Shown here one piece after another: positions 1-64,000 of a stretch of DNA of 64,000 bases; position 1 is the stretch's first letter, and every line of letters begins with the position of its first letter. Under the pieces are notes generated by a model. It ran no database searches, was not told the origin of the DNA, and saw only the letters and a list, made by a program, of their open reading frames with translations. The DNA lies in assembly GCF_000423845.1 (NCBI RefSeq), contig NZ_AUIT01000003.1:1-64000 (forward strand), read 5' to 3'. Source of the stretch: Thermodesulfobacterium hveragerdense DSM 12571. Lineage in GTDB: Bacteria > Desulfobacterota > Thermodesulfobacteria > Thermodesulfobacteriales > Thermodesulfobacteriaceae. A program made the position numbers and the translations under genes.

Positions 1-210
1 AGAGATACCAAGGTTACCTAAGAAACAGGCAAGTTGTCTTTCATAGTAACCATTAGCTTTATTATCAATACTATCTCTAAGGAATATTTCTCTTTCTTTT
101 TTCATGAGAGCGTTTAAGAGGAGTGCAGCAGCCATTTTGATACCCTCTTTTGATTCAATTTTTGAGATTTCACTTAAAACTTTTTCTAAATCTAAGTCTA
201 AGTTTTCCAT
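1..210 (-). CDS. IS256-type (mutator) transposase, N-terminal 70 residues, cut by window edge
   Basis: Reading leftwards from the ATG at 208-210, 70 codons stay open to the window edge. A GGAGG ribosome site lies about nine bases before the start. The encoded piece has an acidic helical start (MENLDLDLEKVL) and then the segment NGYYERQLACFLGNLGIS, which resembles the NGYxxR...G-L-(x)-VPRDR block near the N-terminus of IS256/mutator transposases. The DDE catalytic residues would lie beyond position 1, so activity cannot be judged. The gene points away from the neighbouring HD/mdh genes. Family assignment is by recognition of this N-terminal block only. Confidence 0.65.
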   Translation of the reverse strand, partial: MENLDLDLEKVLSEISKIESKEGIKMAAALLLNALMKKEREIFLRDSIDNKANGYYERQLACFLGNLGIS

Positions 211-307
211 TTTACAGACCTCCTGGTTAGTTTAGTCTTTTAGGTTTTATGTTATCATTAATTTAAAAAATATTAAAAATTTTTATTATGCCTCTAAAAT
301 ATTTTAT

Positions 308-338
308 TAAAAGACACAATTTATATTCTACTCCCATT
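308..338. repeat. Probable terminal end of the IS256-type element
   Basis: The AT-rich stretch between the transposase start and the truncated HD gene contains AAAAGACACAATTTATATTC followed by TACTCCC. This resembles the inner and outer parts of IS256-family terminal inverted repeats, which often carry TGTGTAAA/TTTACACA-like blocks. The opposite end of the element lies outside the window, so neither the inverted repeat nor a target duplication can be confirmed. The exact outer base is uncertain by a few positions. Confidence 0.3.
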
Positions 339-351
339 TCCCCAGGTAAAT

Positions 352-777
352 TTGGAAGTTGTTTATAAAGGAGCTATGTTGCATGATATAGGCTGTTTTT
401 TTACTTATTTCCCTAAGTTTAATGAAAAAGCTACAGAGCCTTATATTAAGCATGGAATGATAGGTAGACATATCCTTGAGAAGGAGGGGTATTTAGACCT
501 TGCTTTCATTTGTGAAAGACACATAGGGGTAGGGATTACCAAGGAGGAGATTATAGAAAAAAAACTTCCTCTTCCCCCAAGAGATATGGTACCGCAGACC
601 TTAGAAGAAAAAATCATAGCCTTTGCAGATAAATTTTTTTCTAAGGTTCCTGAAAGGGTAGATAAAGAAAAGTCGATAGAGGAGATTAAAAAAGAGCTTA
701 GTAAGCATGGAGAAAAAAAAGTTTGTATCTTTGAAGCTTGGTATAGACAATTTGTTAACAGGGAGGAGAGTTTATGA
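352..777 (+). pseudogene. HD-domain hydrolase, N-terminally truncated by the adjacent insertion element
   Basis: The open frame encodes LHDIG (the HD motif), then HGMIGRHIL and ERHIGVGITKEE, matching the small HDIG proteins that bind metal through several His/Asp residues and usually act on phosphate esters. The TTG at 352 is the only possible start near the frame opening and has no convincing ribosome site. Family members begin about 35-45 residues earlier and carry a first His that is absent here. The frame simply runs back into the insertion-element end at about 340 and stops at 295-297. I infer that the element removed or separated the 5' end. The stop overlaps the mdh start (ATGA), so the two were one operon. 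Substrate unknown. Confidence 0.65.
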
Positions 778-1703
778 GTAAGTTGGCTATTATTGGAGCA
801 GGTGCGGTTGGGACAAGTTGTGCCCATTGGGCGATGGTTAAAAATACTGCCCGAGAGGTCGTGCTTATCGATATCATCCCAGACCTTGCTAAAGGTAAAG
901 CTTTAGATTTGGTGCAAAGTTCTCCCCTTTTTGGATTTTCAGGAAAAATATGGGGTACAGAAGATTTTTCAGCCCTTGAGGGTGCAGACGTAGTGGTGAT
1001 CACCGCTGGTAAGCCAAGACAACCAGGGATGTCAAGGGAAGATCTGATAAGCATTAACGAGAAAATAGTAAGTTCTTGCGCAGAAAATGTTAAAAAATAT
1101 GCCCCTCAAAGCATAGTAATCGTAGTTTCTAACCCTCTTGATGCGATGGTTTATGTAGCCTTTAAGGTAACTGGTTTCTCTAAGGAGAGGGTTATCGGAA
1201 TGGCAGGGGTGCTTGATTCAGCTCGTTATCGCTATTTTTTGGCAGAGGCTTTAGGTGTAAGTCCTAAAGACGTCCAAGCCCTGGTTATGGGAATTCATGG
1301 GGACCTTATGCTTCCTTTGGTGAGATTGGCCAATGTGTCTGGGATCCCTGTTACCGAACTTCTTCCTAAGGAAAAAATAGAAGAGATAGTTTATAGGACT
1401 AAGTTTGGTGGAGGGGAAATCGTTTCTTACCTTAAAACAGGTAGTGCTTTCACTACCCCAGGTCTTTCTGTGATAGAAATGGTAGAAAGTATTTTAAGAG
1501 ACGAAAAGAGGGTGTTAACCTGCTCTGTTTACTTAGAAGGGGAATATGGAATCAAAGGGGTTTTTCTGGGAGTACCTGTGGTTTTAGGAAGAAAAGGGGT
1601 AGAAAGGGTGATAGAGTTCAAACTCTTGCCTGAAGAACAAGAGGCTTTAAAAAAGTGTGCCGAAAATTGTAAAGAACTACTCTCGTATTTGTCTATTAAG
1701 TAA
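774..1703 (+). CDS. mdh: Malate dehydrogenase (LDH-like type)
   Basis: This 309-residue protein oxidises malate to oxaloacetate with NAD in the cytoplasm. Seen: an N-terminal Rossmann loop GAGAVG (8-13) with Asp33 placed for NAD rather than NADP; the mobile loop RQPGMSRED with Arg82 and Arg88; GVLDSAR with Asp148 and Arg151; and the catalytic His in GIHGD (175). Arg in the mobile loop favours malate over lactate. Length is typical of the LDH-like malate dehydrogenase family. The ATG overlaps the stop of the truncated HD gene and follows GGGAGGAG. With the upstream gene broken by an insertion element, the promoter that now drives this gene is unclear. Confidence 0.9.
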   Translation: MSKLAIIGAGAVGTSCAHWAMVKNTAREVVLIDIIPDLAKGKALDLVQSSPLFGFSGKIWGTEDFSALEGADVVVITAGKPRQPGMSREDLISINEKIVSSCAENVKKYAPQSIVIVVSNPLDAMVYVAFKVTGFSKERVIGMAGVLDSARYRYFLAEALGVSPKDVQALVMGIHGDLMLPLVRLANVSGIPVTELLPKEKIEEIVYRTKFGGGEIVSYLKTGSAFTTPGLSVIEMVESILRDEKRVLTCSVYLEGEYGIKGVFLGVPVVLGRKGVERVIEFKLLPEEQEALKKCAENCKELLSYLSIK

Positions 1704-1713
1704 AGGAGGTGCG

Positions 1714-2793
1714 ATGCTAGGTGGTAAACACTTTTTCCCAATCATCTTTATAGCTGTTTGTACTGTTTTGGGTGGTGGCATTTTGTTTTATTTTTATCCT
1801 GAAAAAGGCTATGTTTTTCCGTTATTAGGTGGGGCTGCAAGTTTTTTTCTTGGTGTATTGGTTGTTTTTATAGAAAAAAGAATAAGAGATCTACCGTTTT
1901 TACAGTTGTTAGGTAGCTCCATCGGTTTACTGGTAGGATTAGGGGTCGCTAGGCTTATTTCCTCTATATTCCATCAAGTTTTAGGTAACACGGTTTGGGA
2001 AATTTTTCTCTATATCATGAGTATGTTAGGATTAGGATATTTAGGTCTTGTTCTTGGAGGTAAAAAATTCCAAGAAATAAAAGTTACTGACATGATAGAA
2101 AAAATTTTAGAAAAGATAGTTACTAAGGCTCTTACTCCAATTTCCACCGTTTCTAAAAAATTGGCTAAAAAAGATTCTCAAAGAGATTGGGTTAAAGAAA
2201 ATCTAAAGGTACTTGACACCAGTGCTATAATAGATGGTAGAATTGTAGATGTCGCAAAAGTAGGGTGGCTTGAGGGTAAACTGGTAGTACCTAAGTTTAT
2301 CTTAGAGGAGATTCAATTTTTAGCAGACAGCACTGATCCTATTAAAAGAGAAAGGGGACAAAGGGCTTTAGATTTACTTAACCAATTGAAAAACCTTCCT
2401 AAGGTAGATTTAACAATCGTAGAAACTAACTATCCTAAAATTCCTACCGATGAGAAACTTGTCAAGTTTTGTAAAGATACAGGGGCTAAACTAATTACCA
2501 CAGATTACAACTTAAACAAAATTTGTCAGTTAGAAAAGATAGAGGTGCTTAACATAAACGACCTCTTCTTAGCCATAAGACTTCCAGTACATCCAGGAGA
2601 TGTATTCAAAATTCATATCCTGAAAGAAGGTAAAGAAAAAGGGCAAGGAGTAGGTTATCTTGAAGACGGAAGCATGGTGGTAGTAGAAAACGGAAGGGCT
2701 TTTATAGGAAAAGAGGTAGAGGTGGTGGTAACCAACCTTTTACATTCTTCAAGCGGAAGGATAATTTTTACTCAGATAAAAAAACATGCCTAA
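1714..2793 (+). CDS. Membrane-anchored PIN/TRAM-domain protein (YacL-like)
   Basis: The ATG at 1714 follows AAAGGAGGTGCG, so it is chosen over an in-frame upstream start at 1657. The 359-residue product begins with four hydrophobic segments (about residues 5-130). A PIN domain follows, starting LDTSAIIDGRI, with further acidic residues such as those in TDYNLNKI, the usual metal-binding set of PIN nucleases. The C-terminal about 60 residues form a TRAM-type RNA-binding domain (GQGVGYLEDGSMVVVEN). Same order of domains as Bacillus YacL. Likely a membrane-tethered RNase; its substrate is not known. It overlaps mutL by eight bases. Confidence 0.85.
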   Translation: MLGGKHFFPIIFIAVCTVLGGGILFYFYPEKGYVFPLLGGAASFFLGVLVVFIEKRIRDLPFLQLLGSSIGLLVGLGVARLISSIFHQVLGNTVWEIFLYIMSMLGLGYLGLVLGGKKFQEIKVTDMIEKILEKIVTKALTPISTVSKKLAKKDSQRDWVKENLKVLDTSAIIDGRIVDVAKVGWLEGKLVVPKFILEEIQFLADSTDPIKRERGQRALDLLNQLKNLPKVDLTIVETNYPKIPTDEKLVKFCKDTGAKLITTDYNLNKICQLEKIEVLNINDLFLAIRLPVHPGDVFKIHILKEGKEKGQGVGYLEDGSMVVVENGRAFIGKEVEVVVTNLLHSSSGRIIFTQIKKHA

Positions 2794-4471
2794 AATTTCG
2801 ATTTTACCAGAAGAGATAAGAGGGAAAATAGCCGCAGGAGAGGTGGTAGAAAGACCTGCCTCTGTGGTAAAGGAATTGGTAGAAAACTCTTTTGATGCTC
2901 AGGCTTCTTATATCAGGGTGATACTAAAAGAGGGAGGGTTAAAAGAGATCTCTGTTTATGACGACGGAGAAGGGATGGATTTAGAAGATTTAAAGCTTTG
3001 TTATTATCATTTTGCTACCAGTAAGATAAAAAATCTTGCTGATGTTTTTAAGATAGTTACCTATGGATTTAGAGGCGAAGCCCTTGCCAGTATCGCCCAA
3101 GTTTCAAGGATGTCGATAGCAAGCCGAAGAGAGGGACAGGATATAGCCTATCAGATAGAGGTTGAAGGAGGCCAAGAGTTAAACATAAAGCCTGTTAACC
3201 TTAAAAAAGGAACTCTGGTAGTGGTAAGAGATCTGTTTTTTAACCTACCTGCAAGAAAAGCCTTTCTTAGGTCTCCTAAGACAGAAACCTTAAAAATAAC
3301 AGAAGTTTTTAGAGGGTTGTGTCTTTCCCATCCTGAAATCAGGTTTGAGCTTAAAGCCCAGGACGAAAAAGAAAAGATACTTTTTTCATGGGAAGGGGGA
3401 TCTTTACAAGGGCTTTTACAAAAAATAACAGGAATCGATCAGAAATATTTTAAAGAGGTTCGATTAGAAATTCCACCCTATGTGGTAGACTTGATCCTTA
3501 CTGATACCTCTTATACCCTTCCTCATACGAAATATATCTGGATGTTTGTAAATCAAAGATGGATAAAAGACGAGAAGATAGTTAAAATTTTTATCAGTGC
3601 GTTAAAACCATTTTACGGAAATCTTGGCTTCCCGGCAGGAGTTGTTTTTATTAAAGCCCCCTATCATCTGATAGATGTAAACGTACATCCTGCTAAATGG
3701 GAGGTAAGGTTTAAAGATGAAAAAGCCTTACATCAAATGTTGAGTTCTGCTGTAGAAAAGATTTTTTTTGAGAAAAAGTTTTTTTACCGAGAAACTTTTT
3801 CTGACGAAAAGTTAAAGACCAAAGAAGACATTTTGGACTATAAAAAGGATTGGCAACCTTTGGTTTCTTCAAGAAAAGGATCTTTCTCCGCCTCTGAGTT
3901 TCAACTATCAACGTTTAAAACCAGGGATTTTAAATACTTAGGAAGTTTTTTGCAAACCTATCTCTTGGTAGAAAGAGGAGACACACTTTACTTGATAGAC
4001 CAGCATGCCCTTTCAGAACGCTTGATGTTTGAAGAAATAAAAAGGCGGTATAAGAAAGGAGCTTCTCAAGAATGTCTGTTTCCTTTGCCTTTAAGATTGA
4101 CCCAAGAGGGATTAACTAACTTTAAAAATAAAAAGAAAGCCTTGGAAGAGATGGGGTTTGGTTTTGAGGTGACTGAGGATAAAGTTTTTTTAACCAAAGT
4201 CCCTACAGGTTTTGATGAGGAAGTGAGAGAGGTGTTAGAAGACCTTTTAGAAAATGATTTTGGGGATCCTAAGGTTTTATTAGATGAGGTTTTGGTAGGT
4301 TATGCTTGCAGGCTTGCTAAGAAAAAAGGAGACTTTCTGCATGAAGCTGAGTTGTATCAGTTATTAGATAAGTTTTTTGAAGATAAACTTCAAACCTGTC
4401 CTCATGGGCGTCCTCTTTATTGGATGATCGAAGCTTCTGAAATAGAAAAAAGGTTGAAGCGTAAGCTATGA
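2786..4471 (+). CDS. mutL: DNA mismatch repair protein MutL (endonuclease type)
   Basis: MutL couples mismatch recognition to strand incision. The N-terminal GHKL ATPase motifs are all present: KELVENSFDA with the catalytic Glu, DDGEGM, and YGFRGEALASI. The C-terminal domain has DQHALSERLMFEE near residues 405-417, the endonuclease metal-site motif DQHAx2Ex4E. It also has ACRLAKKKGD and CPHGRP, which complete the site. So this is a nicking MutL, as in bacteria that lack MutH. At 561 residues it is slightly short because the linker between domains is small. It overlaps both the PIN/TRAM gene and miaA, so the run is co-transcribed. Confidence 0.93.
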   Translation: MPKISILPEEIRGKIAAGEVVERPASVVKELVENSFDAQASYIRVILKEGGLKEISVYDDGEGMDLEDLKLCYYHFATSKIKNLADVFKIVTYGFRGEALASIAQVSRMSIASRREGQDIAYQIEVEGGQELNIKPVNLKKGTLVVVRDLFFNLPARKAFLRSPKTETLKITEVFRGLCLSHPEIRFELKAQDEKEKILFSWEGGSLQGLLQKITGIDQKYFKEVRLEIPPYVVDLILTDTSYTLPHTKYIWMFVNQRWIKDEKIVKIFISALKPFYGNLGFPAGVVFIKAPYHLIDVNVHPAKWEVRFKDEKALHQMLSSAVEKIFFEKKFFYRETFSDEKLKTKEDILDYKKDWQPLVSSRKGSFSASEFQLSTFKTRDFKYLGSFLQTYLLVERGDTLYLIDQHALSERLMFEEIKRRYKKGASQECLFPLPLRLTQEGLTNFKNKKKALEEMGFGFEVTEDKVFLTKVPTGFDEEVREVLEDLLENDFGDPKVLLDEVLVGYACRLAKKKGDFLHEAELYQLLDKFFEDKLQTCPHGRPLYWMIEASEIEKRLKRKL

Positions 4472-5388
4472 AGATACAGGGATTGGTGGTCTTAGGACCC
4501 ACTGGAGTAGGGAAGTCTGAGGTAGGGTTGTTTTTAGCCAAACATTTAGACGGAGAAATCATAAACTTTGATTCTCTACAGTTTTATAAAGAGTTGAACA
4601 TAGGCACAGCTAAACCTACAGAAAAAGAGAAAAAAGAGGTTCCTCATCATCTTTATGATGTTTTAGACTTAGAAGAAGAGTTTAACGCCGCAAGGTTTGT
4701 AGACTTAGCTGATAAGATTATAGCCGAGATACTGACCAGGGGGAAGCTTCCTATCTTAGTTGGTGGTACAGGACTTTATCTTAGGGCGTTAGAATATGGC
4801 CTTTTCCCGGTAGAGATCCCTGAGAACATCAGAAAAGAAATCCAAAAAAAGGCAGAACAAAATTTAGAGGAATTATATGAAGAGCTTAAGAAGGTTGACC
4901 CTGAATATGCCCACAAAATTTCGTGTAAAGATAAAGTAAGGATTACCAGGGCTATGGAGGTCTTCTATACCACCGGAAAGCCTTTTTCCTCTTTTCATAA
5001 GGAAAATCCATTTTTTAACAAAAAGCGGTATAATTTTTTGAAAATAGGGTTGATTTTACCAAGAAAAGAGCTTTATCAACGGATAAATCAAAGGGTTCTC
5101 AAGATGGTCGAGACAGGGTGGATACAGGAGGTTAAAGGGCTTTTGGAAAGAGGTTTTGGTCCTTATTTGAAGGTGTTTAAAGCGATAGGTTATGGATACT
5201 TGGTAAAATATTTAGAAGGAGAGCTTAGCTTAGATGAGGCCATAACTCTCATTCAAAGAGATACAAGACGTTATGCCAAAAGACAGATTACCTGGTTTAA
5301 AAAAGAACCGGATGTAGTTTGGTTTTTGCCTAAAGAAAAAGAAAAAATATTAAACTGGGTAAAAGAGAGGTTATCATGGAAAGCATGA
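4468..5388 (+). CDS. miaA: tRNA dimethylallyltransferase
   Basis: MiaA adds an isopentenyl group to A37 of tRNAs that read UNN codons. The 306-residue protein carries the P-loop GPTGVGKS (10-17), DSLQFYKELNIGTAKPT with the catalytic Asp and substrate loop, VGGTGLYLRAL, and the C-terminal QRDTRRYAKRQ/TWFK block that contacts tRNA. The length is standard. The ATG overlaps the mutL stop (ATGA). The mutL-miaA order recurs in many bacteria. The stop overlaps the start of yicC. Confidence 0.95.
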   Translation: MKIQGLVVLGPTGVGKSEVGLFLAKHLDGEIINFDSLQFYKELNIGTAKPTEKEKKEVPHHLYDVLDLEEEFNAARFVDLADKIIAEILTRGKLPILVGGTGLYLRALEYGLFPVEIPENIRKEIQKKAEQNLEELYEELKKVDPEYAHKISCKDKVRITRAMEVFYTTGKPFSSFHKENPFFNKKRYNFLKIGLILPRKELYQRINQRVLKMVETGWIQEVKGLLERGFGPYLKVFKAIGYGYLVKYLEGELSLDEAITLIQRDTRRYAKRQITWFKKEPDVVWFLPKEKEKILNWVKERLSWKA

Positions 5389-6257
5389 CAGGTTTTGGTA
5401 AAGCCAGTTTTCAGATAGATAGTTTTAAGGTTACGGTGTACATAAAAAGTGTAAATTCGAAATATTTAGACCTTTCTTTAAAATTACCTAAAAGGTATAC
5501 CTTTTTAGAAGAAAAGATAAGAAAACTGATAATAGAGCAAGTTTCTCGTGGAAAATTAGAAGTTCTGATAAAGCATACAGGAATTCCTGCGGAGGGGAGA
5601 GAAGTCTTTTTAGACCTTCAGACAGCTTTAAACCTTAAACAGGCCTTGGAAAGATTAAAAGAAACCTTAGATTTTGAAGAAGGATTAACCCTTTCCGATT
5701 TTTTGAGGTTTAGAGAATATCTTATGTTAGAGGATAAAGAAGAGGAGGTTGATAAACTTTGGGAAGAGGTTTACCCACCTTTAAAGGAGGCTTTAGAACA
5801 ACTTAAAGCCTCAAGGGTAAAAGAGGGGACGTATTTAAAGAGGGTATTAAAAAAACACTTAGAAGACCTAAAGAGACAGATAACTGAAATCGAAACCTTA
5901 AAACCTCAGGTAATCCAAGAGAACACCGAAAAATTAAGACTTAGGCTTCAAAAACTTGCAGAAGAGATAGGAGTTAGAGATTTAGACGAAAACAGGTTTT
6001 ATCAGGAACTGGTATATCTTCTTGATAAGATGGATTTTACCGAAGAACTAAACAGACTAAAGGTTCATCTTAAACATTTTGAAGAGACCTTAGAAGAATA
6101 TTTCCCAGGGAAAAAGCTTGACTTTTTATGTCAGGAAATGTTTAGAGAGATTAATACTTTGTCTAACAAAGCACAGTCCTCTGCCATTTCTTTGGTAGCG
6201 GTAAGGATAAAGGATTTGATAGAAAAACTAAGAGAACAGGTTCAAAATATAGCTTAA
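5376..6257 (+). CDS. yicC: YicC-family endoribonuclease
   Basis: The 293-residue protein begins MESMTGFGKA, the invariant YicC opening, and ends with DFLCQEMFREINTLSNKA, the DUF1732 signature. The middle is a long charged helical region (about residues 120-220). YicC proteins are oligomeric RNases; E. coli YicC degrades the small RNA RyhB. The start overlaps the miaA end by 13 bases, which fixes it to the ATG at 5376. The physiological target here is unknown. Confidence 0.88.
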   Translation: MESMTGFGKASFQIDSFKVTVYIKSVNSKYLDLSLKLPKRYTFLEEKIRKLIIEQVSRGKLEVLIKHTGIPAEGREVFLDLQTALNLKQALERLKETLDFEEGLTLSDFLRFREYLMLEDKEEEVDKLWEEVYPPLKEALEQLKASRVKEGTYLKRVLKKHLEDLKRQITEIETLKPQVIQENTEKLRLRLQKLAEEIGVRDLDENRFYQELVYLLDKMDFTEELNRLKVHLKHFEETLEEYFPGKKLDFLCQEMFREINTLSNKAQSSAISLVAVRIKDLIEKLREQVQNIA

Positions 6258-6274
6258 TTTTTAGGAGGGAGAAA

Positions 6275-7150
6275 TTGTTGTCCAAGCTTAAAATTTATTC
6301 AGACCTTTTAAAGTTTGAACACACAATTTTTGCCCTTCCTTTTGGCCTGGCAAGTGTATTTTTACTCTATAAAGAAGTTCCTTCTTGGAAAAAAATCATC
6401 GCTATTTTAATAGCTATGATCTCAGCCAGAACCTTAGGGATGGCTTTAAACAGGTTAGTTGATAAACCCTTTGATGAAAAAAATCCGAGAACCAAGATCT
6501 GGCCTCATGCAAGCGGCTTGGTAAAAGATTGGGAAATAAAACTTCTTATTTTTATTAGCGGCTTGGTTTTTATAGGAAGTTGTTATGCTATTAACCTGTT
6601 AGCTTTAGCCTTAAGTCCGGTGGTGATTTTTTTCTTATGGTTTTATCCGTATGCTAAAAGGATAACCTATTTTCCTCATTTAGTGCTTGGGGTGGTTTAC
6701 TTTCTTATTCCAATAGCCGTAGATGTAGCTTTAAACGAAAGGGTTAGTGCGATTGCCTTTTGGTTAGGTTTGGCTATGGGGTCCTGGGTTTCTGGTTTTG
6801 ATGTGCTTTATAGCCTGCAGGATTATGAGTTTGATAAAACAATAGGGCTTAAGTCTATTCCTGTAAGATTTGGGATAGCCAAAGCCCTTAAAATATCGAG
6901 ACTTCTTCATGGTCTTACCTTCTTTTCGTTAGTTTCAGTAGGGTTAGTTTATCCTAAGACTACCTGGGTTTATTATTTTGGCCTTTTATTGATCACCCTT
7001 TTTTTGGTCTATCAGCATCGTTTGATAACCGAAAAAGATCTTTCCAAGATAAATAAGGCTTTTTTTACGGTAAATGGTTGTATCAGTTTTGTTTTTTTGT
7101 TAGTGGTTGTTCTAAACGAGTTGTACTATACTTTTGGGCTAAAAGGATAG
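6275..7150 (+). CDS. UbiA-type prenyltransferase (probable menaquinone-pathway aromatic prenyltransferase)
   Basis: The product is an integral membrane protein of about 291 residues with eight or so hydrophobic segments. The first Asp-rich motif NRLVDKPFD (59-67) and the second, DYEFDKTIG (near 185), bind the magnesium-diphosphate of the prenyl donor. It resembles the 4-hydroxybenzoate/futalosine-route enzymes (UbiA/MqnP) more than heme O or chlorophyll synthases. In an anaerobe this points to menaquinone synthesis, but no other menaquinone gene lies here, so the acceptor is inferred. The start is TTG at 6275 or 6278 behind AGGAGGGAG; both give nearly the same protein. Confidence 0.8.
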   Translation: MLSKLKIYSDLLKFEHTIFALPFGLASVFLLYKEVPSWKKIIAILIAMISARTLGMALNRLVDKPFDEKNPRTKIWPHASGLVKDWEIKLLIFISGLVFIGSCYAINLLALALSPVVIFFLWFYPYAKRITYFPHLVLGVVYFLIPIAVDVALNERVSAIAFWLGLAMGSWVSGFDVLYSLQDYEFDKTIGLKSIPVRFGIAKALKISRLLHGLTFFSLVSVGLVYPKTTWVYYFGLLLITLFLVYQHRLITEKDLSKINKAFFTVNGCISFVFLLVVVLNELYYTFGLKG

Positions 7151-7942
7151 ATGAAAGTATTAGCTTTTATCAACCAAAAAGGTGGGGTAGGAAAAACTAC
7201 GGTATGTGTTAACCTTGCCCGGGCTTTAACCTTGGAAGGGTTTAAGGTTTTAGTGATAGATTTTGACCCTCAGGCCAACGCCTCAAGTGGTTTAGGAGTT
7301 AGGGTCAAAAAACAACAAAGCATCTATCAGGCAATCATAGAAGAAAATGTAGAGCCTTTTATCAAACAGCCGTTTTCAGGTCTCTATCTTTTGCCTTCTT
7401 CGATAGACCTTGTAGGGCTTGAGATAGAGTTGGTAGACTATCCTCAAAGAGAATATGTGCTTAGAAACCTTATTGAAAAAGGGACTTATTTACAACAACC
7501 TATAAAAGAGTTTTTCGATTTTATTTTTATCGATTCACCCCCTTCTCTTGGTTTGACAACCGTTAACATCCTAACAGCTTCTCATGGGGTGGTTATACCT
7601 CTTCAGTGCGAATACTATGCTCTGGAAGGACTATCTTTATTGGTAAAAACCATAAAGGGAATTAAAAAAAGTTTAAACCCTGAATTGATGCTCTTTGGGT
7701 TGGTTTTAACGATGTATGACGGAAGAAACCGCCTTTCTCATGAAGTAGCTGAGGAAGCAGAAAAACATTTTAAATGGATTATTTTTAAGACTCGCATCCC
7801 AAGAAGTGTAAAGGTTAGTGAGGCTCAGAGTTTTGGAAAACCTGTTCTCGATTATGATAGACAAAACAGGGTCTCCCTTGCGTTTAAAGAGTTATCCTTA
7901 GAGTTTTTAGATAGGATAAAGGAGAGACAAACTTTGGGATAA
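7151..7942 (+). CDS. parA: ParA/Soj-family ATPase
   Basis: The 263-residue protein has the deviant Walker A KGGVGKTT (10-17) with the signature Lys, DFDPQANAS (Walker A' region) and IDSPPSLG (Walker B). This is the layout of chromosomal ParA/Soj ATPases that position DNA or other cargo on the nucleoid. The start lies one base after the prenyltransferase stop. No ParB-like gene follows, which is unusual for a chromosomal partition ATPase; ParB may be elsewhere. The assignment to the family is firm, the partition role is inferred. Confidence 0.85.
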   Translation: MKVLAFINQKGGVGKTTVCVNLARALTLEGFKVLVIDFDPQANASSGLGVRVKKQQSIYQAIIEENVEPFIKQPFSGLYLLPSSIDLVGLEIELVDYPQREYVLRNLIEKGTYLQQPIKEFFDFIFIDSPPSLGLTTVNILTASHGVVIPLQCEYYALEGLSLLVKTIKGIKKSLNPELMLFGLVLTMYDGRNRLSHEVAEEAEKHFKWIIFKTRIPRSVKVSEAQSFGKPVLDYDRQNRVSLAFKELSLEFLDRIKERQTLG

Positions 7943-7975
7943 GAGGTAAGTAGTGTTAGATCAACTTTTTTGCTA

Positions 7976-8005
7976 TTGAAGATTTACGAGAATGTGAAAT
8001 AATAT
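7976..8005 (+). promoter_or_regulatory. Candidate sigma-70 promoter for the phosphatidyltransferase-hypC-hypD run
   Basis: TTGAAG at 7976-7981 and TAATAT at 8000-8005 are separated by 18 bases. They sit in the 91-base gap after parA, about 30 bases before the next start codon. Read by eye; not tested. Confidence 0.4.
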
Positions 8006-8033
8006 AAAAACTAAAAGTTAGAAAGGTTTTAAC

Positions 8034-8627
8034 ATGTCAAAGATAAACTTAAGCGAGACTGCCAGAAATTTAGCCCAACCAATATTGTTTCCTTTGGTAA
8101 AAGTACTCTCTGGTCTTAACGTCCATCCCAATGCTATCACCATTCTTTGTTTTTTAGGGTTTGTTTTAAGTTCCTTTTTTATAGCCTATGGAGAGTTTGT
8201 GGTAGCTGGGATTTTACTCCTTCTTTTTGCTCCTCTTGATGCCTTAGATGGTGCTTTAGCCAGGTTTACCAACAAAGTCTCACCTTTTGGGGCTTTTTTA
8301 GACTCAACTTTAGACCGATATGGAGAAATATTTATATTTTTTAGTTTTTGTTATTATTTTATTGCCTATAATCAGCCTTATCAGGCTCTTCTAAGTTTCT
8401 TAGGGATTACAGGGTCTTTGATGGTAAGCTATACCCGAGCAAGAGCAGAAGGGGTAGGGTTTGAATGTAAAATCGGAATGTTTACAAGGTTTGAAAGGAT
8501 TAGCTTTATGATAATAGCCCTTATTTTTGATCTAATCACGTTGTTTTTGGTGGTAATTTCAGTTTTTACACATTTAACTGCCATACAAAGGATTTTATAT
8601 GTATACAAAAATCAAAAGAGGAGTTAA
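8034..8627 (+). CDS. CDP-alcohol phosphatidyltransferase family protein
   Basis: This membrane enzyme of 197 residues transfers a phosphatidyl group from a CDP-activated lipid to an alcohol. The complete family motif DGx2ARx8Gx3Dx3D is present: Asp72, Gly73, Ala76, Arg77, Gly86, Asp90, Asp94. Five to six hydrophobic segments surround it. Length and the N-terminal helix resemble PgsA-like or archaeal-type inositol-phosphate synthases; the alcohol acceptor cannot be told from the sequence. It is followed three bases later by hypC, so it likely shares the hyp transcript without a functional tie. Confidence 0.82.
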   Translation: MSKINLSETARNLAQPILFPLVKVLSGLNVHPNAITILCFLGFVLSSFFIAYGEFVVAGILLLLFAPLDALDGALARFTNKVSPFGAFLDSTLDRYGEIFIFFSFCYYFIAYNQPYQALLSFLGITGSLMVSYTRARAEGVGFECKIGMFTRFERISFMIIALIFDLITLFLVVISVFTHLTAIQRILYVYKNQKRS

Positions 8628-8630
8628 AAG

Positions 8631-8870
8631 ATGTGCTTGGCCTACCCTTATAAAATAGTAGAGGTAAGAGACGAATGGACAGCCGTTGCTGAGGTTCAAG
8701 GAGTAAAAACTGAGGTAGCCCTTCATCTTCTTCCTGAAAAGGTAAAAGAAGGGGATTGGGTGTTGGTGCATGTTGGTTTTGCCATTAAAAAACTTAGTGA
8801 AGAAGAAGCTCAAGAAAGTTTGAGGTACTGGGATGAAATACTTAGGCTCACTCAACCAAACATGGAATAG
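8631..8870 (+). CDS. hypC: Hydrogenase maturation chaperone HypC
   Basis: A 79-residue protein starting MCLAYP, the HypC/HupF signature in which Cys2 binds the Fe(CN)2CO unit during [NiFe] active-site assembly. The rest is a small beta-barrel (EVQGVKTEVALHL, VLVHVGFAIKKL) typical of the family. It acts with HypD, encoded next with an overlap, to deliver iron to the hydrogenase large subunit. That target is probably the product of the leftward hydrogenase genes just downstream (10060-12720). Confidence 0.93.
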   Translation: MCLAYPYKIVEVRDEWTAVAEVQGVKTEVALHLLPEKVKEGDWVLVHVGFAIKKLSEEEAQESLRYWDEILRLTQPNME

Positions 8871-9963
8871 CTTTAAAGACCCTCAAAGGGTAAAAGTTTT
8901 AGCAGATCTTATCAAAAGAGAGGTAGAGGCTTTAGGGAATACTGTAAATATCATGGAGTTCTGCGGAGGGCATACCCATGTTATCTTGAAAAACGGGTTA
9001 GATGAGCTCCTTAAAGGTTATATCAATTTTTTACATGGCCCAGGTTGCCCGGTATGTGTAACTGCTTTAGAAAGGGTAGATTTAGCCATTGAACTTGCCA
9101 AATTACCTGATGTTATCCTCTGTACCTATGGAGACTTGATGAGAGTTCCTGGTTCTAACAAGATTAGTCTTTTAACCTTAAGGGCTGAAGGCTATGAAGT
9201 GCGTCCCCTTTCTTCATGTTTGGAAGCCATAAAAATAGCTCAAGAGTTTCCTAATAAAAAAGTAGTGTTTTTTGCCATAGGGTTTGAAACCACCGCACCT
9301 CATACAGCAGTTCTTATTAAACAAGCCCAAGAATTAGGCATTACAAACCTTTGGGTGGTCTCAAACCATATTTTAGCCTTAGAAGTCCTTGACTACCTCT
9401 TAAAAAGCGAAGAAAAACCTTTTATAGAGGCTTTTATAGGCCCAGGTCATGTAAGCACCATTACCGGAGTTCAGGTCTATCAACCGATAGTGGAAAAATA
9501 CGGCACTCCTATCGTGGTGTCAGGTTTTGAGCCTTTAGACTTATTGCAGGCGGTTTATCTGATAGTAAAACAGAAAAAGGAAGGAAGATGTGAGGTAGAA
9601 ATTCAGTATACCCGTACGGTGGATAAACAAGGCAACGTAAAGGCACAAGAACTTCTAAAAGAGGTTTTTGTGATAAGGGATTCTTTCCCTTGGAGAGGGT
9701 TAGGTGAGATACCAAAAAGTGCTTATGCCATAGCTCCTAAGTATGAAGCCTTAGACGGAGAAAAGTTTTTTAATCTATCTTTTCCTTCTTCTAAGGAACA
9801 TCCTCAGTGTTTGTGTGGAAGGGTTATAAAGGGGCTTAACAAACCTACAGATTGTAAACTTTTTGGTAAAGCTTGCACTCCTCAAAATCCTATAGGTCCT
9901 TGTATGGTATCCTCTGAAGGGGCCTGTTTAGCCTATTTTAAATACAGAAAACAGTTTAGTTAA
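8833..9963 (+). CDS. hypD: Hydrogenase formation protein HypD
   Basis: HypD is the [4Fe-4S] scaffold on which the Fe(CN)2CO group is assembled. The 376-residue sequence has CGGHTH (44-49), GPGCPVC (69-75), GFETTAP, and a C-terminal Cys cluster (CLCGRVIKG, CKLFGKACTP, GPCMVSSEGAC) that binds the cluster. Its ATG lies inside the hypC end (38-base overlap); the first about 12 residues before FKDPQRV are longer than usual, but no better start exists. Translational coupling with hypC is likely. HypA, B, E and F are not in this window. Confidence 0.93.
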   Translation: MKYLGSLNQTWNSFKDPQRVKVLADLIKREVEALGNTVNIMEFCGGHTHVILKNGLDELLKGYINFLHGPGCPVCVTALERVDLAIELAKLPDVILCTYGDLMRVPGSNKISLLTLRAEGYEVRPLSSCLEAIKIAQEFPNKKVVFFAIGFETTAPHTAVLIKQAQELGITNLWVVSNHILALEVLDYLLKSEEKPFIEAFIGPGHVSTITGVQVYQPIVEKYGTPIVVSGFEPLDLLQAVYLIVKQKKEGRCEVEIQYTRTVDKQGNVKAQELLKEVFVIRDSFPWRGLGEIPKSAYAIAPKYEALDGEKFFNLSFPSSKEHPQCLCGRVIKGLNKPTDCKLFGKACTPQNPIGPCMVSSEGACLAYFKYRKQFS

Positions 9964-10004
9964 AACTCAAAAATATTGTAAAAATTCCTTTTTGTAATCC
10001 AAGA

Positions 10005-10041
10005 AATAAAAAAAGGGAGCCTTTAAAGGCTCCCTTTTTTA
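10005..10041. terminator. Bidirectional rho-independent terminator between hypD and the hydrogenase operon
   Basis: The perfect palindrome GGGAGCCTTTAAAGGCTCCC (10015-10034) is preceded by an A tract and followed by TTTTTT. It therefore reads as a terminator on both strands, ending hypD transcription rightward and hydrogenase large-subunit transcription leftward. Confidence 0.85.
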
Positions 10042-10059
10042 TGGGTAAAAATTTAAACC

Positions 10060-11757
10060 TTAGAGTACTTTTACTCTTTTGATTTCCTTACCTTTGGCAT
10101 CTAATAGATGAACAGCACAGGCTATACATGGGTCAAAGGAGTGGATGGTTCTTAACACCTCAAGTGGTTTTTCAGGGTCAACCACAGGGTTGTTGATCAA
10201 GCTCTCTTCGTAAGGACCACGTTTTCCTTTTTCACATCTTGGGCTCATGTTCCAGGTAGATGGCACAACTGCCTGATAGTTTTTGATTTTACCTTTTTCT
10301 ATGACCACCCAGTGAGAAAGAGTTCCTCTTGGGGCTTCATGAAAACCAACACCCTTGATTTCCTTGGCAGGAAATTCAACCTTATTCCAGATAGCATAGT
10401 CACCCTTAGCGATGTTTTTCTCAAGAAGGTTTAGATGCTTGAAGGCAAGGTCAGCAAGCATGGCTGCTCTTATGGCTCTGGCTAAATGTCTTCCCATCGT
10501 GGAGTGAAGGTCATCCACCGTCAAGTTGACACCTAAAGCTTTAGCTTTTTCTATCGCATAGTTGACCCACTTCATCGTTAATTCATGTTTGGTAGCGATA
10601 CCCACCAACACTTGAGCCAATGGGCCAACCTGCATAGGTTCTCCTTTAAAACGAGGAGCTTTGGACCAGCTGTATTTTCCGTTAGGATTGAAGTCAGTAT
10701 AATTAGGAACAGTTTCACCCTGCCAGGGATGTCTTGGTCCGGTATCTTTGTACCATGAATGAGCCACACTTTCGGTAACGTTATCTCTAAAATAAGGATC
10801 GTTAAAGCTTTTGATCGGGGTATAAGTAGACAAGTCTCCGTTAAAAATGGTTCCACCAGGAAGGTCAAATACTGTTCCTTTGGTGTCAAGAGGAAGGTCT
10901 GGGACTGCTAAGTAGTTAGTTACTCCTCTTCCGATCTTAAACCAGTCTTTGTATAAGCATCCTACAGCAATCACGTCGTTAAGATAAACCTCTTGGATAA
11001 AATGTTTTACTTTCATGAGTAATTCACGGGCATAATCTAACCTTTCTGCGTTAAGGGTAGCTAAGTTGTCAGGATTGATGGCTAAAGCTACTCCACCTAC
11101 TACCAACGTTTGGATGTGAGGTGTTTTAGCTCCAAAGATAGCAACCACTTTGTTAGCGTCAAACTGATAGTCTAAGGCAGTTAAGTAATGAGCTACAGCA
11201 AGTAAGTTTACCTCAGGAGGAAGTTTCATCTGTGGATGTCCCCAGTATCCGTTGGTAAAAGGTCCAATTTGCCCCTTTTCTACAAACTTTTGAAGGGTTT
11301 CTTTTACCTTTTTAAAGTAAGTAACAGAATTTCCTTCCCAATGAGACAGGCTCTGAGCAAGCTCAGCAGTTTTTTTGGGGTCTGCCTGTAAAGCAGATAC
11401 TATATCTACCCAGTCAAGGGCTGATAGATGGTAAAAATGGACCATGTGGTCATGTAAAGCATGAGCACAAAGGATAATGTTCCTTACATATTGGGCATTT
11501 AAAGGAATTTCCATGCCTAAAGCGTTTTCTACTGACCTAACAGAGGCCATAGCATGAACGGTGGTACACACACCACAGAACCTTTGAGTAAAGGCCCAGG
11601 CATCCCTTGGGTCTCTTCCTTTAAGGATGATCTCAATACCTCTCCACATCTGCCCAGAAGACCAAGCATTTACTACCTTGCCTCCATCCACCTCTACATC
11701 TATCCTTAAATGTCCTTCTATCCTGGTTATGGGGTCTATGGTAATCCTTTTAGCCAT
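10060..11757 (-). CDS. [NiFe] hydrogenase large subunit
   Basis: The catalytic subunit, 565 residues, oxidises H2. The Ni ligands are the N-terminal RFCGVC (Cys61, Cys64) and the C-terminal DPCIACAVH (Cys544, Cys547, His550). The 15 residues after that His are the peptide normally removed by a maturation protease. RIEGHLRIDVEVDGG near residue 12 is the group 1 opening. The gene follows the small subunit by 43 bases in the same direction. No protease gene and no cytochrome subunit are adjacent. With the Tat signal on its partner, the complex should work in the periplasm, feeding electrons to a soluble cytochrome c as in sulfate reducers (inferred). Confidence 0.93.
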   Translation of the reverse strand: MAKRITIDPITRIEGHLRIDVEVDGGKVVNAWSSGQMWRGIEIILKGRDPRDAWAFTQRFCGVCTTVHAMASVRSVENALGMEIPLNAQYVRNIILCAHALHDHMVHFYHLSALDWVDIVSALQADPKKTAELAQSLSHWEGNSVTYFKKVKETLQKFVEKGQIGPFTNGYWGHPQMKLPPEVNLLAVAHYLTALDYQFDANKVVAIFGAKTPHIQTLVVGGVALAINPDNLATLNAERLDYARELLMKVKHFIQEVYLNDVIAVGCLYKDWFKIGRGVTNYLAVPDLPLDTKGTVFDLPGGTIFNGDLSTYTPIKSFNDPYFRDNVTESVAHSWYKDTGPRHPWQGETVPNYTDFNPNGKYSWSKAPRFKGEPMQVGPLAQVLVGIATKHELTMKWVNYAIEKAKALGVNLTVDDLHSTMGRHLARAIRAAMLADLAFKHLNLLEKNIAKGDYAIWNKVEFPAKEIKGVGFHEAPRGTLSHWVVIEKGKIKNYQAVVPSTWNMSPRCEKGKRGPYEESLINNPVVDPEKPLEVLRTIHSFDPCIACAVHLLDAKGKEIKRVKVL

Positions 11758-11799
11758 ACGTTAACCTCCTTTTTAATCTTTTTTTAGATATTTGTTTTA

Positions 11800-12720
11800 T
11801 TATTCCATAATAGGCTTGTAGAACGGGGACATTTCATCCCAAAAGTCTGGTTCAACACATCCCATACATCCGTGACCAGCTCCGACTGGCCAGGCACCTA
11901 CATCACAGAATCTGATCACACCACAGTTAGCATAGGTAATAGGCCCTCTGCATCCTACTTTGTATAGACAATAACCCTGTTTATGCCCTTCGTCACCAAA
12001 GGCCTCAGCAAAACGACCTTCATCAAAGTGAGGCCTTCTTTCACAGTGGTCATGGATAAGCCTACCATAAGCAAACTTTGGCCTTCTAAGTTTATCTAAT
12101 TCAGGAAGTTTACCAAAGGTGAGGATATAACTGATGGTAGCAAAGAAGTTGTAGGGGTTAGGAGGACAACCAGGTATGTTGATTACCTTTTCATTGCCTA
12201 TTACCTGAGGAATACCTACGGCTCCTGTGGGGTTAGGTTTAGCTGCCTGTACTCCTCCAAAAGCAGCACAGGTACCCATGTTGATAACTAGCTTAGCATC
12301 CTTTGCCACTTCTTTTAAAATCTCTATAACAGGTCTTCCACCAACCTTACAATAAATACCACCATCTTTGGTAGAAACAGCTCCTTCTACTACGCAGATG
12401 TACTCACCTTTATAGGTTTTGATGGTTTCATGGAGCACTTCTTCTGCCTGGTGACCAGCAGCTGGCATTAAGGTTTCATGATACTCAAGGTTAACCATTT
12501 CAAGCAAAAACCTTCCTAAAGGCGGATGCGAAGACCTGAGAAGTGATTCTGTACATCCGGTACATTCCATAAAGTGCAACCATACTACCGTGGGTTTAGG
12601 ACCTTTTTTGAGGGCTGCTTCTACTTTTTCTACCATAGACACAGGAAGACCCATCGTAGCGGTAACTACGGTACATATCTTTAAAAAATCCCTTCTACTA
12701 AGGTCTTTGAGGTTAAACAT
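11800..12720 (-). CDS. [NiFe] hydrogenase small subunit with Tat signal peptide
   Basis: This subunit carries the iron-sulfur clusters that lead electrons out of the NiFe site. SRRDFLK (8-14) is a twin-arginine signal, exporting the folded dimer. The proximal cluster motif CTGCTES starts at Cys53; GTCAAFGG, GCPPNP and the C-terminal CERRPHF, CLYKVGCRG and GCMGCVEPDFWD supply the other ligands. No C-terminal membrane helix follows, so the enzyme is probably soluble in the periplasm. I start at the ATG ending at 12720 because GAGGAGG lies seven bases before it; an ATG two codons upstream is only one base from that site. Confidence 0.92.
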   Translation of the reverse strand: MFNLKDLSRRDFLKICTVVTATMGLPVSMVEKVEAALKKGPKPTVVWLHFMECTGCTESLLRSSHPPLGRFLLEMVNLEYHETLMPAAGHQAEEVLHETIKTYKGEYICVVEGAVSTKDGGIYCKVGGRPVIEILKEVAKDAKLVINMGTCAAFGGVQAAKPNPTGAVGIPQVIGNEKVINIPGCPPNPYNFFATISYILTFGKLPELDKLRRPKFAYGRLIHDHCERRPHFDEGRFAEAFGDEGHKQGYCLYKVGCRGPITYANCGVIRFCDVGAWPVGAGHGCMGCVEPDFWDEMSPFYKPIME

Positions 12721-12759
12721 ACGCATACCTCCTCTTTGTATTATCTTTAATTAAAAGAG

Positions 12760-12786
12760 ATTATAGTTTTTTGCGAAAAAAGTCAA
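12760..12786 (-). promoter_or_regulatory. Candidate promoter for the hydrogenase operon
   Basis: On the leftward strand a perfect TATAAT (12760-12765) is preceded by TTGACT (12781-12786). The spacer is only 15 bases, short for sigma-70, so the -35 assignment is tentative. It sits about 40 bases upstream of the small-subunit start. Confidence 0.4.
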
Positions 12787-12885
12787 CTTTAGTTTTTCAG
12801 ATTTTTTTTATAATAGATTAAATAATTTAAATTTGACAAAAATTTTTTGATAAAATTCTTTTGATTTCTTGCTTTTTTGACGTTT

Positions 12886-14835
12886 TTAGGAAATGCCTAC
12901 TAAATAAAGATAGGAAAGATAAAACCTTTCAAACCACTCTAAGTACGCTCTTTTTTTATTTTTAGTAAACTTAGTGTACCATTTAGAAAGGCTTAACTCT
13001 TCTGCTAAGGTACAGAATATATCTGTGGCTTTTTCACTTTCTAACGGTTGAGGTAAAGCTTTAGCCTTAAGATTATAGATTCCTATGTTTCGATAAACCT
13101 CTTTCATCTTTTCTTCATATTCAGATATTCCTAATTGTTGGTAAAGAGATGGAATGAGGTTTTCGGCCCAACCTCTGTGGAACCGACAAAAAGCTGCGTT
13201 GGAAAGGCCAATTTCTTTGATGGCTCTTTGATAGACCTGTTTAGCAAACTCTTCTGGAGAAGTAAAGGCTAAACAGTAATCTGTCCAGTACTTACCTGTT
13301 ATGAAAATAGGAATAAGGAATCCTTTGGTCCAATAAAAATTAGGGGTCATATAACCATCTTCTCCATAAGGTTGATAAAGAGCTAAATCCCTAAAAGAAA
13401 GCCCTACTGAGGTAATTCTGTCTTCATAGAGATTTTCTAAGTATGTTATCGCCTGTCTTAGACCTTTTTCTGCGATAAGGGATAGTATTTTGTTTTTCTT
13501 ACTCACCAAACCTTCAATAATCTCAAAAGCTAATTTTCCGTTAACTTCCCAGGCCTTAGGATTTAGTTTAAAGGGATCCAAACAAGGAGGCTCTGAAACC
13601 CCTACCTCTTCACAGGTTAGAAGTTCCTTTTGTATAGCCTCAAGTAAAAACATTACCACATGTCCTGCTTCTATAGCATCAAGCCCTTTTTGGTCTATCA
13701 GGTCTACGATTTTTGAAGCTAAATCTAAGTTAAAAACTCCTATTAAAGGCCCAATTCCTTGAAAAGGTTCGTAGTCTACCTTTTTCCCTTTCCATACTTT
13801 TTTACAAGCCACAGGACAGGGCTCTCCACAGGTTTTCCAAGTTTTAGCTTGCTCAAAAGTGAGTTCTTTAAAGGGTTTCCAATAATAAGAAAGGATAAGG
13901 TCAGCTAATTTTTTTCTAAACTCCCTTTTAAGGTATATACTGTTAAAGCAAAAGGTAGGCAACCATTCTTTGTAGTAAGGATAGTTAGACCCAAAGGTAC
14001 CTCCTGCTCCTATTTTAGGGTCAAATCTATACTTTAAGGTAGCTGAGTTTACTGCTGAAGTATAATCTCTGGAGGTAACTTCTTGGAAAAACTTGGCGAA
14101 ATTTTTAATGTTTGAAAAAATCTCAGGAACCTGGGGCCTGGCTTCTCCACCTACCACCAGGCCAACCACCCCATGGGCTTGAGCTAAAACTGACCCTGGG
14201 CCTGCCCTTCCTGCAAAGTCTTCACTTCCTTGGATAAGCTCTTTTTTTTCAGGGTTTACGTCTATTGAAACCAAAGACCCAAGCTTAGTAGAAAAAGCTC
14301 CTTCCCCTACCAGCACAGCCCTTGCTTTGTTTTTAACAAAAAAGTCTGAGTAATTATCTAAAAGATATTTAGTTATGGCATAAGTTCCTTTATATCCACT
14401 ATAGTTTTCATAAATTTCTTTAAGTTTTTCTTTTCCTATCGTTTCAAACCTTAGGTTTATCCCTTCAGTGCGTCCTTCTACAAAAATAACGACAGGTTCA
14501 GGACTTTTACCAAAAATGGCAAATCCATTAACCCCAGACCTTACGAACTTATAACCCACCCCTCCCATTTCTGATACATGTAAGCCAAGACTTTCTGGAC
14601 TTCTAAATACCGCTACCAACCTGTGGGTACCAAAAATTTTCCCTCCAGCAAAAGGTCCGGTTCCTAAAAAGAGTACGTTAGTCCCTGAAAAAACCTCTTC
14701 CTTAAAGCTTTCTATCTCCTCTAAATGTATTCGTACCCCTATATCTACAGGACCTAAGTAAGGTGGGATCGGATAATTTTTGATTTCCCAAGTTTTTTGA
14801 TTTACATCTATCCACAAGACTTTATATTCAAGCAT
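12886..14835 (-). CDS. Aldehyde:ferredoxin oxidoreductase (tungstopterin enzyme)
   Basis: AOR-family enzymes oxidise aldehydes to acids with ferredoxin, using a W-bispyranopterin and one [4Fe-4S] cluster. The 649-residue protein starts with the family fold (VLWIDVNQKTWEI; NVLFLGTGPFAG) and has the cluster motif CGEPCPVAC near residues 335-345 with a late Cys in AAFCRFHRGW. The pterin-binding GGEARP and LLEA regions are recognisable. The length is within the family range. It stands alone between the hydrogenase and the GGDEF gene; no moaA or pterin-synthesis partner is adjacent, although moaC occurs at 37203. Which aldehyde it uses cannot be read from the sequence. Confidence 0.85.
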   Translation of the reverse strand: MLEYKVLWIDVNQKTWEIKNYPIPPYLGPVDIGVRIHLEEIESFKEEVFSGTNVLFLGTGPFAGGKIFGTHRLVAVFRSPESLGLHVSEMGGVGYKFVRSGVNGFAIFGKSPEPVVIFVEGRTEGINLRFETIGKEKLKEIYENYSGYKGTYAITKYLLDNYSDFFVKNKARAVLVGEGAFSTKLGSLVSIDVNPEKKELIQGSEDFAGRAGPGSVLAQAHGVVGLVVGGEARPQVPEIFSNIKNFAKFFQEVTSRDYTSAVNSATLKYRFDPKIGAGGTFGSNYPYYKEWLPTFCFNSIYLKREFRKKLADLILSYYWKPFKELTFEQAKTWKTCGEPCPVACKKVWKGKKVDYEPFQGIGPLIGVFNLDLASKIVDLIDQKGLDAIEAGHVVMFLLEAIQKELLTCEEVGVSEPPCLDPFKLNPKAWEVNGKLAFEIIEGLVSKKNKILSLIAEKGLRQAITYLENLYEDRITSVGLSFRDLALYQPYGEDGYMTPNFYWTKGFLIPIFITGKYWTDYCLAFTSPEEFAKQVYQRAIKEIGLSNAAFCRFHRGWAENLIPSLYQQLGISEYEEKMKEVYRNIGIYNLKAKALPQPLESEKATDIFCTLAEELSLSKWYTKFTKNKKRAYLEWFERFYLSYLYLVGIS

Positions 14836-14885
14836 TTTAAAACCCTCTAACCGGTTGATGTAAAACGAACTTGTATAGATAAAAC

Positions 14886-16037
14886 CTAAAAGATCACAAT
14901 ACGGTTTTTACCTTTGATTTTACCCTGATATAAGGCTTTATCAAGTCTGTTTAAAAAGCTATCTAAGGTGTCTTCGTCTTTCCAAGAAGTAACCCCAAAG
15001 GAAGCGGTAATCTTAAGTTTTTTTTCACCAAAGTTATGTTTTTCGATTAAATTTCTTAGATGATCAGCTAATATTTGTGCTTTTTCTAAAGGAGTCTCTG
15101 GACAAACAAGGATAAATTCTTTTCCTCCCCATCTCCCAAGGATATCCTGATTTCTTATTCTTTGCTTAATTATTTCAGTTATTTCTTTTAAAACCCTATC
15201 TCCTTCTGCGTGTCCGTAGGTGTCGTTTACCTTCTTGAAGTCGTCAATATCTATAAGTATTGCAGAAAATTCATAATCCTTTTGAGTTTGTTTTTTCAAA
15301 GCTTCTTGTTTAATCTTGTGAAGTATATATCTTCTGTTGTAAACTTTGGTAAGAGGGTCTATGATAGAAATATTAACAGCCCGAGCCCAGAAAAAAATTA
15401 AAAATCCATTCAAGATAAACAGAAGTACCAAGCCTATATAAGGAATAATTATATTTTGATAGAACTTTTGTTGAATAGGTTTAAACTTTTTAAGTGAGAT
15501 ACCGGTATAGAGAATCCCAATAATTTTACCAGAGGGATCTTTTATAGGTTTGTAGGCAGTGATGTATTTTTCTCCTAATATGTCTGCGATACCATAATAC
15601 TCTTTCCCATGTTGTAAAACCCTTTGTGCAACAGGAGGGCTTACCTTAGTTCCTATGATACGGGCACCTAATTCATTTCTTATGGTAGTGGTGACCCTTG
15701 TATCGTTTAGAAACACAGTAGCGGTGTTTCCTGTTGCTTTTTCAAAAAAGTCTACTATCTCAAAATTGTCATTAATCAAAACCTTTCCTTTATACAACCT
15801 ACCGTTTAATACCTGCCATTCCCCAGGATATTTTAGGTTTAATAACACTTCAAACATGTTTAGGTCTTTCTTTACATGTAAGGTAGCTACTTCTAAAACC
15901 TGATGGTAAGTGCAACGGGCTGAAATCCAACCTACTAAAAGGGCTAAAAATATAGATAACCCTATAAAAAACAATATGAGCTTGGATTTGGAAGATAAAA
16001 AATTGTGAACTATATATCCAGCAAGGCGATATTTCAT
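14886..16037 (-). CDS. Membrane sensor GGDEF-domain protein with altered GGKEF motif
   Basis: Order of parts in the 383 residues: a membrane helix (about 18-38), a periplasmic Cache-like sensor (about 40-190, with AYKPIKDPSGKIIGILYTGIS), a second helix (about 195-218) and a GGDEF domain. The domain has PLTKVYNRRYI, the I-site RNQD five residues before the signature, and then GGKEF. The third signature residue is normally Asp or Glu and takes part in metal binding and catalysis. Here the codon is AAA (15120-15122) for Lys, one base from GAA (Glu). The protein may therefore bind c-di-GMP through its I-site rather than make it, or be weakly active. A promoter lies just upstream. Confidence 0.85.
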   Translation of the reverse strand: MKYRLAGYIVHNFLSSKSKLILFFIGLSIFLALLVGWISARCTYHQVLEVATLHVKKDLNMFEVLLNLKYPGEWQVLNGRLYKGKVLINDNFEIVDFFEKATGNTATVFLNDTRVTTTIRNELGARIIGTKVSPPVAQRVLQHGKEYYGIADILGEKYITAYKPIKDPSGKIIGILYTGISLKKFKPIQQKFYQNIIIPYIGLVLLFILNGFLIFFWARAVNISIIDPLTKVYNRRYILHKIKQEALKKQTQKDYEFSAILIDIDDFKKVNDTYGHAEGDRVLKEITEIIKQRIRNQDILGRWGGKEFILVCPETPLEKAQILADHLRNLIEKHNFGEKKLKITASFGVTSWKDEDTLDSFLNRLDKALYQGKIKGKNRIVIF

Positions 16038-16079
16038 AACATTTTAAAACTAAATGTGATAGTGTTTTTATCAGAAGTT

Positions 16080-16108
16080 ATGTTATAATTTTTATAAAAA
16101 TTTGTCAA
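16080..16108 (-). promoter_or_regulatory. Candidate sigma-70 promoter for the GGDEF gene
   Basis: Leftward strand: TTGACA (16103-16108), 17-base spacer, TAACAT (16080-16085), about 45 bases upstream of the GGDEF start codon. The -35 is perfect and the -10 matches at four of six positions. Confidence 0.5.
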
Positions 16109-16168
16109 GTTTAACTTTAATGAAAACGGGTTTAAATTTTTATTAAAAATTACCCAAACTGTATAAAG

Positions 16169-18289
16169 TTGACCTATAAAAGGGTGTTTTTCATTTATTT
16201 TTTATTTTTTATTTTTTCTATTTTTCTGTTAGTTTCCATTTATTCTTATAATCCTTATGACCCGGGAATAGGTGTTTCTGGAGCAATTGAAATTACTAAT
16301 TTAGGTGGGCTTTTAGGGGCTTATACGGCTTCTTTTTTTTATTTTATCTTTGGTATCGTAAGTCTTTTAATTCCTGTCCTTCTTATTTTAGGGTTTTTCC
16401 TAAAATTGATGGGAGGGTCTATTAAAAGGTTAGGTTTTAGTTTTTCTTTTCTGATTTTATCTCTTTGCATGTTGATAGGTTATACTTTTAATCTTTTAGA
16501 AACCAAAAATCTTTTACTTTTTGGACGTTTCCCTTTAAACGGAGGATTTATAGGGGAGTTGAATTTTTATTTTAGACTTTGGGTAGGAGATTTTGTTTTT
16601 TTGGTGATAATGTTTGCCTTTCTTCTTGTTTCTTTTTTGGTAGGATTAGGTTTTAACCCGATAACCTTTAAATCCATCTTAACCAAACTTCGGTATAAAA
16701 AAGACATAAAAAAAACAGAAGAAAAACCTGAGGGAAAATTTGAAAAGATTTCCTCAACCAAGATATCTTCTCAACCGGTTGAGGAATCCCTGTCTTTTGA
16801 AATTAAACCTTTAAACTCAAAAAATAATACTAAAGAGAAGATTTCTAAAAAGAAGGTCCAAGAAGAAACACAGATAAAGGAATTCGAAAAAACCTTGCCA
16901 CCACCTGTAGATTTACTTAGGGATCCTCCCCTTTCTTCTTACAGGGTAAGGCCTGAGGAGTTAAAAGAACGTGCCTTGGTGTTGATCTCAAAACTTAAAG
17001 AGTTTGGTATAGAAGGTGATGTAGTAGGTGTTTCTCCAGGCCCAGTGATTACTGTATTTGAGTTTAGACCAGCTCCCGGTATTAAAATCAGTAAAATCCA
17101 GGGCTTGGTAGATGACTTAGCCTTGGGGCTTTCTGCTAAAAGTGTAAGGATAGTTGCCCCTATCCCAGGTAAAAGTGTGATAGGTATTGAAATTTCAAAC
17201 CCTAAAAGAGAGTGGGTATATCTTAAGGACATTTTACAGAGCGAAGCTTTTATTCAGTCTAAGTCTCCTCTTACCATTGCCTTAGGTAAGGATATTTCAG
17301 GAGCTCCTGTGGTAGCTGACCTTAAAAAGATGCCTCATCTTTTGATAGCCGGAAGCACTGGTTCTGGAAAAAGCATCTTTTTACACAGCGTAATTTTAAG
17401 CCTTATCTACAAAGCAACCCCGGAAGAGGTAAGATTCTTGATGATCGATCCTAAAAGGATCGAACTTTCCGTTTACGATGGAATTCCCTATTTATTACAT
17501 CCTGTGGTGTTAGAACCTAAGATGGCTACCAAGGCTTTAAGATGGTTGGTAGGGGAGATGGAAAAAAGGTATACCCTTTTTGAGGAGGTAGGGGCAAGAA
17601 ACCTTGAGTCTTATAACGAACAGTTTGACGAAAAACTGCCTTATTTAGTGATGATCATCGATGAGTTGGCAGACCTTATGGTGGTATCTTCTAAAGAGGT
17701 AGAAACCTTACTTACCAGACTGGCTCAGATGGCAAGGGCAGCAGGAATACATCTACTGGTAGCCACCCAAAGACCTTCGGTAGATGTAATCACCGGGTTA
17801 ATCAAGGTTAACTTTCCAGCCAGGATCTCCTTTCAGGTTACCTCTAAAGTAGACTCAAGGACCATCCTTGATATCCAGGGAGCAGAAAGGCTTTTAGGGG
17901 CAGGAGATATGCTTTTTATGCCTCCTGGATCATCTTATCTACAAAGAATTCATGGTCCTTATGTTTCAGAAGAAGAAGTTAAGATATTAGTAGATTATCT
18001 TAAATCTATCGGAGAACCTGAGTATTTAGCCAACTTAGAGGAGATAGAAGACGAAGAACCTATTTCTGTTGAAGAGGAAAGCGATTACGAAGATGACAAA
18101 CTGTATGAAGCTGCCTTGAAAATTGCCTATCAGTATGGTAAAATTTCTGTATCGATGCTTCAAAGAAAGCTTAGGATAGGTTACAACCGAGCTGCAAGGT
18201 TGGTAGAACGTATGGAGGAGGAAGGCATTGTTGGCCCAAGTGATGGTGTTCGTCCTCGCTCTGTTATTGGTTCTCGTAAACCCCTTTAG
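16169..18289 (+). CDS. ftsK: DNA translocase FtsK/SpoIIIE
   Basis: FtsK pumps chromosomal DNA through the closing septum. The 706-residue protein has four N-terminal membrane helices (about 8-165), a charged linker, the alpha/beta motor with Walker A GSTGSGKS (near 394-402) and Walker B VMIIDELADLMV, and a C-terminal gamma winged helix (YQYGKISVSMLQRKLRIGYNRA cut short here) that reads polar DNA signals. The linker is short, as in SpoIIIE. The start is uncertain: TTG at 16169 lacks a clear ribosome site, and a GTG at 16184 is also possible. It overlaps lolA by about 60 bases. Confidence 0.93.
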   Translation: MTYKRVFFIYFLFFIFSIFLLVSIYSYNPYDPGIGVSGAIEITNLGGLLGAYTASFFYFIFGIVSLLIPVLLILGFFLKLMGGSIKRLGFSFSFLILSLCMLIGYTFNLLETKNLLLFGRFPLNGGFIGELNFYFRLWVGDFVFLVIMFAFLLVSFLVGLGFNPITFKSILTKLRYKKDIKKTEEKPEGKFEKISSTKISSQPVEESLSFEIKPLNSKNNTKEKISKKKVQEETQIKEFEKTLPPPVDLLRDPPLSSYRVRPEELKERALVLISKLKEFGIEGDVVGVSPGPVITVFEFRPAPGIKISKIQGLVDDLALGLSAKSVRIVAPIPGKSVIGIEISNPKREWVYLKDILQSEAFIQSKSPLTIALGKDISGAPVVADLKKMPHLLIAGSTGSGKSIFLHSVILSLIYKATPEEVRFLMIDPKRIELSVYDGIPYLLHPVVLEPKMATKALRWLVGEMEKRYTLFEEVGARNLESYNEQFDEKLPYLVMIIDELADLMVVSSKEVETLLTRLAQMARAAGIHLLVATQRPSVDVITGLIKVNFPARISFQVTSKVDSRTILDIQGAERLLGAGDMLFMPPGSSYLQRIHGPYVSEEEVKILVDYLKSIGEPEYLANLEEIEDEEPISVEEESDYEDDKLYEAALKIAYQYGKISVSMLQRKLRIGYNRAARLVERMEEEGIVGPSDGVRPRSVIGSRKPL

Positions 18290-18884
18290 TCTTAAGGCCC
18301 AAACTGTAGACGAGGTCATAGACCATATCCAAGATTTTTATCAAAAAATACAGACGCTTGAAGCAGAATTTATCCAGGAAGCCTATATTTCTCAAGGCCA
18401 TAAGGAGGTGTCTTCAGGTAGACTCTGGATTAAAAAACCTGGCAAATTTCGCTGGGAATACTACAGGCCCCAAAAACTTTTTATCATATCTTCTGGAAAA
18501 AGTATATACTTTTACTATCCAGAAGAAAAACAAGCCTTGGTTTATCCTTCAGGCACAACCTTTGGCTCTAAATTAGCCCTGGGGTTTATGACCGGAAGGG
18601 GAAATGTGAAGACAGACCTTAAGGTCGAAAGTTTTCAGACCTTAGATAACGATTTTTGGAAGCTAAACTTTTTACCTGCTAACAACGACCAAAAGGTAAG
18701 AAGGATTTCTTTGGTGGTAAACCCTAAATCTGGAGAGGTTAAAGAAGTTATTTTAAACATGGCTTCAGGAGAAACCTTAAGGATAATTTTTAACAATTTA
18801 AGATATAATAAAGCCATTAAAGACAGCTTTTTTCATTTTTCACCTTCGAAGGACGTAAAAGTTATTCAAGCTCAAAGTGATTAA
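18228..18884 (+). CDS. lolA: Outer-membrane lipoprotein carrier LolA
   Basis: LolA shuttles lipoproteins across the periplasm to the outer membrane. The sequence has a signal peptide (hydrophobic MVFVLALLLVLV, cleavage probably near LKAQ) and then the LolA fold: HIQDFYQKIQTLEAEFIQ, SSGRLWIKKPGKFRWEYY, and GKSIYFYYPEEKQA. The start may be TTG at 18228 or 18231 behind GGAGGAGGAAGG, or ATG at 18243, which is too far from that site. It is translated from within the ftsK end; ftsK-lolA pairs are common in Gram-negatives. Its presence supports a lipoprotein-bearing outer membrane. Confidence 0.88.
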   Translation: MLAQVMVFVLALLLVLVNPFSLKAQTVDEVIDHIQDFYQKIQTLEAEFIQEAYISQGHKEVSSGRLWIKKPGKFRWEYYRPQKLFIISSGKSIYFYYPEEKQALVYPSGTTFGSKLALGFMTGRGNVKTDLKVESFQTLDNDFWKLNFLPANNDQKVRRISLVVNPKSGEVKEVILNMASGETLRIIFNNLRYNKAIKDSFFHFSPSKDVKVIQAQSD

Positions 18885-18889
18885 AAAGT

Positions 18890-19507
18890 CTATTTTCTTT
18901 TTAGTTTAAACCAGATGTAAACCCCCAAAATCACCACACAAAAGATTACTATTCCTATAGAACCACGTTCTAAGTAAGTTTTAAGAAGGGCCTCGTTTTT
19001 TCCAAAAAAATATCCACAAAACCCAAGGAAGCTACACCATAATAATGCCCCCAATAGAGTATAAAAAGAAAACAGAAAAAGTCCCATCCTGGCAAACCCT
19101 GCAGGGATAGAAATGACATGTCTAAGTCCTGGAAGGAGCCTTCCTATGAAGGTACTGATATGCCCGTGTTGATCCCAAAATCTTTCCATTTTTTGAAAGG
19201 AATATTCGGTTAGAAGTACATACTTACCGTATCGTCTGACAAACCTTAAAAACATCGGACGACCAAACTTAAGGGCTAAAAAATAATTGATAAGAGCTCC
19301 AGCCCAACTACCTAACGTACCTGCTATGATAACACCGCAAAGGGAAAGTTTACCTTGATAGGCAAGGTAAGCAGCGGGAGGTATGATTATTTCACTTGGG
19401 ATAGGAATTAAAGTAGACTCAAGGGTCATCAAAAAAAATACACCTAAATAACTACTTTTTTCAAAAAAAAGCAAAAAATATTGCATAAAATCTTTTAAAA
19501 ATTCCAT
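18890..19507 (-). CDS. DedA-family membrane protein
   Basis: The 205-residue integral membrane protein has the DedA/SNARE-associated motifs: ESTLIPIPSEIIIPPAAYLA near the N-terminus and GRLLPGLRHVISIPAGFARM in the middle, with five or so hydrophobic segments. DedA proteins include lipid scramblases and flippases that recycle undecaprenyl phosphate or phosphatidylethanolamine. Which one applies is not decidable here. The start ATG follows AGGAGG. The gene is convergent with lolA, five bases apart, and divergent from tRNA-Leu. Confidence 0.85.
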   Translation of the reverse strand: MEFLKDFMQYFLLFFEKSSYLGVFFLMTLESTLIPIPSEIIIPPAAYLAYQGKLSLCGVIIAGTLGSWAGALINYFLALKFGRPMFLRFVRRYGKYVLLTEYSFQKMERFWDQHGHISTFIGRLLPGLRHVISIPAGFARMGLFLFSFYTLLGALLWCSFLGFCGYFFGKNEALLKTYLERGSIGIVIFCVVILGVYIWFKLKRK

Positions 19508-19617
19508 AAAAGGTCCTCCTAACCTTTTTCAGAAGTGTAAGGTTTAAAGAGTTAAAGGTTTAATTTAAAATCATATAAAATCATATAAAAAATTACTTAA
19601 ACAAGGTTTAATCCGTC

Positions 19618-19645
19618 TTGACAAACCAAAAAAGGATAATATATT
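19618..19645 (+). promoter_or_regulatory. Promoter of tRNA-Leu
   Basis: TTGACA (19618-19623), a 16-base spacer and TATATT (19640-19645) lie 12 bases before the mature tRNA 5' end, the spacing expected for a stable-RNA promoter. Confidence 0.6.
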
Positions 19646-19657
19646 ATTACTCAATAC

Positions 19658-19744
19658 GCCGAGGTGGCGGAATTGGTAGACGCGCTGGCTTGAGGGGCTA
19701 GTGGACGTCGGTCCGTGCGGGTTCGAGTCCCGCCCTCGGCACCA
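19658..19744 (+). tRNA. tRNA-Leu (anticodon GAG)
   Basis: Acceptor arms GCCGAGG and CCTCGGC pair fully. The anticodon stem CTGGC/GCTAG encloses the loop TTGAGGG, giving GAG. A long variable arm (GGACGTCGGTCC) and the T-arm with GGTTCGAGTCC follow, all as in class II tRNA-Leu. The CCA end is encoded (19742-19744). It reads CUU/CUC leucine codons. Confidence 0.95.
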
Positions 19745-19761
19745 TCTATGTTCTTTTCTTT

Positions 19762-20592
19762 TCATCTTTCTTTCCTTTTAGGATTCAAAATTTCTTGTAA
19801 AGTTTCTCCAATTATGGTAAACGCAAGAACCGTTATCAAAATAGCCATCCCTGGGTAAAAAGAAAGCCACCAGGCTACTTCTAAGGTCTCTTTACCGTCT
19901 ATCAGCATATTCCCCCAAGAAGGTGTGGGAGGCTGTACTCCTATACCAAGAAAGGAAAGGGCAGATTCTATCAAGATGGCCTGTCCAAGCCCTAAGGAAG
20001 CAGAGACCAAAATAGGAGGTAGGGCATTAGGTATAAGATGTTTAAATAAAATCCTTAAGGATGATGCCCCGTAGGTTTTGGCTATCAACACAAAGTCTCT
20101 TTCTTTTAAGGATAAAATTTCGGCTCTTACTAAACGAGCTAATCCCATCCAGCTGGTAGCACCTATTACCACCATGATGGTAACGATAGATGGTTCTAAA
20201 TAGGCTACCATAGCTAAAACCAAAAATATGGTGGGGAAACAAAGCATGATGTCAATAAACCTGCAAATAATCAGGTCAACCCATCCTCCGAAGTAGCCAG
20301 CTATCGCTCCTAAGACTACACCTATCACCAGAGATAATCCTACTGCCACCAAGCTTACCTCAAGAGAGATCCGAGAGGCATAGATCATCCGGCTTAACAC
20401 GTCTCTTCCTAAAAGATCAGTTCCTAACGGATGGGCTAAGGAAGGTGGTTGAAGTATATGGTCTACGTTTATTTCTAAAGGGTCATAAGGGGCTATGTAA
20501 GGAGCAAAGACAGCCAAAATAGCTAAAAATAGAATGATTATTAAAGAAGCCGTTCCTAAACGATTTTTTAACAACTCTTTTATTAAAAACAT
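19762..20592 (-). CDS. Peptide/nickel-type ABC transporter permease (DppC/OppC-like)
   Basis: A 276-residue permease with six membrane helices, an N-terminal DppC-type stretch (FAPYIAPYDPLEINVD, HPLGTDLLGRDVLSRMIYA) and the EAA loop (YGASSLRILFKHLIPNA) that contacts the ATPase. The end (GIGVQPPTPSWGNML, PGMAILITVLAFTIIGE) is characteristic. It lies two bases after its DppB-like partner. The binding protein and ATPases are not here, so the cargo (peptide, nickel or other) is unknown. Confidence 0.88.
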   Translation of the reverse strand: MFLIKELLKNRLGTASLIIILFLAILAVFAPYIAPYDPLEINVDHILQPPSLAHPLGTDLLGRDVLSRMIYASRISLEVSLVAVGLSLVIGVVLGAIAGYFGGWVDLIICRFIDIMLCFPTIFLVLAMVAYLEPSIVTIMVVIGATSWMGLARLVRAEILSLKERDFVLIAKTYGASSLRILFKHLIPNALPPILVSASLGLGQAILIESALSFLGIGVQPPTPSWGNMLIDGKETLEVAWWLSFYPGMAILITVLAFTIIGETLQEILNPKRKER

Positions 20593-20594
20593 TC

Positions 20595-21581
20595 TTAATG
20601 TTTATCTCCAAGCCTTATTCTTGGGTCTGCCAGAGCATATCCTATGTCTGCTAAAAAGTTCCCTATCAAAGTAAGCACAGCTACCAGGAAAAGGTTGGCC
20701 ATGATAACAGGATAATCCCTTGCCATCACCGCTTGCCACATCAGCTGTCCTAATCCAGGTATCCCAAAAATGGTTTCAAAGATAACACTACCCCCTATAA
20801 GTCCAGGTAAAGAAAGACCTAAGATGGTAATAAGGGGTAAAAGGGCGTTTCTTAAGGCATGCTTATAGATTACTTCTTTTTCTGAAATTCCTTTAGCCCT
20901 GGCAAAAAGAATATAGTCAGCCTTTAATACTTCTACCATAGAATTTCTCACATATCTTGAGATACCTGCAATTCCTCCAAAGGTAGCTACAAAAAGCGGG
21001 CAAATCAGGTGTTTCGTCCAGTCCCAAATTTTTTCAAGAAGACCCATTTCTTCATAACCTAAGGTGGAATGTAGCCCAGAAATAGGAAGCCATTGAAGTT
21101 TTACCCCAAAAATCATCATAAGAATGATGGCCAGCCAAAAGCTGGGCATAGCATAACCCAAAAAAACCACTATGGTTAGTATTCGATCAATCCAACTTCC
21201 AGCTTTTACAGCCCCCAACACCCCTAAGGGTAAAGAAATCATAAAGATTAAAATTAAAGAAAGAAAGTTTAAGAGTAAGGTAATCGGAAGCCTTTCTTTG
21301 ATTTTATCCCATACCGGTCTTTGGTCTGGAGAAAAAGAACGCCCAAAATCAAGCTTAGCTGCTTTTTTTAGCCATTCCCAGTATTGAACATAAAGTGGTT
21401 TGTCAAGACCGTACATTTTAACCAATCTTTCTCGATATTCTGGGGTGATCTTTGGGTTGAAGTCAGTGATAGGACTTAAAGGACCTCCTGGAGCTAAATG
21501 AATTACCGAAAAACTTATGACAGTAATCCCAAAAAGTGTTATCAAAAACACCATAAATCTTTTTAACAAGAAAAGGATCAT
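20595..21581 (-). CDS. Peptide/nickel-type ABC transporter permease (DppB/OppB-like)
   Basis: A 328-residue permease with six predicted helices. It has the DppB opening (RFMVFLITLFGITVISFSVI), the periplasmic segment with YGLDKPLYVQYWEWL, the EAA loop (RAKGISEKEVIYKHALRNAL) and the GGSVIFETIFGIPGLG motif. It is the heterodimer partner of the next gene and overlaps the tsaB stop by four bases. Grouping with tsaB, rseP and dxr is not functionally informative. No substrate-binding protein is nearby. Confidence 0.88.
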   Translation of the reverse strand: MILFLLKRFMVFLITLFGITVISFSVIHLAPGGPLSPITDFNPKITPEYRERLVKMYGLDKPLYVQYWEWLKKAAKLDFGRSFSPDQRPVWDKIKERLPITLLLNFLSLILIFMISLPLGVLGAVKAGSWIDRILTIVVFLGYAMPSFWLAIILMMIFGVKLQWLPISGLHSTLGYEEMGLLEKIWDWTKHLICPLFVATFGGIAGISRYVRNSMVEVLKADYILFARAKGISEKEVIYKHALRNALLPLITILGLSLPGLIGGSVIFETIFGIPGLGQLMWQAVMARDYPVIMANLFLVAVLTLIGNFLADIGYALADPRIRLGDKH

Positions 21582-22276
21582 CTTTTATCGCCTCGTTTTC
21601 TTTCTGCTTCAGATGGTTTTAAATACAAAGGAAGTAAATCTTCTGCAGATTTCACTTCAAAATCGTTATTTCTTAGCTTTAAATAAACCAGTTTGGCCAC
21701 ATTTTCCAAGGTAAGACCTATCGTAAAAGGCCATTTTAAAAAATTAGGACCTAAAATTTCTTTCAAATAGGGTTCCCATTTTTCTAAGGTTTCACCAACA
21801 AACCAGGAAGTTTCTTTTATCAAATCAGGTATACTCTTGACTGAGACGCAAACAGGAAAAATCTCTGTTTTTAGGTTATTTTCTTCCCATCTATAGACAC
21901 CTAAAAAAACTTCTTGGCTATAGGCATCTATCAGAGATACCACAGGTAAGTTTGCTGGAAAGGTTTCTACCGCAAGCACTTCAAGGCTAAAAAAGGGTAT
22001 CACCGGTTTAGGTGATATTAAACTTAATCCTTTTAGCACCGAAAGCCCAACTCTTAATCCAGTAAAACTACCTGGACCAAGGTCTATGGCATAGTAGTCT
22101 ATGGTCTTTAGGTCTAATCCTAAGTTTTTTTCAAAAAAAGTTAAACACTGAAAAATTATCTGAGAATAAGACTGAGAGGACCTTAAGGTAACAGCCCCTA
22201 ACAATTTATCTTTTATAAGGGCTATACCTCCAGACTTCCCTGCTGTTTCTATAGCTAAAACTAAGGGAGTTTCCAT
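21578..22276 (-). CDS. tsaB: tRNA threonylcarbamoyladenosine synthesis protein TsaB
   Basis: TsaB is the inactive ASKHA-fold partner that stabilises TsaD in making t6A37 on ANN-decoding tRNAs. Seen in the 232 residues: LAIETAGKSGGIAL (N-terminal phosphate-like loop), IDYYAIDLGPGSFTGLRVGLSVLKGL (signature, shortened in practice to GPGSFTGLRVG), and VVSLIDAYSQEVFLGVY. The C-terminal half is short and lacks the TsaD metal-binding His residues, as expected. It overlaps rseP and the permease gene at either end. Confidence 0.9.
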   Translation of the reverse strand: METPLVLAIETAGKSGGIALIKDKLLGAVTLRSSQSYSQIIFQCLTFFEKNLGLDLKTIDYYAIDLGPGSFTGLRVGLSVLKGLSLISPKPVIPFFSLEVLAVETFPANLPVVSLIDAYSQEVFLGVYRWEENNLKTEIFPVCVSVKSIPDLIKETSWFVGETLEKWEPYLKEILGPNFLKWPFTIGLTLENVAKLVYLKLRNNDFEVKSAEDLLPLYLKPSEAERKRGDKR

Positions 22277-23340
22277 CCGCTAAGAAGTTTAAGGATGTCG
22301 TTGTAAAACACAGCTATACTTAGAGCAATGATGATAAAAAGTCCTATTTTAAAGATAAGCTCTTGGGTTTTTAAGGATAAAGGTTTTCTTCTGATGGCCT
22401 CTATACCAAAAATGACTAAATGGCCTCCGTCAAGCATAGGTAAAGGGAGAAGGTTTATAATCCCTAAGTTGATCGAAAGAAGTCCGGTAAAAGAAATAAG
22501 AGGATAAATCCCTAATTTGGCCGTATCTCCTGCCATTTTTCCGATGGTAATAGGACCTCCTAACGTAGAAAAAGGCAATTCTCCTATAAAGAGTTTAAAG
22601 ATAGCTACAAAGGTAAGGACAGTTATGTCTACCACCTTTTCTACAGCAAGGACAAAGGATTCACCAAAACCGTGCCTTTGATGAACAACCTCTTGGGTTG
22701 ACTTGACCCCGATAAAAGGTACCTGGGTTTTTTTCCCAAAGATGTTGTATCCTTCTTTCATTTCAGGAGCGATTTTTACCTCAAACTCTTGAGAGTTTCT
22801 CTTTATCTTAAGGGAAACTTCTTTTATGTTTTCTTGACTTTTTAGATATAAGATAAGCTGGTCAAAAGATTTGACCTTTTTGCCGTTTACTTCTATGATT
22901 TCATCTCCAGGAGCAAGTCCTGCTTTTTCAGCTGGAGAACCAGGTAAAACCTCTCCTATTTTGGTAGAAAGAAGATAAGAACCAGAGGCCCAAAAAAGAA
23001 ACCAAAAGAGAAGAACAGGTAAGATAAAATTAGCCAAAGGGCCTGCAACCACGATAAACGCCTTTTGCCAGGGTTTTTTAAAGGCAAAAGCTTTGTCTTT
23101 TTCGACTACAGAAGGCAACGTTTCAGGATGCTCTCCATAAAGTTTCACGTATCCACCTAAAGGAAAGACAGACACCCTATATTCTGTTTCTCCTACTTTA
23201 AAACCAATAATTTTAGGCCCAAAGCCTAAGGAAAAAATTTCTACTTTGACCCTCATGAGTTTAGCTGCTATAAAATGACCTAACTCGTGAACAAAAATAA
23301 GTACACCAATTACTAATAAAGCTATAATTACTGTTAGCAT
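22261..23340 (-). CDS. rseP: RIP zinc metalloprotease RseP (site-2 protease)
   Basis: An intramembrane protease, 359 residues. The zinc motif HELGH is at 18-22 in the first helix; the third zinc ligand lies in NLLPLPMLDGGH near residue 300. A single PDZ domain (about 120-200, GEVLPGSPAEKAGLAPGDEI) gates substrate entry; E. coli RseP has two. It releases membrane-bound regulators such as anti-sigma factors and removes signal-peptide remnants. The neighbours dxr and secG fit the common dxr-rseP order near envelope genes. It overlaps tsaB by 16 bases. Confidence 0.93.
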   Translation of the reverse strand: MLTVIIALLVIGVLIFVHELGHFIAAKLMRVKVEIFSLGFGPKIIGFKVGETEYRVSVFPLGGYVKLYGEHPETLPSVVEKDKAFAFKKPWQKAFIVVAGPLANFILPVLLFWFLFWASGSYLLSTKIGEVLPGSPAEKAGLAPGDEIIEVNGKKVKSFDQLILYLKSQENIKEVSLKIKRNSQEFEVKIAPEMKEGYNIFGKKTQVPFIGVKSTQEVVHQRHGFGESFVLAVEKVVDITVLTFVAIFKLFIGELPFSTLGGPITIGKMAGDTAKLGIYPLISFTGLLSINLGIINLLPLPMLDGGHLVIFGIEAIRRKPLSLKTQELIFKIGLFIIIALSIAVFYNDILKLLSGWKLP

Positions 23341-24506
23341 GTTTTATTTCCTTTTATCAGGTTTTCTACATAAAGACAAACCTCTTTATGCAATTTTAAA
23401 ATAAAAGATAAATCTTCTTTATAAGAAGGCATCTCTGGTATTTTAAACCCATCGAGTGTTTTTGCAAGAAAATAAGGGATTTTATCAAAGGTGATTCTTT
23501 TTTGTAAGAAAGCCTCTACCACCACTTCATCAGCTGCCTCAAGGATAAGAGGATAAACTCCTCCTTTTTGTCCTGCTTCATAAGCAAGCTTAAGGCAGGG
23601 AAATTTCTCAAGGTCAGGGGCCTCAAAAACTAAACTGCCAATTTTCTCCAGTTGAACCTTAGGTACCTGAAGTTTAACCCTTTCAGGGTAGTTTAAGGCA
23701 TAAGATATGGGCAGTTGCATGTCAGGAGAGCTAAGGTGCATTAAAATACTTCCGTCTATCAACTCAACCAAACCATGGACTAAACTTTGAGGATGGATAA
23801 GTACCTCTATCTTTTCCAAGGGAAAGTCAAAAAGGACCTTAGCTTCAAGAACTTCAAAACCCTTATTCATAAGGGTAGCAGAATCTACCGATATTTTAGC
23901 TCCCATCTTCCAGTTCGGGTGTTTTACCGCCATCTCTGGGGTAATTTTAACAAACTCCTCTAAAGGTAGACGATAAAAAGGACCCCCTGAGGCTGTAAGG
24001 ATGATTCTCTTTACCTGTTCTTTTTTTTCTTTTTGTAAAAGCTGAAAAATCGAAGAATGTTCGCTGTCAACAGGCAAAAGTTCGGCTTTAGCCTCTTTAG
24101 CTATTTTTTTTAAAATATCCCCAGCTACGATCAAGCTTTCTTTGTTGGCTATAGCTACCCTTTTTCCTGCCTTTAAAGCATAATAGGTGGGTAAAAGGGC
24201 TTTTATCCCAGAAATTCCTATGACTATTATCTCAGCCTCTTCTAACTGAACTAAAGTCTTAAGTCCTTCCTCTCCTACCAAGACTTCAGCTTTATAATCT
24301 AAAGAACTCTTCAACTTTTCAACAGAAGAAAGCTCTTCTACTACCAAATAGGGAATTTTAAAGGATCTGGCAATTTCCTCTAAGGCCTCAATCTTGCTAC
24401 GACAAGAGGCTCCTAAAATCCTAAATTTTTCAGGATGGGCTTGAACTACCTTAAGGGTAGAATTTCCTATCGAGCCTGTAATACCAAGTATTACTAAATT
24501 TTTCAT
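23334..24506 (-). CDS. dxr: 1-deoxy-D-xylulose 5-phosphate reductoisomerase
   Basis: Dxr makes 2-C-methyl-D-erythritol 4-phosphate, the second step of the MEP isoprenoid pathway. The 390 residues show the NADPH loop GITGSIG (8-14), AIANKESLIVAG, LLPVDSEHSSIFQLL with the metal-binding Asp and Glu, ASGGPFY, and MGAKISVDSATLMNKGFE with the substrate phosphate site. All active-site motifs are intact and the length is standard. The isoprenoids would feed the prenyltransferases encoded at 6275 and miaA. It overlaps rseP by seven bases. Confidence 0.95.
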   Translation of the reverse strand: MKNLVILGITGSIGNSTLKVVQAHPEKFRILGASCRSKIEALEEIARSFKIPYLVVEELSSVEKLKSSLDYKAEVLVGEEGLKTLVQLEEAEIIVIGISGIKALLPTYYALKAGKRVAIANKESLIVAGDILKKIAKEAKAELLPVDSEHSSIFQLLQKEKKEQVKRIILTASGGPFYRLPLEEFVKITPEMAVKHPNWKMGAKISVDSATLMNKGFEVLEAKVLFDFPLEKIEVLIHPQSLVHGLVELIDGSILMHLSSPDMQLPISYALNYPERVKLQVPKVQLEKIGSLVFEAPDLEKFPCLKLAYEAGQKGGVYPLILEAADEVVVEAFLQKRITFDKIPYFLAKTLDGFKIPEMPSYKEDLSFILKLHKEVCLYVENLIKGNKTC

Positions 24507-24514
24507 TTTTAGAA

Positions 24515-24880
24515 TTAATTTTTAGGTTTTTCTGGGGTAGAAGAAGGAATTTGGGGAGGTACGGGAATATTTTGAGGGGGAATTGGGGTAGGGATGGTAG
24601 AAGGAGAGGTTGTTTGGGTTTGAGGGGTAGGGACGACAGGAATTTCGGTTTTGTTTTTGTTGGTTTGGATTTTAGTGAGTAAGATAGAGTTTAAAAAAAA
24701 CACCAACACCAAAATCATCGTCACTTTGTTTAAAAAACTGGTTGGTCCTGCACCACCAAAGATGGCCTCAGCCCCTCTAAACACCGCACCATATTCTGAA
24801 CCTTTGGTTACATTTATCAAAACAATCAAAACTATCAATATAGCTACTATCAACTGTAAAACCGTTAAAATAGTTTCCAT
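24515..24880 (-). CDS. secG: Preprotein translocase subunit SecG with Pro-rich tail
   Basis: SecG is the small two-helix accessory of the SecYEG channel. The first 80 residues fit: helix 1 (LQLIVAILIVLIVL), the loop GSEYGAVFRGAEAIFGGAGPTSFL cut short in homologs to GG-GP-FL motifs, and helix 2 (VTMILVLVFFLNSILL). A tail of about 45 residues follows, almost all Pro, Thr, Ser and Gln, of unknown role. I start at the ATG ending at 24880, eight bases after GGAGG; a TTG one codon upstream is the alternative. Confidence 0.87.
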   Translation of the reverse strand: METILTVLQLIVAILIVLIVLINVTKGSEYGAVFRGAEAIFGGAGPTSFLNKVTMILVLVFFLNSILLTKIQTNKNKTEIPVVPTPQTQTTSPSTIPTPIPPQNIPVPPQIPSSTPEKPKN

Positions 24881-24902
24881 CAAAAATCCTCCTTTTTAGG
24901 CT

Positions 24903-26093
24903 TTATCTCATCGGAAAAAGTTTAGCTCCTGGTAAAGGGTTAACTGGTTCTGTTAACAACATCTCTCCCTGTTTAATCCAGTTTTTAAGGATTTCAGCTA
25001 TTTTTCTGGCTTTAGGAAGGCTTGAAATGGGAAAGGTAGGGACCTCTTTTCCTAAGACGGTTATTTTTCCGCTTTTCAGTTCTGCATAACTTACGATCCC
25101 GTAGTTTCTTTTAATTCCGTTAGGATAGTCATAGGAGTAGTCTATTACCTGGGTAAAGAGGTCTTCGTCAGAGAGTCCTGCCCATTCAGCCACTTGTTCA
25201 TTCAGTATAGGAATAGGTATACCTAATCCTACTGCCAAAGAACATCCATAGCCTATATGACTTGTTCCTACCAACCATTCTGGTGACATTTCTTTCAGGT
25301 TTCCGATAACCATAAGGGTAGCTGCAGGTTGCATGGGTGCCCCTTTAGGTGTTCTTTTAACTTCGGTTTTATGCTGGGTCCCAGCCCAAATCACATATCC
25401 TTTGGTTCCTCCTAAGAAAATCCTTGTCCCTATCCCTATGGTTTTTAGATAAGGGTCTTTTAGCAAGGGAGAAAGACATCCTGCGGTCGCATAGTTGGCA
25501 TTGCCAAGGTTAGGTTTTAACACCCCCATGTAGGTATAAAGTATTTTATCTGAAAGGTTAATAGCACAATTATAGTTTTGATAGGCATTTCTTGGGTTGC
25601 AAAGAACGGCATCCACTAAGTCATGAATGGTGAACTCTTTTTCAAAAGATTTTCTAGGATAACAATGGGTCCCATAACCTAAAGCCCTTAGCTGGATTTT
25701 TTTTCCGGCAACTAAGTCTTGGATAACATGTCCACCACCGTATAAAAACTGACCCGGAAAAACTTTGTTAAGAGGATCGTCTTCTCTTGTTTCAGTGGCT
25801 CCTATGTAAAGGTCTACAGCCGCAAGCCCCCCATAAGCTGGCACATCGTTTAACCAAACCCTATAAGCTTTTATCGTAGGAGAGGGATGGCCGAAGTTTA
25901 TAAAAGCCCCAGAAGAACACATCGGAGAAAAGGTCCCGGTGGTGACTACATCTACCTCTTTAGCCGCAGTAACAGGCCCTACCTCTTTAACCAAACTGAC
26001 AAACTCCTCAGCTGTAAGGACTACAGCCTCTCCTTTTTCAATCCTTTTATTGATTTCTTCTATGGTTTTTTTAACTCTGAATTCTCCTTCCAT
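24903..26093 (-). CDS. Homocysteine biosynthesis protein (L-aspartate semialdehyde sulfurtransferase, DUF39)
   Basis: The 396 residues match the DUF39/HcyBio family, which in methanogens (MA1821-type) and some sulfate reducers converts aspartate semialdehyde and reduced sulfur to homocysteine. Seen: TGTFSPMCSSGAFINFGH with its conserved Cys, GATETREDDP, GYGTHCYPR, ATAGCLSPLL, and GTQHKTEVKR. Methanogen versions carry C-terminal CBS domains; here the protein lacks them, but the gene upstream (26105-26704) encodes a separate CBS protein, 11 bases away. The usual partner, a NIL/ferredoxin protein, is not adjacent. Family assignment is strong; the reaction is inferred from characterised relatives. 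Confidence 0.85.
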   Translation of the reverse strand: MEGEFRVKKTIEEINKRIEKGEAVVLTAEEFVSLVKEVGPVTAAKEVDVVTTGTFSPMCSSGAFINFGHPSPTIKAYRVWLNDVPAYGGLAAVDLYIGATETREDDPLNKVFPGQFLYGGGHVIQDLVAGKKIQLRALGYGTHCYPRKSFEKEFTIHDLVDAVLCNPRNAYQNYNCAINLSDKILYTYMGVLKPNLGNANYATAGCLSPLLKDPYLKTIGIGTRIFLGGTKGYVIWAGTQHKTEVKRTPKGAPMQPAATLMVIGNLKEMSPEWLVGTSHIGYGCSLAVGLGIPIPILNEQVAEWAGLSDEDLFTQVIDYSYDYPNGIKRNYGIVSYAELKSGKITVLGKEVPTFPISSLPKARKIAEILKNWIKQGEMLLTEPVNPLPGAKLFPMR

Positions 26094-26104
26094 AAAGACG
26101 CCTC

Positions 26105-26704
26105 CTAATCGATAAGAGATATTATTTTATGACCTGCTACTTCAAGCTCAGAAGCTATCTTATCTAAGGATATTTTTTCTAATCTTATAAAATAAACTCT
26201 TTCTCCTTCAAAGTTAACGTCCATTCCTATGGAAATAACCTTGCCTCCGTTTTTTCTGATAGTCTCCAACACATCGTCTAAGTTACCGTTTTTAGGAATA
26301 ACGTCTAAACGAGAAGAGGCCCTTAAAATTCCCATAAGTTCTATAAAAGACTCTAAAATATCGGTAACAGTTATGATACCCACTAATTTACCTTGGCTAA
26401 CTACAGGTAAACCACCGATTTTATACTTATAAATAAGCTTAGCTGCCTCATCTATATAAGTATCAGGGTCTATGGTAATCGGATTAAGGATCATAACTTC
26501 TTTAAGAGAAAGTTTAAGCTTTTCTGGACTAAGATAGGCTCTCAACTCACTTTCAGTCACCAACCCTATCAACCTCTCTTTTTCTTTGTCTACTACAGGA
26601 AGGTGCCTGATAGAGTGTTTTTTCATTAACTGAATAGCCTTTTCTACTGTATCTTCAGGAAAGGCAACCACCACATCAGTAATCATCCAGTTTTTAACCT
26701 TCAT
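26105..26704 (-). CDS. CBS-pair protein with C-terminal ACT-like domain
   Basis: Residues 1-135 form two CBS repeats (VKNWMITDVVVAFPEDTVEKA; LKEVMILNPITIDPDTYIDEA), which commonly bind adenosyl nucleotides. The last about 60 residues (LDDVLETIRKNGGKVISIGM) look like an ACT-type fold, so the layout is that of AcuB-like proteins. It is the first gene of the pair with the homocysteine-biosynthesis gene. A plausible role is allosteric control of that enzyme by an adenosyl ligand such as S-adenosylmethionine; this is an inference from adjacency and from fused relatives. Confidence 0.8.
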   Translation of the reverse strand: MKVKNWMITDVVVAFPEDTVEKAIQLMKKHSIRHLPVVDKEKERLIGLVTESELRAYLSPEKLKLSLKEVMILNPITIDPDTYIDEAAKLIYKYKIGGLPVVSQGKLVGIITVTDILESFIELMGILRASSRLDVIPKNGNLDDVLETIRKNGGKVISIGMDVNFEGERVYFIRLEKISLDKIASELEVAGHKIISLID

Positions 26705-26847
26705 CTTTTTCCCTTAGATGAAATTTTTTAATTAAATATACCATAAAAAAATAAATAGCCAAACTAAAGAAGTATGCTTTCTTTTAAGTTTATTTTTGAT
26801 AAAATAGATTAAATTTTAAGGTACCTAACCAGGAGGTGGTAGAATAC

Positions 26848-29433
26848 ATGGTAGATAAAAAAGAGATAATCCTTATAGATGGGGCCTCTTTTATTTATAG
26901 AGCTTATTTTGCTATTCCTGGGTATTTAGCTACTTCTAAAGGGCTACCCACCAAAGCTGTTTTCGGTGTAACCCAGATGGTGCTTAAAATTTTAAAAGAG
27001 TGGGACCCTGAGTATATCATCTGGTTTATGGATGAAAAGGAACCTACTTTTAGACATAAGGCTTACGAAGGATACAAGGCTACCAGACCTCAAATGCCTG
27101 ATGACCTAAAGATCCAAATACCTTACATAAAAAAAATCATTCCTGCTTTAGGGATTCTTTTGATTTCAGCTCCTGGATATGAAGCAGACGACTTGATAGC
27201 AAGTTTTGTTAAAAATTTTATCCTATCTTCTATCAATCAAGCAGTTATCGTGGCTGGGGATAAAGATTTATATGCCCTTGTTTCTGATAGAGTAAGGATT
27301 TATGACCCAGTAAGAGAAGTTTTTTTAGATAAACAAAGTTTTATTCAAAAATACGGATTTTCCCCAGAGGTTTTTCCTGAATTTAGAGCCCTGGTAGGGG
27401 ATAAAAGCGATAACATACCCGGAGTCCCAGGAATAGGCGAAAAAACCGCTAAAGAGTTGCTCATAAGATTTAAAACCCTGACAGCCATCTATGACCATCT
27501 TTCTTTAATTTTTTCTAAAAGAATAAGAGAAAATTTGATAAAATATCGAGAACAGGTGTTTAACAACCTTAATCTTATTCGCCTTAATCTGGAAGCCCCT
27601 CTCCCTTCAGAGGACCTTGAATTCTATCGAAGAAAAGACCCTGATTATCTCACGCTTAAAGCCCTTTTTAAAGAACTTGAGTTTAGGAAACTTCTTTCAG
27701 AGCTTTCTTTACCCCAAGAAACTTTGCCTAAACCACCAAACATAAGAAAAGCCTCCCAAGATTTATTTAATAAAGTAAAAAAAGATTCGGTAATAGCTGT
27801 TTTACCTGAAAATCTAAATAAAGGCCTTTTTGGCAAATTGCAGCCTGCAAAATTTTTGATTTCCCTTTCTGAGGAAGAGGTCTACAGGTTGACTTTAGAC
27901 GAGTTTAAAAGATTGGCTGAGGATCAAGGCATTTACGTGGTTTATGACTATAAAAACTGGCTTAAAAACTATAAGATCCCCTTTTCTCATCCCTTAGACG
28001 TAAAGTTAGCTGCTTATCTTTTAAATCCCGGATTAAAGGCTTATGATTTAAACTTTTTGTTTCAGGAATACTTAGACCTAAATCTTAACGGAAAAAACAA
28101 GGCTTCTGAAGAATTATCAGGGATAAAGGTAGTCAGTTTAAGAAGGTTAGGTAAAGAGCTTTTAGCAAGGTTAGAAGAAGAAGGGCTTTCTTCCTGGTTG
28201 TTTAAGGTAGAGGCACCTTTAAGTGAGGTTTTAAACGGGATGGAACAAGCTGGGATAAAGATTGATTTGGTTTATGTAAAAACTTTAGTACAACAATATC
28301 GAGAAAAAATAAAAGAAATCGAAGAAGAACTTTTTAAGATTGCGGGAAAAAGATTTAATCCTCGTTCTTCAAGAGAGGTGGGCGACATCCTTTTTAATAA
28401 ACTGAATCTTCCTTCTATAAAAAGGACCCCTAAAAGTTCAGTTCCCTCTACAGATGCAGAGGTGCTTGAAGAACTGGCTCCTTTACATCCCTTTGCCAGG
28501 CTTCTTCTGCAATATCGTACTACTCAGAAAATATTGAGCACCTACCTTGAGCCTTTTTTAAAGTATACCAGACCACTTACTTCTCGTATTCACACAGAGT
28601 TTAACCAAACAGGAACAGCCACAGGTAGGATTAGTTCGCAAAACCCAAACCTACAAAACATCCCCATAAAAGGAGAGGAAGGTTTAGAAATTCGCAAAGT
28701 ATTTATAGCAGAAGAAGGCTGGTGGCTTTGTAGTTTAGACTACTCACAAATAGAACTCAGGATTTTAGCTCATTTTTCTGAAGACAAAAATCTTATAAAG
28801 GCCTTTAATGAAGGGCAGGACATCCATACCTTTACGGCCTGTGAGATATTTGGAGTAACTCCTGATAAAGTAACCCCTGAAATGAGAAGGGTTAGCAAGG
28901 CTATAAACTTTGGGATTGCCTATGGGATGAGCTCTTACGGTTTAAGTAAAGAGCTTAGGATTTCGGTAAAAGAGGCAGAAGAAATCATAGCAAGGTATTT
29001 TCAGCGGTATCCTGGAGTAAAAAAATACATAGAAGAAACGATAGAATTTGTTAGAACCCATGGTTATGTTAAGACCTTAGCCGGGAGAAAACGCTATATA
29101 CCTGAAGTATTTAGTTCTGATAAAACTGTAAGAGACTTAGGGTTTCGCATGGCAGTAAACACCCCGATCCAAGGTTCTGCCGCAGATCTTATCAAGGTAG
29201 CTATGGTAGCCCTTTATAGGCAAATTAAACAGAAAAATCTAAAGTCCAGCCTTCTTTTACAGATTCACGATGAACTTCTTCTTGAGGTGCCAGAAGAAGA
29301 AGTAGAGGTGATAAAAGAAGTAGCTCCTTCGGTGATGGAAGCCCCTTTTAGTTTTTTAGGCCTTGATTATGTTCTGAAAGTACCTATTAAGGTTAATTTT
29401 GCCTTTGGTAAGTCTTGGGCTGAATGTAAATAG
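26848..29433 (+). CDS. polA: DNA polymerase I (no apparent 3'-5' exonuclease site)
   Basis: The protein has 861 residues from the ATG at 26848, placed by AGGAGG at 26831-26836; an in-frame GTG overlaps that site and is rejected. Residues 1-300 are the 5'-3' nuclease (IDGASFIYRAYFAI, EADDLIASF, GDKSDNIPGVPGIGEKTA). The middle domain has an exonuclease fold, but where E. coli has the DxE metal motif this protein reads VIAVLP, so proofreading appears lost, as in Taq polymerase. The polymerase motifs are intact: DYSQIELR near 631, KAINFGIAYG, and IHDELLLEVP near 806. It fills gaps in repair and removes RNA primers. Confidence 0.94.
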   Translation: MVDKKEIILIDGASFIYRAYFAIPGYLATSKGLPTKAVFGVTQMVLKILKEWDPEYIIWFMDEKEPTFRHKAYEGYKATRPQMPDDLKIQIPYIKKIIPALGILLISAPGYEADDLIASFVKNFILSSINQAVIVAGDKDLYALVSDRVRIYDPVREVFLDKQSFIQKYGFSPEVFPEFRALVGDKSDNIPGVPGIGEKTAKELLIRFKTLTAIYDHLSLIFSKRIRENLIKYREQVFNNLNLIRLNLEAPLPSEDLEFYRRKDPDYLTLKALFKELEFRKLLSELSLPQETLPKPPNIRKASQDLFNKVKKDSVIAVLPENLNKGLFGKLQPAKFLISLSEEEVYRLTLDEFKRLAEDQGIYVVYDYKNWLKNYKIPFSHPLDVKLAAYLLNPGLKAYDLNFLFQEYLDLNLNGKNKASEELSGIKVVSLRRLGKELLARLEEEGLSSWLFKVEAPLSEVLNGMEQAGIKIDLVYVKTLVQQYREKIKEIEEELFKIAGKRFNPRSSREVGDILFNKLNLPSIKRTPKSSVPSTDAEVLEELAPLHPFARLLLQYRTTQKILSTYLEPFLKYTRPLTSRIHTEFNQTGTATGRISSQNPNLQNIPIKGEEGLEIRKVFIAEEGWWLCSLDYSQIELRILAHFSEDKNLIKAFNEGQDIHTFTACEIFGVTPDKVTPEMRRVSKAINFGIAYGMSSYGLSKELRISVKEAEEIIARYFQRYPGVKKYIEETIEFVRTHGYVKTLAGRKRYIPEVFSSDKTVRDLGFRMAVNTPIQGSAADLIKVAMVALYRQIKQKNLKSSLLLQIHDELLLEVPEEEVEVIKEVAPSVMEAPFSFLGLDYVLKVPIKVNFAFGKSWAECK

Positions 29434-29440
29434 GTTAGAT

Positions 29441-30154
29441 ATGCGTTTAGATAGGTTTCTTTCTAACCTTGGGATAGGCTCAAGAAAAGAGGTATCCCTT
29501 TTAATAAAAAGGGGTAGGGTTACGATTAACGGTGTAAAGGTCACAGACCCAGGGGTAAAAATTAACCTCGAAAAGGATGTGGTCCAGATCGACGGAAAAG
29601 AAGTTGGAAAGAAAATAGAAGGTTTTTATTATAAATTCTATAAGCCCAGAGGGTGTGTTACCTCTAAGTCAGACAAGGACCTTACGGTCATGGATTTTCT
29701 TCCTAAGGATCTGCTAGGGCTAAACAGAATTTTTCCTGTGGGAAGACTTGATAAGGATGCGGAAGGATTGTTAATCTTTACCGATGATGGTTCCCTTGCC
29801 CATAGGATGATGCATCCTAAATGGAAGCTTGTTAAGACCTATCAGGTTTGGTTGGATAAAGAAATAACTGAGTTAGACCTGAAAAAGATAGAAGAAGGAG
29901 TTGAGCTTTCTGACGGTAAGACCTTACCGTGTACAGCCTCTTTTTTAGATGAGACTAAAGGGTGGGTAAAAATAGAGGTTAGGGAAGGGAGATATCATTT
30001 GATAAAAAGAATGTTTGGAAGTTTAGGTTATAAGGTTATAGGTTTAAAAAGGATAGCGATAGGTCCTGTTGAATTAGGAGAACTCAAACCATCAGAAATA
30101 ATTCCTCTTTCTGAAGAAGAAGTTAAACTTTTAAAAAAGGCAGTTGGTTTATAA
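29441..30154 (+). CDS. rRNA pseudouridine synthase (RsuA/RluB family)
   Basis: From the ATG at 29441 the protein has about 237 residues. It opens with an S4 RNA-binding domain (MRLDRFLSNLGIGSRKEVSLLIKRGRV in substance, shown here by RLDRFLSNLGIGSR). The catalytic motif GRLDKDAEGLLIFTDDG has the active Asp near residue 104; IEVREGRYHLIKRMF is also typical. The type (16S U516 or 23S U2605) is not resolved; length fits either. In-frame starts upstream, inside polA, would add residues before the S4 domain and are unlikely. It is convergent with the next gene, 10 bases away. Confidence 0.87.
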   Translation: MRLDRFLSNLGIGSRKEVSLLIKRGRVTINGVKVTDPGVKINLEKDVVQIDGKEVGKKIEGFYYKFYKPRGCVTSKSDKDLTVMDFLPKDLLGLNRIFPVGRLDKDAEGLLIFTDDGSLAHRMMHPKWKLVKTYQVWLDKEITELDLKKIEEGVELSDGKTLPCTASFLDETKGWVKIEVREGRYHLIKRMFGSLGYKVIGLKRIAIGPVELGELKPSEIIPLSEEEVKLLKKAVGL

Positions 30155-30164
30155 AAAATTAGGT

Positions 30165-30830
30165 TTAGGATTTTTGGTTTAAAAGTTTTTTTACCTTTTG
30201 CCATCCCATCTTTTCTATCATAGCCCCCACTCTTTCTCCTTTTTCGTTGTAGTTTTTGTAAAACTGTATCAAATTTTTAAGATAAACCGGGACTTCTTCA
30301 GGTGAGGCCTTGGTTAAAAAGGAAGCCAGTCTTGGATGTCTTCCAAGTTTACCTCCGACGTAGATTTTGTAACCTCTAAAGGTTTCTTTTATGGCTCCTT
30401 CAGGACAAGCTTTTATACATGCACCACATCCTATGCATTTCTGATAGTCTATCACAATTTTTTGGTCGACTTCTTTAATCACCCTTTCCTCGCAAGAATT
30501 TACACAATTGTCACATAGAGTGCATAAACTATCATCGTGTTTTATTTTAACAAAACTATGGATTCCAAAGTCAGCGATATAAAGTTGGGAACACCCGTTC
30601 GGACAGTCTGAAATAGAGAGTTTAAACCTATGATGGGGTCTTAAAGTTTGGCCTTTTAGTTTGGTTTTTATAAAATCATCCAGTTGAGAGTTTTTTAGTA
30701 CATCTTCGAGGGTGTTTATAAGCTCGAGAGAACGGTTTATAGCGTTAGGGCATCCTTTTGGACCAAAGCAGGTAATAATCTCGTAAGCTACAGATGAACT
30801 TCCATATGGTATAACCTTATCTTGTTTCAT
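30165..30830 (-). CDS. Small sulfite/nitrite-reductase-like protein with inserted 2x[4Fe-4S] ferredoxin domain
   Basis: The 221-residue protein has the siroheme/[4Fe-4S] signature Cys21-x5-Cys27 and Cys76-x3-Cys80 (SDCPNGC). A ferredoxin domain with two full CxxCxxCxxxC sets follows (Cys103-113 and Cys132-142). The C-terminal part (GGKLGRHPRLASFL) is again sulfite-reductase-like. This is the layout of compact siroheme reductases such as AsrC-type or low-molecular-weight sulfite reductases. It follows the next ferredoxin gene by three bases, which probably supplies electrons. Whether the substrate is sulfite, nitrite or another oxo-anion is not shown by sequence; dissimilatory DsrAB is a different, larger enzyme and is not here. 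Confidence 0.75.
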   Translation of the reverse strand: MKQDKVIPYGSSSVAYEIITCFGPKGCPNAINRSLELINTLEDVLKNSQLDDFIKTKLKGQTLRPHHRFKLSISDCPNGCSQLYIADFGIHSFVKIKHDDSLCTLCDNCVNSCEERVIKEVDQKIVIDYQKCIGCGACIKACPEGAIKETFRGYKIYVGGKLGRHPRLASFLTKASPEEVPVYLKNLIQFYKNYNEKGERVGAMIEKMGWQKVKKLLNQKS

Positions 30831-30833
30831 CCT

Positions 30834-31502
30834 TTAAACCTCCTCCTCTATATCTTTAAGCCTTCCGTCTATACCAATGGTGTAGACCTTAAAGGGAAGT
30901 TTTTGGCTTAAAGTTTTTCTTACGTCTAAGAGTAGTCTAACCAAATTTTTGCAACAAGGCACTTCCATGATGGCTATTTCTAAACCATTTGGTTGGGCTT
31001 GATGTGAAATCTTTGCAAGTTTCTCCCAGTATAACTCAGGTGGATCAAACTTAGGACATCCTGTTAGGATTTTCTTGCCAGGAAGAAGATGGGTATGAAG
31101 TTGGGGATAGGCTACGGCTACACAGTCTGCACAAATCAATAGATTAGCTCCCTTTAAAAATTTAGCAGAAGGAGGGATTAATCTAAGTTTAACCGGCCAA
31201 TGAGAAAGGGAAGAAGGTATTTCGTTTGCAACAGGAGGTAGGTTTTTAGGAATAAACTCTTTAACTTGATGAGAGGGACATCCACAAGGTAGGAAAGAGG
31301 AAGGTTGAGGTTTTTCTATAAGTTTTATAGCACCGGTAGGACATTCACCTATGCAAGCCCCAAGTCCGTCACATACCTCTTCTGCCACAAGTTTAGCCTT
31401 GCCATTGACGATAGCTATCGCCCCTTCGTGGCAGGCAATCACACACTGACCACATCCATTGCAGAGTTCTTTGTCTATTTCTATAATCTTAGCGGCTTTC
31501 AT
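30834..31502 (-). CDS. Ferredoxin-like iron-sulfur protein with Cys-rich C-terminal domain
   Basis: The first 60 residues hold one complete [4Fe-4S] set (Cys14, 17, 20, 24) and a second with the sequence CDGLGACIGECP, in which the usual second Cys is replaced by Leu. The remaining about 140 residues contain further Cys motifs (PCGCPSH, ICADCVAV, TGCPKFD, EVPCCKNL), so more metal sites are possible. Proteins of this build occur in anaerobes next to redox enzymes. Here it leads an operon with the small siroheme-type reductase, suggesting an electron-transfer partner. An inverted repeat sits upstream at 31551-31582. Confidence 0.7.
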   Translation of the reverse strand: MKAAKIIEIDKELCNGCGQCVIACHEGAIAIVNGKAKLVAEEVCDGLGACIGECPTGAIKLIEKPQPSSFLPCGCPSHQVKEFIPKNLPPVANEIPSSLSHWPVKLRLIPPSAKFLKGANLLICADCVAVAYPQLHTHLLPGKKILTGCPKFDPPELYWEKLAKISHQAQPNGLEIAIMEVPCCKNLVRLLLDVRKTLSQKLPFKVYTIGIDGRLKDIEEEV

Positions 31503-31550
31503 CGATATATGCCCTCTTTTTTATTTTTTAAGTTTAGTTAAAATATAAAC

Positions 31551-31582
31551 TGACCTAAATGAAAAAACCTTGATTTAGGTCA
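31551..31582. repeat. Inverted repeat spanning the uvrA stop and the ferredoxin upstream region
   Basis: TGACCTAAAT (31551-31560) and ATTTAGGTCA (31573-31582) are perfect 10-base arms with a 12-base loop. The uvrA stop codon (31575-31577) lies in one arm. No T-run follows directly on the leftward strand, so it is a poor intrinsic terminator. It could be a regulator site for the downstream ferredoxin/reductase pair or a transcript-stabilising hairpin. Confidence 0.5.
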
Positions 31583-34500
31583 ACTGAAGATATTTTTTAA
31601 GGATTTTAGAGGTAGGGGTAGAGGCTTTTAAGAAATCTTCTATCGGACCCTGAAAAAGGAGTTCCCCTCCTTTTTCTCCTCCTTCAGGTCCGAGTTCTAC
31701 CACCCAGTCTGCCCATTTGATAAGTTCAAGGTTATGTTCTATCACGATTACTGTATGGCCTTTCTGGATTAGACCTTGTAAGAGTTCTGCTAATTTTTCT
31801 ACATCTTTTATGTGAAGTCCTGTGGTAGGCTCATCAAGAAGATAGAGGTTCCCAGGTTGAGAAGACTTGATAAACTCTTTGGCAAGCTTTATCCTCTGGG
31901 CTTCTCCTCCAGACAAGGTTGGACTTGGCTGTCCTAAGGTCAGATAGTCAAGGCCGATATCACAGAGGGTGTTAAGTTTATGACGGATTGAAGGGTAGTT
32001 GCTGAAAAACTCCACAGCTTCAGCAAAGTCCATCTCAAGGACCTCTGCGATGTTTTTATTTTTTAACAAAACTTCCAAGGTTTCTGGATTATACCGTTTA
32101 CCTCCACAGTATTCACATTTTTGATAAACTGCAGGTAAAAATTTAATCTCTATCTTTTCATATCCCTGTCCATTGCAATAAGGGCACTGTCCTTCTTTGG
32201 TATTAAAGGAAAATCTGCCTTCTTTGTAACCTCTCTGTTTAGCCAATAAAGTGTTGGCAAAGGCCTTTCTAATGTCGGTAAAAACCCCTACATAGGTAGC
32301 AGGGGTAGATTTTGGGGTGTTTCCTATAGGTTGGTGGTCTACTAAATATACCCTTTTGATTTTTTCCCAGTTTTCTATGTTTTTTAAACCGTGAATACCG
32401 TTTTTTTCTCCCTCTAATAGTCTTTTTAGATTTTCGTAAAGGCATTCCTCTAATAAAGTAGACTTCCCTGAACCAGAAACCCCTACTACTACTGTAAGAG
32501 CGTTTAAAGGAAAAGAAACGGTTATGTTTTTAAGGTTTCTTAGGGAAGCCTCTTTAAGTAATAAGAATTCCTTAGGATTGCGCTTAAAACTTTTCAGGGT
32601 TTTTCTGTTTTGATCTTTAATTACTTCAGCTGTGGGTGAGGAAGATCTTAAAAATTCTTTAGAAGGTCCTCTGAAAAGTACCTGTCCTCCTCTTTTTCCT
32701 CCTCCTGGTCCCAAGTCTACCATAAAGTCGCTTGCCAAAATCGTATCTTCGTCATGTTCAACCACTATCAAGGTATTTCCTTTATCCCTGAGTTTTTTTA
32801 ACACCTTTATTAATTTTTGTGTATCCTTAGGATGAAGCCCGATGGTCGGTTCATCGAGGATATAGGCTACCCCTGTGAGATTACTCCCTATTTCTGCTGA
32901 AATTCTTACCCTTTTGGCTTCTCCTGAAGATAGGGTGTCTGCAGACCTACCTAAGGTAAGGTATCCTACACCTAAATCTATTAAATAATCAAGTCTTGAG
33001 AGGGTTTCAGAAATTAGTTCTTCGGCTATTTTTTGTTGTATACCTTCAAACTTAAGCTTTTCTAAAAACTCTTTTACTTTGTAGAGACTTAAGTTAGACA
33101 ATTCAGGCAAAGAAATCCCGTTAATTTTATAATAAAAAACCTCTTTACGATATCTTGAACCGTTACAGTCAGGGCATGGTTCTTCTTCAAGTCTACCCAG
33201 TCCTCCACAAGTAGGACAAGCTCCTACCTTTGAATTAAAAGCAAAAAGCAACGGGTCTGGTTCAGGAAGACTTATCCCACATAAAGAGCAGGTTCTTTTT
33301 TGACTAAAAAGTACTTCCCTTTTATCGGTTTTTATCAAAACCTCTCCTTTTCCAAGTTCAAGGCCTTTGTAAAAAATCTTTTCAAACCACTCTTCTTTCC
33401 AATCTATTTCTTGAGCTAACACCACCTCAATCGTATATTCTTTAAACCTTGAAAGTGCAGGGATAGGAGGAATGTTGTAGAATTCTCCGTTTATTCTGAC
33501 CTTATGATATAGGTTGGCAAGCAGTTTATCAAACAGATTTTTGTAGATTCCTTTTCGGTGTTTTACCAAAGGAGCAAGAAGGGTAATGTTTGAAGCCTTT
33601 TCTCCTTTTAAAAACTCTAAAGCTAAGTCAAACAATTCCTTTGGTTCATGAGGTTTTAGTTCCCTTTCACATTTAGGGCAATAGGCCTTGCTAACCTTAG
33701 AATAAAGAAGCCTAAGATAAGGAAGGATCTCAGTAATAGTCCCTACCGTAGATTTGGGAGAAAGTTCTCCTGACCGTTGTTCTAAAGCCACCGTAGGCGG
33801 TATCCCTGAAATAAGGTCATAATCTATCTCTTCATAAAGCTTAAAAAATTGTTTCAAATAAGTGGGTAAAGTTTCTAAAAACCTTCTTTGGCCTTCGGCA
33901 AACACCACATCAAACGCAAGGGTAGATTTTCCTGAACCAGAAACCCCTGTGATCACTATCAACTGTTTCCTTGGTAGGTTTAAGTCTATGTTTTTTAAGT
34001 TATGATGTCTGACCCCTCGAAGCTTTATAAGATCTTCGTCGTATTTATATTTTTTTGAGGCTTCAGCTTTATCTTTAAGGTTTAGTCCATCGAGATATTC
34101 TCTTAGATAAAAAGAGGTTTGAGTCTGCACCTCTGGGTTTTTGATAACCTCGGAGAGGGGTCCTTGGAAGATAAGTTCTCCTCCCTCTTCTCCGCCACCG
34201 GGACCAAGTTCCAGTATCCAATCAGAGTTTAAGATAACCTCAGGATGATGTTCTACTATTACCACCGTGTGTCCTAAGCTTTTTAGATAGTTTAACGAAC
34301 AAATCAGTTTTTCTATGTCTTTTAGATGAAGGCCAACCGTAGGTTCGTCAAGAAGGATTAGACATTTTTCTCCTTTTATTTTAGAGAGTAAATCTGCTAT
34401 CTTTAGTCTCTGGGCTTCTCCTCCAGAGAGGGTAGAAAGGGGTTGTCCCAGTTTGAGATATCCTATCCCAAGATTTTTTAAAAGGGTCAGGGTTTTTTTA

Positions 34501-36824
34501 AGAGGTGTATGTCCTGAGAAGAACTCTAAAGCCTGTTCTACGGTAAGGTCTAACATTTCAGCGATGTTTTTTCCTCTCCATCTGACTTCTAAAATCTCTT
34601 CCCTAAATCGGGTACCATTACAAACCTCACAGGGGATGGTTAGGTCTGATAAAAATTGCATCTCTATTATCTCAAACCCAAGACCTTTGCACGCAGGACA
34701 CTGGGCATGTTCTGAGTTAAAAGAAAACCAAGTTTCAGCATATCCCAAACTTTTTGCGGTATTAGTACTTGCAAGGAGCTTCCTTAAATATACTATGATG
34801 TCTAAATAGGTTGCTACCACCGAGCGAGGGGACCGAGCTAGTGGTTCCTGAGTAAGGTATAACACCTGGTCGATCCGGTTGACTCCCTCAATCTTTTCAC
34901 AGGTCCTTAAAGGATGCTTATTCTTTGCGTCAACCAGCCCCTGGTAGATTACATCTTCTAAAAGGGTAGACTTACCAGACCCCGATACCCCTACGATACA
35001 GGTAATCGCTTTTAGCGGAAGAGAAAAGGAAAATCCTTTTAGATTGTTTTTCTTTGCTCCATAAAATCTGATAAAACCTGAGGGTTGAAAGTCGGGTAAA
35101 GAATACGTTCTTTTTTGGCTTATCTCGGTTAAAGCTTCTGCTGTAGGGGTGTTTGTGTTAAAAATTTTTTTGGGAGGTCCAAAAAATAAGAGATGACCTC
35201 CTTTTTCCCCTCCCTCTGGACCTAAATCTATCAGAAGGTCCGCTTGGGTAATGATCTCAGGATCATGCTCTACCACCACTACTGTATTTTTTTGAGAAAC
35301 CAATCTTTCAAGAAGTTTTAATACTTTTTGGGTATCTCTGGGATGAAGTCCAGTAGTTGGCTCATCTATCAAGTAAAGGGTTTCTACTAAGTTAGATGAA
35401 AGTGCTCTTGTCAGAAGACATCTGCTGGTTTCTCCCCCAGAAAGGGTTTTACTTGCTCGGCTAAGGGTAAGGTAGGAAAGGCCCACTTCTTCAAGATAGG
35501 AAAGACGTTTTAATATTTCCTTAGCCAGCCTTTCTTCTGCAGGCTGAGGTTTTTGTTCTAAAAAGTTTTGAATAAATTTAACCGCTTCTTTAATTTCTAA
35601 ACCGTAAAATTCTCCGATGTTTAATCCATTAATATAAAACATTAAAGCTTGAGGGTTAAACCTGGTTCCTTTACATACAGGACAGTTTACTTCTCTTCTT
35701 AGTTTTGAAAGAAGAATCCTTATATGGGGTTTATATCGCTTACTTTCAAGCCAGTCTATAAGCTCTTTAAGTCCGTACCAATCCCCTTCGCCCCAAAAGA
35801 TTTTTTGTTTAATTTCTTCAGGCAGGTCTTTAAAGGGAAGGTTTAAGTTTATGTTTTTAGTCCTTAAAAACTCTATCAGGTCCAGTTTTACCTCAAACAA
35901 AAAAGGAAAATCAAGGATAGGGATAGCGCCTTTGGTTGCAGGTTTTTCTGGATGTTTTACCAAGGCCTCAAAGTCTAAGACTAACAGGTTTCCAAACCCT
36001 TTGCATTCAGGGCAAGCCCCTAACGAGCTGTTAAACGAAAATAGATTGGGTGTTTTTTCAGGTATCTTAAGACCACACTGAGGACAGTTTTTTTCTTGGG
36101 TATAATATGCCTCTTCTCCGTAAATAGTTCTAACCTTGATCCATGGAGAGATTTTAAAACCAAGTTCTAAAGAGGATATAAGATCAAAGAGGTCTTTTTC
36201 CGTAGGCTTGAGTCTATGTATGATTAATTCTATTTCTTCAGGTACTTCTTCTATCTCGTCTATTTCACATACCTTTCCATCTAAAAAGACCCTTGAAAAT
36301 CCTGCAGCAAGTAGACCTTCTTTGAGGTGCTCAAAGCTTTCTTGTGGTTTTTGAGGAACTATGAGGTAGAGTGGTACCTGATAAAATTTTTCGATAATCT
36401 CTTTGGCTATAGCCTGTGGGGTTTGAGGTAGAAGGTATTTTTTACAGTTAGGACAAAAAGGAACCCCGCTGTAATAGTAGAGCATTTTAGTAAAGTGACT
36501 AATCTCAGTAAGGGTAGCTACCGTGGAACGTGAAGTTTTGATGCTATTACCCTGAGGAAAGGCCAAAGCTGGTGGGATGTTTAAGATAGCTTTAACCTTA
36601 GGTCTGGGGAGTTTTTCGAAAAACTGTCTTACATACGAAGAAAAAGTTTCTATATAACGTCTTTGGCCTTCGGCAAAAAGGGTGTCAAAAACTAAACTTG
36701 ATTTTCCAGCCCCAGAAACACCGGTGACTGCTGTTAAACTATAGAAAGGAAGTTTTAAACTAAACCCTTTGAGGTTATTTTGGTTAACCTCAAGAAGCTC
36801 GATAAACCTGTCTTGTCTTCTCAC
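31575..36824 (-). CDS. uvrA: Double-length excinuclease ABC subunit A (tandem UvrA)
   Basis: UvrA finds bulky DNA damage and loads UvrB. This chain of 1749 residues is nearly twice the usual 940 and contains four ABC ATPase modules. Walker A loops are GVSGAGKSS (about 36), and GVSGSGKST near 613, 965 and 1451. Signatures are LSGGETSR, LSGGEAQR, LSSGEAKR and LSGGEAQR. Each half also has its own zinc modules (CPACKGLGFE...CEVCNGTR; CPYCNGQGYE...CEYCGGKR). So two UvrA copies are fused head to tail, mimicking the normal UvrA dimer. Double-length UvrA is known from Chlamydia. The halves are diverged, and the first ATPase of the second half has Ser for Gly in its signature. Confidence 0.92.
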   Translation of the reverse strand: MRRQDRFIELLEVNQNNLKGFSLKLPFYSLTAVTGVSGAGKSSLVFDTLFAEGQRRYIETFSSYVRQFFEKLPRPKVKAILNIPPALAFPQGNSIKTSRSTVATLTEISHFTKMLYYYSGVPFCPNCKKYLLPQTPQAIAKEIIEKFYQVPLYLIVPQKPQESFEHLKEGLLAAGFSRVFLDGKVCEIDEIEEVPEEIELIIHRLKPTEKDLFDLISSLELGFKISPWIKVRTIYGEEAYYTQEKNCPQCGLKIPEKTPNLFSFNSSLGACPECKGFGNLLVLDFEALVKHPEKPATKGAIPILDFPFLFEVKLDLIEFLRTKNINLNLPFKDLPEEIKQKIFWGEGDWYGLKELIDWLESKRYKPHIRILLSKLRREVNCPVCKGTRFNPQALMFYINGLNIGEFYGLEIKEAVKFIQNFLEQKPQPAEERLAKEILKRLSYLEEVGLSYLTLSRASKTLSGGETSRCLLTRALSSNLVETLYLIDEPTTGLHPRDTQKVLKLLERLVSQKNTVVVVEHDPEIITQADLLIDLGPEGGEKGGHLLFFGPPKKIFNTNTPTAEALTEISQKRTYSLPDFQPSGFIRFYGAKKNNLKGFSFSLPLKAITCIVGVSGSGKSTLLEDVIYQGLVDAKNKHPLRTCEKIEGVNRIDQVLYLTQEPLARSPRSVVATYLDIIVYLRKLLASTNTAKSLGYAETWFSFNSEHAQCPACKGLGFEIIEMQFLSDLTIPCEVCNGTRFREEILEVRWRGKNIAEMLDLTVEQALEFFSGHTPLKKTLTLLKNLGIGYLKLGQPLSTLSGGEAQRLKIADLLSKIKGEKCLILLDEPTVGLHLKDIEKLICSLNYLKSLGHTVVIVEHHPEVILNSDWILELGPGGGEEGGELIFQGPLSEVIKNPEVQTQTSFYLREYLDGLNLKDKAEASKKYKYDEDLIKLRGVRHHNLKNIDLNLPRKQLIVITGVSGSGKSTLAFDVVFAEGQRRFLETLPTYLKQFFKLYEEIDYDLISGIPPTVALEQRSGELSPKSTVGTITEILPYLRLLYSKVSKAYCPKCERELKPHEPKELFDLALEFLKGEKASNITLLAPLVKHRKGIYKNLFDKLLANLYHKVRINGEFYNIPPIPALSRFKEYTIEVVLAQEIDWKEEWFEKIFYKGLELGKGEVLIKTDKREVLFSQKRTCSLCGISLPEPDPLLFAFNSKVGACPTCGGLGRLEEEPCPDCNGSRYRKEVFYYKINGISLPELSNLSLYKVKEFLEKLKFEGIQQKIAEELISETLSRLDYLIDLGVGYLTLGRSADTLSSGEAKRVRISAEIGSNLTGVAYILDEPTIGLHPKDTQKLIKVLKKLRDKGNTLIVVEHDEDTILASDFMVDLGPGGGKRGGQVLFRGPSKEFLRSSSPTAEVIKDQNRKTLKSFKRNPKEFLLLKEASLRNLKNITVSFPLNALTVVVGVSGSGKSTLLEECLYENLKRLLEGEKNGIHGLKNIENWEKIKRVYLVDHQPIGNTPKSTPATYVGVFTDIRKAFANTLLAKQRGYKEGRFSFNTKEGQCPYCNGQGYEKIEIKFLPAVYQKCEYCGGKRYNPETLEVLLKNKNIAEVLEMDFAEAVEFFSNYPSIRHKLNTLCDIGLDYLTLGQPSPTLSGGEAQRIKLAKEFIKSSQPGNLYLLDEPTTGLHIKDVEKLAELLQGLIQKGHTVIVIEHNLELIKWADWVVELGPEGGEKGGELLFQGPIEDFLKASTPTSKILKKYLQLT

Positions 36825-36870
36825 AAAAGTGCTGGTTTATTTATTCTCCTCTGATTTTTTCCATCCTTTC

Positions 36871-37203
36871 TTAGGCTTTTTTACATTCGATACAAAGGGT
36901 GGCCTCAGGTCTTGCAAGAAGCCTTTTTTCGTCTATTTCATCTCCGCAGGCTTCACATATTCCGTAGGTTCCGTCTTCTATTTTTTTTAGGGCTTTGTCA
37001 ATCTTCTTTAACAGTTTTTGTTCTCTGTCTCTTAGTCTTAACTCAAAAGCCAGATTACTTTCACGTGTGGCCTGGTCGATGGCGTCTGCTAAAGGTTCAT
37101 ACTCTTCCACCAACTCTTTTTTGGTTTCTAAAACATCCTTTAGAATTTCTTCTCGACGTTTTAGCAAAAGTTCTTTAAACATGGCTAATTTTTCCTTATC
37201 CAT
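36871..37203 (-). CDS. DksA/TraR-family zinc-finger protein
   Basis: A 110-residue protein with an N-terminal coiled coil (residues 1-75; LLLKRREEILKDVLETKKEL) and a C-terminal four-Cys zinc finger, CEACGDEID...CIECKKA, as in DksA. DksA-family proteins insert their coiled coil in the RNA polymerase secondary channel and, with ppGpp, retune rRNA and amino-acid promoters. The coiled-coil tip acidic pair (DAxxA type) reads PLADAIDQA, which keeps an Asp-Ala. Shorter than E. coli DksA (151). It follows moaC directly, sharing a base boundary, which is probably chance operon packing. Confidence 0.82.
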   Translation of the reverse strand: MDKEKLAMFKELLLKRREEILKDVLETKKELVEEYEPLADAIDQATRESNLAFELRLRDREQKLLKKIDKALKKIEDGTYGICEACGDEIDEKRLLARPEATLCIECKKA

Positions 37204-37703
37204 CAGAAATCCTCCTTTCCAGGTTGTTCTTCTAATACTACTTCACCACTTTTTCCACCGGTTTTATAAACCAACCTGATGTTGGTGATTTTGATGCGCT
37301 TATCAAGGGCTTTACACATATCATAAACGGTAAGAGCAGCAATGCTTACTGCGGTCAAGGCCTCCATCTCTACCCCGGTTTGTCCTACAGTCTTTACCAT
37401 CCCCTCGATTTCAAGCACATACCTTTCAGGAATAAACCTAAAATTAAGGTCTACCTTAGAGATGGGCAAAGGATGGCAAAGAGGTATAAGCTCAGAAGTC
37501 TTTTTAGCCCCTAAAATTCCTGCAACCTTAGCACAGGCTAAGAAATCTCCCTTAGGGATATCTTGGGATATCACCTTAGGGTAGATCTCTTCAGGAAAGA
37601 CTACCTCAGCTTTAGCTATGGCTATTCTCTCAGTCGCAGGTTTTCCTCCTACATCTACCATAAAAAGATTGCCTTGGGAGTCTAAATGGGTAAAATCAGC
37701 CAT
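37203..37703 (-). CDS. moaC: Cyclic pyranopterin monophosphate synthase MoaC
   Basis: MoaC closes the cyclic phosphate in the first stage of molybdopterin synthesis, after MoaA. The 166-residue protein has GDFLACAKVAGILGAKKTSELIPLCHPLPI (summarised: AGILGAKKT and LIPLCHPLPI), the GQTGVEMEALTAVS substrate motif, and AALTVYDMCKALDK near the end, all diagnostic. The pterin is needed by the tungsten aldehyde oxidoreductase encoded at 12886. The gene abuts dnaJ on one side and the dksA-like gene on the other. No other moa gene is visible here. Confidence 0.94.
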   Translation of the reverse strand: MADFTHLDSQGNLFMVDVGGKPATERIAIAKAEVVFPEEIYPKVISQDIPKGDFLACAKVAGILGAKKTSELIPLCHPLPISKVDLNFRFIPERYVLEIEGMVKTVGQTGVEMEALTAVSIAALTVYDMCKALDKRIKITNIRLVYKTGGKSGEVVLEEQPGKEDF

Positions 37704-38848
37704 TACCTACTTCCAAAAATAAACTTTTTCCAAAAACCTTCTTTTTTCTTTTTTTTCTCCTGTTGATATGGTTCTAACCTGTTGGTTGAACTGTCGATTT
37801 TTTCTTTTTCAGATATTTTCTTTAAAAGTTGTTTAGTTTCTTCACTAACATTATGGGGAAGCTCTACCTGTAGTCTTAGTATAAGATCTCCTTTTTTCTT
37901 AGTTTTAGGGTCAGGAAGTCCTTTATTTTCTATCACGAGTTCATCCCCTGGTTGACAACCTGGGGGTATCTTTACAGATAGCGTTTCTTTAAAAAAAGGG
38001 ATTTTAACTTCGTCTCCTAAAATTGCAGAAACAAAGTTTACCTTTAAAATTCCAACGAGGTTAGATTTTTCTCTGTAAAAAAGAGGATGTGGTTTGACTT
38101 TTACCCTAAGATAAAGGTCTCCTGGCCTACCTCCATAAAGCCCAGCCTCTCCCTCGCCGTAGATCCGTAAAATAGTCCCATCCTCTACCCCAGCAGGGAT
38201 AACTACCTTTATTTGCTTTTTCTTCCAAGCCCTTCCCGACCCGTTGCATTTCTTACAGATTTCTACATAAGTAGAACCTCTGCCTCTGCAATCTGGACAA
38301 GCATAAGCAATCCTAAAAAATCCTTCGGTGTAGGCAATTTTCCCTTTACCTTTACAGGTTTCACAAATCTTTAAACCTTTATCAGGATTATAGCCTAATC
38401 CTCCACAATCTTCACATAGGTCCAATTTTTCTATGTCAAGCGTAATTTCTTTATCTGTAAAAAGGTCCTCTAAGTCTACTGCTACTTCATATGAAAGGTC
38501 AGCTCCATCTCGAGGTCTAGTATGGCTTTTTTCTTCAAAGGTAAAACCAAAAAACTCCTCAAAAATGTCAGAAAATGTTTTGAAAATATCTCCTACATCT
38601 TCAAACCTTCTATGACCAGAAGAAGTAAGCCCTGAATAACCGTAAGTATCATAGATAGCTCTTTTTTCAGGGTCAGAAAGCACTTCATAGGCCTCGGAGA
38701 TTTCTTTGAATTTTTCTTCAGCCTCTTTATTTCCTGGGTTTTTATCGGGATGGTATTTAAGGGCAAGCCTTCTATAGGCTCTTTTTATCTCTTCCTGAGA
38801 GGCATTTCTTGGAACTCCTAAAATTTCATAAAAATCTTTGTAAGACAT
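37703..38848 (-). CDS. dnaJ: Chaperone protein DnaJ
   Basis: DnaJ delivers unfolded clients to DnaK and stimulates its ATPase. The 381 residues contain a J domain with the HPD tripeptide (YHPDKNPG, residues 31-38), a short Gly/Phe region ([17 protein letters not shown]) and four CxxCxGxG-type zinc repeats ([32 protein letters not shown]). The C-terminal substrate domain follows and a Lys-rich tail ends the chain. This is a full type I DnaJ. DnaK and GrpE are not nearby. The next gene, rpoZ, starts nine bases upstream. Confidence 0.94.
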
Positions 38849-38856
38849 CCTATCCT

Positions 38857-39123
38857 TTACTTAGAGGAACTTTTTTGCTTTAAGATCTCGGTTAGTTCGT
38901 AAGGAGAGGATGTTTTCTCTTTTTTACCAAGATGTTTTATGTTTTCAGTGGTAACCAATCCGGCGGCAATTTCTCTAAGGGCTAACACAATATCTTTGTT
39001 GTCTGCCTGTACAAGGGGTTCAGCCCCTTCTTTTAATTGTTTAACCCTTTCTATGGCTAAGTGTACCAATCTAAACCTGCCTGGTACTTTTTTTAGACAA
39101 TCTTCTATCGTAACCCTGGCCAT
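38857..39123 (-). CDS. rpoZ: RNA polymerase omega subunit
   Basis: An 88-residue protein starting [30 protein letters not shown], summarised by the RpoZ motifs ARVTIEDCL and [14 protein letters not shown], followed by [14 protein letters not shown]. Omega helps fold the beta-prime subunit and forms part of the ppGpp site. The family length is 70-100 residues. It starts after a plausible ribosome site and lies between dnaJ and the NifU-type gene in one leftward run. Confidence 0.9.
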
Positions 39124-39161
39124 ACCTTTATACCCCTTTTAGACTATTTTTAAAATATCAA

Positions 39162-39386
39162 TTAAACGGCTACTACTTCTGTTACCTCAGGGACCTCTTT
39201 TTTTAAGTATCTTTCGATACCCATTTTTAGGGTCATGGTAGACATGGGGCAAGAACCACAAGCACCTTTTAACCTAACCTTTACCACCCCTTCTGGAGTA
39301 ACCTCTACAAGCTCTACGTCTCCACCATCAGCCTGCAACATAGGCCTTACTTTAGCTAAGGCTTGTTCTACTGCATCTTTAATCAT
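39162..39386 (-). CDS. NifU C-terminal-domain iron-sulfur scaffold (Nfu-type)
   Basis: A 74-residue protein consisting only of the Nfu domain. [14 protein letters not shown] and [18 protein letters not shown] carry the CxxC that transiently binds a [4Fe-4S] cluster for delivery to apoproteins. The small size matches stand-alone Nfu proteins of thermophiles. It starts the leftward run opposite ilvD. A supply of clusters suits the many Fe-S enzymes of this genome. Confidence 0.9.
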
Positions 39387-39435
39387 AAAAAATCCCCCTA
39401 ATAAAAATTTTTCTTAAAATTTAATACATTTTTTC

Positions 39436-39464
39436 TTGACAGCAAGGTTTAATTTCAATAAAAT
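39436..39464 (+). promoter_or_regulatory. Sigma-70 promoter of ilvD
   Basis: TTGACA (39436-39441), a 17-base spacer and TAAAAT (39459-39464) lie about 33 bases before the ilvD start codon. Both hexamers are near consensus. Confidence 0.65.
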
Positions 39465-39496
39465 AACAAAGATACCCATTAATAGTGGAGGACAAC

Positions 39497-41152
39497 ATGA
39501 GAAGCGATCGGATTAAAAAAGGAATAGAAAGGGCTCCCCATAGGTCTTTACTAAAAGCGTTAGGGTTTACAGACAACGAACTTAACAAGCCTCTTATAGG
39601 AATTGCTAATTCTTTTAACGAAATCATCCCAGGGCATATACACCTAAGACAGATCGTAGAGGCGGTTAAAGCTGGGGTAAGAGAAGCAGGGGGGGTGCCT
39701 GTTGAGTTTGGGGTCATAGGGGTTTGCGATGGGATCGCCATGAACCATGAAGGGATGTGCTATTCTCTTCCGAGTAGAGATATCATCGCAGACTCTATAG
39801 AAATCATGGCCCATGCCCATGCCTTTGATGGTCTGGTACTGGTTACAAGCTGTGATAAAATCACTCCTGGCATGATGATGGCAGCTTTTAGGGTAAACAT
39901 TCCCTCTATCCTGATAGCAGGTGGCCCCATGCTTACAGGAGTTTATAAAAAACAGAGGGTGAACCTTATTTCTGTGTTTGAAGCCATAGGAAAGGTTCAG
40001 AAAAAAGCCATGACAGAAGACGAGCTAAAAGAACTTGAGAGTTGTGCTTGTCCTACCTGCGGTTCCTGTGCGGGGATGTTTACTGCTAACTCGATGAATT
40101 GTTTATCTGAGGCTATAGGAATAGCTCTCCCAGGAAATGGAACTATTCCTGCTGTTTTTGCTGACCGTATCCGTTTAGCCAAAGAAACAGGGAAAAAAAT
40201 CGTAGAACTTGTAGAAAAGGGACTTGCCCCAAGAAAGATCATCAACAGAAAGTCTTTTGAAAACGCTATAGCCGTTGATATGGCACTTGGGTGTTCTACC
40301 AACACAGTCTTACATCTTATGGCTATAGCCAAAGAAGCCAAAGTAGATTTAGATTTAAAGGTGTTTGATGAGATTTCTAAAAAAACTCCAGTACTTGCTA
40401 AGCTTATTCCTGCCGGTTATCATAGCGTGGTAGATTTGCATTTTGCTGGAGGAATACCAGCGGTTTTAAAGGAGCTTTCTAAGTTGAACCTTATTCACCT
40501 GGATGTAAAGACAGTTTCAGGAAAAACATTAAAACAACTTTTAAAAGATGTAGAGGTGTTAGACAGGGAGGTTATAAGACCGGTAGAAAATCCCTACCAT
40601 AAAGAGGGAGGTATCGCTATTCTTTATGGAAATTTAGCCCCTGAGGGAGCGGTGGTTAAGACCAGTGCTGTTTTGCCTGAGATGTTAAAACATGTTGGTC
40701 CTGCAAGGGTTTTTGACTCTGAAGAAGAGGCCTATCAGGCTATCTTAGCCGGAAAGATTAAGAAAGGTGACGTTGTAGTCATAAGGTATGAAGGCCCTAA
40801 GGGTGGGCCTGGGATGAGAGAGATGCTTTCTCCTACTTCAGCCATAGTAGGAATGGGTTTGGGTGGTTCTGTAGCTCTTATTACCGACGGGAGATTTAGT
40901 GGAGGCACCCAAGGGGCTTGTATAGGACATGTGTCTCCTGAGGCTGCAGAGGGAGGCCCTATTGCTTTGGTTAAAGAAGGAGATTTGATAGAAATAGACA
41001 TACCCCAGAGAAAGCTTGAACTCAAAGTTTCAGAAAGAGAACTTGAGGAACGTAAGAAGAGATGGAAACCTTTGAAGAAAAAAGTAGAAGGAGTATTGAA
41101 AAAATATTATAGTTTAGTACAATCAAGTTCAAGAGGGGCTATATTAGAATGA
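39497..41152 (+). CDS. ilvD: Dihydroxy-acid dehydratase
   Basis: IlvD dehydrates the dihydroxy-acid precursors of valine, isoleucine and leucine using an Fe-S cluster. The 551-residue product (ATG at 39497 behind GTGGAGGA) has the cluster Cys in [20 protein letters not shown] and [18 protein letters not shown], shown here as [12 protein letters not shown]. It also has [10 protein letters not shown] and [15 protein letters not shown]. Motifs and length are complete. It has its own promoter and is followed, with an ATGA overlap, by an mla lipid-transport set that it probably co-transcribes. Confidence 0.95.
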
Positions 41153-41916
41153 ACATCTTAAGGTTCTTAGGAAAAAGTTTCCTTAAAGTTCTTGAAGATT
41201 CAGGGGGAATTTTCCTCTTTTTTCTAAAGAGTTTGATTTATTTTTTTACTCCCCCTTTTCGACTCAAGCATTTAATCAAACATATGGAATTTATAGGGGT
41301 TAAATCTTTTTTGGTAGTATTTCTTACCGCGCTTTTTTCTGGGATGGTTACAGCCTATCAGGTTAACATTGCCCTTGCCAAAGTAGGTTCTCAAAGTATT
41401 TTGGGTGGTGCTGTAGCTTTAACCCTTACTAGAGAGTTAGGTCCTGTGCTTACAGCCATCGTGGTGGTGGCAAGAGCGGGTTCTGCTATCTGTGCTGAGA
41501 TTGGAAGTATGAGGATTACAGAGCAGATAGATGCTTTAAAAATAATGGCTGTTAACCCGATTCAGTATCTCATCAGCCCAAGGCTTTGGGCTGCTATTTT
41601 AGTGGTACCCTTACTTACAGCCATAGCAGATTTGATTGGTATCGCCGGAGGTTATGTGGTAGGGGTTTTTTTGGTAAAAATAGACCCTGGGTTACTTACT
41701 GCCAGGATGACTGACATGGTAGAATTTAAAGACATCATGAGTGGTATCCTAAAATCTATCTTTTTTGGAGCTTTTTTGGTAAGTGTATGTGGATATAAGG
41801 GTTATAACGTAAGAGGAGGAGCTGAAGGGGTTGGAAGGGCTACTACCGAGGCGGTTGTGGTTTCTACCGTAGGTATTTTAGTGATGGATTACATCTTAAC
41901 TACCCTTTTCTTTTAG
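41149..41916 (+). CDS. mlaE: Phospholipid ABC transporter permease MlaE
   Basis: MlaE is the inner-membrane permease of the Mla system that moves phospholipids between inner and outer membranes. The 255 residues carry the family motifs: [42 protein letters not shown] (given here in parts), and [18 protein letters not shown]. About five membrane segments are seen. The start overlaps the ilvD stop. mlaF and mlaD follow in order; mlaB and mlaC are missing, as in many non-proteobacterial sets. Confidence 0.92.
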
Positions 41917-41924
41917 AGGTATAG

Positions 41925-42653
41925 ATGATAGTTATCAAGGGACTTAGGAAAAGTTTTAACGGATTTGAGGTGTTAAAAGGGGTAGACCTTGCCCTACCTG
42001 AAAACCATATCACTTTTATCATGGGACAAAGTGGTACAGGAAAGAGCGTTCTTTTGAAACATATAGTAGGTTTGATTAAGCCTGATGAAGGAGAGATCCG
42101 GTTTGAAAACCAGGATATAACCAAACTTTCAGAAAAGGAGCTACAAAAGGTTAGAAAAAACATAGGATTTTTATTTCAAGAAGGGGCTTTGTTTGATTCT
42201 ATGACTGTAGGAGAAAACGTGGCCTTTCCTTTAAAGGAACATTTTAAGTTAAGTGCTAAAGAAATCAAGTCTCAGGTAGAAGAACTATTAGACGCTGTAG
42301 GACTTCTTGCCTCAAAGGATAAATTCCCCTCTGAACTTTCAGGAGGTATGAAAAAAAGGGCAGCTTTGGCGAGAACCCTTGCCTTAAAACCTAAGGTTAT
42401 TCTTTTTGATGAACCCACCACCGGGCTTGACCCGATTTTGCAGGTTTCGATTTTACAACTCATAAAAGACATAAAAGAAAAATACCAGCTTACCTGTGCT
42501 ATCATAAGTCATGACGTAGCTTTAGCTTTAAAATTTGCAGATTATATCGCCTTTTTACATCAGGGTAGAATTTTAAAGTTTGGTACCCCTGATGAGATTA
42601 AGCAGGCAGAAGAAGAGTTTATTCAGAACTTTCTAAGAAGTGCTTTATTATAG
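41925..42653 (+). CDS. mlaF: Phospholipid ABC transporter ATPase MlaF
   Basis: The 242-residue ATPase that powers MlaE. Walker A is GQSGTGKS (about residues 34-41), the signature LSGGMKKRAALAR, Walker B VILFDEPTTGLD, and the switch His lies in ISHDVALA. LSGGM rather than LSGGQ is typical of MlaF/Mkl ATPases. It is eight bases after mlaE and 19 before mlaD, so one transcription unit. No C-terminal extension such as the E. coli regulatory tail is seen. Confidence 0.93.
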   Translation: MIVIKGLRKSFNGFEVLKGVDLALPENHITFIMGQSGTGKSVLLKHIVGLIKPDEGEIRFENQDITKLSEKELQKVRKNIGFLFQEGALFDSMTVGENVAFPLKEHFKLSAKEIKSQVEELLDAVGLLASKDKFPSELSGGMKKRAALARTLALKPKVILFDEPTTGLDPILQVSILQLIKDIKEKYQLTCAIISHDVALALKFADYIAFLHQGRILKFGTPDEIKQAEEEFIQNFLRSALL

Positions 42654-42672
42654 GCTATAAGGAGGTGAAAAC

Positions 42673-43689
42673 ATGGCAGTAAAAGGCTCTACTGAGATAA
42701 AAGTTGGTTTTTTTGTTTTTATAGGTATTTTAGCCCTCCTTTATCTTACCTTTAAGTTAGGAGAAGAGGCTTTTACTCCAAAGGATAGCTATAAGCTTTA
42801 TGCGGTTTTTGAAAACGTCTCAGGGCTTGCCAAAGGAGCCAAGATAGAGATGGCAGGGGTGAATATAGGGAAGGTAGGGAACATAGAGCTTACCCCTGAA
42901 GGAAAGGCTAAAGTAGAACTTTTAATCTATAGTAAATACAAAGTCCAGGAAGACGCAGAGGCTTATGTAAAAACTTATGGGGTATTAGGAGATAAATTTG
43001 TAGAGTTAAAGCCAGGATTTTCTAAGAACTATCTTAAGCCTGAAAGTATGATAGCCAATGCTCACAGTGCAGTCTCTGTGGATGATCTGTTGGCTAACAT
43101 CGGACCTACGGTAGAAGGGTTAAAAGAGCTTTTAGGTACTGAGGAAGGTAGACAAAACTTAAAGATTTTAGTAGCAAACATAAAAGAAGCCTCAGAAAGT
43201 TTCAAAGGTATCGCCGCTAAAATAGAGAAAGGGCAAGGTAGTTTAGGAAAATTGGTTACAGATGATAGTTTATATGTAAACCTCAAAGAGACTACAGATC
43301 ATCTAAAAGTCATAGCCAGACAAATAGAAAGCGGACAAGGGACCCTTGGAAAACTGGTTAAAGACGACCAACTTTACAAAACCCTTACCCAAACAGTGGC
43401 TAATTTAGAGAAGGTTTCAAAGAAACTTGAAAAAGGAGAGGGGACCTTAGGGAAACTGATCAATGACGAAAGTCTCTACAAAGAATTGAAACAAATATCT
43501 ACCAACCTAAAAGACATAACCGCACGGATAGAAAGAGGAGAAGGAACGTTAGGTAAACTTTTAAAAGATGATTCTCTTTATGTAGAGGCTAAAAAGACCC
43601 TTAGAAGTGTTAACAGAGCAGCCAAAGGGGTAGAAGAGCAGGTTCCTATCAGCGTAATGGGTACAGTAGCTGGAGCTGCGATGAAATAA
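42673..43689 (+). CDS. mlaD: MlaD-type MCE lipid-binding protein with four 34-residue repeats
   Basis: One N-terminal helix (about 11-27) anchors the protein; the MCE domain (about 38-115, VSGLAKGAKIEMAGVNIGKV) binds lipid as a hexameric ring in the periplasm. Beyond residue 185 come four units of exactly 34 residues, each with G-x-G-[ST]-L-G-K-L and an [ND]-[DE]-x-LY stretch (DNA starts near 43231, 43333, 43435, 43537). These predict amphipathic helices, perhaps a tunnel or tether. At 338 residues it is far longer than E. coli MlaD (183). GGAGG precedes the ATG. It ends convergent with the next gene, four bases apart. Confidence 0.9.
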   Translation: MAVKGSTEIKVGFFVFIGILALLYLTFKLGEEAFTPKDSYKLYAVFENVSGLAKGAKIEMAGVNIGKVGNIELTPEGKAKVELLIYSKYKVQEDAEAYVKTYGVLGDKFVELKPGFSKNYLKPESMIANAHSAVSVDDLLANIGPTVEGLKELLGTEEGRQNLKILVANIKEASESFKGIAAKIEKGQGSLGKLVTDDSLYVNLKETTDHLKVIARQIESGQGTLGKLVKDDQLYKTLTQTVANLEKVSKKLEKGEGTLGKLINDESLYKELKQISTNLKDITARIERGEGTLGKLLKDDSLYVEAKKTLRSVNRAAKGVEEQVPISVMGTVAGAAMK

Positions 43690-43693
43690 AGGG

Positions 43694-44155
43694 TTATAGG
43701 GTAAAAACAGCCTTAGCCTTAAACTTTTTTACCATAGGAAAGCTTTTGATTTCTATTTGATATTTATCAGATAGATTTTTGATAAAGTTTGGTAAGGTTT
43801 CTTCTGAAGGGAGGACTACGGTAAACCAAAAGTTAAGTCTATGTTCTCTGAGATAGGCATGGGTAACCTCTGGTAGTTCTGCTATTTCATAAACTATGTT
43901 TGTTCTTTCTTCAGGGATAGAGGTTCCACATAGACAGGTATAATACCCTAATTTGATCGAGTTGACTGTGGCTCCAAAATGTCGAATAATCTCTTCTTTT
44001 TGAAGGTTTTTTAAAAATTCTATTATTTCTTCCTCTGAAAGGTCGAATTTTTTAGCCAAAGTTTCAAAGGGTTTTTCTTCTATAGGGAATTCTTGCTGCA
44101 ATAGGTTGAGCAGAGTTTTTTTATCTTTTTGAGAAAGTGAAAACTTTTTTGCCAT
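43694..44155 (-). CDS. Siroheme decarboxylase subunit (AhbA/AhbB, Lrp/AsnC-like fold)
   Basis: The 153-residue protein has a winged-helix N-terminus (KKTLLNLLQQEFP; FDLSEEEIIEFLKNLQKEEIIRHFG in parts) and an AsnC-like ligand domain (LREHRLNFWFTVVLPSEE). IIRHFGATVNSIKLGY is typical of AhbA/AhbB, which decarboxylate siroheme to 12,18-didecarboxysiroheme on the alternative heme pathway of sulfate reducers. AhbA and AhbB normally form a pair; only one gene is present here. A simple Lrp-type regulator is the alternative reading, but the His/Arg-rich middle favours the enzyme. Which subunit it is cannot be decided. Confidence 0.75.
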   Translation of the reverse strand: MAKKFSLSQKDKKTLLNLLQQEFPIEEKPFETLAKKFDLSEEEIIEFLKNLQKEEIIRHFGATVNSIKLGYYTCLCGTSIPEERTNIVYEIAELPEVTHAYLREHRLNFWFTVVLPSEETLPNFIKNLSDKYQIEIKSFPMVKKFKAKAVFTL

Positions 44156-44231
44156 TTGTTTTTATCCCTTCTTTTAAGATTTGATTTTCTATGATAATAT
44201 AAAAATCGATTGTTTACAACGGAGGCTTGAG

Positions 44232-44672
44232 ATGGAAATAAAGGCCAAAGAAATTTTTGAACTTCTGCCTCATCGTTATCCATTTTTGTTAATAGATAAA
44301 ATTTTAGAGCTTGATAAAGAAGGTGAATACATAAAGGTGTTGAAAAATGTAACCATAAATGAGCCTTTTTTTCAGGGACATTTTCCAGGTAATCCCATAA
44401 TGCCTGGTGTTTTGATCCTGGAGGCTATGGCACAGGCAGCAGCTGCTGGACTTAAGTTTATTTTCCCAGAGTATAAAAATAGCCTTTTTGTGTTTGCAGG
44501 GGCTGATAAGGTAAGGTTTAGGCATCCGGTTTATCCTGGAGATACCTTAATCTTAGAAGCCAAGGGGTTTAAAAAGAAAGGACGTATTATTAAAACCTAT
44601 GCGGTGGCTAAGGTAGGAGAAAAAGTAGTGGCTGAGGCAGAGTTAATTGCAGGTTTGAGAGAGGAGGACTAA
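44232..44672 (+). CDS. fabZ: 3-hydroxyacyl-ACP dehydratase FabZ
   Basis: FabZ removes water from 3-hydroxyacyl-ACP in fatty-acid elongation. The ATG at 44232 follows GGAGG and gives 146 residues opening with LLPHRYPFLLIDKI, the family start; a longer frame from 44181 is rejected. The active-site His50 lies in GHFPGNPIMPGV and Glu64 in LEAMAQAA. It leads the lipid A operon: fabZ draws from the same hydroxyacyl-ACP pool that LpxA uses, and their pairing is widespread. Confidence 0.94.
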   Translation: MEIKAKEIFELLPHRYPFLLIDKILELDKEGEYIKVLKNVTINEPFFQGHFPGNPIMPGVLILEAMAQAAAAGLKFIFPEYKNSLFVFAGADKVRFRHPVYPGDTLILEAKGFKKKGRIIKTYAVAKVGEKVVAEAELIAGLREED

Positions 44673-44677
44673 AATTT

Positions 44678-45487
44678 ATGGCCAAAATACATCCTACTGC
44701 CTATGTAGATCCCTCTTCTGAGATAGAAGAGGGTGTAGAAATAGGACCTAATGTTTATATTGGCCCAAAGGTTTTTATAGGCAAAGGCACCATCATCAAG
44801 CCATATTCTTACATAGAAAAAAACACTAAAATTGGAGAAAACAACATAATCGGTCCATCTGCGGTTATTGGAACAGACCCTCAGCATTTAGGATACAAAG
44901 GAGAAGAAACCTTTGTAGAGATCGGAAACGGTAATATTATCAGAGAGTTTGTTACCATCCATAGAGGGACTCCTTATGATGATGGCATTACCAGGATAGG
45001 TAATCATTGTCTTTTGATGGCCTATGTGCATATAGCCCATGATTGCAAGGTAGGGGATCATGTGGTGATGGCAAACGCCGCAACTTTAGGAGGACATGTA
45101 AGGGTAGGTGACCGAGTGGTTATGGGAGGTTTTTCAGCAGTACATCAGTTTTGCAGAATAGGGGCGTATGCTTTTGTAAGTGCTATGACAGGGATAGACA
45201 AGGATGTGCCTCCTTATGTAAAGGTTTTTGGAGTCCCTGGGAAAATTCAAGGGATTAACTTGGTTGGATTAAGAAGGGCTGGTTTTACTAAAGAGGATAT
45301 AAGAAAAATTTCTCAAGCCGTGGGTTTTTTTCTTGACGCACCAGCTACGATAAAAGAGGTGGTTCAGGAGTTGCGTGAAATTTTTAACGAAGACCCAGTA
45401 GTTAATGAACTTGTTAAGTTTTTAGAGAATCCCTCTCGTCAGGGAATTATGAGGAGAAAACCTTTCGAGGGTGAAGAGGCTTTTTAA
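44678..45487 (+). CDS. lpxA: UDP-N-acetylglucosamine acyltransferase LpxA
   Basis: LpxA puts the first 3-hydroxyacyl chain on UDP-GlcNAc. Its 269 residues begin with hexapeptide repeats of a left-handed beta-helix (VEIGPNVYIGPKVFIGKGTII in parts). The catalytic His lies in HIAHDCKVGD, and GGHVRVGDRVVMGGFSAVHQFC leads into a helical C-terminus. The NAAT and HQF motifs mark LpxA rather than LpxD. It starts five bases after fabZ. Confidence 0.94.
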   Translation: MAKIHPTAYVDPSSEIEEGVEIGPNVYIGPKVFIGKGTIIKPYSYIEKNTKIGENNIIGPSAVIGTDPQHLGYKGEETFVEIGNGNIIREFVTIHRGTPYDDGITRIGNHCLLMAYVHIAHDCKVGDHVVMANAATLGGHVRVGDRVVMGGFSAVHQFCRIGAYAFVSAMTGIDKDVPPYVKVFGVPGKIQGINLVGLRRAGFTKEDIRKISQAVGFFLDAPATIKEVVQELREIFNEDPVVNELVKFLENPSRQGIMRRKPFEGEEAF

Positions 45488-45493
45488 AGGTTT

Positions 45494-46318
45494 ATGGAGA
45501 CTACTTCTGTAGGCCTCATCTCAGGTGAGGGAGAGTTCCCTTTAATTTTGGCTCAGGTTTTAAAAAAACAAGGTTATAGAGTAGTGGCTGTTTGTTTTTC
45601 TAAAGAGCAAAAAAGGCGACTTGATCCTTTAGTAAACAGGGTGGAAGAAGTAGGGATAGGTCAGCTGGGAAAACTTATCAAGATTTTTAAAAAAGAGCAG
45701 GTAAAAGATTTGGTATTTTTAGGAAAGTTAGATAAAAGTAAGGCCCTGAAGATAGGGATTCCAGACGTCAAGGCTTTTTTATTATGGAAACGTCTTAAAA
45801 ACCGAGAAGACAACACTATCTTAAAGGCAGTAGCCGAGGAGTTAGAAAAAGAGGGCTTTAGAATAAGAGGACCTGCTGAGTTTTTAAAAGAATTTTTGAC
45901 CCCAGAGGGGGTTTTAACTAAAAGAAGTCCTAATGAGGATGAATGGGAAGATATTAGATATGGCTTTTATATTGCTAAAAAAATAGGGGCTCTCGACATA
46001 GGTCAGTGTGTGGTGGTAAAAAACAAGATGACGGTTGCTGTAGAAGCTATGGAAGGAACAGATGCGACGATTTTGAGGGCAGGAACGTTAAGAGAAGATA
46101 CGGTGGTCATAAAAGTGGCTAAACCTATCCAAGACTTAAGGTTAGACCTTCCGGTGGTAGGATTAAATACGATAGAAAATCTGATAAAAGCTAAAGCTAA
46201 AGTTTTGATGTTAGAAGCGGGGAAAACCTTTTTTCTTCAGCAAGAAAAATCATTAGAACTTGCCAACAAGCACGGTTTAGCTATCGTAGGCTATAGAGGA
46301 ACAGATGGAGAAGCTTAG
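45494..46318 (+). CDS. lpxI: UDP-2,3-diacylglucosamine diphosphatase LpxI
   Basis: LpxI replaces LpxH, hydrolysing UDP-2,3-diacylglucosamine to lipid X. The 274-residue protein belongs to the former DUF1009: LISGEGEFPLILAQVLKKQGY at the N-terminus, EAMEGTDATILRAG and KVAKPIQDLRLDLPVVGLNTIENL near the C-terminus (each shown in short form). The conserved Asp in EGTDA is essential in Caulobacter LpxI. It lies between lpxA and lpxB, as expected, and its stop overlaps the next start by 14 bases. Confidence 0.92.
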   Translation: METTSVGLISGEGEFPLILAQVLKKQGYRVVAVCFSKEQKRRLDPLVNRVEEVGIGQLGKLIKIFKKEQVKDLVFLGKLDKSKALKIGIPDVKAFLLWKRLKNREDNTILKAVAEELEKEGFRIRGPAEFLKEFLTPEGVLTKRSPNEDEWEDIRYGFYIAKKIGALDIGQCVVVKNKMTVAVEAMEGTDATILRAGTLREDTVVIKVAKPIQDLRLDLPVVGLNTIENLIKAKAKVLMLEAGKTFFLQQEKSLELANKHGLAIVGYRGTDGEA

Positions 46319-47261
46319 GGTAGGAGTAATTGGTATAGGGCATTTAGGAAGGTTTCATGCAGAGAAACTTGCCCAGATAGATAAAGCAGACCTGGTAGCT
46401 TTGGTAGACATAAATGCAGAAAAGATACAGGAAGCAGTTAAAAAACTTAAAAAATTTGGCAAAAGTCCTCAAGTTTTTTCTAACTATCGAGATATAGCAG
46501 GGTTAGTGGATGCGGTGGTGATCGTTACTCCTACTTTTACCCATTATGAAATAGCCCGATTTTTTATAGAAAAAGAAAAAGCCGTATTTTTGGAAAAACC
46601 TATTACTAACGAATTAAGTTTAGCAGAGGAATTGGTAGGTATTGCCGAGAAAAAAAATGTGCCCTTACAGATAGGGTATATAGAACGGTTTCAAGGAGCG
46701 GTAAAAGAGGCTGTTTCAAAGATAAAAAATCCGGTTTTTATAGAAGCCCATAGGCTTTCCTGTTTTACCGAAAGAAATTTAGATATAGATGTGATTTTAG
46801 ACCTGATGGTTCATGATTTAGACCTGGTGCTTATGCTGAAACCTGGTAGAAAAGTTGAGTTTATACATGCAGTAGGAGCTCCTTTCTTTACTAACCTTCC
46901 AGATATAGTAAACGCGAGATTGGTTTTGGATGACGGGACTACCTGTAATCTTACTGCCAGTCGTTTGTCTTTAAGCAGACAAAGAAGACTGAGAATTTTT
47001 GAAAAAGGGACTTATTCGGTAGTTGATACCTTAGAGAAAAGTTTTCTCTATGTCCGGGTTGACCCTAACACCAAAGAATACTTTCAGGAAAAAAAGCTTT
47101 TTCCGCAAGATGATCCCTTGAAAAGTGAGTTAATTTATTTTGTAGAAGGGGTTTTAGCTGGAAGGCCTCTTTCCCCTGATGGGAGGGAAGGGTTACAGTC
47201 TTTAGAATTGGCGTTTCAAATAAGAAAACAAGTTGAGCAGAATCTAAGAAAATTCTTATGA
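46305..47261 (+). CDS. Gfo/Idh/MocA-family oxidoreductase in the lipid A operon
   Basis: An N-terminal Rossmann domain (VGVIGIGHLGRFHAEKL) with an NAD loop, then EKPITNELSLAEELV (the EKP motif with catalytic Lys) and HDLDLVLML mark a sugar dehydrogenase-like enzyme of 318 residues. It sits between lpxI and lpxB with overlaps at both ends, so it is co-expressed with lipid A synthesis. GnnA of Leptospira and Acidithiobacillus is such an oxidoreductase, making UDP-GlcNAc3N, but its aminotransferase partner GnnB is absent here. The substrate is therefore unknown; a sugar nucleotide is likely. Confidence 0.8.
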   Translation: MEKLRVGVIGIGHLGRFHAEKLAQIDKADLVALVDINAEKIQEAVKKLKKFGKSPQVFSNYRDIAGLVDAVVIVTPTFTHYEIARFFIEKEKAVFLEKPITNELSLAEELVGIAEKKNVPLQIGYIERFQGAVKEAVSKIKNPVFIEAHRLSCFTERNLDIDVILDLMVHDLDLVLMLKPGRKVEFIHAVGAPFFTNLPDIVNARLVLDDGTTCNLTASRLSLSRQRRLRIFEKGTYSVVDTLEKSFLYVRVDPNTKEYFQEKKLFPQDDPLKSELIYFVEGVLAGRPLSPDGREGLQSLELAFQIRKQVEQNLRKFL

Positions 47262-48415
47262 ATTCAGAGGCTTCTTGCAAGATTTTTATCATAACCGGTG
47301 AGTTGTCTGGAGACCTTTATGGTTCTCTTTTGATAAAGAGAATAAAAGAGGTTAACGCAGCTTTTCAGTTTGTGGGTATCGGTGGTCCTAAGATGAGAAG
47401 TCTTGGGATAGATATACTCTTTTCTGCTGAGCCTTTAGCTTTAGTAGGGTTACCTAATCCGTCAGAATTAAAGAAATACTGGTTTGTGTATAAAAAGATT
47501 AAAGATTTTTTGGCTAAAAAATTGGTAGATGCTGTGGTTTTGGTCGATTTTCCTGGGTTTAATCTTAAGATAGCTAAATTAGCTAAAGAAATGGGTTATC
47601 CGGTTATTTACTATATAGCCCCTCAGGTTTGGGCATGGCATAAAAGACGGATCAAAATTTTAAAGAAATATGTGGATAGACTTTATGTGGTGTTACCTTT
47701 TGAAAAGGAGTTTTTTCATTCTCATGAAATACCAGCGGTTTTTTTAGGCCATCCTATTTTAGATCTTATTAAGGTTAATCTTTCTAAAGAGATGCTTTTT
47801 GAAATTTACGGGTTAGATGAGGAAAAACCTATTTTAAGTTTTTTCCCCGGAAGTAGAGAAAAAGAAATTCAAAGACATGTTCCTCACTTTTTAAAGGTTT
47901 ATCGCATGGTAAAAGAAAAGGTACCTGAAGTGCAGGGAATAATGGTTAAGGCTTTAGGATTGAAAGATTCTTTTATCTGGGAAGGAGCCAAAAAAGAGAT
48001 TAAAGTGGTAGAAAATACTCAGTATGAGGTTTTGAAGTATTCTACCGCGGCTCTTTTAGCCTCAGGAACTATAACCTTAGAATCAGCCATTATAGGGACA
48101 CCTGCAGTAGTTACCTATTCTCTTCCTTATTGGATGTTAAGTTTGGCTAAAAGATTGGTTAAAGTTCCTTTTATCAGTCTTCCCAACCTTATACTGGGAA
48201 AAGAGGTTTATCCAGAAGTAGTAGGATTTAAGAAGAATCAAGAAGAGATTATTGCTAAACGTTTGATTGAAATTTTGAAAGACCGTACCCAACAGGAAAG
48301 GATAAAAAGAGATTTAGAAGATTTAAAGAGATTACTTGGGGCTCCTGGTGCCAGTTGGAGGATAGCTGAGGATATGATAAGGTATTTGATGTCTTTAAAA
48401 CGCAAGGTTTCTTGA
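47258..48415 (+). CDS. lpxB: Lipid-A-disaccharide synthase
   Basis: LpxB joins lipid X to UDP-2,3-diacylglucosamine. The 385 residues include GELSGDLYGSLLIK, FVGIGGPKMRSLGIDILF, VVLVDFPGFNLKIAK, APQVWAWHKRRIK (the LpxB tryptophan motif) and SFFPGSREKEIQRH (GT-B donor site). All are family marks. It closes the lipid A operon. Its ATG overlaps the oxidoreductase stop (ATGA). The TTGACA box of the next promoter covers its stop codon, so the operon ends here without an obvious hairpin. Confidence 0.93.
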   Translation: MNSEASCKIFIITGELSGDLYGSLLIKRIKEVNAAFQFVGIGGPKMRSLGIDILFSAEPLALVGLPNPSELKKYWFVYKKIKDFLAKKLVDAVVLVDFPGFNLKIAKLAKEMGYPVIYYIAPQVWAWHKRRIKILKKYVDRLYVVLPFEKEFFHSHEIPAVFLGHPILDLIKVNLSKEMLFEIYGLDEEKPILSFFPGSREKEIQRHVPHFLKVYRMVKEKVPEVQGIMVKALGLKDSFIWEGAKKEIKVVENTQYEVLKYSTAALLASGTITLESAIIGTPAVVTYSLPYWMLSLAKRLVKVPFISLPNLILGKEVYPEVVGFKKNQEEIIAKRLIEILKDRTQQERIKRDLEDLKRLLGAPGASWRIAEDMIRYLMSLKRKVS

Positions 48416-48440
48416 CAATTTAGATAAGTTTTTATATTAT
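48412..48440 (+). promoter_or_regulatory. Sigma-70 promoter of the AICAR transformylase gene
   Basis: TTGACA (48412-48417) overlaps the lpxB stop; TATTAT (48435-48440) follows after 17 bases. The next start codon is at 48469, behind TGGAGG. Confidence 0.65.
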
Positions 48441-48468
48441 ATGATGTAATCTTTTTTGGAGGTTAGTT

Positions 48469-49755
48469 ATGGGAGAAGATTTGAAAAAAATGTACCATAT
48501 GATAGTTTCAGACCATTTCCCTTCTGAAATAAGGATAAATTTTGGAGATCAAACTTTGATATACAAAAAAAGGACCTGGGACATAGAGGTTGAACCAGGT
48601 TTGGTAGAAAGGAGAGGTTTAAGGTATGGAGAAAATCCAGACCAAGAAGCAGCCCTTTATGAGTTGGTAGCAGGAAATCTGGTTTTAGGGGAGTGTGAAT
48701 TCATTCATCCTAATTTAGGGTTGGTTTCTTCTTTAAGAGAACAAGATTTTATTCAGTTCGGAAAACACCCAAGTAAAACCAACCTTACTGACATCGATAG
48801 TGGTTTAAACATCCTTAGGTATCTTAACGAAAAACCTTGTTGTGTTATCATAAAACATAACAATCCTTCTGGGGTAGCTTATGGAAAGAGCTTAGAGGAG
48901 GCTTTTTTACGGGCTTTTAAGGCAGACCGTATAGCAGCTTTTGGGGGGACGGTGGTATTAAACAGGCCTGTAGATAAAGTTTGTGCTGAGGCTATATCTT
49001 CTCAGTATTTTGAGGTGGTAGTTGCCCCAGAATATGAAGATGGAGCTATAGAGATTTTAAAAGCGAAAAAGTCTTTGAGGATAGTAAGGATTAAACGGAT
49101 GGATAGACTTCAGGACTACAGAAATTATAAAACCGTAGAGTTTAAAAGTCTTATAGATGGGGGCCTTATAGTACAGGTTTCTCAAAGTAAGAAGGTTAGC
49201 CGTCCCGAAGATTTGAAACCTGCGGTTGCGGTAAAAGATGGGGTTGAGTACAGATGTCTAAGAGAACCTAACGAAAGAGAGATTAAAGATATGCTTTTTG
49301 GTTGGGCCGTAGAACTTGGGGTTACTTCTAACTCGGTTTTGTTTGTAAAGGATGAATGCACCGTAGCCATCGGAACAGGAGAACAAGACAGGGTTGGTTG
49401 TACTGAGATAGCTATTTTTAAAGCTTATACTAAGTTTGCCGATCTACTTTGTTATGAAAAATATGGGATTCCTTACAAACAACTGGAATTAGAAGTAGCC
49501 AAAGGAAGTCGCCCCAAGGAAGATAAAGAAAAGATAGATGAAGAGACCAAAGAAAAGAAGGCAGGCTTGATAGGGGCGGTGATGGTTTCTGACGGATTTT
49601 TACCGTTTAGAGATTCGGTAGACGTGGTGGCTAAACAAGGGGTTACCGCGATCTTACAACCAGGGGGATCGGTTAGAGATTGGGAGGTTATAGAGGCCTG
49701 TAATGAGTATCAGATTGCCATGAAATTTACCGGACAAAGGGCTTTTAGACACTAA
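48469..49755 (+). CDS. Stand-alone AICAR transformylase (PurH C-terminal type)
   Basis: The protein adds a formyl group to AICAR, the penultimate step of purine synthesis. The 428 residues correspond to the C-terminal AICARFT half of PurH: RYGENPDQEA, KTNLTDIDSGLNILR, the catalytic KHNNPSG (Lys129, His130, Asn131), AFGGTVVLN, and QPGGSVRDWEVI near the end. The N-terminal IMP cyclohydrolase half of bifunctional PurH (about 200 residues) is missing, so closure of the ring needs another enzyme, such as a PurO or separate PurH half. Promoter and ribosome site are good. No purine gene is adjacent. Confidence 0.88.
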   Translation: MGEDLKKMYHMIVSDHFPSEIRINFGDQTLIYKKRTWDIEVEPGLVERRGLRYGENPDQEAALYELVAGNLVLGECEFIHPNLGLVSSLREQDFIQFGKHPSKTNLTDIDSGLNILRYLNEKPCCVIIKHNNPSGVAYGKSLEEAFLRAFKADRIAAFGGTVVLNRPVDKVCAEAISSQYFEVVVAPEYEDGAIEILKAKKSLRIVRIKRMDRLQDYRNYKTVEFKSLIDGGLIVQVSQSKKVSRPEDLKPAVAVKDGVEYRCLREPNEREIKDMLFGWAVELGVTSNSVLFVKDECTVAIGTGEQDRVGCTEIAIFKAYTKFADLLCYEKYGIPYKQLELEVAKGSRPKEDKEKIDEETKEKKAGLIGAVMVSDGFLPFRDSVDVVAKQGVTAILQPGGSVRDWEVIEACNEYQIAMKFTGQRAFRH

Positions 49756-49820
49756 AAACTTTTTGTTTTCTCAACCTTAAATCATTACTAAAAACTAAGA
49801 AATCAAAGGGGGGATTTATA

Positions 49821-50291
49821 ATGAACAAAATACCTTTTACACCTGAAGGTTTAGAAAAGATAAAAAAGGAGCTTGAACATCTTATCAAGGTTGAAAGAAG
49901 AAAGGTGATCAAAGCTATTGAAGAAGCCAGGGCTCACGGAGACCTTTCAGAAAATGCTGAATACGAAGCAGCTAAGGAAAGACAAGCCCATATAGAAGGA
50001 AGGATACAGGAGCTTTCAGGGGTTTTAGCCAATGCCGAAGTAATACCTCCCCTAACCAAAGCACCAGAAAGGGTACAGTTCGGGGTTAAGGTAAAACTTT
50101 TAAACTTAGACACCGATGAGATAGTAGTTTATAAGATAGTAGGTCCTTATGAGACAGACCCTTCTCAAGGAATTATTTCGGTCAATTCTCCTATAGCTAA
50201 AGCTTTAATAGGAAAAGAGATAGGAGATGAAGTCCAGGTAAAAACACCTTCAGGTATAAAGAATTTTGAAATTTTAGACATAGAAATTTAA
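49821..50291 (+). CDS. greA: Transcription elongation factor GreA
   Basis: GreA rescues backtracked RNA polymerase by stimulating RNA cleavage. The 156 residues have the coiled coil with its acidic tip, ARAHGDLSENAEYEAAKERQ (shown to 20), and the C-terminal FKBP-like domain (VGPYETDPSQGIISVNSPIAKAL). The tip DLSENAEY carries the Asp and Glu that hold the catalytic magnesium. The start follows GGGGGG, a strong ribosome site. It stands between the transformylase and aminotransferase genes. Confidence 0.94.
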   Translation: MNKIPFTPEGLEKIKKELEHLIKVERRKVIKAIEEARAHGDLSENAEYEAAKERQAHIEGRIQELSGVLANAEVIPPLTKAPERVQFGVKVKLLNLDTDEIVVYKIVGPYETDPSQGIISVNSPIAKALIGKEIGDEVQVKTPSGIKNFEILDIEI

Positions 50292-50369
50292 GCCTTGGGT
50301 TGTATTTTAGCATAATACTAATAAAATTAAATTTTGTAAAATTAAAGACTAACTTAAGCGGAGGTTTAT

Positions 50370-51542
50370 ATGGAATTTTTATCTAAAAAATATCTTTTCA
50401 CCCCAGGTCCGGTCCCTGTTCCTCCTAAGGCCCTTCTGACGATGGCTCAGCCGATGACCCATCATAGGTTGCCAGAATTTTCTGAAGTTTTAAGAGAGAT
50501 AAGAGAAAACCTGAAATATCTTTTTCAAACCCAGAACAATGTTTATTTTTTTGCTTCTTCTGGTACTGGTGCGATGGAGGCAGCTATTTTAAACCTTTTT
50601 TCTCCTGGAGACAAAGTGTTGGTAGTTTCTGCAGGAAAGTTCGGGCAACGTTGGTTCGAACTTGCGAAAACTTTTGGTTTAAATCCTTTGGTAATAGACT
50701 TACCCTGGGGTAAAGCGGTAAAACCCGAACAAGTAGAAGAGGTTTTAAACTCACATCCTGACATCAAAGGGGTTTTACTTCAGGCTTGCGAAACCTCAAC
50801 AGGGGTTAAACACCCTGTCAAAGAAATATCACAGCTTACTAAAAATAGAGAAACTGTGATAGTAGTTGATGCTATCACTGGCCTTGGGGTGTTTGACCTA
50901 CCTATGGATGAATGGGGGCTTGATGTAGTGATCACAGGGTCTCAAAAGGCGTTAAGCCTTCCACCAGGGCTTTCTTTTATAGCGTTTTCTGAAAAGGCTG
51001 AAAAGCTTTCGGAAAAATCTACCTTACCTAAGTATTATTTTTCTTTAAAAAAAGAAAAAAAAGCCTATGAAAAGGATACTACTTCTTTTACTCCAGCCGT
51101 AAGCCTTCTTTTAGGTCTGAGGGTGGTTTTACAAAGAATAAAAGAGATAGGTCTGAAAGCGCTTTTTGAACATTATCAAGTGCAAGCTAATGCTTGTAGA
51201 GAGGCTGTAAAGGCCTTAGGACTTAAGATTTTTCCAGAGGTGCCTTCAGAATCCTTAACGGTGATAGAGGTTCCTGAGGGGGTTAAAACAGGAGAACTTA
51301 TTAACTTTCTTAAAAACAAATTAGGGATTATTTTTGCAGGAGGACAGGATCATTTAAAAGGAAAGATTATAAGGATAACCCACATGGGGGATCAGAGTCT
51401 GTTTGACTTGCTTGTAGCTATTTCGGCTTTAGAGGTAGGGTTAAATCTTTTTGGTTATCAAGTAGAGTTAGGGGCTGGTGTTAAGGCAGCTGAAAAGGTT
51501 ATCTTTGCACACCTAAAACATAGATATTTTTTAAAATATTAA
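50370..51542 (+). CDS. Class V PLP aminotransferase (alanine-glyoxylate/phosphoserine type)
   Basis: The 390-residue enzyme starts with LFTPGPVPVPPKALLTMAQP and MTHHRLPEFSEVLREI, as in alanine-glyoxylate/serine-pyruvate aminotransferases. The PLP Lys is in GSQKALSLPPG (near 193), and VDAITGLGVFDLPMDEWGLD holds the cofactor Asp. It lies 30 bases before serA, so it probably transaminates 3-phosphohydroxypyruvate to phosphoserine in place of a classical SerC. That role is inferred from the operon; the protein is not SerC-like in sequence. Confidence 0.83.
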   Translation: MEFLSKKYLFTPGPVPVPPKALLTMAQPMTHHRLPEFSEVLREIRENLKYLFQTQNNVYFFASSGTGAMEAAILNLFSPGDKVLVVSAGKFGQRWFELAKTFGLNPLVIDLPWGKAVKPEQVEEVLNSHPDIKGVLLQACETSTGVKHPVKEISQLTKNRETVIVVDAITGLGVFDLPMDEWGLDVVITGSQKALSLPPGLSFIAFSEKAEKLSEKSTLPKYYFSLKKEKKAYEKDTTSFTPAVSLLLGLRVVLQRIKEIGLKALFEHYQVQANACREAVKALGLKIFPEVPSESLTVIEVPEGVKTGELINFLKNKLGIIFAGGQDHLKGKIIRITHMGDQSLFDLLVAISALEVGLNLFGYQVELGAGVKAAEKVIFAHLKHRYFLKY

Positions 51543-51578
51543 AAGGAGTAAAAATATTAAAAGGAGGAAAAGGTGAAA

Positions 51579-53159
51579 ATGAAGGTTCTTGTTTCTGACT
51601 CAATTTCTGAAGAAGGTATAAAGATTCTTGAAGAACAGGGGTTAGAGGTTATCTATAAACCTGGTTTGCCTTATGAGGAACTTTTAGACCTGATCGAAGA
51701 GGTAGAAGGTCTTATCATAAGGAGTGCTACTAAGGTAACCAAAGAGGTTATAGAAAGGGCAAAAAAACTTAGAGTAATAGGTAGAGCAGGTACAGGGCTT
51801 GACAACGTAGACCTTCAAGCAGCCAACGAGAAAGGTATAGTTGTGATGAATGTCCCTGGAGGAAACAGTTTAGCAGCTGCAGAACATGCTTTAGCTCTTC
51901 TTTTTGCTTTAGCAAGAAAAATCCCTCAGGCAGCAGCCTCTATAAAAGCTGGAAAATGGGAAAAGAAAAAGTTTATAGGGGTAGAGGTAAATAACAAAGT
52001 TTTAGGCATTGTAGGTTTAGGAAGGATAGGTGGAATTGTGGCAGAAAGGGCCTTGGGACTTAAGATGAAGGTTATAGCCTATGACCCTTTTGTAACCCCT
52101 GAAGCCGCAGAGAAAAAAGGAATAGAGCTTGTTAGCTTAGAGGAGTTGTTTAAAAGAGCAGATTTTATCACCATCCATACGCCTTTAACCAAAGAGACCT
52201 ATCATTTGATCGATGAAAAAGCTTTCTTCTTGATGAAAGACGGGGTTTATCTTATCAACTGTGCAAGAGGTGGAATAGTAGATGAAGAGGCATTGTATAA
52301 GGCTATGGTTTCTGGCAAGGTAGCTGGTGCAGCTCTTGATGTGTTTGAAAAAGAACCTGTAGACCCTAACCATCCTTTATTAACCTTAGAAAATTTTATC
52401 GGAACCCCACATCTTGGAGCTTCTACAGTTGAAGCGCAAAAGGTAGTAGCCGTAGAAATAGCTAAACAGGTAGCAGATTATCTGACAAAAGGCATCATAA
52501 GAAATGCGGTTAATGTGCCATCGATCAGTCCTGAAGTCCTTAAGATTATAGGTCCTATAATTACTCTTGCAGAAAAAATGGGGCTTTTAGCTACACAGAT
52601 TACTGATGGAGCTATCAAAGAGGTAGAAATAAGCTATAGAGGAGAAATTTCTCAGTTAGACGTAAGACCAGTTACCATAGCTATAGTAAAAGGACTTCTT
52701 TACCCATTTTTAAAAGAGGACGTAAACTATGTAAACGCCCTTATCAGGGCTAAAGAAAGAGACATCAAGGTAATAGAATCAAAGATAGAGATGGCAGAAG
52801 ATTTTACCTCGCTTATCAGCCTTAAAGTGACCCATACTGAAGGTACTACCATCGTAGAAGGAACCCTTTTTGGTAAAAAAGAACCACGTATAGTTAAGAT
52901 AAATGGTTTTAGGTTAGATGCTTTACCTGAAGGGCATATGCTTTATATTTTTAATGAAGACAAACCAGGGGTTATAGGGCAAATAGGAACCATTTTGGGT
53001 AAACACACACTTAACATCGCAAGGATGTATGTAGGGCAGGATCCGATGAAGGAAACTAACGTGATCCTTCTTAGCTTAGACCAGCCTCCTACAGCAGAGG
53101 CCCTGGCAGAATTAAACAAATTAAATACTGTATATCTGGTAAAACCCTTAGAACTTTAA
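51579..53159 (+). CDS. serA: D-3-phosphoglycerate dehydrogenase
   Basis: SerA oxidises 3-phosphoglycerate, entering serine synthesis. The 526-residue long form shows the NAD loop GLGRIGGIVAERAL, RAGTGLDNVDL, NCARGGIVDEEAL and the catalytic His in GTPHLGASTVEAQ. The intervening ASB domain and a C-terminal ACT domain (MLYIFNEDKPGVIGQIGTIL) follow, the latter the usual site for serine feedback. ATG at 51579 is 11 bases from GGAGG; a GTG two codons earlier (51573) is closer and also possible. It pairs with the aminotransferase upstream. Confidence 0.94.
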   Translation: MKVLVSDSISEEGIKILEEQGLEVIYKPGLPYEELLDLIEEVEGLIIRSATKVTKEVIERAKKLRVIGRAGTGLDNVDLQAANEKGIVVMNVPGGNSLAAAEHALALLFALARKIPQAAASIKAGKWEKKKFIGVEVNNKVLGIVGLGRIGGIVAERALGLKMKVIAYDPFVTPEAAEKKGIELVSLEELFKRADFITIHTPLTKETYHLIDEKAFFLMKDGVYLINCARGGIVDEEALYKAMVSGKVAGAALDVFEKEPVDPNHPLLTLENFIGTPHLGASTVEAQKVVAVEIAKQVADYLTKGIIRNAVNVPSISPEVLKIIGPIITLAEKMGLLATQITDGAIKEVEISYRGEISQLDVRPVTIAIVKGLLYPFLKEDVNYVNALIRAKERDIKVIESKIEMAEDFTSLISLKVTHTEGTTIVEGTLFGKKEPRIVKINGFRLDALPEGHMLYIFNEDKPGVIGQIGTILGKHTLNIARMYVGQDPMKETNVILLSLDQPPTAEALAELNKLNTVYLVKPLEL

Positions 53160-53161
53160 CT

Positions 53162-54220
53162 ATGGAAAGGCTTAATTTAAGAAACTATACCTTAGAAGAA
53201 TTAGAATTTTTGATCTTAAGTCTTGATGAGCCCAAATATCGTGCAGAGCAGATTTTTCACTGGATTACTTGTAGAGAAGCAGTCGATTTTGACCAGATGA
53301 CCAACCTTCCTAAGGTAATACGAAAAAAACTGGCAGATACCTTTACTCTCGAATTGCCAGAAGTAGTTGAAAAAATTTCAGACATGGAAGGAACTACCAA
53401 ATTCGGTTTAAAATTACAGGATGGTGAAATCATAGAGACGGTGGTCATCCCTGAAAGAGACCATTATACCCTTTGTGTCTCAACTCAGGTAGGATGTGCG
53501 ATGGGGTGTAGATTCTGTCTTACGGCTAAAGGAGGGTTTAAAAGAAATTTAGAGGTCTATGAAATAATTTCTCAAGTGGTTATAGCACGTCTGTATCTTA
53601 AGGAAATAAATAGTTTGCTGCCTTTAAGAAACATTGTTTTTATGGGTATGGGAGAGCCTTTAGCTAACTACGAAAACTTGATAAAAGCTTTAAGGATCCT
53701 TGCCCATCCTTTGGGGTTTAATTTTTCTAAAAAAAGGTTAACTATTTCTACTGTAGGGTTGGTAAAGGAGATTAAAAAGCTGGCGGTAGACTTCCCTACT
53801 GCCTTGGCTATTTCTCTTCATGCCCCAAACGACGAGTTAAGAAAAACCCTTATTCCTTTAGCTAAGAAATATCCCCTTCGAGACCTTTTAGAGGCTATCA
53901 AGACTTTTCCCAGGATAAAAAACGGACGTACCACGATAGAATATATTCTTATAAAAGAGATAAATGACAGTCCTCAGCATGCTAAAGAGTTGGTTAATCT
54001 TTTTAAGGGTCTTCCCATAAAAATTAATCTTATTCCTTATAATCCTCATCCGGAACTTCCTTTTGAAAGACCAGAAGAAGAAAAGATAGAATCCTTTCAA
54101 AGGTTTTTGTTAGACCATGGTATCCTTACCACCGTAAGAAAGAGCAAAGGACTTGATATTTCTGCAGCTTGTGGTCAGCTAAGAAGAAGATTGACTCTTA
54201 ACTCCATACCCCTGCAATAG
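53162..54220 (+). CDS. rlmN: 23S rRNA (adenine2503-C2)-methyltransferase RlmN
   Basis: A radical SAM enzyme that methylates A2503 of 23S rRNA and A37 of some tRNAs. The 352 residues carry VGCAMGCRFCLTAKGGFKRN with the CxxxCxxC cluster (Cys about 112, 116, 119), GMGEPLANYENLIKAL, SLHAPNDELRK and the C-terminal catalytic Cys in SAACGQL. The start is two bases after serA, and the gene ends 23 bases inside the opposite-strand radical SAM gene. No Cfr-like deviation is seen. Confidence 0.93.
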   Translation: MERLNLRNYTLEELEFLILSLDEPKYRAEQIFHWITCREAVDFDQMTNLPKVIRKKLADTFTLELPEVVEKISDMEGTTKFGLKLQDGEIIETVVIPERDHYTLCVSTQVGCAMGCRFCLTAKGGFKRNLEVYEIISQVVIARLYLKEINSLLPLRNIVFMGMGEPLANYENLIKALRILAHPLGFNFSKKRLTISTVGLVKEIKKLAVDFPTALAISLHAPNDELRKTLIPLAKKYPLRDLLEAIKTFPRIKNGRTTIEYILIKEINDSPQHAKELVNLFKGLPIKINLIPYNPHPELPFERPEEEKIESFQRFLLDHGILTTVRKSKGLDISAACGQLRRRLTLNSIPLQ

Positions 54221-55220
54221 TAAATCCACAAACAGGGCATACGCCGTTACTTCCTAACTGAATCCTTAAGGCTCTTAAGCCTTTTCTTTCTATCAAAAGG
54301 GTCTGACATCGAGGACAATAGGTGTTTTCATAAGGATTTCCTGGGACATTTCCTATGTATACGTAGTTTAACCCAGTTTCTTTTCCTATTTCATAAGCCT
54401 TTTGCAGGGTTTCTACAGGGGTAAAATCTTTGTCAAGCATCTGATATTGAGGATAAAACCTTGAAAGATGCCAGGGTGTGTTCTCATCAAGCTCGGTTTT
54501 TATAAAATAGGCTATGTCTTTAAGCTCAGAAGGATCGTCGTTTTCTCCTGGGATGATCAAGGTAGTGATTTCTACCCAGATACCTTTTTGTTTGAGATAT
54601 TTTAGGTTGTCCAGTACAGGTTGAAGTTTGGCTTTGCAAAGTTTTCGATAGAAGCTATCTCTAAAAGATTTCAGGTCTACGTTTATCCCATGTAGATATG
54701 GGCTTATGTAGTCTATGGCCTCTTTAGTCATGTAGCCGTTTGAAACAAACACGTTTTTAATACCATTTTTAGAGGCTAATTTTGCACAGTCATAGGCAAA
54801 CTCAAAAAAGATGGTAGGCTCTGTATATGTATAGGAAATACTTTTTGCATCTTCTTTTAAGGTTTTTTCTACGATTTCCTTAGGCGAGACTAATTTTCCG
54901 GTAATAGAGTTATAAAGCTGTGGGTATTGAGAGATTTCAAAGTTTTGGCAAAAACTACACCTGAAATTACATCCCACCGTGGCAATAGAATAACTCCAGG
55001 TTCCAGGTAAGAAGTGATAGAGAGGCTTTTTTTCTATGGGGTCTAAATTTTGGGCTACAATTTTTCCATATATCAAAGAATATAAAACTCCCTCTTCGTT
55101 TTTCCTAACCCCACAAAGACCTACAGAATTGTTTGGTATTACACACCGATGGTTACATAGCATGCATTGAACCTTTTTTTCATATAACTTTTGATAAAAT
55201 AGAGCTTGCCTAATTCCCAT
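54198..55220 (-). CDS. amrS: AmmeMemoRadiSam-type radical SAM enzyme
   Basis: The radical SAM cluster motif is in VGCNFRCSFCQNFEISQ (CxxxCxxC). An N-terminal pair of Cys motifs (CMLCNHRC, GLCGVRKN) and a C-terminal one (CPRCQTLLIERKG, CPVCGF) are typical of the AmmeMemoRadiSam system SAM protein. That trio also includes an AMMECR1-like and a Memo-like protein, often on one chain; neither is adjacent. The reaction is not known. The 340-residue length fits. It is tail-to-tail with rlmN, overlapping by 23 bases. Confidence 0.85.
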   Translation of the reverse strand: MGIRQALFYQKLYEKKVQCMLCNHRCVIPNNSVGLCGVRKNEEGVLYSLIYGKIVAQNLDPIEKKPLYHFLPGTWSYSIATVGCNFRCSFCQNFEISQYPQLYNSITGKLVSPKEIVEKTLKEDAKSISYTYTEPTIFFEFAYDCAKLASKNGIKNVFVSNGYMTKEAIDYISPYLHGINVDLKSFRDSFYRKLCKAKLQPVLDNLKYLKQKGIWVEITTLIIPGENDDPSELKDIAYFIKTELDENTPWHLSRFYPQYQMLDKDFTPVETLQKAYEIGKETGLNYVYIGNVPGNPYENTYCPRCQTLLIERKGLRALRIQLGSNGVCPVCGFTIAGVWS

Positions 55221-55320
55221 AGATCTACTCCCCTTTTTTATTAAAATAAAGATTTTTTGCTAAAATTCAATCACATTTAAGGACTAATTAACCTTAGGCA
55301 AAGTAATAAACATACTATAG

Positions 55321-55336
55321 CGATTAATTTTAATCG
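55321..55336. promoter_or_regulatory. Candidate operator palindrome upstream of cstA
   Basis: CGATTAATTTTAATCG has perfect seven-base arms and lies immediately upstream of the -35 box of the cstA promoter. AATCGATT at 55333-55340 is a further overlapping palindrome. Binding protein unknown. Confidence 0.45.
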
Positions 55337-55337
55337 A

Positions 55338-55365
55338 TTGTCAAAACTAAAAATAGGTTTATAAT
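55338..55365 (+). promoter_or_regulatory. Sigma-70 promoter of cstA
   Basis: TTGTCA (55338-55343), a 16-base spacer and a perfect TATAAT (55360-55365) lie about 45 bases before the cstA ATG, in a 190-base upstream gap. Confidence 0.6.
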
Positions 55366-55410
55366 TTTCTTGTTTATTTGGGTTAAAAAAAACTAAAAAA
55401 GAGGTGCAAG

Positions 55411-57237
55411 ATGCAGGCACTTGTACTGGTGGTGATTTTATCGTGTGTTTTTGTGCTTGCCTATAGGTTTTACAGTGCTTTTATTGCTGCAAAAGTTCTT
55501 TCTTTAGATCCCAAAAGAACTACCCCTTCTACTATTTTAAACGATGGAAGAGACTATGTCCCTACCAATCGTTGGCTTGTTTTTGGGCACCATTTTGCAG
55601 CGATAGCTGGCGCAGGACCTTTAATCGGACCTGTGTTAGCTGCACAATTCGGTTATTTGCCTGGTTTTTTATGGATTTTGATCGGAAGTGTGGTAGCTGG
55701 TGCTGTTCATGATATGGTGGTGCTTTTTGCTTCAGTAAGGCATAACGGTAAGTCTCTTGCTGAAATTGCTAAAGCCCAGGTAGGCCCGGTATCTTACTGG
55801 CTTGTTCTTGTCGCTACTTTATTTTTGTTAATCATCGTTTTAGCTGGTGCTTCTATCGCAGTTGTGAATGCTTTGTATAATAGTCCCTGGGGAGCATTCA
55901 CAGTTGGAGTAACCATACCGATTGCTATTTTTATAGGTATCTATCTTAAATGGTTAAGGCCAGGCAAGGTGGTAGAAGCAAGTATTATTGGTGTGATATT
56001 GATTATCTTAGCGGTTGTGGTTGGGCCTGTGATTAAAGAATCAAGCTTAGCACCTTATTTTACTCTTGATAAAAAAACACTTTCTGTAATAGTTCCAGTA
56101 TATGGATTTTTTGCGGCTGTTTTACCTGTTTGGTTGCTTCTTGTTCCCAGAGACTATTTGAGCTCTTACATGAAGTTTGGAACGATGTTTTTACTTGCTA
56201 TTGGGGTGATACTTGTAAATCCTTTAATTAAAATGCCTGCAGTTACTCAGTTTGTGGCAGGTGGTGGTCCTGTTATACCAGGTAAGGTTTGGCCTTTTAT
56301 GTTTATCACCATAGCTTGCGGAGCCATTTCAGGTTTCCATTCCCTTGTTTCATCAGGAACTACACCTAAGATGGTGGAAAATGAAAGAGATATACGATTG
56401 ATTGGATATGGTGCCATGCTTGTAGAAGGATTTGTAGCTTTAATGGCTTTGATTGCTGCTACTGTACTTCCTACAGCAGACTATTTTGCCATAAACAGCG
56501 CTCCAGAAGCTTTTAAGAAACTCGGGATGCAGGTTCAAGACTTGCCTTATCTTTCTGCTTTAGTAGGAGAAGAGCTTGCAGGTCGTCCAGGTGGAGCCGT
56601 ATCTTTGGCAGTAGGAATGGCTGATATTTTTTCAAGGATAGGTGGGCTAAGACACTTGATGAGTTACTGGTATCATTTTGCAATTATGTTTGAGGCCTTA
56701 TTTATCCTTACTCTTATCGATGCAGGAACAAGAGTAGGTAGGTATCTAATGCAGGAATTAGGAGGAGTGTTTTATCCAAAGTTAAGAGATTATACTTGGT
56801 GGCCAGGGGTAATCTTTACAAGTGGGATATTTACATTTTGCTGGGGATATCTTCTTTATACAGGAACGATAGCTACCATATGGCCACTTTTTGGAGTAAA
56901 TAACCAGCTTCTTGCTGGAATGGCCTTTGCAATCACTACAACCTATCTTTTAAGGCTTGGTAAAGCAAAATATATATGGGTAACTCTTATTCCTATGACC
57001 TTTTTATTAATAACCACCATCGTTGCTGGGTATCAAAATATAGTTAACAATTATCTTCCTAAACAAAAATATTTACTTGCCGTGCTTTCTGCGGTAATGA
57101 TTTTATTGGTTATACTGATTGTAATGGACTCTATAAGGGTATGGCTAAAGATATTTAGAGGAGAGATCCCCCCTTATAAAGATAACGAAAATTCTCCTTC
57201 ATTAAAAGCAGAAACAATGAAACATCTTTCTGAGTAG
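55411..57237 (+). CDS. cstA: Carbon starvation protein CstA-family transporter
   Basis: CstA-type proteins import pyruvate or peptides. This membrane protein of 608 residues has about 16 hydrophobic segments. Family motifs include NDGRDYVPTNRWLVFGHHFA (20 residues) and AGAGPLIGPVLAAQFGYLPG near the N-terminus, VSSGTTPKMVENERDIRLIGYG (in part), and TLIDAGTRVGRYLMQE. Length lies between the short and long CstA forms. It has its own promoter and a strong terminator, so it is monocistronic. Substrate (pyruvate or other) is not resolved. Confidence 0.92.
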   Translation: MQALVLVVILSCVFVLAYRFYSAFIAAKVLSLDPKRTTPSTILNDGRDYVPTNRWLVFGHHFAAIAGAGPLIGPVLAAQFGYLPGFLWILIGSVVAGAVHDMVVLFASVRHNGKSLAEIAKAQVGPVSYWLVLVATLFLLIIVLAGASIAVVNALYNSPWGAFTVGVTIPIAIFIGIYLKWLRPGKVVEASIIGVILIILAVVVGPVIKESSLAPYFTLDKKTLSVIVPVYGFFAAVLPVWLLLVPRDYLSSYMKFGTMFLLAIGVILVNPLIKMPAVTQFVAGGGPVIPGKVWPFMFITIACGAISGFHSLVSSGTTPKMVENERDIRLIGYGAMLVEGFVALMALIAATVLPTADYFAINSAPEAFKKLGMQVQDLPYLSALVGEELAGRPGGAVSLAVGMADIFSRIGGLRHLMSYWYHFAIMFEALFILTLIDAGTRVGRYLMQELGGVFYPKLRDYTWWPGVIFTSGIFTFCWGYLLYTGTIATIWPLFGVNNQLLAGMAFAITTTYLLRLGKAKYIWVTLIPMTFLLITTIVAGYQNIVNNYLPKQKYLLAVLSAVMILLVILIVMDSIRVWLKIFRGEIPPYKDNENSPSLKAETMKHLSE

Positions 57238-57258
57238 TCAGAAAATGTCATAAAATTG

Positions 57259-57296
57259 GGATGGCTGTCTTAAAGAAAGACAGCCATCCTTTTTCT
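57259..57296 (+). terminator. Rho-independent terminator of cstA
   Basis: A 13-base perfect stem, GGATGGCTGTCTT (57259-57271) with AAGACAGCCATCC (57277-57289), encloses loop AAAGA and is followed by a T-run. It begins 21 bases after the cstA stop. Confidence 0.92.
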
Positions 57297-57404
57297 ATTT
57301 TAGACAACTTTTATTAAAAATTTGTTTGCAAAATATAGTAGCTACTCAATCAGATTTGCTATTAAAGATTATGTTGGCTGGTGAAAAAAGATGGCTATGA
57401 CCTG

Positions 57405-58150
57405 TTAAAAAATTTTTTTATTAATTTGAAAAAGAATAGCAGAAAGGCTTTTTGGTCTTGGTTGATAGATAATTTTTATTATTTCTCTTAGTTCTTTTCC
57501 TTTTTCTATAGAAAGTGAGGTAGATTTTGCCATATCAAGACTTGACTGGAGAAGATGCTTCTGTGTCCTGTTATTAAGAAGCTGATGATACAATCGAGAG
57601 CCGCGTAGGAGCTATTTGGGGACCGAAAAGTTCTCCTGCCATAATGATTGCAGAGATATGAGTATTGGTTGCCCCTGCTAAAAGACTGACCATTCCAATA
57701 AAGGCAAATAAGGATCTGTCAAGTCCAAAAAGGATTCCAAATGTGTTATCTGCGGTTGCTCTTACAAAAAACACAAAGGGGTAACAATTCCTCCGCTACC
57801 CCCGAAGTTTAGGGTAATAGAAGTAAAAAGAATTTTTAAAATAAAGGCTATAGGAGAGATGGGTTCACCTACGATGGCTTTTTTATCGTCTCAAGTCCAA
57901 GACCAGGTAGTTTTCAGAAAATATAAACGTAAGGACTATAAGAATTAAACCACCTATGATGGGTTTAGAAAACAGATTTAGTTTTGAATTTTTGCTAATC
58001 TTTTCAAAAAACGGAAGGTTTCTATAAAAAGAAGCGAGATAAGTCCAAAAAAAGATTCCGCTAAAGCAGACTTTTATAAACAATAAACTGGTAAACATAG
58101 GGATAACTTTTAATGGTTCATGGAAGTAGGTAATCCCAAGGAAGGAGAAA
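57405..58150 (-). pseudogene. ClC-family chloride channel/antiporter remnant (frameshifted, N-terminus missing)
   Basis: Reading leftwards in three frames gives successive ClC pieces: NLFSKPIIGGLILIVLT (near 57960), LTLNFGGSGGIVTP (near 57810, the GSGGIFAP chloride motif), RSLFAFIGMVSLLAGATNTH with IIMAGELFG (near 57660), IISFLITGHRSIFSSQVL (near 57570) and KSTSLSIEKGKELREI (near 57500). The pieces are in order but in different frames, so at least three or four frameshifts have occurred. The first about 150-200 residues of a ClC protein are absent beyond 58150. This is a dead gene. Confidence 0.7.
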
Positions 58151-58154
58151 AGGT

Positions 58155-58750
58155 ATGAATAAAAAAATTGTTTCTAAAATCGCTTTACTATCTATTTCTT
58201 CACTTGTTTTCACGTTTAGCCTTATTGGCGAAGTAAAAGGAGTGGAAATTTTTGTTGAATACCTATTTCAGGGCCGTGATAAAGGCTTTTCTTCAAACCG
58301 GGAACTGATTGAGGATGCTATAAAAAAATGCATTCCAAACGCATTCTTGATGAAGAGCTACTTCCGGCCTAGCATGTAGTTTGTCCTGCGTTTGAAGACG
58401 TAGCTGTTTTCGCGATGCTTGCAACGTGATTTTTGGTGCTTGCGAACAAATATAAGGTTTTTCAGACACCACTTGACACATCAAAATACCTTGTTCTTAA
58501 TGAAAGGTTTGTGAATGTAGGAGGAAGTGACCTTGGAGCTAAAAGCTGTAAGTTGGCTGGGGGGATGTGTTGGAACTGGTACCAAAAATCAGGTTCTCCT
58601 ATGGACTACCCCATCGTAGCTGCCGAAATGCCTTTCTCAATACAACTTTTGGAATCTACTATACGTTCTCTTGAAAGCATAGTGAAAAGGAGTTCTGTTC
58701 TCAAAAAGTTCACGAGATGTGGTATCCCTTCTCCAAAAAGTTGTAGCTGA
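58155..58750 (+). pseudogene. Unrecognised exported protein, broken by a frameshift and in-frame stops
   Basis: An ATG behind AAGGAAGGAG starts a clear signal peptide (KKIVSKIALLSISSLVFTFS, 20 residues), then a mature part with GFSSNRELIEDAIKKCIP. The first frame stops at 58378. A shifted frame beginning near 58345 continues LDEELLPA, TAG, HVVCPAFEDVAVFAMLAT, TGA, FLVLANKYKVFQTPLDTSKY, and then runs to the TGA at 58748-58750, including LAGGMCWNWYQKSGSPMDYP. The two Cys-bearing segments suggest a disulfide protein of the periplasm. I do not recognise the family. The original was probably 200 or more residues. Its position beside an integrase remnant suggests element cargo. Confidence 0.5.
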
Positions 58751-58825
58751 GTTTTCCAGTTAAAAAACTTCTGGCATAGAGAAAGAAGAAAAAAATGTCT
58801 CAGAAAAAAAGAAGAAACTTTTGGA

Positions 58826-59632
58826 ATGACAACACAGATGCTATCTCAGTTTCAAACTTTCATTGCGTACGGACTTTTAGGTCCAGTTTGGTCCTACAGT
58901 ATCCCTCCCTTTGTGTTTGCGTGTGCCGCTGACTTTTTACTCTATGTGTACGAAAAAGGAAACTGGGATTCTCTGATCCACGCCTTCCTTTTGTGGAAAG
59001 CTCTCTCTCCTGAAGCCGTGGAGCTTTCCAGGAATGATTCTATTTTGAATCGTGCCAAATTTTTCTACCTCTATCAGCGTGGAATCCTTGAGAATACTAA
59101 CCTAACTCCATACGAGAAAGAGAAAGAGAAAAAGATAATCTGGGCAAATGCACTTTTGAACACGGCTCTTGTAGAATTCCCTGAGTTTCAGCATATGAAA
59201 GAAAAAATCCAGGTAGAAATCCAGAAGGCACATGAACGATACCAGATGTTGAAAAAAAACACACAGGAGATACGGGAAAAAGACCTTGTGCTTGCTTCTT
59301 TGAAATTCAAAGCTGACGAAGAGATCGTTGATACAAGCACAAAAGAACTATCTCCTGAAAAATAGCAGAAACTACTGGAGGAATATCAAAGATGGCCTGT
59401 GGTTTATTTATACTCCAATGATCCCACTCCTTTTAGAAAAGAAAATCTAAATTTCATAACTTCGCAACTAGAAAACGCAACAAAGCAAAACGATCCACGG
59501 CTGGCTACTGTATTTGTTCCTTCCAGTCTAAAAGTGGGGGTAGGAATAGGAGCAGGAATGCCGGGAGCAATAACCTTGGGAGCAGCAGGTGTAACTGGAG
59601 CGTTGTATTGGAGGAAGAAAAAAAGGATGTGA
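58826..59632 (+). pseudogene. Unrecognised protein with in-frame TAG, probable membrane anchor at the C-terminus
   Basis: One frame of 269 codons is interrupted only by TAG at 59363-59365. Before the stop: GLLGPVWSYSIPPFVFACAA (hydrophobic), then a long helical, charged region (EFPEFQHMKEKIQVEIQKAH, 20 residues). After it: LLEEYQRWPVVYLYSNDPTP and a Gly-rich hydrophobic stretch (GVGIGAGMPGAITLGAAGVT, 20 residues) ending in WRKKKRM, like a C-terminal membrane anchor. The upstream frame to 58751 is the same, so it may once have joined the previous pseudogene. Codon use looks less AT-biased than the core genes. Family unknown. Confidence 0.5.
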
Positions 59633-59640
59633 ATTAAAAT

Positions 59641-59868
59641 GGAAAAAATTCGCAATTTTTACCTAAATTTTTTCAAGATGAAGCAGTGCAAAAAGTATGG
59701 ATAGAATTTTGGAAGAAGCATGAAAAGTTTATCTTGGTTCTCGGTGGGATGATTTTTTCACTGATTTTGCAACTATGGATGTCTGCCCTGTGAGTGACCA
59801 CGGCTATAATTTTTCTAGTCTGGCGGTTTTACCGCCATGTAGTGTCTTTGTCTGGAGAAGAGGTGTAA
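59641..59868 (+). pseudogene. Remnant of a small membrane protein with in-frame TGA
   Basis: One frame reads FQDEAVQKVWIEFWKKHEKF, ILVLGGMIFSLILQLWMSAL (helix), TGA at 59791-59793, then VTTAIIFLVWRFYRHVVSLS (second helix) and stops at 59866-59868. No ATG start is visible in this frame. It may be a third decayed gene of the element. Low certainty. Confidence 0.3.
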
Positions 59869-59869
59869 G

Positions 59870-60048
59870 ATGAAGGAAAACACTGAAATTCTCAGAATGA
59901 TTCTAGAAAGACTTGACTTAATTGCCCAAAAACTTTAGGCTTTTGATCTTTTACTGGATTTTGAAGAAAAAAAAAAAAACATGTTATTAAAACGATGGCG
60001 AGGCGAAAAGTGATGGAAATTTTAGAGAGAATAGAAAGAAAAACATAA
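59870..60048 (+). pseudogene. Small helical protein remnant next to the integrase
   Basis: MKENTEILRMILERLDLIAQ is followed by TAG at 59936-59938. The frame then runs to a 13-base A tract (59967-59979), after which a shifted frame gives MARRKVMEILERIERK and a stop at 60046-60048. If restored it is a charged helical protein of about 58 residues. Position just before int suggests an accessory gene, but I do not recognise it. Confidence 0.3.
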
Positions 60049-60055
60049 ATAGCTA

Positions 60056-61165
60056 ATGGCTATAAGACCTTACAAGAACAAAAAAGATTGTTGGATCGTT
60101 GATATTTCTCTAGGTCGGAAGCACCGTTTTAGGCAAATCTTCCACGGGACTTATGAGGAGGCCAAAGTCTTTGAACAAGAGCTAAAAAAGAACTTTCTGT
60201 CTATATATGAAAAGTTCCAAACAAGCCTAATATTTCAAATATAGCCTATGAATACCTTCAATATGTCGGGTTCACCAATCTCAAAAAACGTTCTCTGAAA
60301 AAAAGAGAATCATTCTGAAACATATAATTCCTTTTTTCGGCCACCTTACTTTCTAAAAGATTTCTCCTTCTTTGATAGAGGCTTATAAACTAAAAAGATT
60401 GAGAGAGTTAGAAAAAAAGGCGTGAAAGGAACCAGAGCGGTGAATGTGGAGCTAAACACCCTTTCTGCATTTGTAAGGTGGGCTATGGAGATGGGTTATG
60501 CCAACCAACCACTGAAAATCAAAAGATTAAAACATAAATACCGACTTCCCTAACCTTTAGACCTACAGACTACCGTGAAATTCATTGAAACTGCGAAGTC
60601 AGAACCCTTTTACTATGCTCTATTTCTCGTTATGTACCATATGGGGCTGAGGAAAAATGAAGTAGTCGCACTCAGATGGAATGATATTTTCTGGGAACAT
60701 AGTTTTATCCATGTCCGTGGAAAAGGAAATAAGTGGAAAAGGAAATAAGGAAAGGTTTGTTCCCATGAGCCAAGTTGTTTATTCAGCATTGCAAAATCTG
60801 AGAGACACCATAAAAACAAACACCCAGATTGTCTTCCCTTCACCAAAAAATCCAGAAAAGACCATCCGAGACTTACGGAAGGCAATCAAAAGGATAGTAA
60901 AGAAAGCTGGCATAACCCAACACATCCACCCTCACCAGCTCAGACATTCCTTTGCAACTCACCTGCTTGAACAGGGAGTAGACCTGAGAACAATTCAGGC
61001 TCTTTTAGGATACAGGACATCAAGACCACACAGATATACACGAAAGTAGCCTTTCCTCAATTAAGAAAAGCCATAGAAATTCTTGAGTCTAATGTCGTCA
61101 ACACGTTGTCACAACTGAACCACAGTCCCTGGAAGACCAGAAAAAATCGGGGCGAGAGGATTTGA
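60056..61165 (+). pseudogene. Tyrosine recombinase (integrase) pseudogene
   Basis: The start keeps an arm-type DNA-binding segment (RPYKNKKDCWIVDISLGRKH). Then come core-binding pieces (IILKHIIPFFGHLTF; NVELNTLSAFVRWAMEMGYA) and the catalytic domain: MGLRKNEVVALRW (first Arg), PHQLRHSFATHLLEQG (His-x-x-Arg) and IKTTQIYTKVAF (Tyr nucleophile). The pieces lie in different frames. Lesions seen: a stop near 60240, shifts near 60290-60420, TAA near 60552, a 16-base tandem duplication at 60718-60749, and a shift near 61015. The restored frame ends with TGA at 61163-61165, inside tRNA-Pro. The gene is dead and was probably the integrase of the element decayed to its left. Confidence 0.85.
60718..60749 (+). 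repeat. 16-base tandem duplication disrupting the integrase
   Basis: TGGAAAAGGAAATAAG occurs twice in direct succession (60718-60733 and 60734-60749). Sixteen is not a multiple of three, so the duplication shifts the integrase frame and brings in TAA. Removing one copy restores HVRGKGNKERFVPMS. Confidence 0.9.
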
Positions 61166-61220
61166 ACCTCCGACCCCCTGCTCCCAAGGCAGGTGCGCTC
61201 CCAAGCTGCGCTACGCCCCG
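61147..61220 (-). tRNA. tRNA-Pro (anticodon TGG), element attachment site
   Basis: On the leftward strand, CGGGGCG and CGCCCCG form the acceptor stem with discriminator A at 61147. The anticodon stem encloses TTGGGAG, giving TGG. The T-arm GGAGGTTCAAATCCTC is normal. No CCA is encoded after the discriminator (TTTTTT follows), unlike tRNA-Leu at 19658. The integrase frame enters its 3' end, the usual target of tyrosine integrases. Confidence 0.93.
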
Positions 61221-61407
61221 AAAGTTTTTGCTTTGATTAAAATATAACTTATTCGTTAAATTTTACAACACTTAAATAGCTAAGATTTTTTTGAAATTTT
61301 TAATCCTGTACATGCCTTCGGATAAGGTTTAAAAAAAATAATTTGTTGTTCAGGCTTAGTCGTTTGATTTTAAGGCTATATAGTAGCTTTTAAACTTTGT
61401 TAAAAAC

Positions 61408-61435
61408 TTGTTTTTATTTTAAATATGATTATAAT
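61408..61435 (+). promoter_or_regulatory. Promoter of the first NifX-type gene
   Basis: TTGTTT (61408-61413), a 16-base spacer and TATAAT (61430-61435) lie about 40 bases before the start at 61474. The gap 61221-61473 otherwise shows only AT-rich sequence and the Fur-like box that overlaps this -10. Confidence 0.5.
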
Positions 61436-61445
61436 TCTCAATATC
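61427..61445. promoter_or_regulatory. Fur-box-like site overlapping the -10 region
   Basis: GATTATAATTCTCAATATC matches the 19-base Fur consensus (GATAATGATAATCATTATC) at 14 positions, counted by eye. It covers the -10 box, where a bound repressor would block polymerase. Confidence 0.45.
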
Positions 61446-61473
61446 AAAAACTTGAAAAAGGGGGGGTTATAAA

Positions 61474-61833
61474 ATGAGGATAGCGGTGGCTACAGAGGAT
61501 GGATATGTGGATCAACATTTTGGAAGATGTCCAAAGTTTACCATCGTAGAGGTGAAAGATGGACAGATTGTTAATCAGTTTGTTTTAGAAAACCCGGGTT
61601 ACAGGGCGCATCAACCAGGGTTAGTGCCTACTTTCTTGAAAAATCAAGGGGTAGACTATGTTATAACTGGGGGGATGGGGCCAAATGCAGTAAATATGCT
61701 TAAGTCTTTTGGGATAAAGGTTATCCTTGGTGTAACAGGAAAAGTTGAAGAAGTGGTGAAAGCTTTTATTAGTGGAAGTTTAAAGGGAGGAGAAAGCCTT
61801 TGTGATCATGGAGAACATAAATGTCAACATTAA
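61474..61833 (+). CDS. NifX/NifB-C-terminal-type (dinitrogenase iron-molybdenum cofactor) protein
   Basis: The 119-residue protein opens RIAVATEDGYVDQHFGRCPKFTIVEV (the NifX fold start, with HFGRCP), and has YVITGGMGPNAVNMLKSFGIKVI. These small proteins bind Fe-S or Mo-Fe cofactor precursors; in organisms without nitrogenase their role is unsettled. A His/Cys tail (CDHGEHKCQH) could bind metal. It starts after a GGGGGGG ribosome site and lies under a Fur-like box, leading a cluster with DUF5320, a second NifX-like and an Mrp ATPase. Confidence 0.85.
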   Translation: MRIAVATEDGYVDQHFGRCPKFTIVEVKDGQIVNQFVLENPGYRAHQPGLVPTFLKNQGVDYVITGGMGPNAVNMLKSFGIKVILGVTGKVEEVVKAFISGSLKGGESLCDHGEHKCQH

Positions 61834-61879
61834 AAAATAACTTTTGGGTCTTGACTTTTTAAAGAGTATGGTTAAATTT

Positions 61880-61898
61880 AATAATGAAAATCATTTTC
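61880..61898. promoter_or_regulatory. Fur-box-like site upstream of the DUF5320 gene
   Basis: AATAATGAAAATCATTTTC matches the 19-base Fur consensus at 16 positions by eye and has an internal dyad (GAAAATCATTTTC). It lies 29 bases before the DUF5320 start; a TTGACT at 61851-61856 could be the -35 of the promoter it would control. Confidence 0.55.
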
Positions 61899-61926
61899 AA
61901 TAAAAACCTAAAAGGAGGTGTTGGGT

Positions 61927-62247
61927 ATGCCTTGGGGAGATAGAACAGGTCCATTTGGGTTAGGACCAAGAACAGGAAGAGGTTTAGGATATTGTTCTGG
62001 GGCTAATACCCCTGGGTTTATGTTTCCTGGAGGGTTAAGATGGGGTAGAGGCAGGAGAGGTGGTTGGGGTTGTTGGAGATGGTTTGCAGGTCTTGGAAGA
62101 GGTTGGAGAGGGTTCTGGAGAAGAACCTTTGGAGCAGGTTTTCCTTCAGTAGATGAAGCAGAAATACTAAGGCAGGAGGCAGAGATTTTAAGAAGAAATC
62201 TTGAGGCTATGGAGAAGCGTTTAAGCGAAATCGAACAGGGTAAATAA
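61927..62247 (+). CDS. DUF5320 Gly/Arg/Trp-rich protein
   Basis: The ATG at 61927 follows AGGAGGTG and gives 106 residues opening MPWGDRTGPFGLGPRTGRGL, the DUF5320 start. The middle is rich in Gly, Arg and Trp (GGLRWGRGRRGGWGCW) and the last about 35 residues form a coiled coil (EAEILRQEAEILRRNLEAME). DUF5320 genes usually accompany NifX-like and Mrp genes in anaerobes. Function unknown. The composition argues for a nucleic-acid- or membrane-binding surface, but that is only a guess. Confidence 0.82.
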   Translation: MPWGDRTGPFGLGPRTGRGLGYCSGANTPGFMFPGGLRWGRGRRGGWGCWRWFAGLGRGWRGFWRRTFGAGFPSVDEAEILRQEAEILRRNLEAMEKRLSEIEQGK

Positions 62248-62277
62248 ATTAAATAAAAACAAACAGGAGTTAATGCC

Positions 62278-62595
62278 ATGAAAATTTGTATAACTTCTCA
62301 AGAAAGGATTTTAGAGGCAGAGATAGACCCAAGGTTTGGACGTTGCAGATATTTTATTTTCTACGATACAGAAACAGGTGAGAAAGAGGTAGTAGAAAAT
62401 ACCTGGAGAGAGGCTGTTCAAGGGGCTGGGGTTCAGGCTGCCCAGTTTGTGGCTTCTAAAGGGGTTCAAGTTTTAGTTACTGGTGGTAAGTTAGGCCCGA
62501 AAGCAGAAAGGATAATTAGTTTGGCTAACATAAAAATTATAGAAGTTCAGGGTAAAGTGATAGATGGAATAAATCAGGTTAAAAATCTGAGGTAG
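62278..62595 (+). CDS. Second NifX/NifB-C-terminal-type protein
   Basis: A 105-residue relative of the product at 61474: DPRFGRCRYFIFYDTETGEK (with RFGRC) and VQVLVTGGKLGPKAERIISL. The two share fold marks but are diverged, and this one lacks the His/Cys tail. It lies 30 bases after DUF5320 and 12 before the Mrp gene, so the three form one operon. It probably carries an iron-sulfur precursor; client unknown. Confidence 0.84.
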   Translation: MKICITSQERILEAEIDPRFGRCRYFIFYDTETGEKEVVENTWREAVQGAGVQAAQFVASKGVQVLVTGGKLGPKAERIISLANIKIIEVQGKVIDGINQVKNLR

Positions 62596-62607
62596 GAGGC
62601 CTGTACG

Positions 62608-63474
62608 ATGGAAGAAAAAGGTTGTAGCTGTGAGACTCAATGTGGTCCTCAATGTGATTCAAAAAAAAGATTAAATGAAGAGGGTCAGGATGGGCTTAAA
62701 AATACGGTTTCTAAAATAAAAAGAAAAATTTTGGTGTTATCTGGAAAAGGAGGGGTTGGTAAAAGTACAGTATCTACTAACCTTGCTGTAGGGTTATCTC
62801 AAAAAGGATATCTTACTGGACTCTTGGATATTGATATCCACGGTCCTAATATTCCTAACATGTTAGGCTTACAAGGTATTCCTCTTTTGGTTACTGATGC
62901 CGGACTTTTTCCTTTGAAGCCTTTTGAAAATTTAGAGGTGATTTCGATAGGATTTTTCTTGCAGGAAAAAGATACTCCAGTAATTTGGCGAGGCCCCCTG
63001 AAACATCGGGTGATAGAGCAGTTTTTAACAGAGGTTCGTTGGGGACCACTTGATTACTTAGTGGTTGATTCTCCTCCAGGCACAGGAGATGAGGTGATTT
63101 CTATCCATCAACTCTTGGATAAGGTTGACGGAGCTGTCATAGTAGCTACCCCTCAAGAGGTAGCTTTAGCTGATGTAAGAAGGTCTATAAGATTTTGTTT
63201 AGAGACTTCGATCCCTATTCTTGGGGTTGTAGAAAACATGAGTGGGTTTGTTTGCCCACGTTGTGGAGATATAATCGAAATATTTAAGACAGGTGGAGCC
63301 GAAAAAATCGCTAAAGAGTATAACATTCCCTTTTTAGGGAAAATTCCTCTTGACCCAAGGATAGTCCAAGGTGGAGACGAAGGAAAACCAGTTTTATTAT
63401 ACTATCCTGACAGTGAACCTGCTAAAGCTTTTGCAAAAGTGGTAGATAAAATCGTGGAGTTGTTAAAACCTTGA
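62608..63474 (+). CDS. Mrp/NBP35-family iron-sulfur carrier ATPase
   Basis: The 288-residue ATPase has the deviant Walker A GKGGVGKST (46-54), DIDIHGPNIPNMLGL and DSPPGTGDEVISIHQL. The C-terminal CPRCGDIIEIF has the CxxC that holds a bridging [4Fe-4S] cluster between two subunits. A Cys-rich N-terminus (CSCETQCGPQC) resembles NBP35 and may bind another cluster. These proteins deliver Fe-S clusters to apoproteins. Here it follows two NifX-type genes, which could be its partners. The start is behind GGAGG; the stop overlaps the next start. Confidence 0.92.
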   Translation: MEEKGCSCETQCGPQCDSKKRLNEEGQDGLKNTVSKIKRKILVLSGKGGVGKSTVSTNLAVGLSQKGYLTGLLDIDIHGPNIPNMLGLQGIPLLVTDAGLFPLKPFENLEVISIGFFLQEKDTPVIWRGPLKHRVIEQFLTEVRWGPLDYLVVDSPPGTGDEVISIHQLLDKVDGAVIVATPQEVALADVRRSIRFCLETSIPILGVVENMSGFVCPRCGDIIEIFKTGGAEKIAKEYNIPFLGKIPLDPRIVQGGDEGKPVLLYYPDSEPAKAFAKVVDKIVELLKP

Positions 63475-64000
63475 TAGATCTTACCATAGTTTTTGATAAC
63501 TATAAGGGTGAACCAGGTTTTGAAACAGGTTGGGGATATAGCTGCGTTGTTAAGAGAAACGATGAATTTTTACTTTTTGATACCGGGGCCGACGGTCAAA
63601 AGTTGATCAGTAATATCAAAAAAGCCAAAATAGATCCTTTTTTGATCTCAAAAATTATTCTCTCTCATGCCCACAAAGACCATACAGGTGGTTTAAAAGA
63701 GATACAAAGTTTAATGCCTGAGGCTGAGATTTATGCCGGAGTCTCTTTTTATGAAGAGGTTAAAAAGTTATTTCCTTACGCAAGGTTGTTTAAAGTTTCT
63801 TCAGAAGTTTTAAAGGTCAACCAAGGGGTTTATCTTACCGGTGAGCTTGAAGGAGAGGTTAAAGAAACTGCCTTGGTTTTAGAAGCCAAAGATGGGGTGA
63901 TAGTCCTTACAGGGTGTGCTCATCCTGGGATCGAAAAAATTATCGAAAAAGTTACCTCTGAGATCAAACCTAAGGTTTTAGCGATTTTAGGAGGTCTTCA
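63471..64000 (+). CDS. Metallo-beta-lactamase-fold hydrolase, N-terminal part (runs off window)
   Basis: From TTG at 63471, overlapping the Mrp stop, 176 codons are open to the window end. The zinc motif is SHAHKDHTGG (His66, His68, Asp70, His71), with LFDTGADGQKL before it and TGCAHPGIEKII, the later His, after it. GYSCVVKRNDEFLLFDTGAD suits the subfamily of pterin-phosphate-synthase-like hydrolases (TGCAH motif). It is co-transcribed with the NifX/Mrp genes. The substrate is unknown and the C-terminus is missing. Confidence 0.8.
   Translation, partial: MIDLTIVFDNYKGEPGFETGWGYSCVVKRNDEFLLFDTGADGQKLISNIKKAKIDPFLISKIILSHAHKDHTGGLKEIQSLMPEAEIYAGVSFYEEVKKLFPYARLFKVSSEVLKVNQGVYLTGELEGEVKETALVLEAKDGVIVLTGCAHPGIEKIIEKVTSEIKPKVLAILGGL

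Follow-up and report, generated by a model that had tools for sequence, protein, structure and literature searches.

What did the short, interrupted open reading frames near the right end of this DNA once encode, and how did they come to lie there? The question is raised by positions 58155-59868 of the window, our term for the whole 64,000-nucleotide stretch analyzed from Thermodesulfobacterium hveragerdense DSM 12571 (genome G000; 1.73 Mb). An earlier note had read these frames as several unrecognized exported and membrane proteins of a decayed element, perhaps a lost surface or secretion module. The ORFs that it named all exist at their positions in the ORF list, and the parts that it described are present: a signal-peptide-like N terminus, a Cys-bearing segment with LAGGMCWNWYQKSG, a helical ORF, a Gly-rich C terminus and a two-helix segment. 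Its division of the first two items into several proteins was wrong, given that they belong to one gene. As read from the sequence, 58155-59632 is a single degenerated gene and not a row of proteins. The features of the locus are as follows.

57368-58146, minus strand: remnant of a CLC-type chloride-channel gene, frameshifted and cut short where the element begins on the left; 94.6% identical to an intact 448-aa gene of T. thermophilum (G001:C21, L045 16389-17735) up to 58146, with no similarity thereafter
58155-58379, plus strand: piece a, start and signal-peptide-like N terminus of the broken gene; a 74-aa ORF with a hydrophobic segment, assigned by position only
58433-58750, plus strand: piece b, Cys-bearing part of the broken gene with LAGGMCWNWYQKSG, ending in TGA; matches residues 44-125 of the 380-aa homolog at 35% identity over 85 aa (E 2e-14)
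58826-59365, plus strand: piece c, helical part of the broken gene, ending in TAG; matches residues 173-321 of the homolog at 34% identity over 163 aligned columns (E 1.8e-22)
59399-59632, plus strand: piece d, C-terminal part with a Gly-rich hydrophobic anchor and the end RKKKRM, in the frame common to b and c
59638-59865, plus strand: two-helix scrap with two hydrophobic segments and one internal TGA
60056-61049, plus strand: broken tyrosine integrase from the ORF list (Pfam Phage_integrase, 4.7e-26 for 60681-61049)
61146-61221, minus strand: tRNA-Pro(tgg), found with ARAGORN, the presumed integration site, with the integrase adjacent

The case for one broken gene is that pieces b, c and d share one frame, broken by the TGA at 58748-58750 and the TAG at 59363-59365, and are collinear with a single intact protein. 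This relative is an uncharacterized 380-aa protein encoded by one open frame in T. thermophilum DSM 1276 (genome G001; NZ_ATXI01000003.1; L074 902-2044), and the window gene is about 32% identical to it over 277 aa (residues 43-319; E 7.7e-33). In a six-frame control against the 380-aa protein, the b-c-d frame gave E 8.6e-37 and the other five frames gave 0.39 or worse. Taken alone, piece a was not significantly similar to the homolog (E 0.14), and piece d did not match it. A purine-rich stretch resembling a ribosome-binding site precedes piece a, after which the frame is lost; piece a probably supplies the signal peptide of the broken gene. The encoded protein would have been exported and, probably, membrane anchored, and the gene is dead in this organism. 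The impression that codon use is less AT-biased here was borne out, with a GC3 of 0.393 for b, c and d together against a mean of 0.326 (standard deviation, 0.025) for 29 long ORFs of the window; piece c alone had 0.436 and piece d alone 0.325. Spurious frames in noncoding DNA would also account for the several stops and for the lack of any Pfam or PHROGs family match below E 0.03 for pieces a to d. This explanation has a negligible chance of being correct, given that it is refuted by the collinear similarity to an intact 380-aa frame, found in one frame only, and that b and c carry a codon-usage signal in that same frame.

The earlier note had proposed a search for intact copies in related genomes, and the T. 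thermophilum gene is such a copy; a lack of any intact homolog, which the note would have taken as a sign of spurious frames, was not the outcome. The family was found in 3 of 99 genomes with the 179-aa window piece as the query, in 3 of 198 with the intact protein and in 3 of 395, sampled evenly across the phylum, with a two-row profile; the three genome sets overlap, and each contains the window's own genome. The same three genomes, all of one genus, were positive each time: G000, its sister species G013 and T. thermophilum. The copy in G013 is the same broken version as that in the window. These counts suggest a family that is genus restricted in everything searched and known from two distinct sequences. 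The T. thermophilum protein resembles the window protein in its exported-type N terminus and its C-x(n)-CW segment; it differs in being intact, in lacking the Gly-rich C-terminal anchor and in having a MobF relaxase, rather than an integrase, as its neighbor. The GC3 of its gene is 0.263 versus 0.393 for the window gene, so base composition is not common to the two elements. An AlphaFold2 model from the two-row alignment had a mean pLDDT of 37 and was useless for fold comparison.

No curated family claimed the protein, in agreement with its earlier description as unrecognized. Beyond the Pfam and PHROGs scans of the window pieces, the intact homolog gave no convincing match in Pfam, NCBIfam, PHROGs or PADLOC, and in Pfam and NCBIfam it matched none of the families of known type IV secretion exported proteins (TraU, TraN, TraW and others). 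Piece c (58826-59362) weakly matched the PADLOC candidate PDC-M04B (21.2 bits; E 5.3e-5), which the intact homolog did not match at E 0.1; the helical segment probably scored here by chance. A PDB sequence search with the two-row profile returned chain m4D2 as its best hit at E 0.011, which misses the usual threshold and was rejected. Sequence scans of viral contigs and phages found no relative, and 72,556 plasmid records held no match to the exported protein. A collection of genome contigs gave 0 matches with the window piece and 1 with the two-row profile. When the family profile was run against 119 signal-peptide-like ORFs of the compared loci, including the F-type transfer loci of genomes G008 and G009, only the homolog itself matched. 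A full-text literature search combining Thermodesulfobacterium, conjugative and relaxase returned no paper, and other literature searches returned nothing that appeared to concern this element.

The idea of a decayed element held up, given the broken integrase next to tRNA-Pro, the chloride-channel gene truncated on the left side and an intact relative that lies inside an element integrated at tRNA-Arg. In the window, the remnant covers about 3 kb, starting near 58147 and reaching the tRNA at 61146, and contains the exported-protein gene, the two-helix scrap, small broken frames, the broken integrase and tRNA-Pro. The chloride-channel remnant matches the intact gene in three frames (Pfam Voltage_CLC, 2.3e-06 for 57574-57774). 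A probe of 18 bases from the tRNA-Pro 3' end, allowing up to 3 mismatches, found one site in the window and hence no second att copy; the left end is deleted. The integrase gene carries a 16-base tandem duplication at 60717-60748. Its product is 60% identical to an integrase of genome G005 located at tRNA-Asp and is not close to the integrase of the T. thermophilum element. The island to which the G005 enzyme belongs encodes exported proteins, among them a serpin (Pfam, 1.4e-128; L048 11281 to L072 8655). Neither G000 nor G013 had a match to the T. thermophilum relaxase or to the coupling-protein family PF10412. For the two-helix scrap, two coupling proteins ranked first and second of 2,245 ORFs (E 0.068 and 0.43), a weak lead that the scrap could be the membrane part from the N terminus of such a protein. 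We rejected its identification as a proven coupling-protein N terminus, given that the E of 2e-4 came from one hand-picked pair and that a third supporting match, L084, aligned to a different region. To the left of the same tRNA-Pro, T. thermophilum has other genes (L071 869-10212), including one for a 1158-aa protein matching PADLOC MkoC (6e-128), and the interval between the chloride-channel gene and tRNA-Pro therefore seems to be an insertion hot spot. At the other end of the window, positions 3-310 are one end of a multicopy insertion sequence (IS) that caps many contigs of G000 and T. thermophilum and has many copies in G013.

The remnant lies within a tract that appears to have moved recently. 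Across the 4.2 kb of 57007-61221, the one difference between G000 and G013 is a homopolymer indel at 59967, whereas outside this block each full 500-base bin has 20-51 substitutions, about 4-10%, and the partial first bin has 13 of 131. The lesions of the exported-protein gene and of the integrase are common to both genomes. Given this near identity between divergent flanks and the shared lesions, the block was most likely exchanged recently between the two species when it had already decayed. The tract would be a clear-cut example of DNA recently exchanged between two species of thermophiles.

In T. thermophilum, the 380-aa gene on contig 3 is convergent with the gene for a 1060-aa MobF relaxase (NCBIfam MobF, 1.1e-37; 130 bits against a cutoff of 100). 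On the far side of the relaxase are genes for a UvrD-like helicase, a primase-like protein with a zinc finger of the DnaG type and an HTH protein; an exported-type 147-aa protein is encoded upstream, and the contig then enters a multicopy IS. Contig 17 has tRNA-Arg and genes for a tyrosine recombinase of 399 aa, an exported-type protein of 355 aa that bears a hydrophobic anchor at its C terminus, small proteins, a coupling protein of the TrwB type (PF10412, 2.3e-95) and a protein of 178 aa. This contig breaks off in one end of an IS, and contig 3 breaks off in the opposite end of the same IS; at the outer edge of the part on contig 3, 44 bp of the tRNA-Arg 3' end recur exactly. We infer the join through this multicopy IS, and it is strongly indicated that the two parts form one integrated element of roughly 17 kb, not counting one copy of the IS, to which the intact homolog would belong together with the integrase, the coupling protein and the 44-bp tRNA-derived ends.

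L004 8896-19926 and L106 2337-8827: T. thermophilum element, split by the IS over two contigs

An ankyrin-repeat exported-type protein with a Kunitz/BPTI domain (Pfam, 4.7e-07) is encoded at L004 6218-7270, just outside the 44-bp repeat. Both the relaxase and the coupling protein resemble proteins of conjugative plasmids (MobF/TrwC relaxases and TrwB coupling proteins): the relaxase is about 30% identical to MobF relaxases of betaproteobacterial plasmids, and the coupling protein is 40% identical to one on a Desulfosarcina ovata plasmid, in contrast to the exported protein with its blank in the plasmid records. Our search for a mating pore in T. thermophilum covered TraC (TIGR02746) and PF03135 only. 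TraC had no match in G000, T. thermophilum or G013. PF03135 had none in G000 and T. thermophilum, the two genomes searched, which is a weak test because the F-type systems of G008 and G009 escape this model too. TraC-type genes occur in G008, G009 and G032, and possible helpers thus exist in the group; the F-type transfer loci with TraC-like genes (TIGR02746) of G008 and G009, two sister species, are at L046 and L047.

We consider the most probable reading, at roughly 55%, to be that 58155-59632 is the degenerated gene of an exported, probably membrane-anchored, genus-restricted family and a relic of a tRNA-integrating element like that of T. thermophilum, with mobilization genes. The window remnant would then descend from an element of that kind, whose left part would have been lost on joining to the chloride-channel gene. 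A simple shared origin is chiefly opposed by the window integrase, whose lineage differs from that of the T. thermophilum element and is closest to that of G005. Also counting against this reading are the absence of relaxase and coupling-protein matches in G000 and G013, the lack of a C-terminal hydrophobic anchor in the 380-aa homolog and the passage of the contig 17/contig 3 join through a multicopy IS.

The same integrase lineage invites two other explanations. The exported protein could be host cargo riding in islands, for example an envelope-protecting or protease-related protein, unconnected with DNA transfer; the G005 island with the related integrase consists largely of exported proteins, including the serpin, and T. 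thermophilum has exported genes, that for the ankyrin-Kunitz protein among them, just outside the 44-bp repeat. The intact copy, however, has the relaxase on one side and the coupling protein on the other and is within the 44-bp repeats, whereas this exported cargo lies outside them, and profile comparison found no similarity between the 380-aa family and those exported proteins. On balance we regard cargo as somewhat unlikely. The window element could instead be an island of the serpin-bearing kind, without mobilization genes, that gained the exported-protein gene from a MobF element by recombination, as its integrase lineage and the unmatched relaxase and coupling protein in G000 and G013 would suggest. 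Just 3 kb of the element is left, though, and missing mobilization genes therefore say little; we judge this explanation to be quite improbable.

If the remnant is instead a relic of a T. thermophilum-like element, as we prefer, the protein may have acted in the cell envelope during DNA transfer, where it would either have fitted the mating pore of a helper to the incoming element or have kept competitors out. We offer this role tentatively, at somewhat less than an even chance; it follows from an element that has a relaxase and a coupling protein and in which no pore ATPase was found, and the function is read from context alone, given that two distinct sequences are known and that the structural model is of very low confidence. 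Of the earlier idea of a lost surface or secretion module, the part that stands is a likely link to DNA transfer across the envelope, given the company of the MobF relaxase and the type IV coupling protein; a surface location and a secretion function stay putative. A wider formulation, which we think unlikely, is that of a MobF integrative mobilizable element (IME) of thermophilic Thermodesulfobacteria that brings its own coupling protein and also exported envelope proteins of a novel kind, by which the mating pore of a helper, such as the F-type systems of sister species, would be remodeled or blocked; the window would carry its fossil. Should the protein act in transfer, it would show how, in deep-branching thermophiles, a mobilizable element copes with the envelope of the cell. 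As it stands, this is a family with no described relative, whose intact member sits in an element with a relaxase and a coupling protein and with no mating pore found.

Passages of a review of IMEs (PMC5704250) describe elements that bring pore or exclusion subunits and thereby subvert a helper, and state that none of the canonical IMEs known has a gene for a relaxase of the MobF type. Compared with the elements in those passages, that of T. thermophilum is alike in its tRNA integration, recombinase, relaxase and coupling protein, with no pore ATPase found by TIGR02746 or PF03135, and it has a site-specific recombinase and direct att repeats (the 399-aa recombinase beside tRNA-Arg and the 44-bp repeat, with the ends on different contigs). 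It differs in that its relaxase is MobF. If it is an IME, the T. thermophilum element, whose mobility is predicted, would be an exception to the rule on MobF as those passages give it. The window holds a remnant only, in which neither a relaxase (by the T. thermophilum query in G000 and G013) nor paired att repeats were found.

A distant relationship may also exist within the T. thermophilum element itself. Two comparisons of the 380-aa family with the exported protein of 355 aa gave scores of 26.07 and 20.17, where the best of 100 shuffles reached 25.16 and the best of 200 reached 19.76, with an HHalign probability of 4-5%; the second comparison used a region chosen by eye, and the pair fell outside the top 15 of a broader comparison, which makes the relationship suggestive only. 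On a 3.2-kb contig of genome G022 (L109 78-2551), a related recombinase adjoins an exported-type 452-aa protein that shares the Cys-rich domain of the 355-aa protein.
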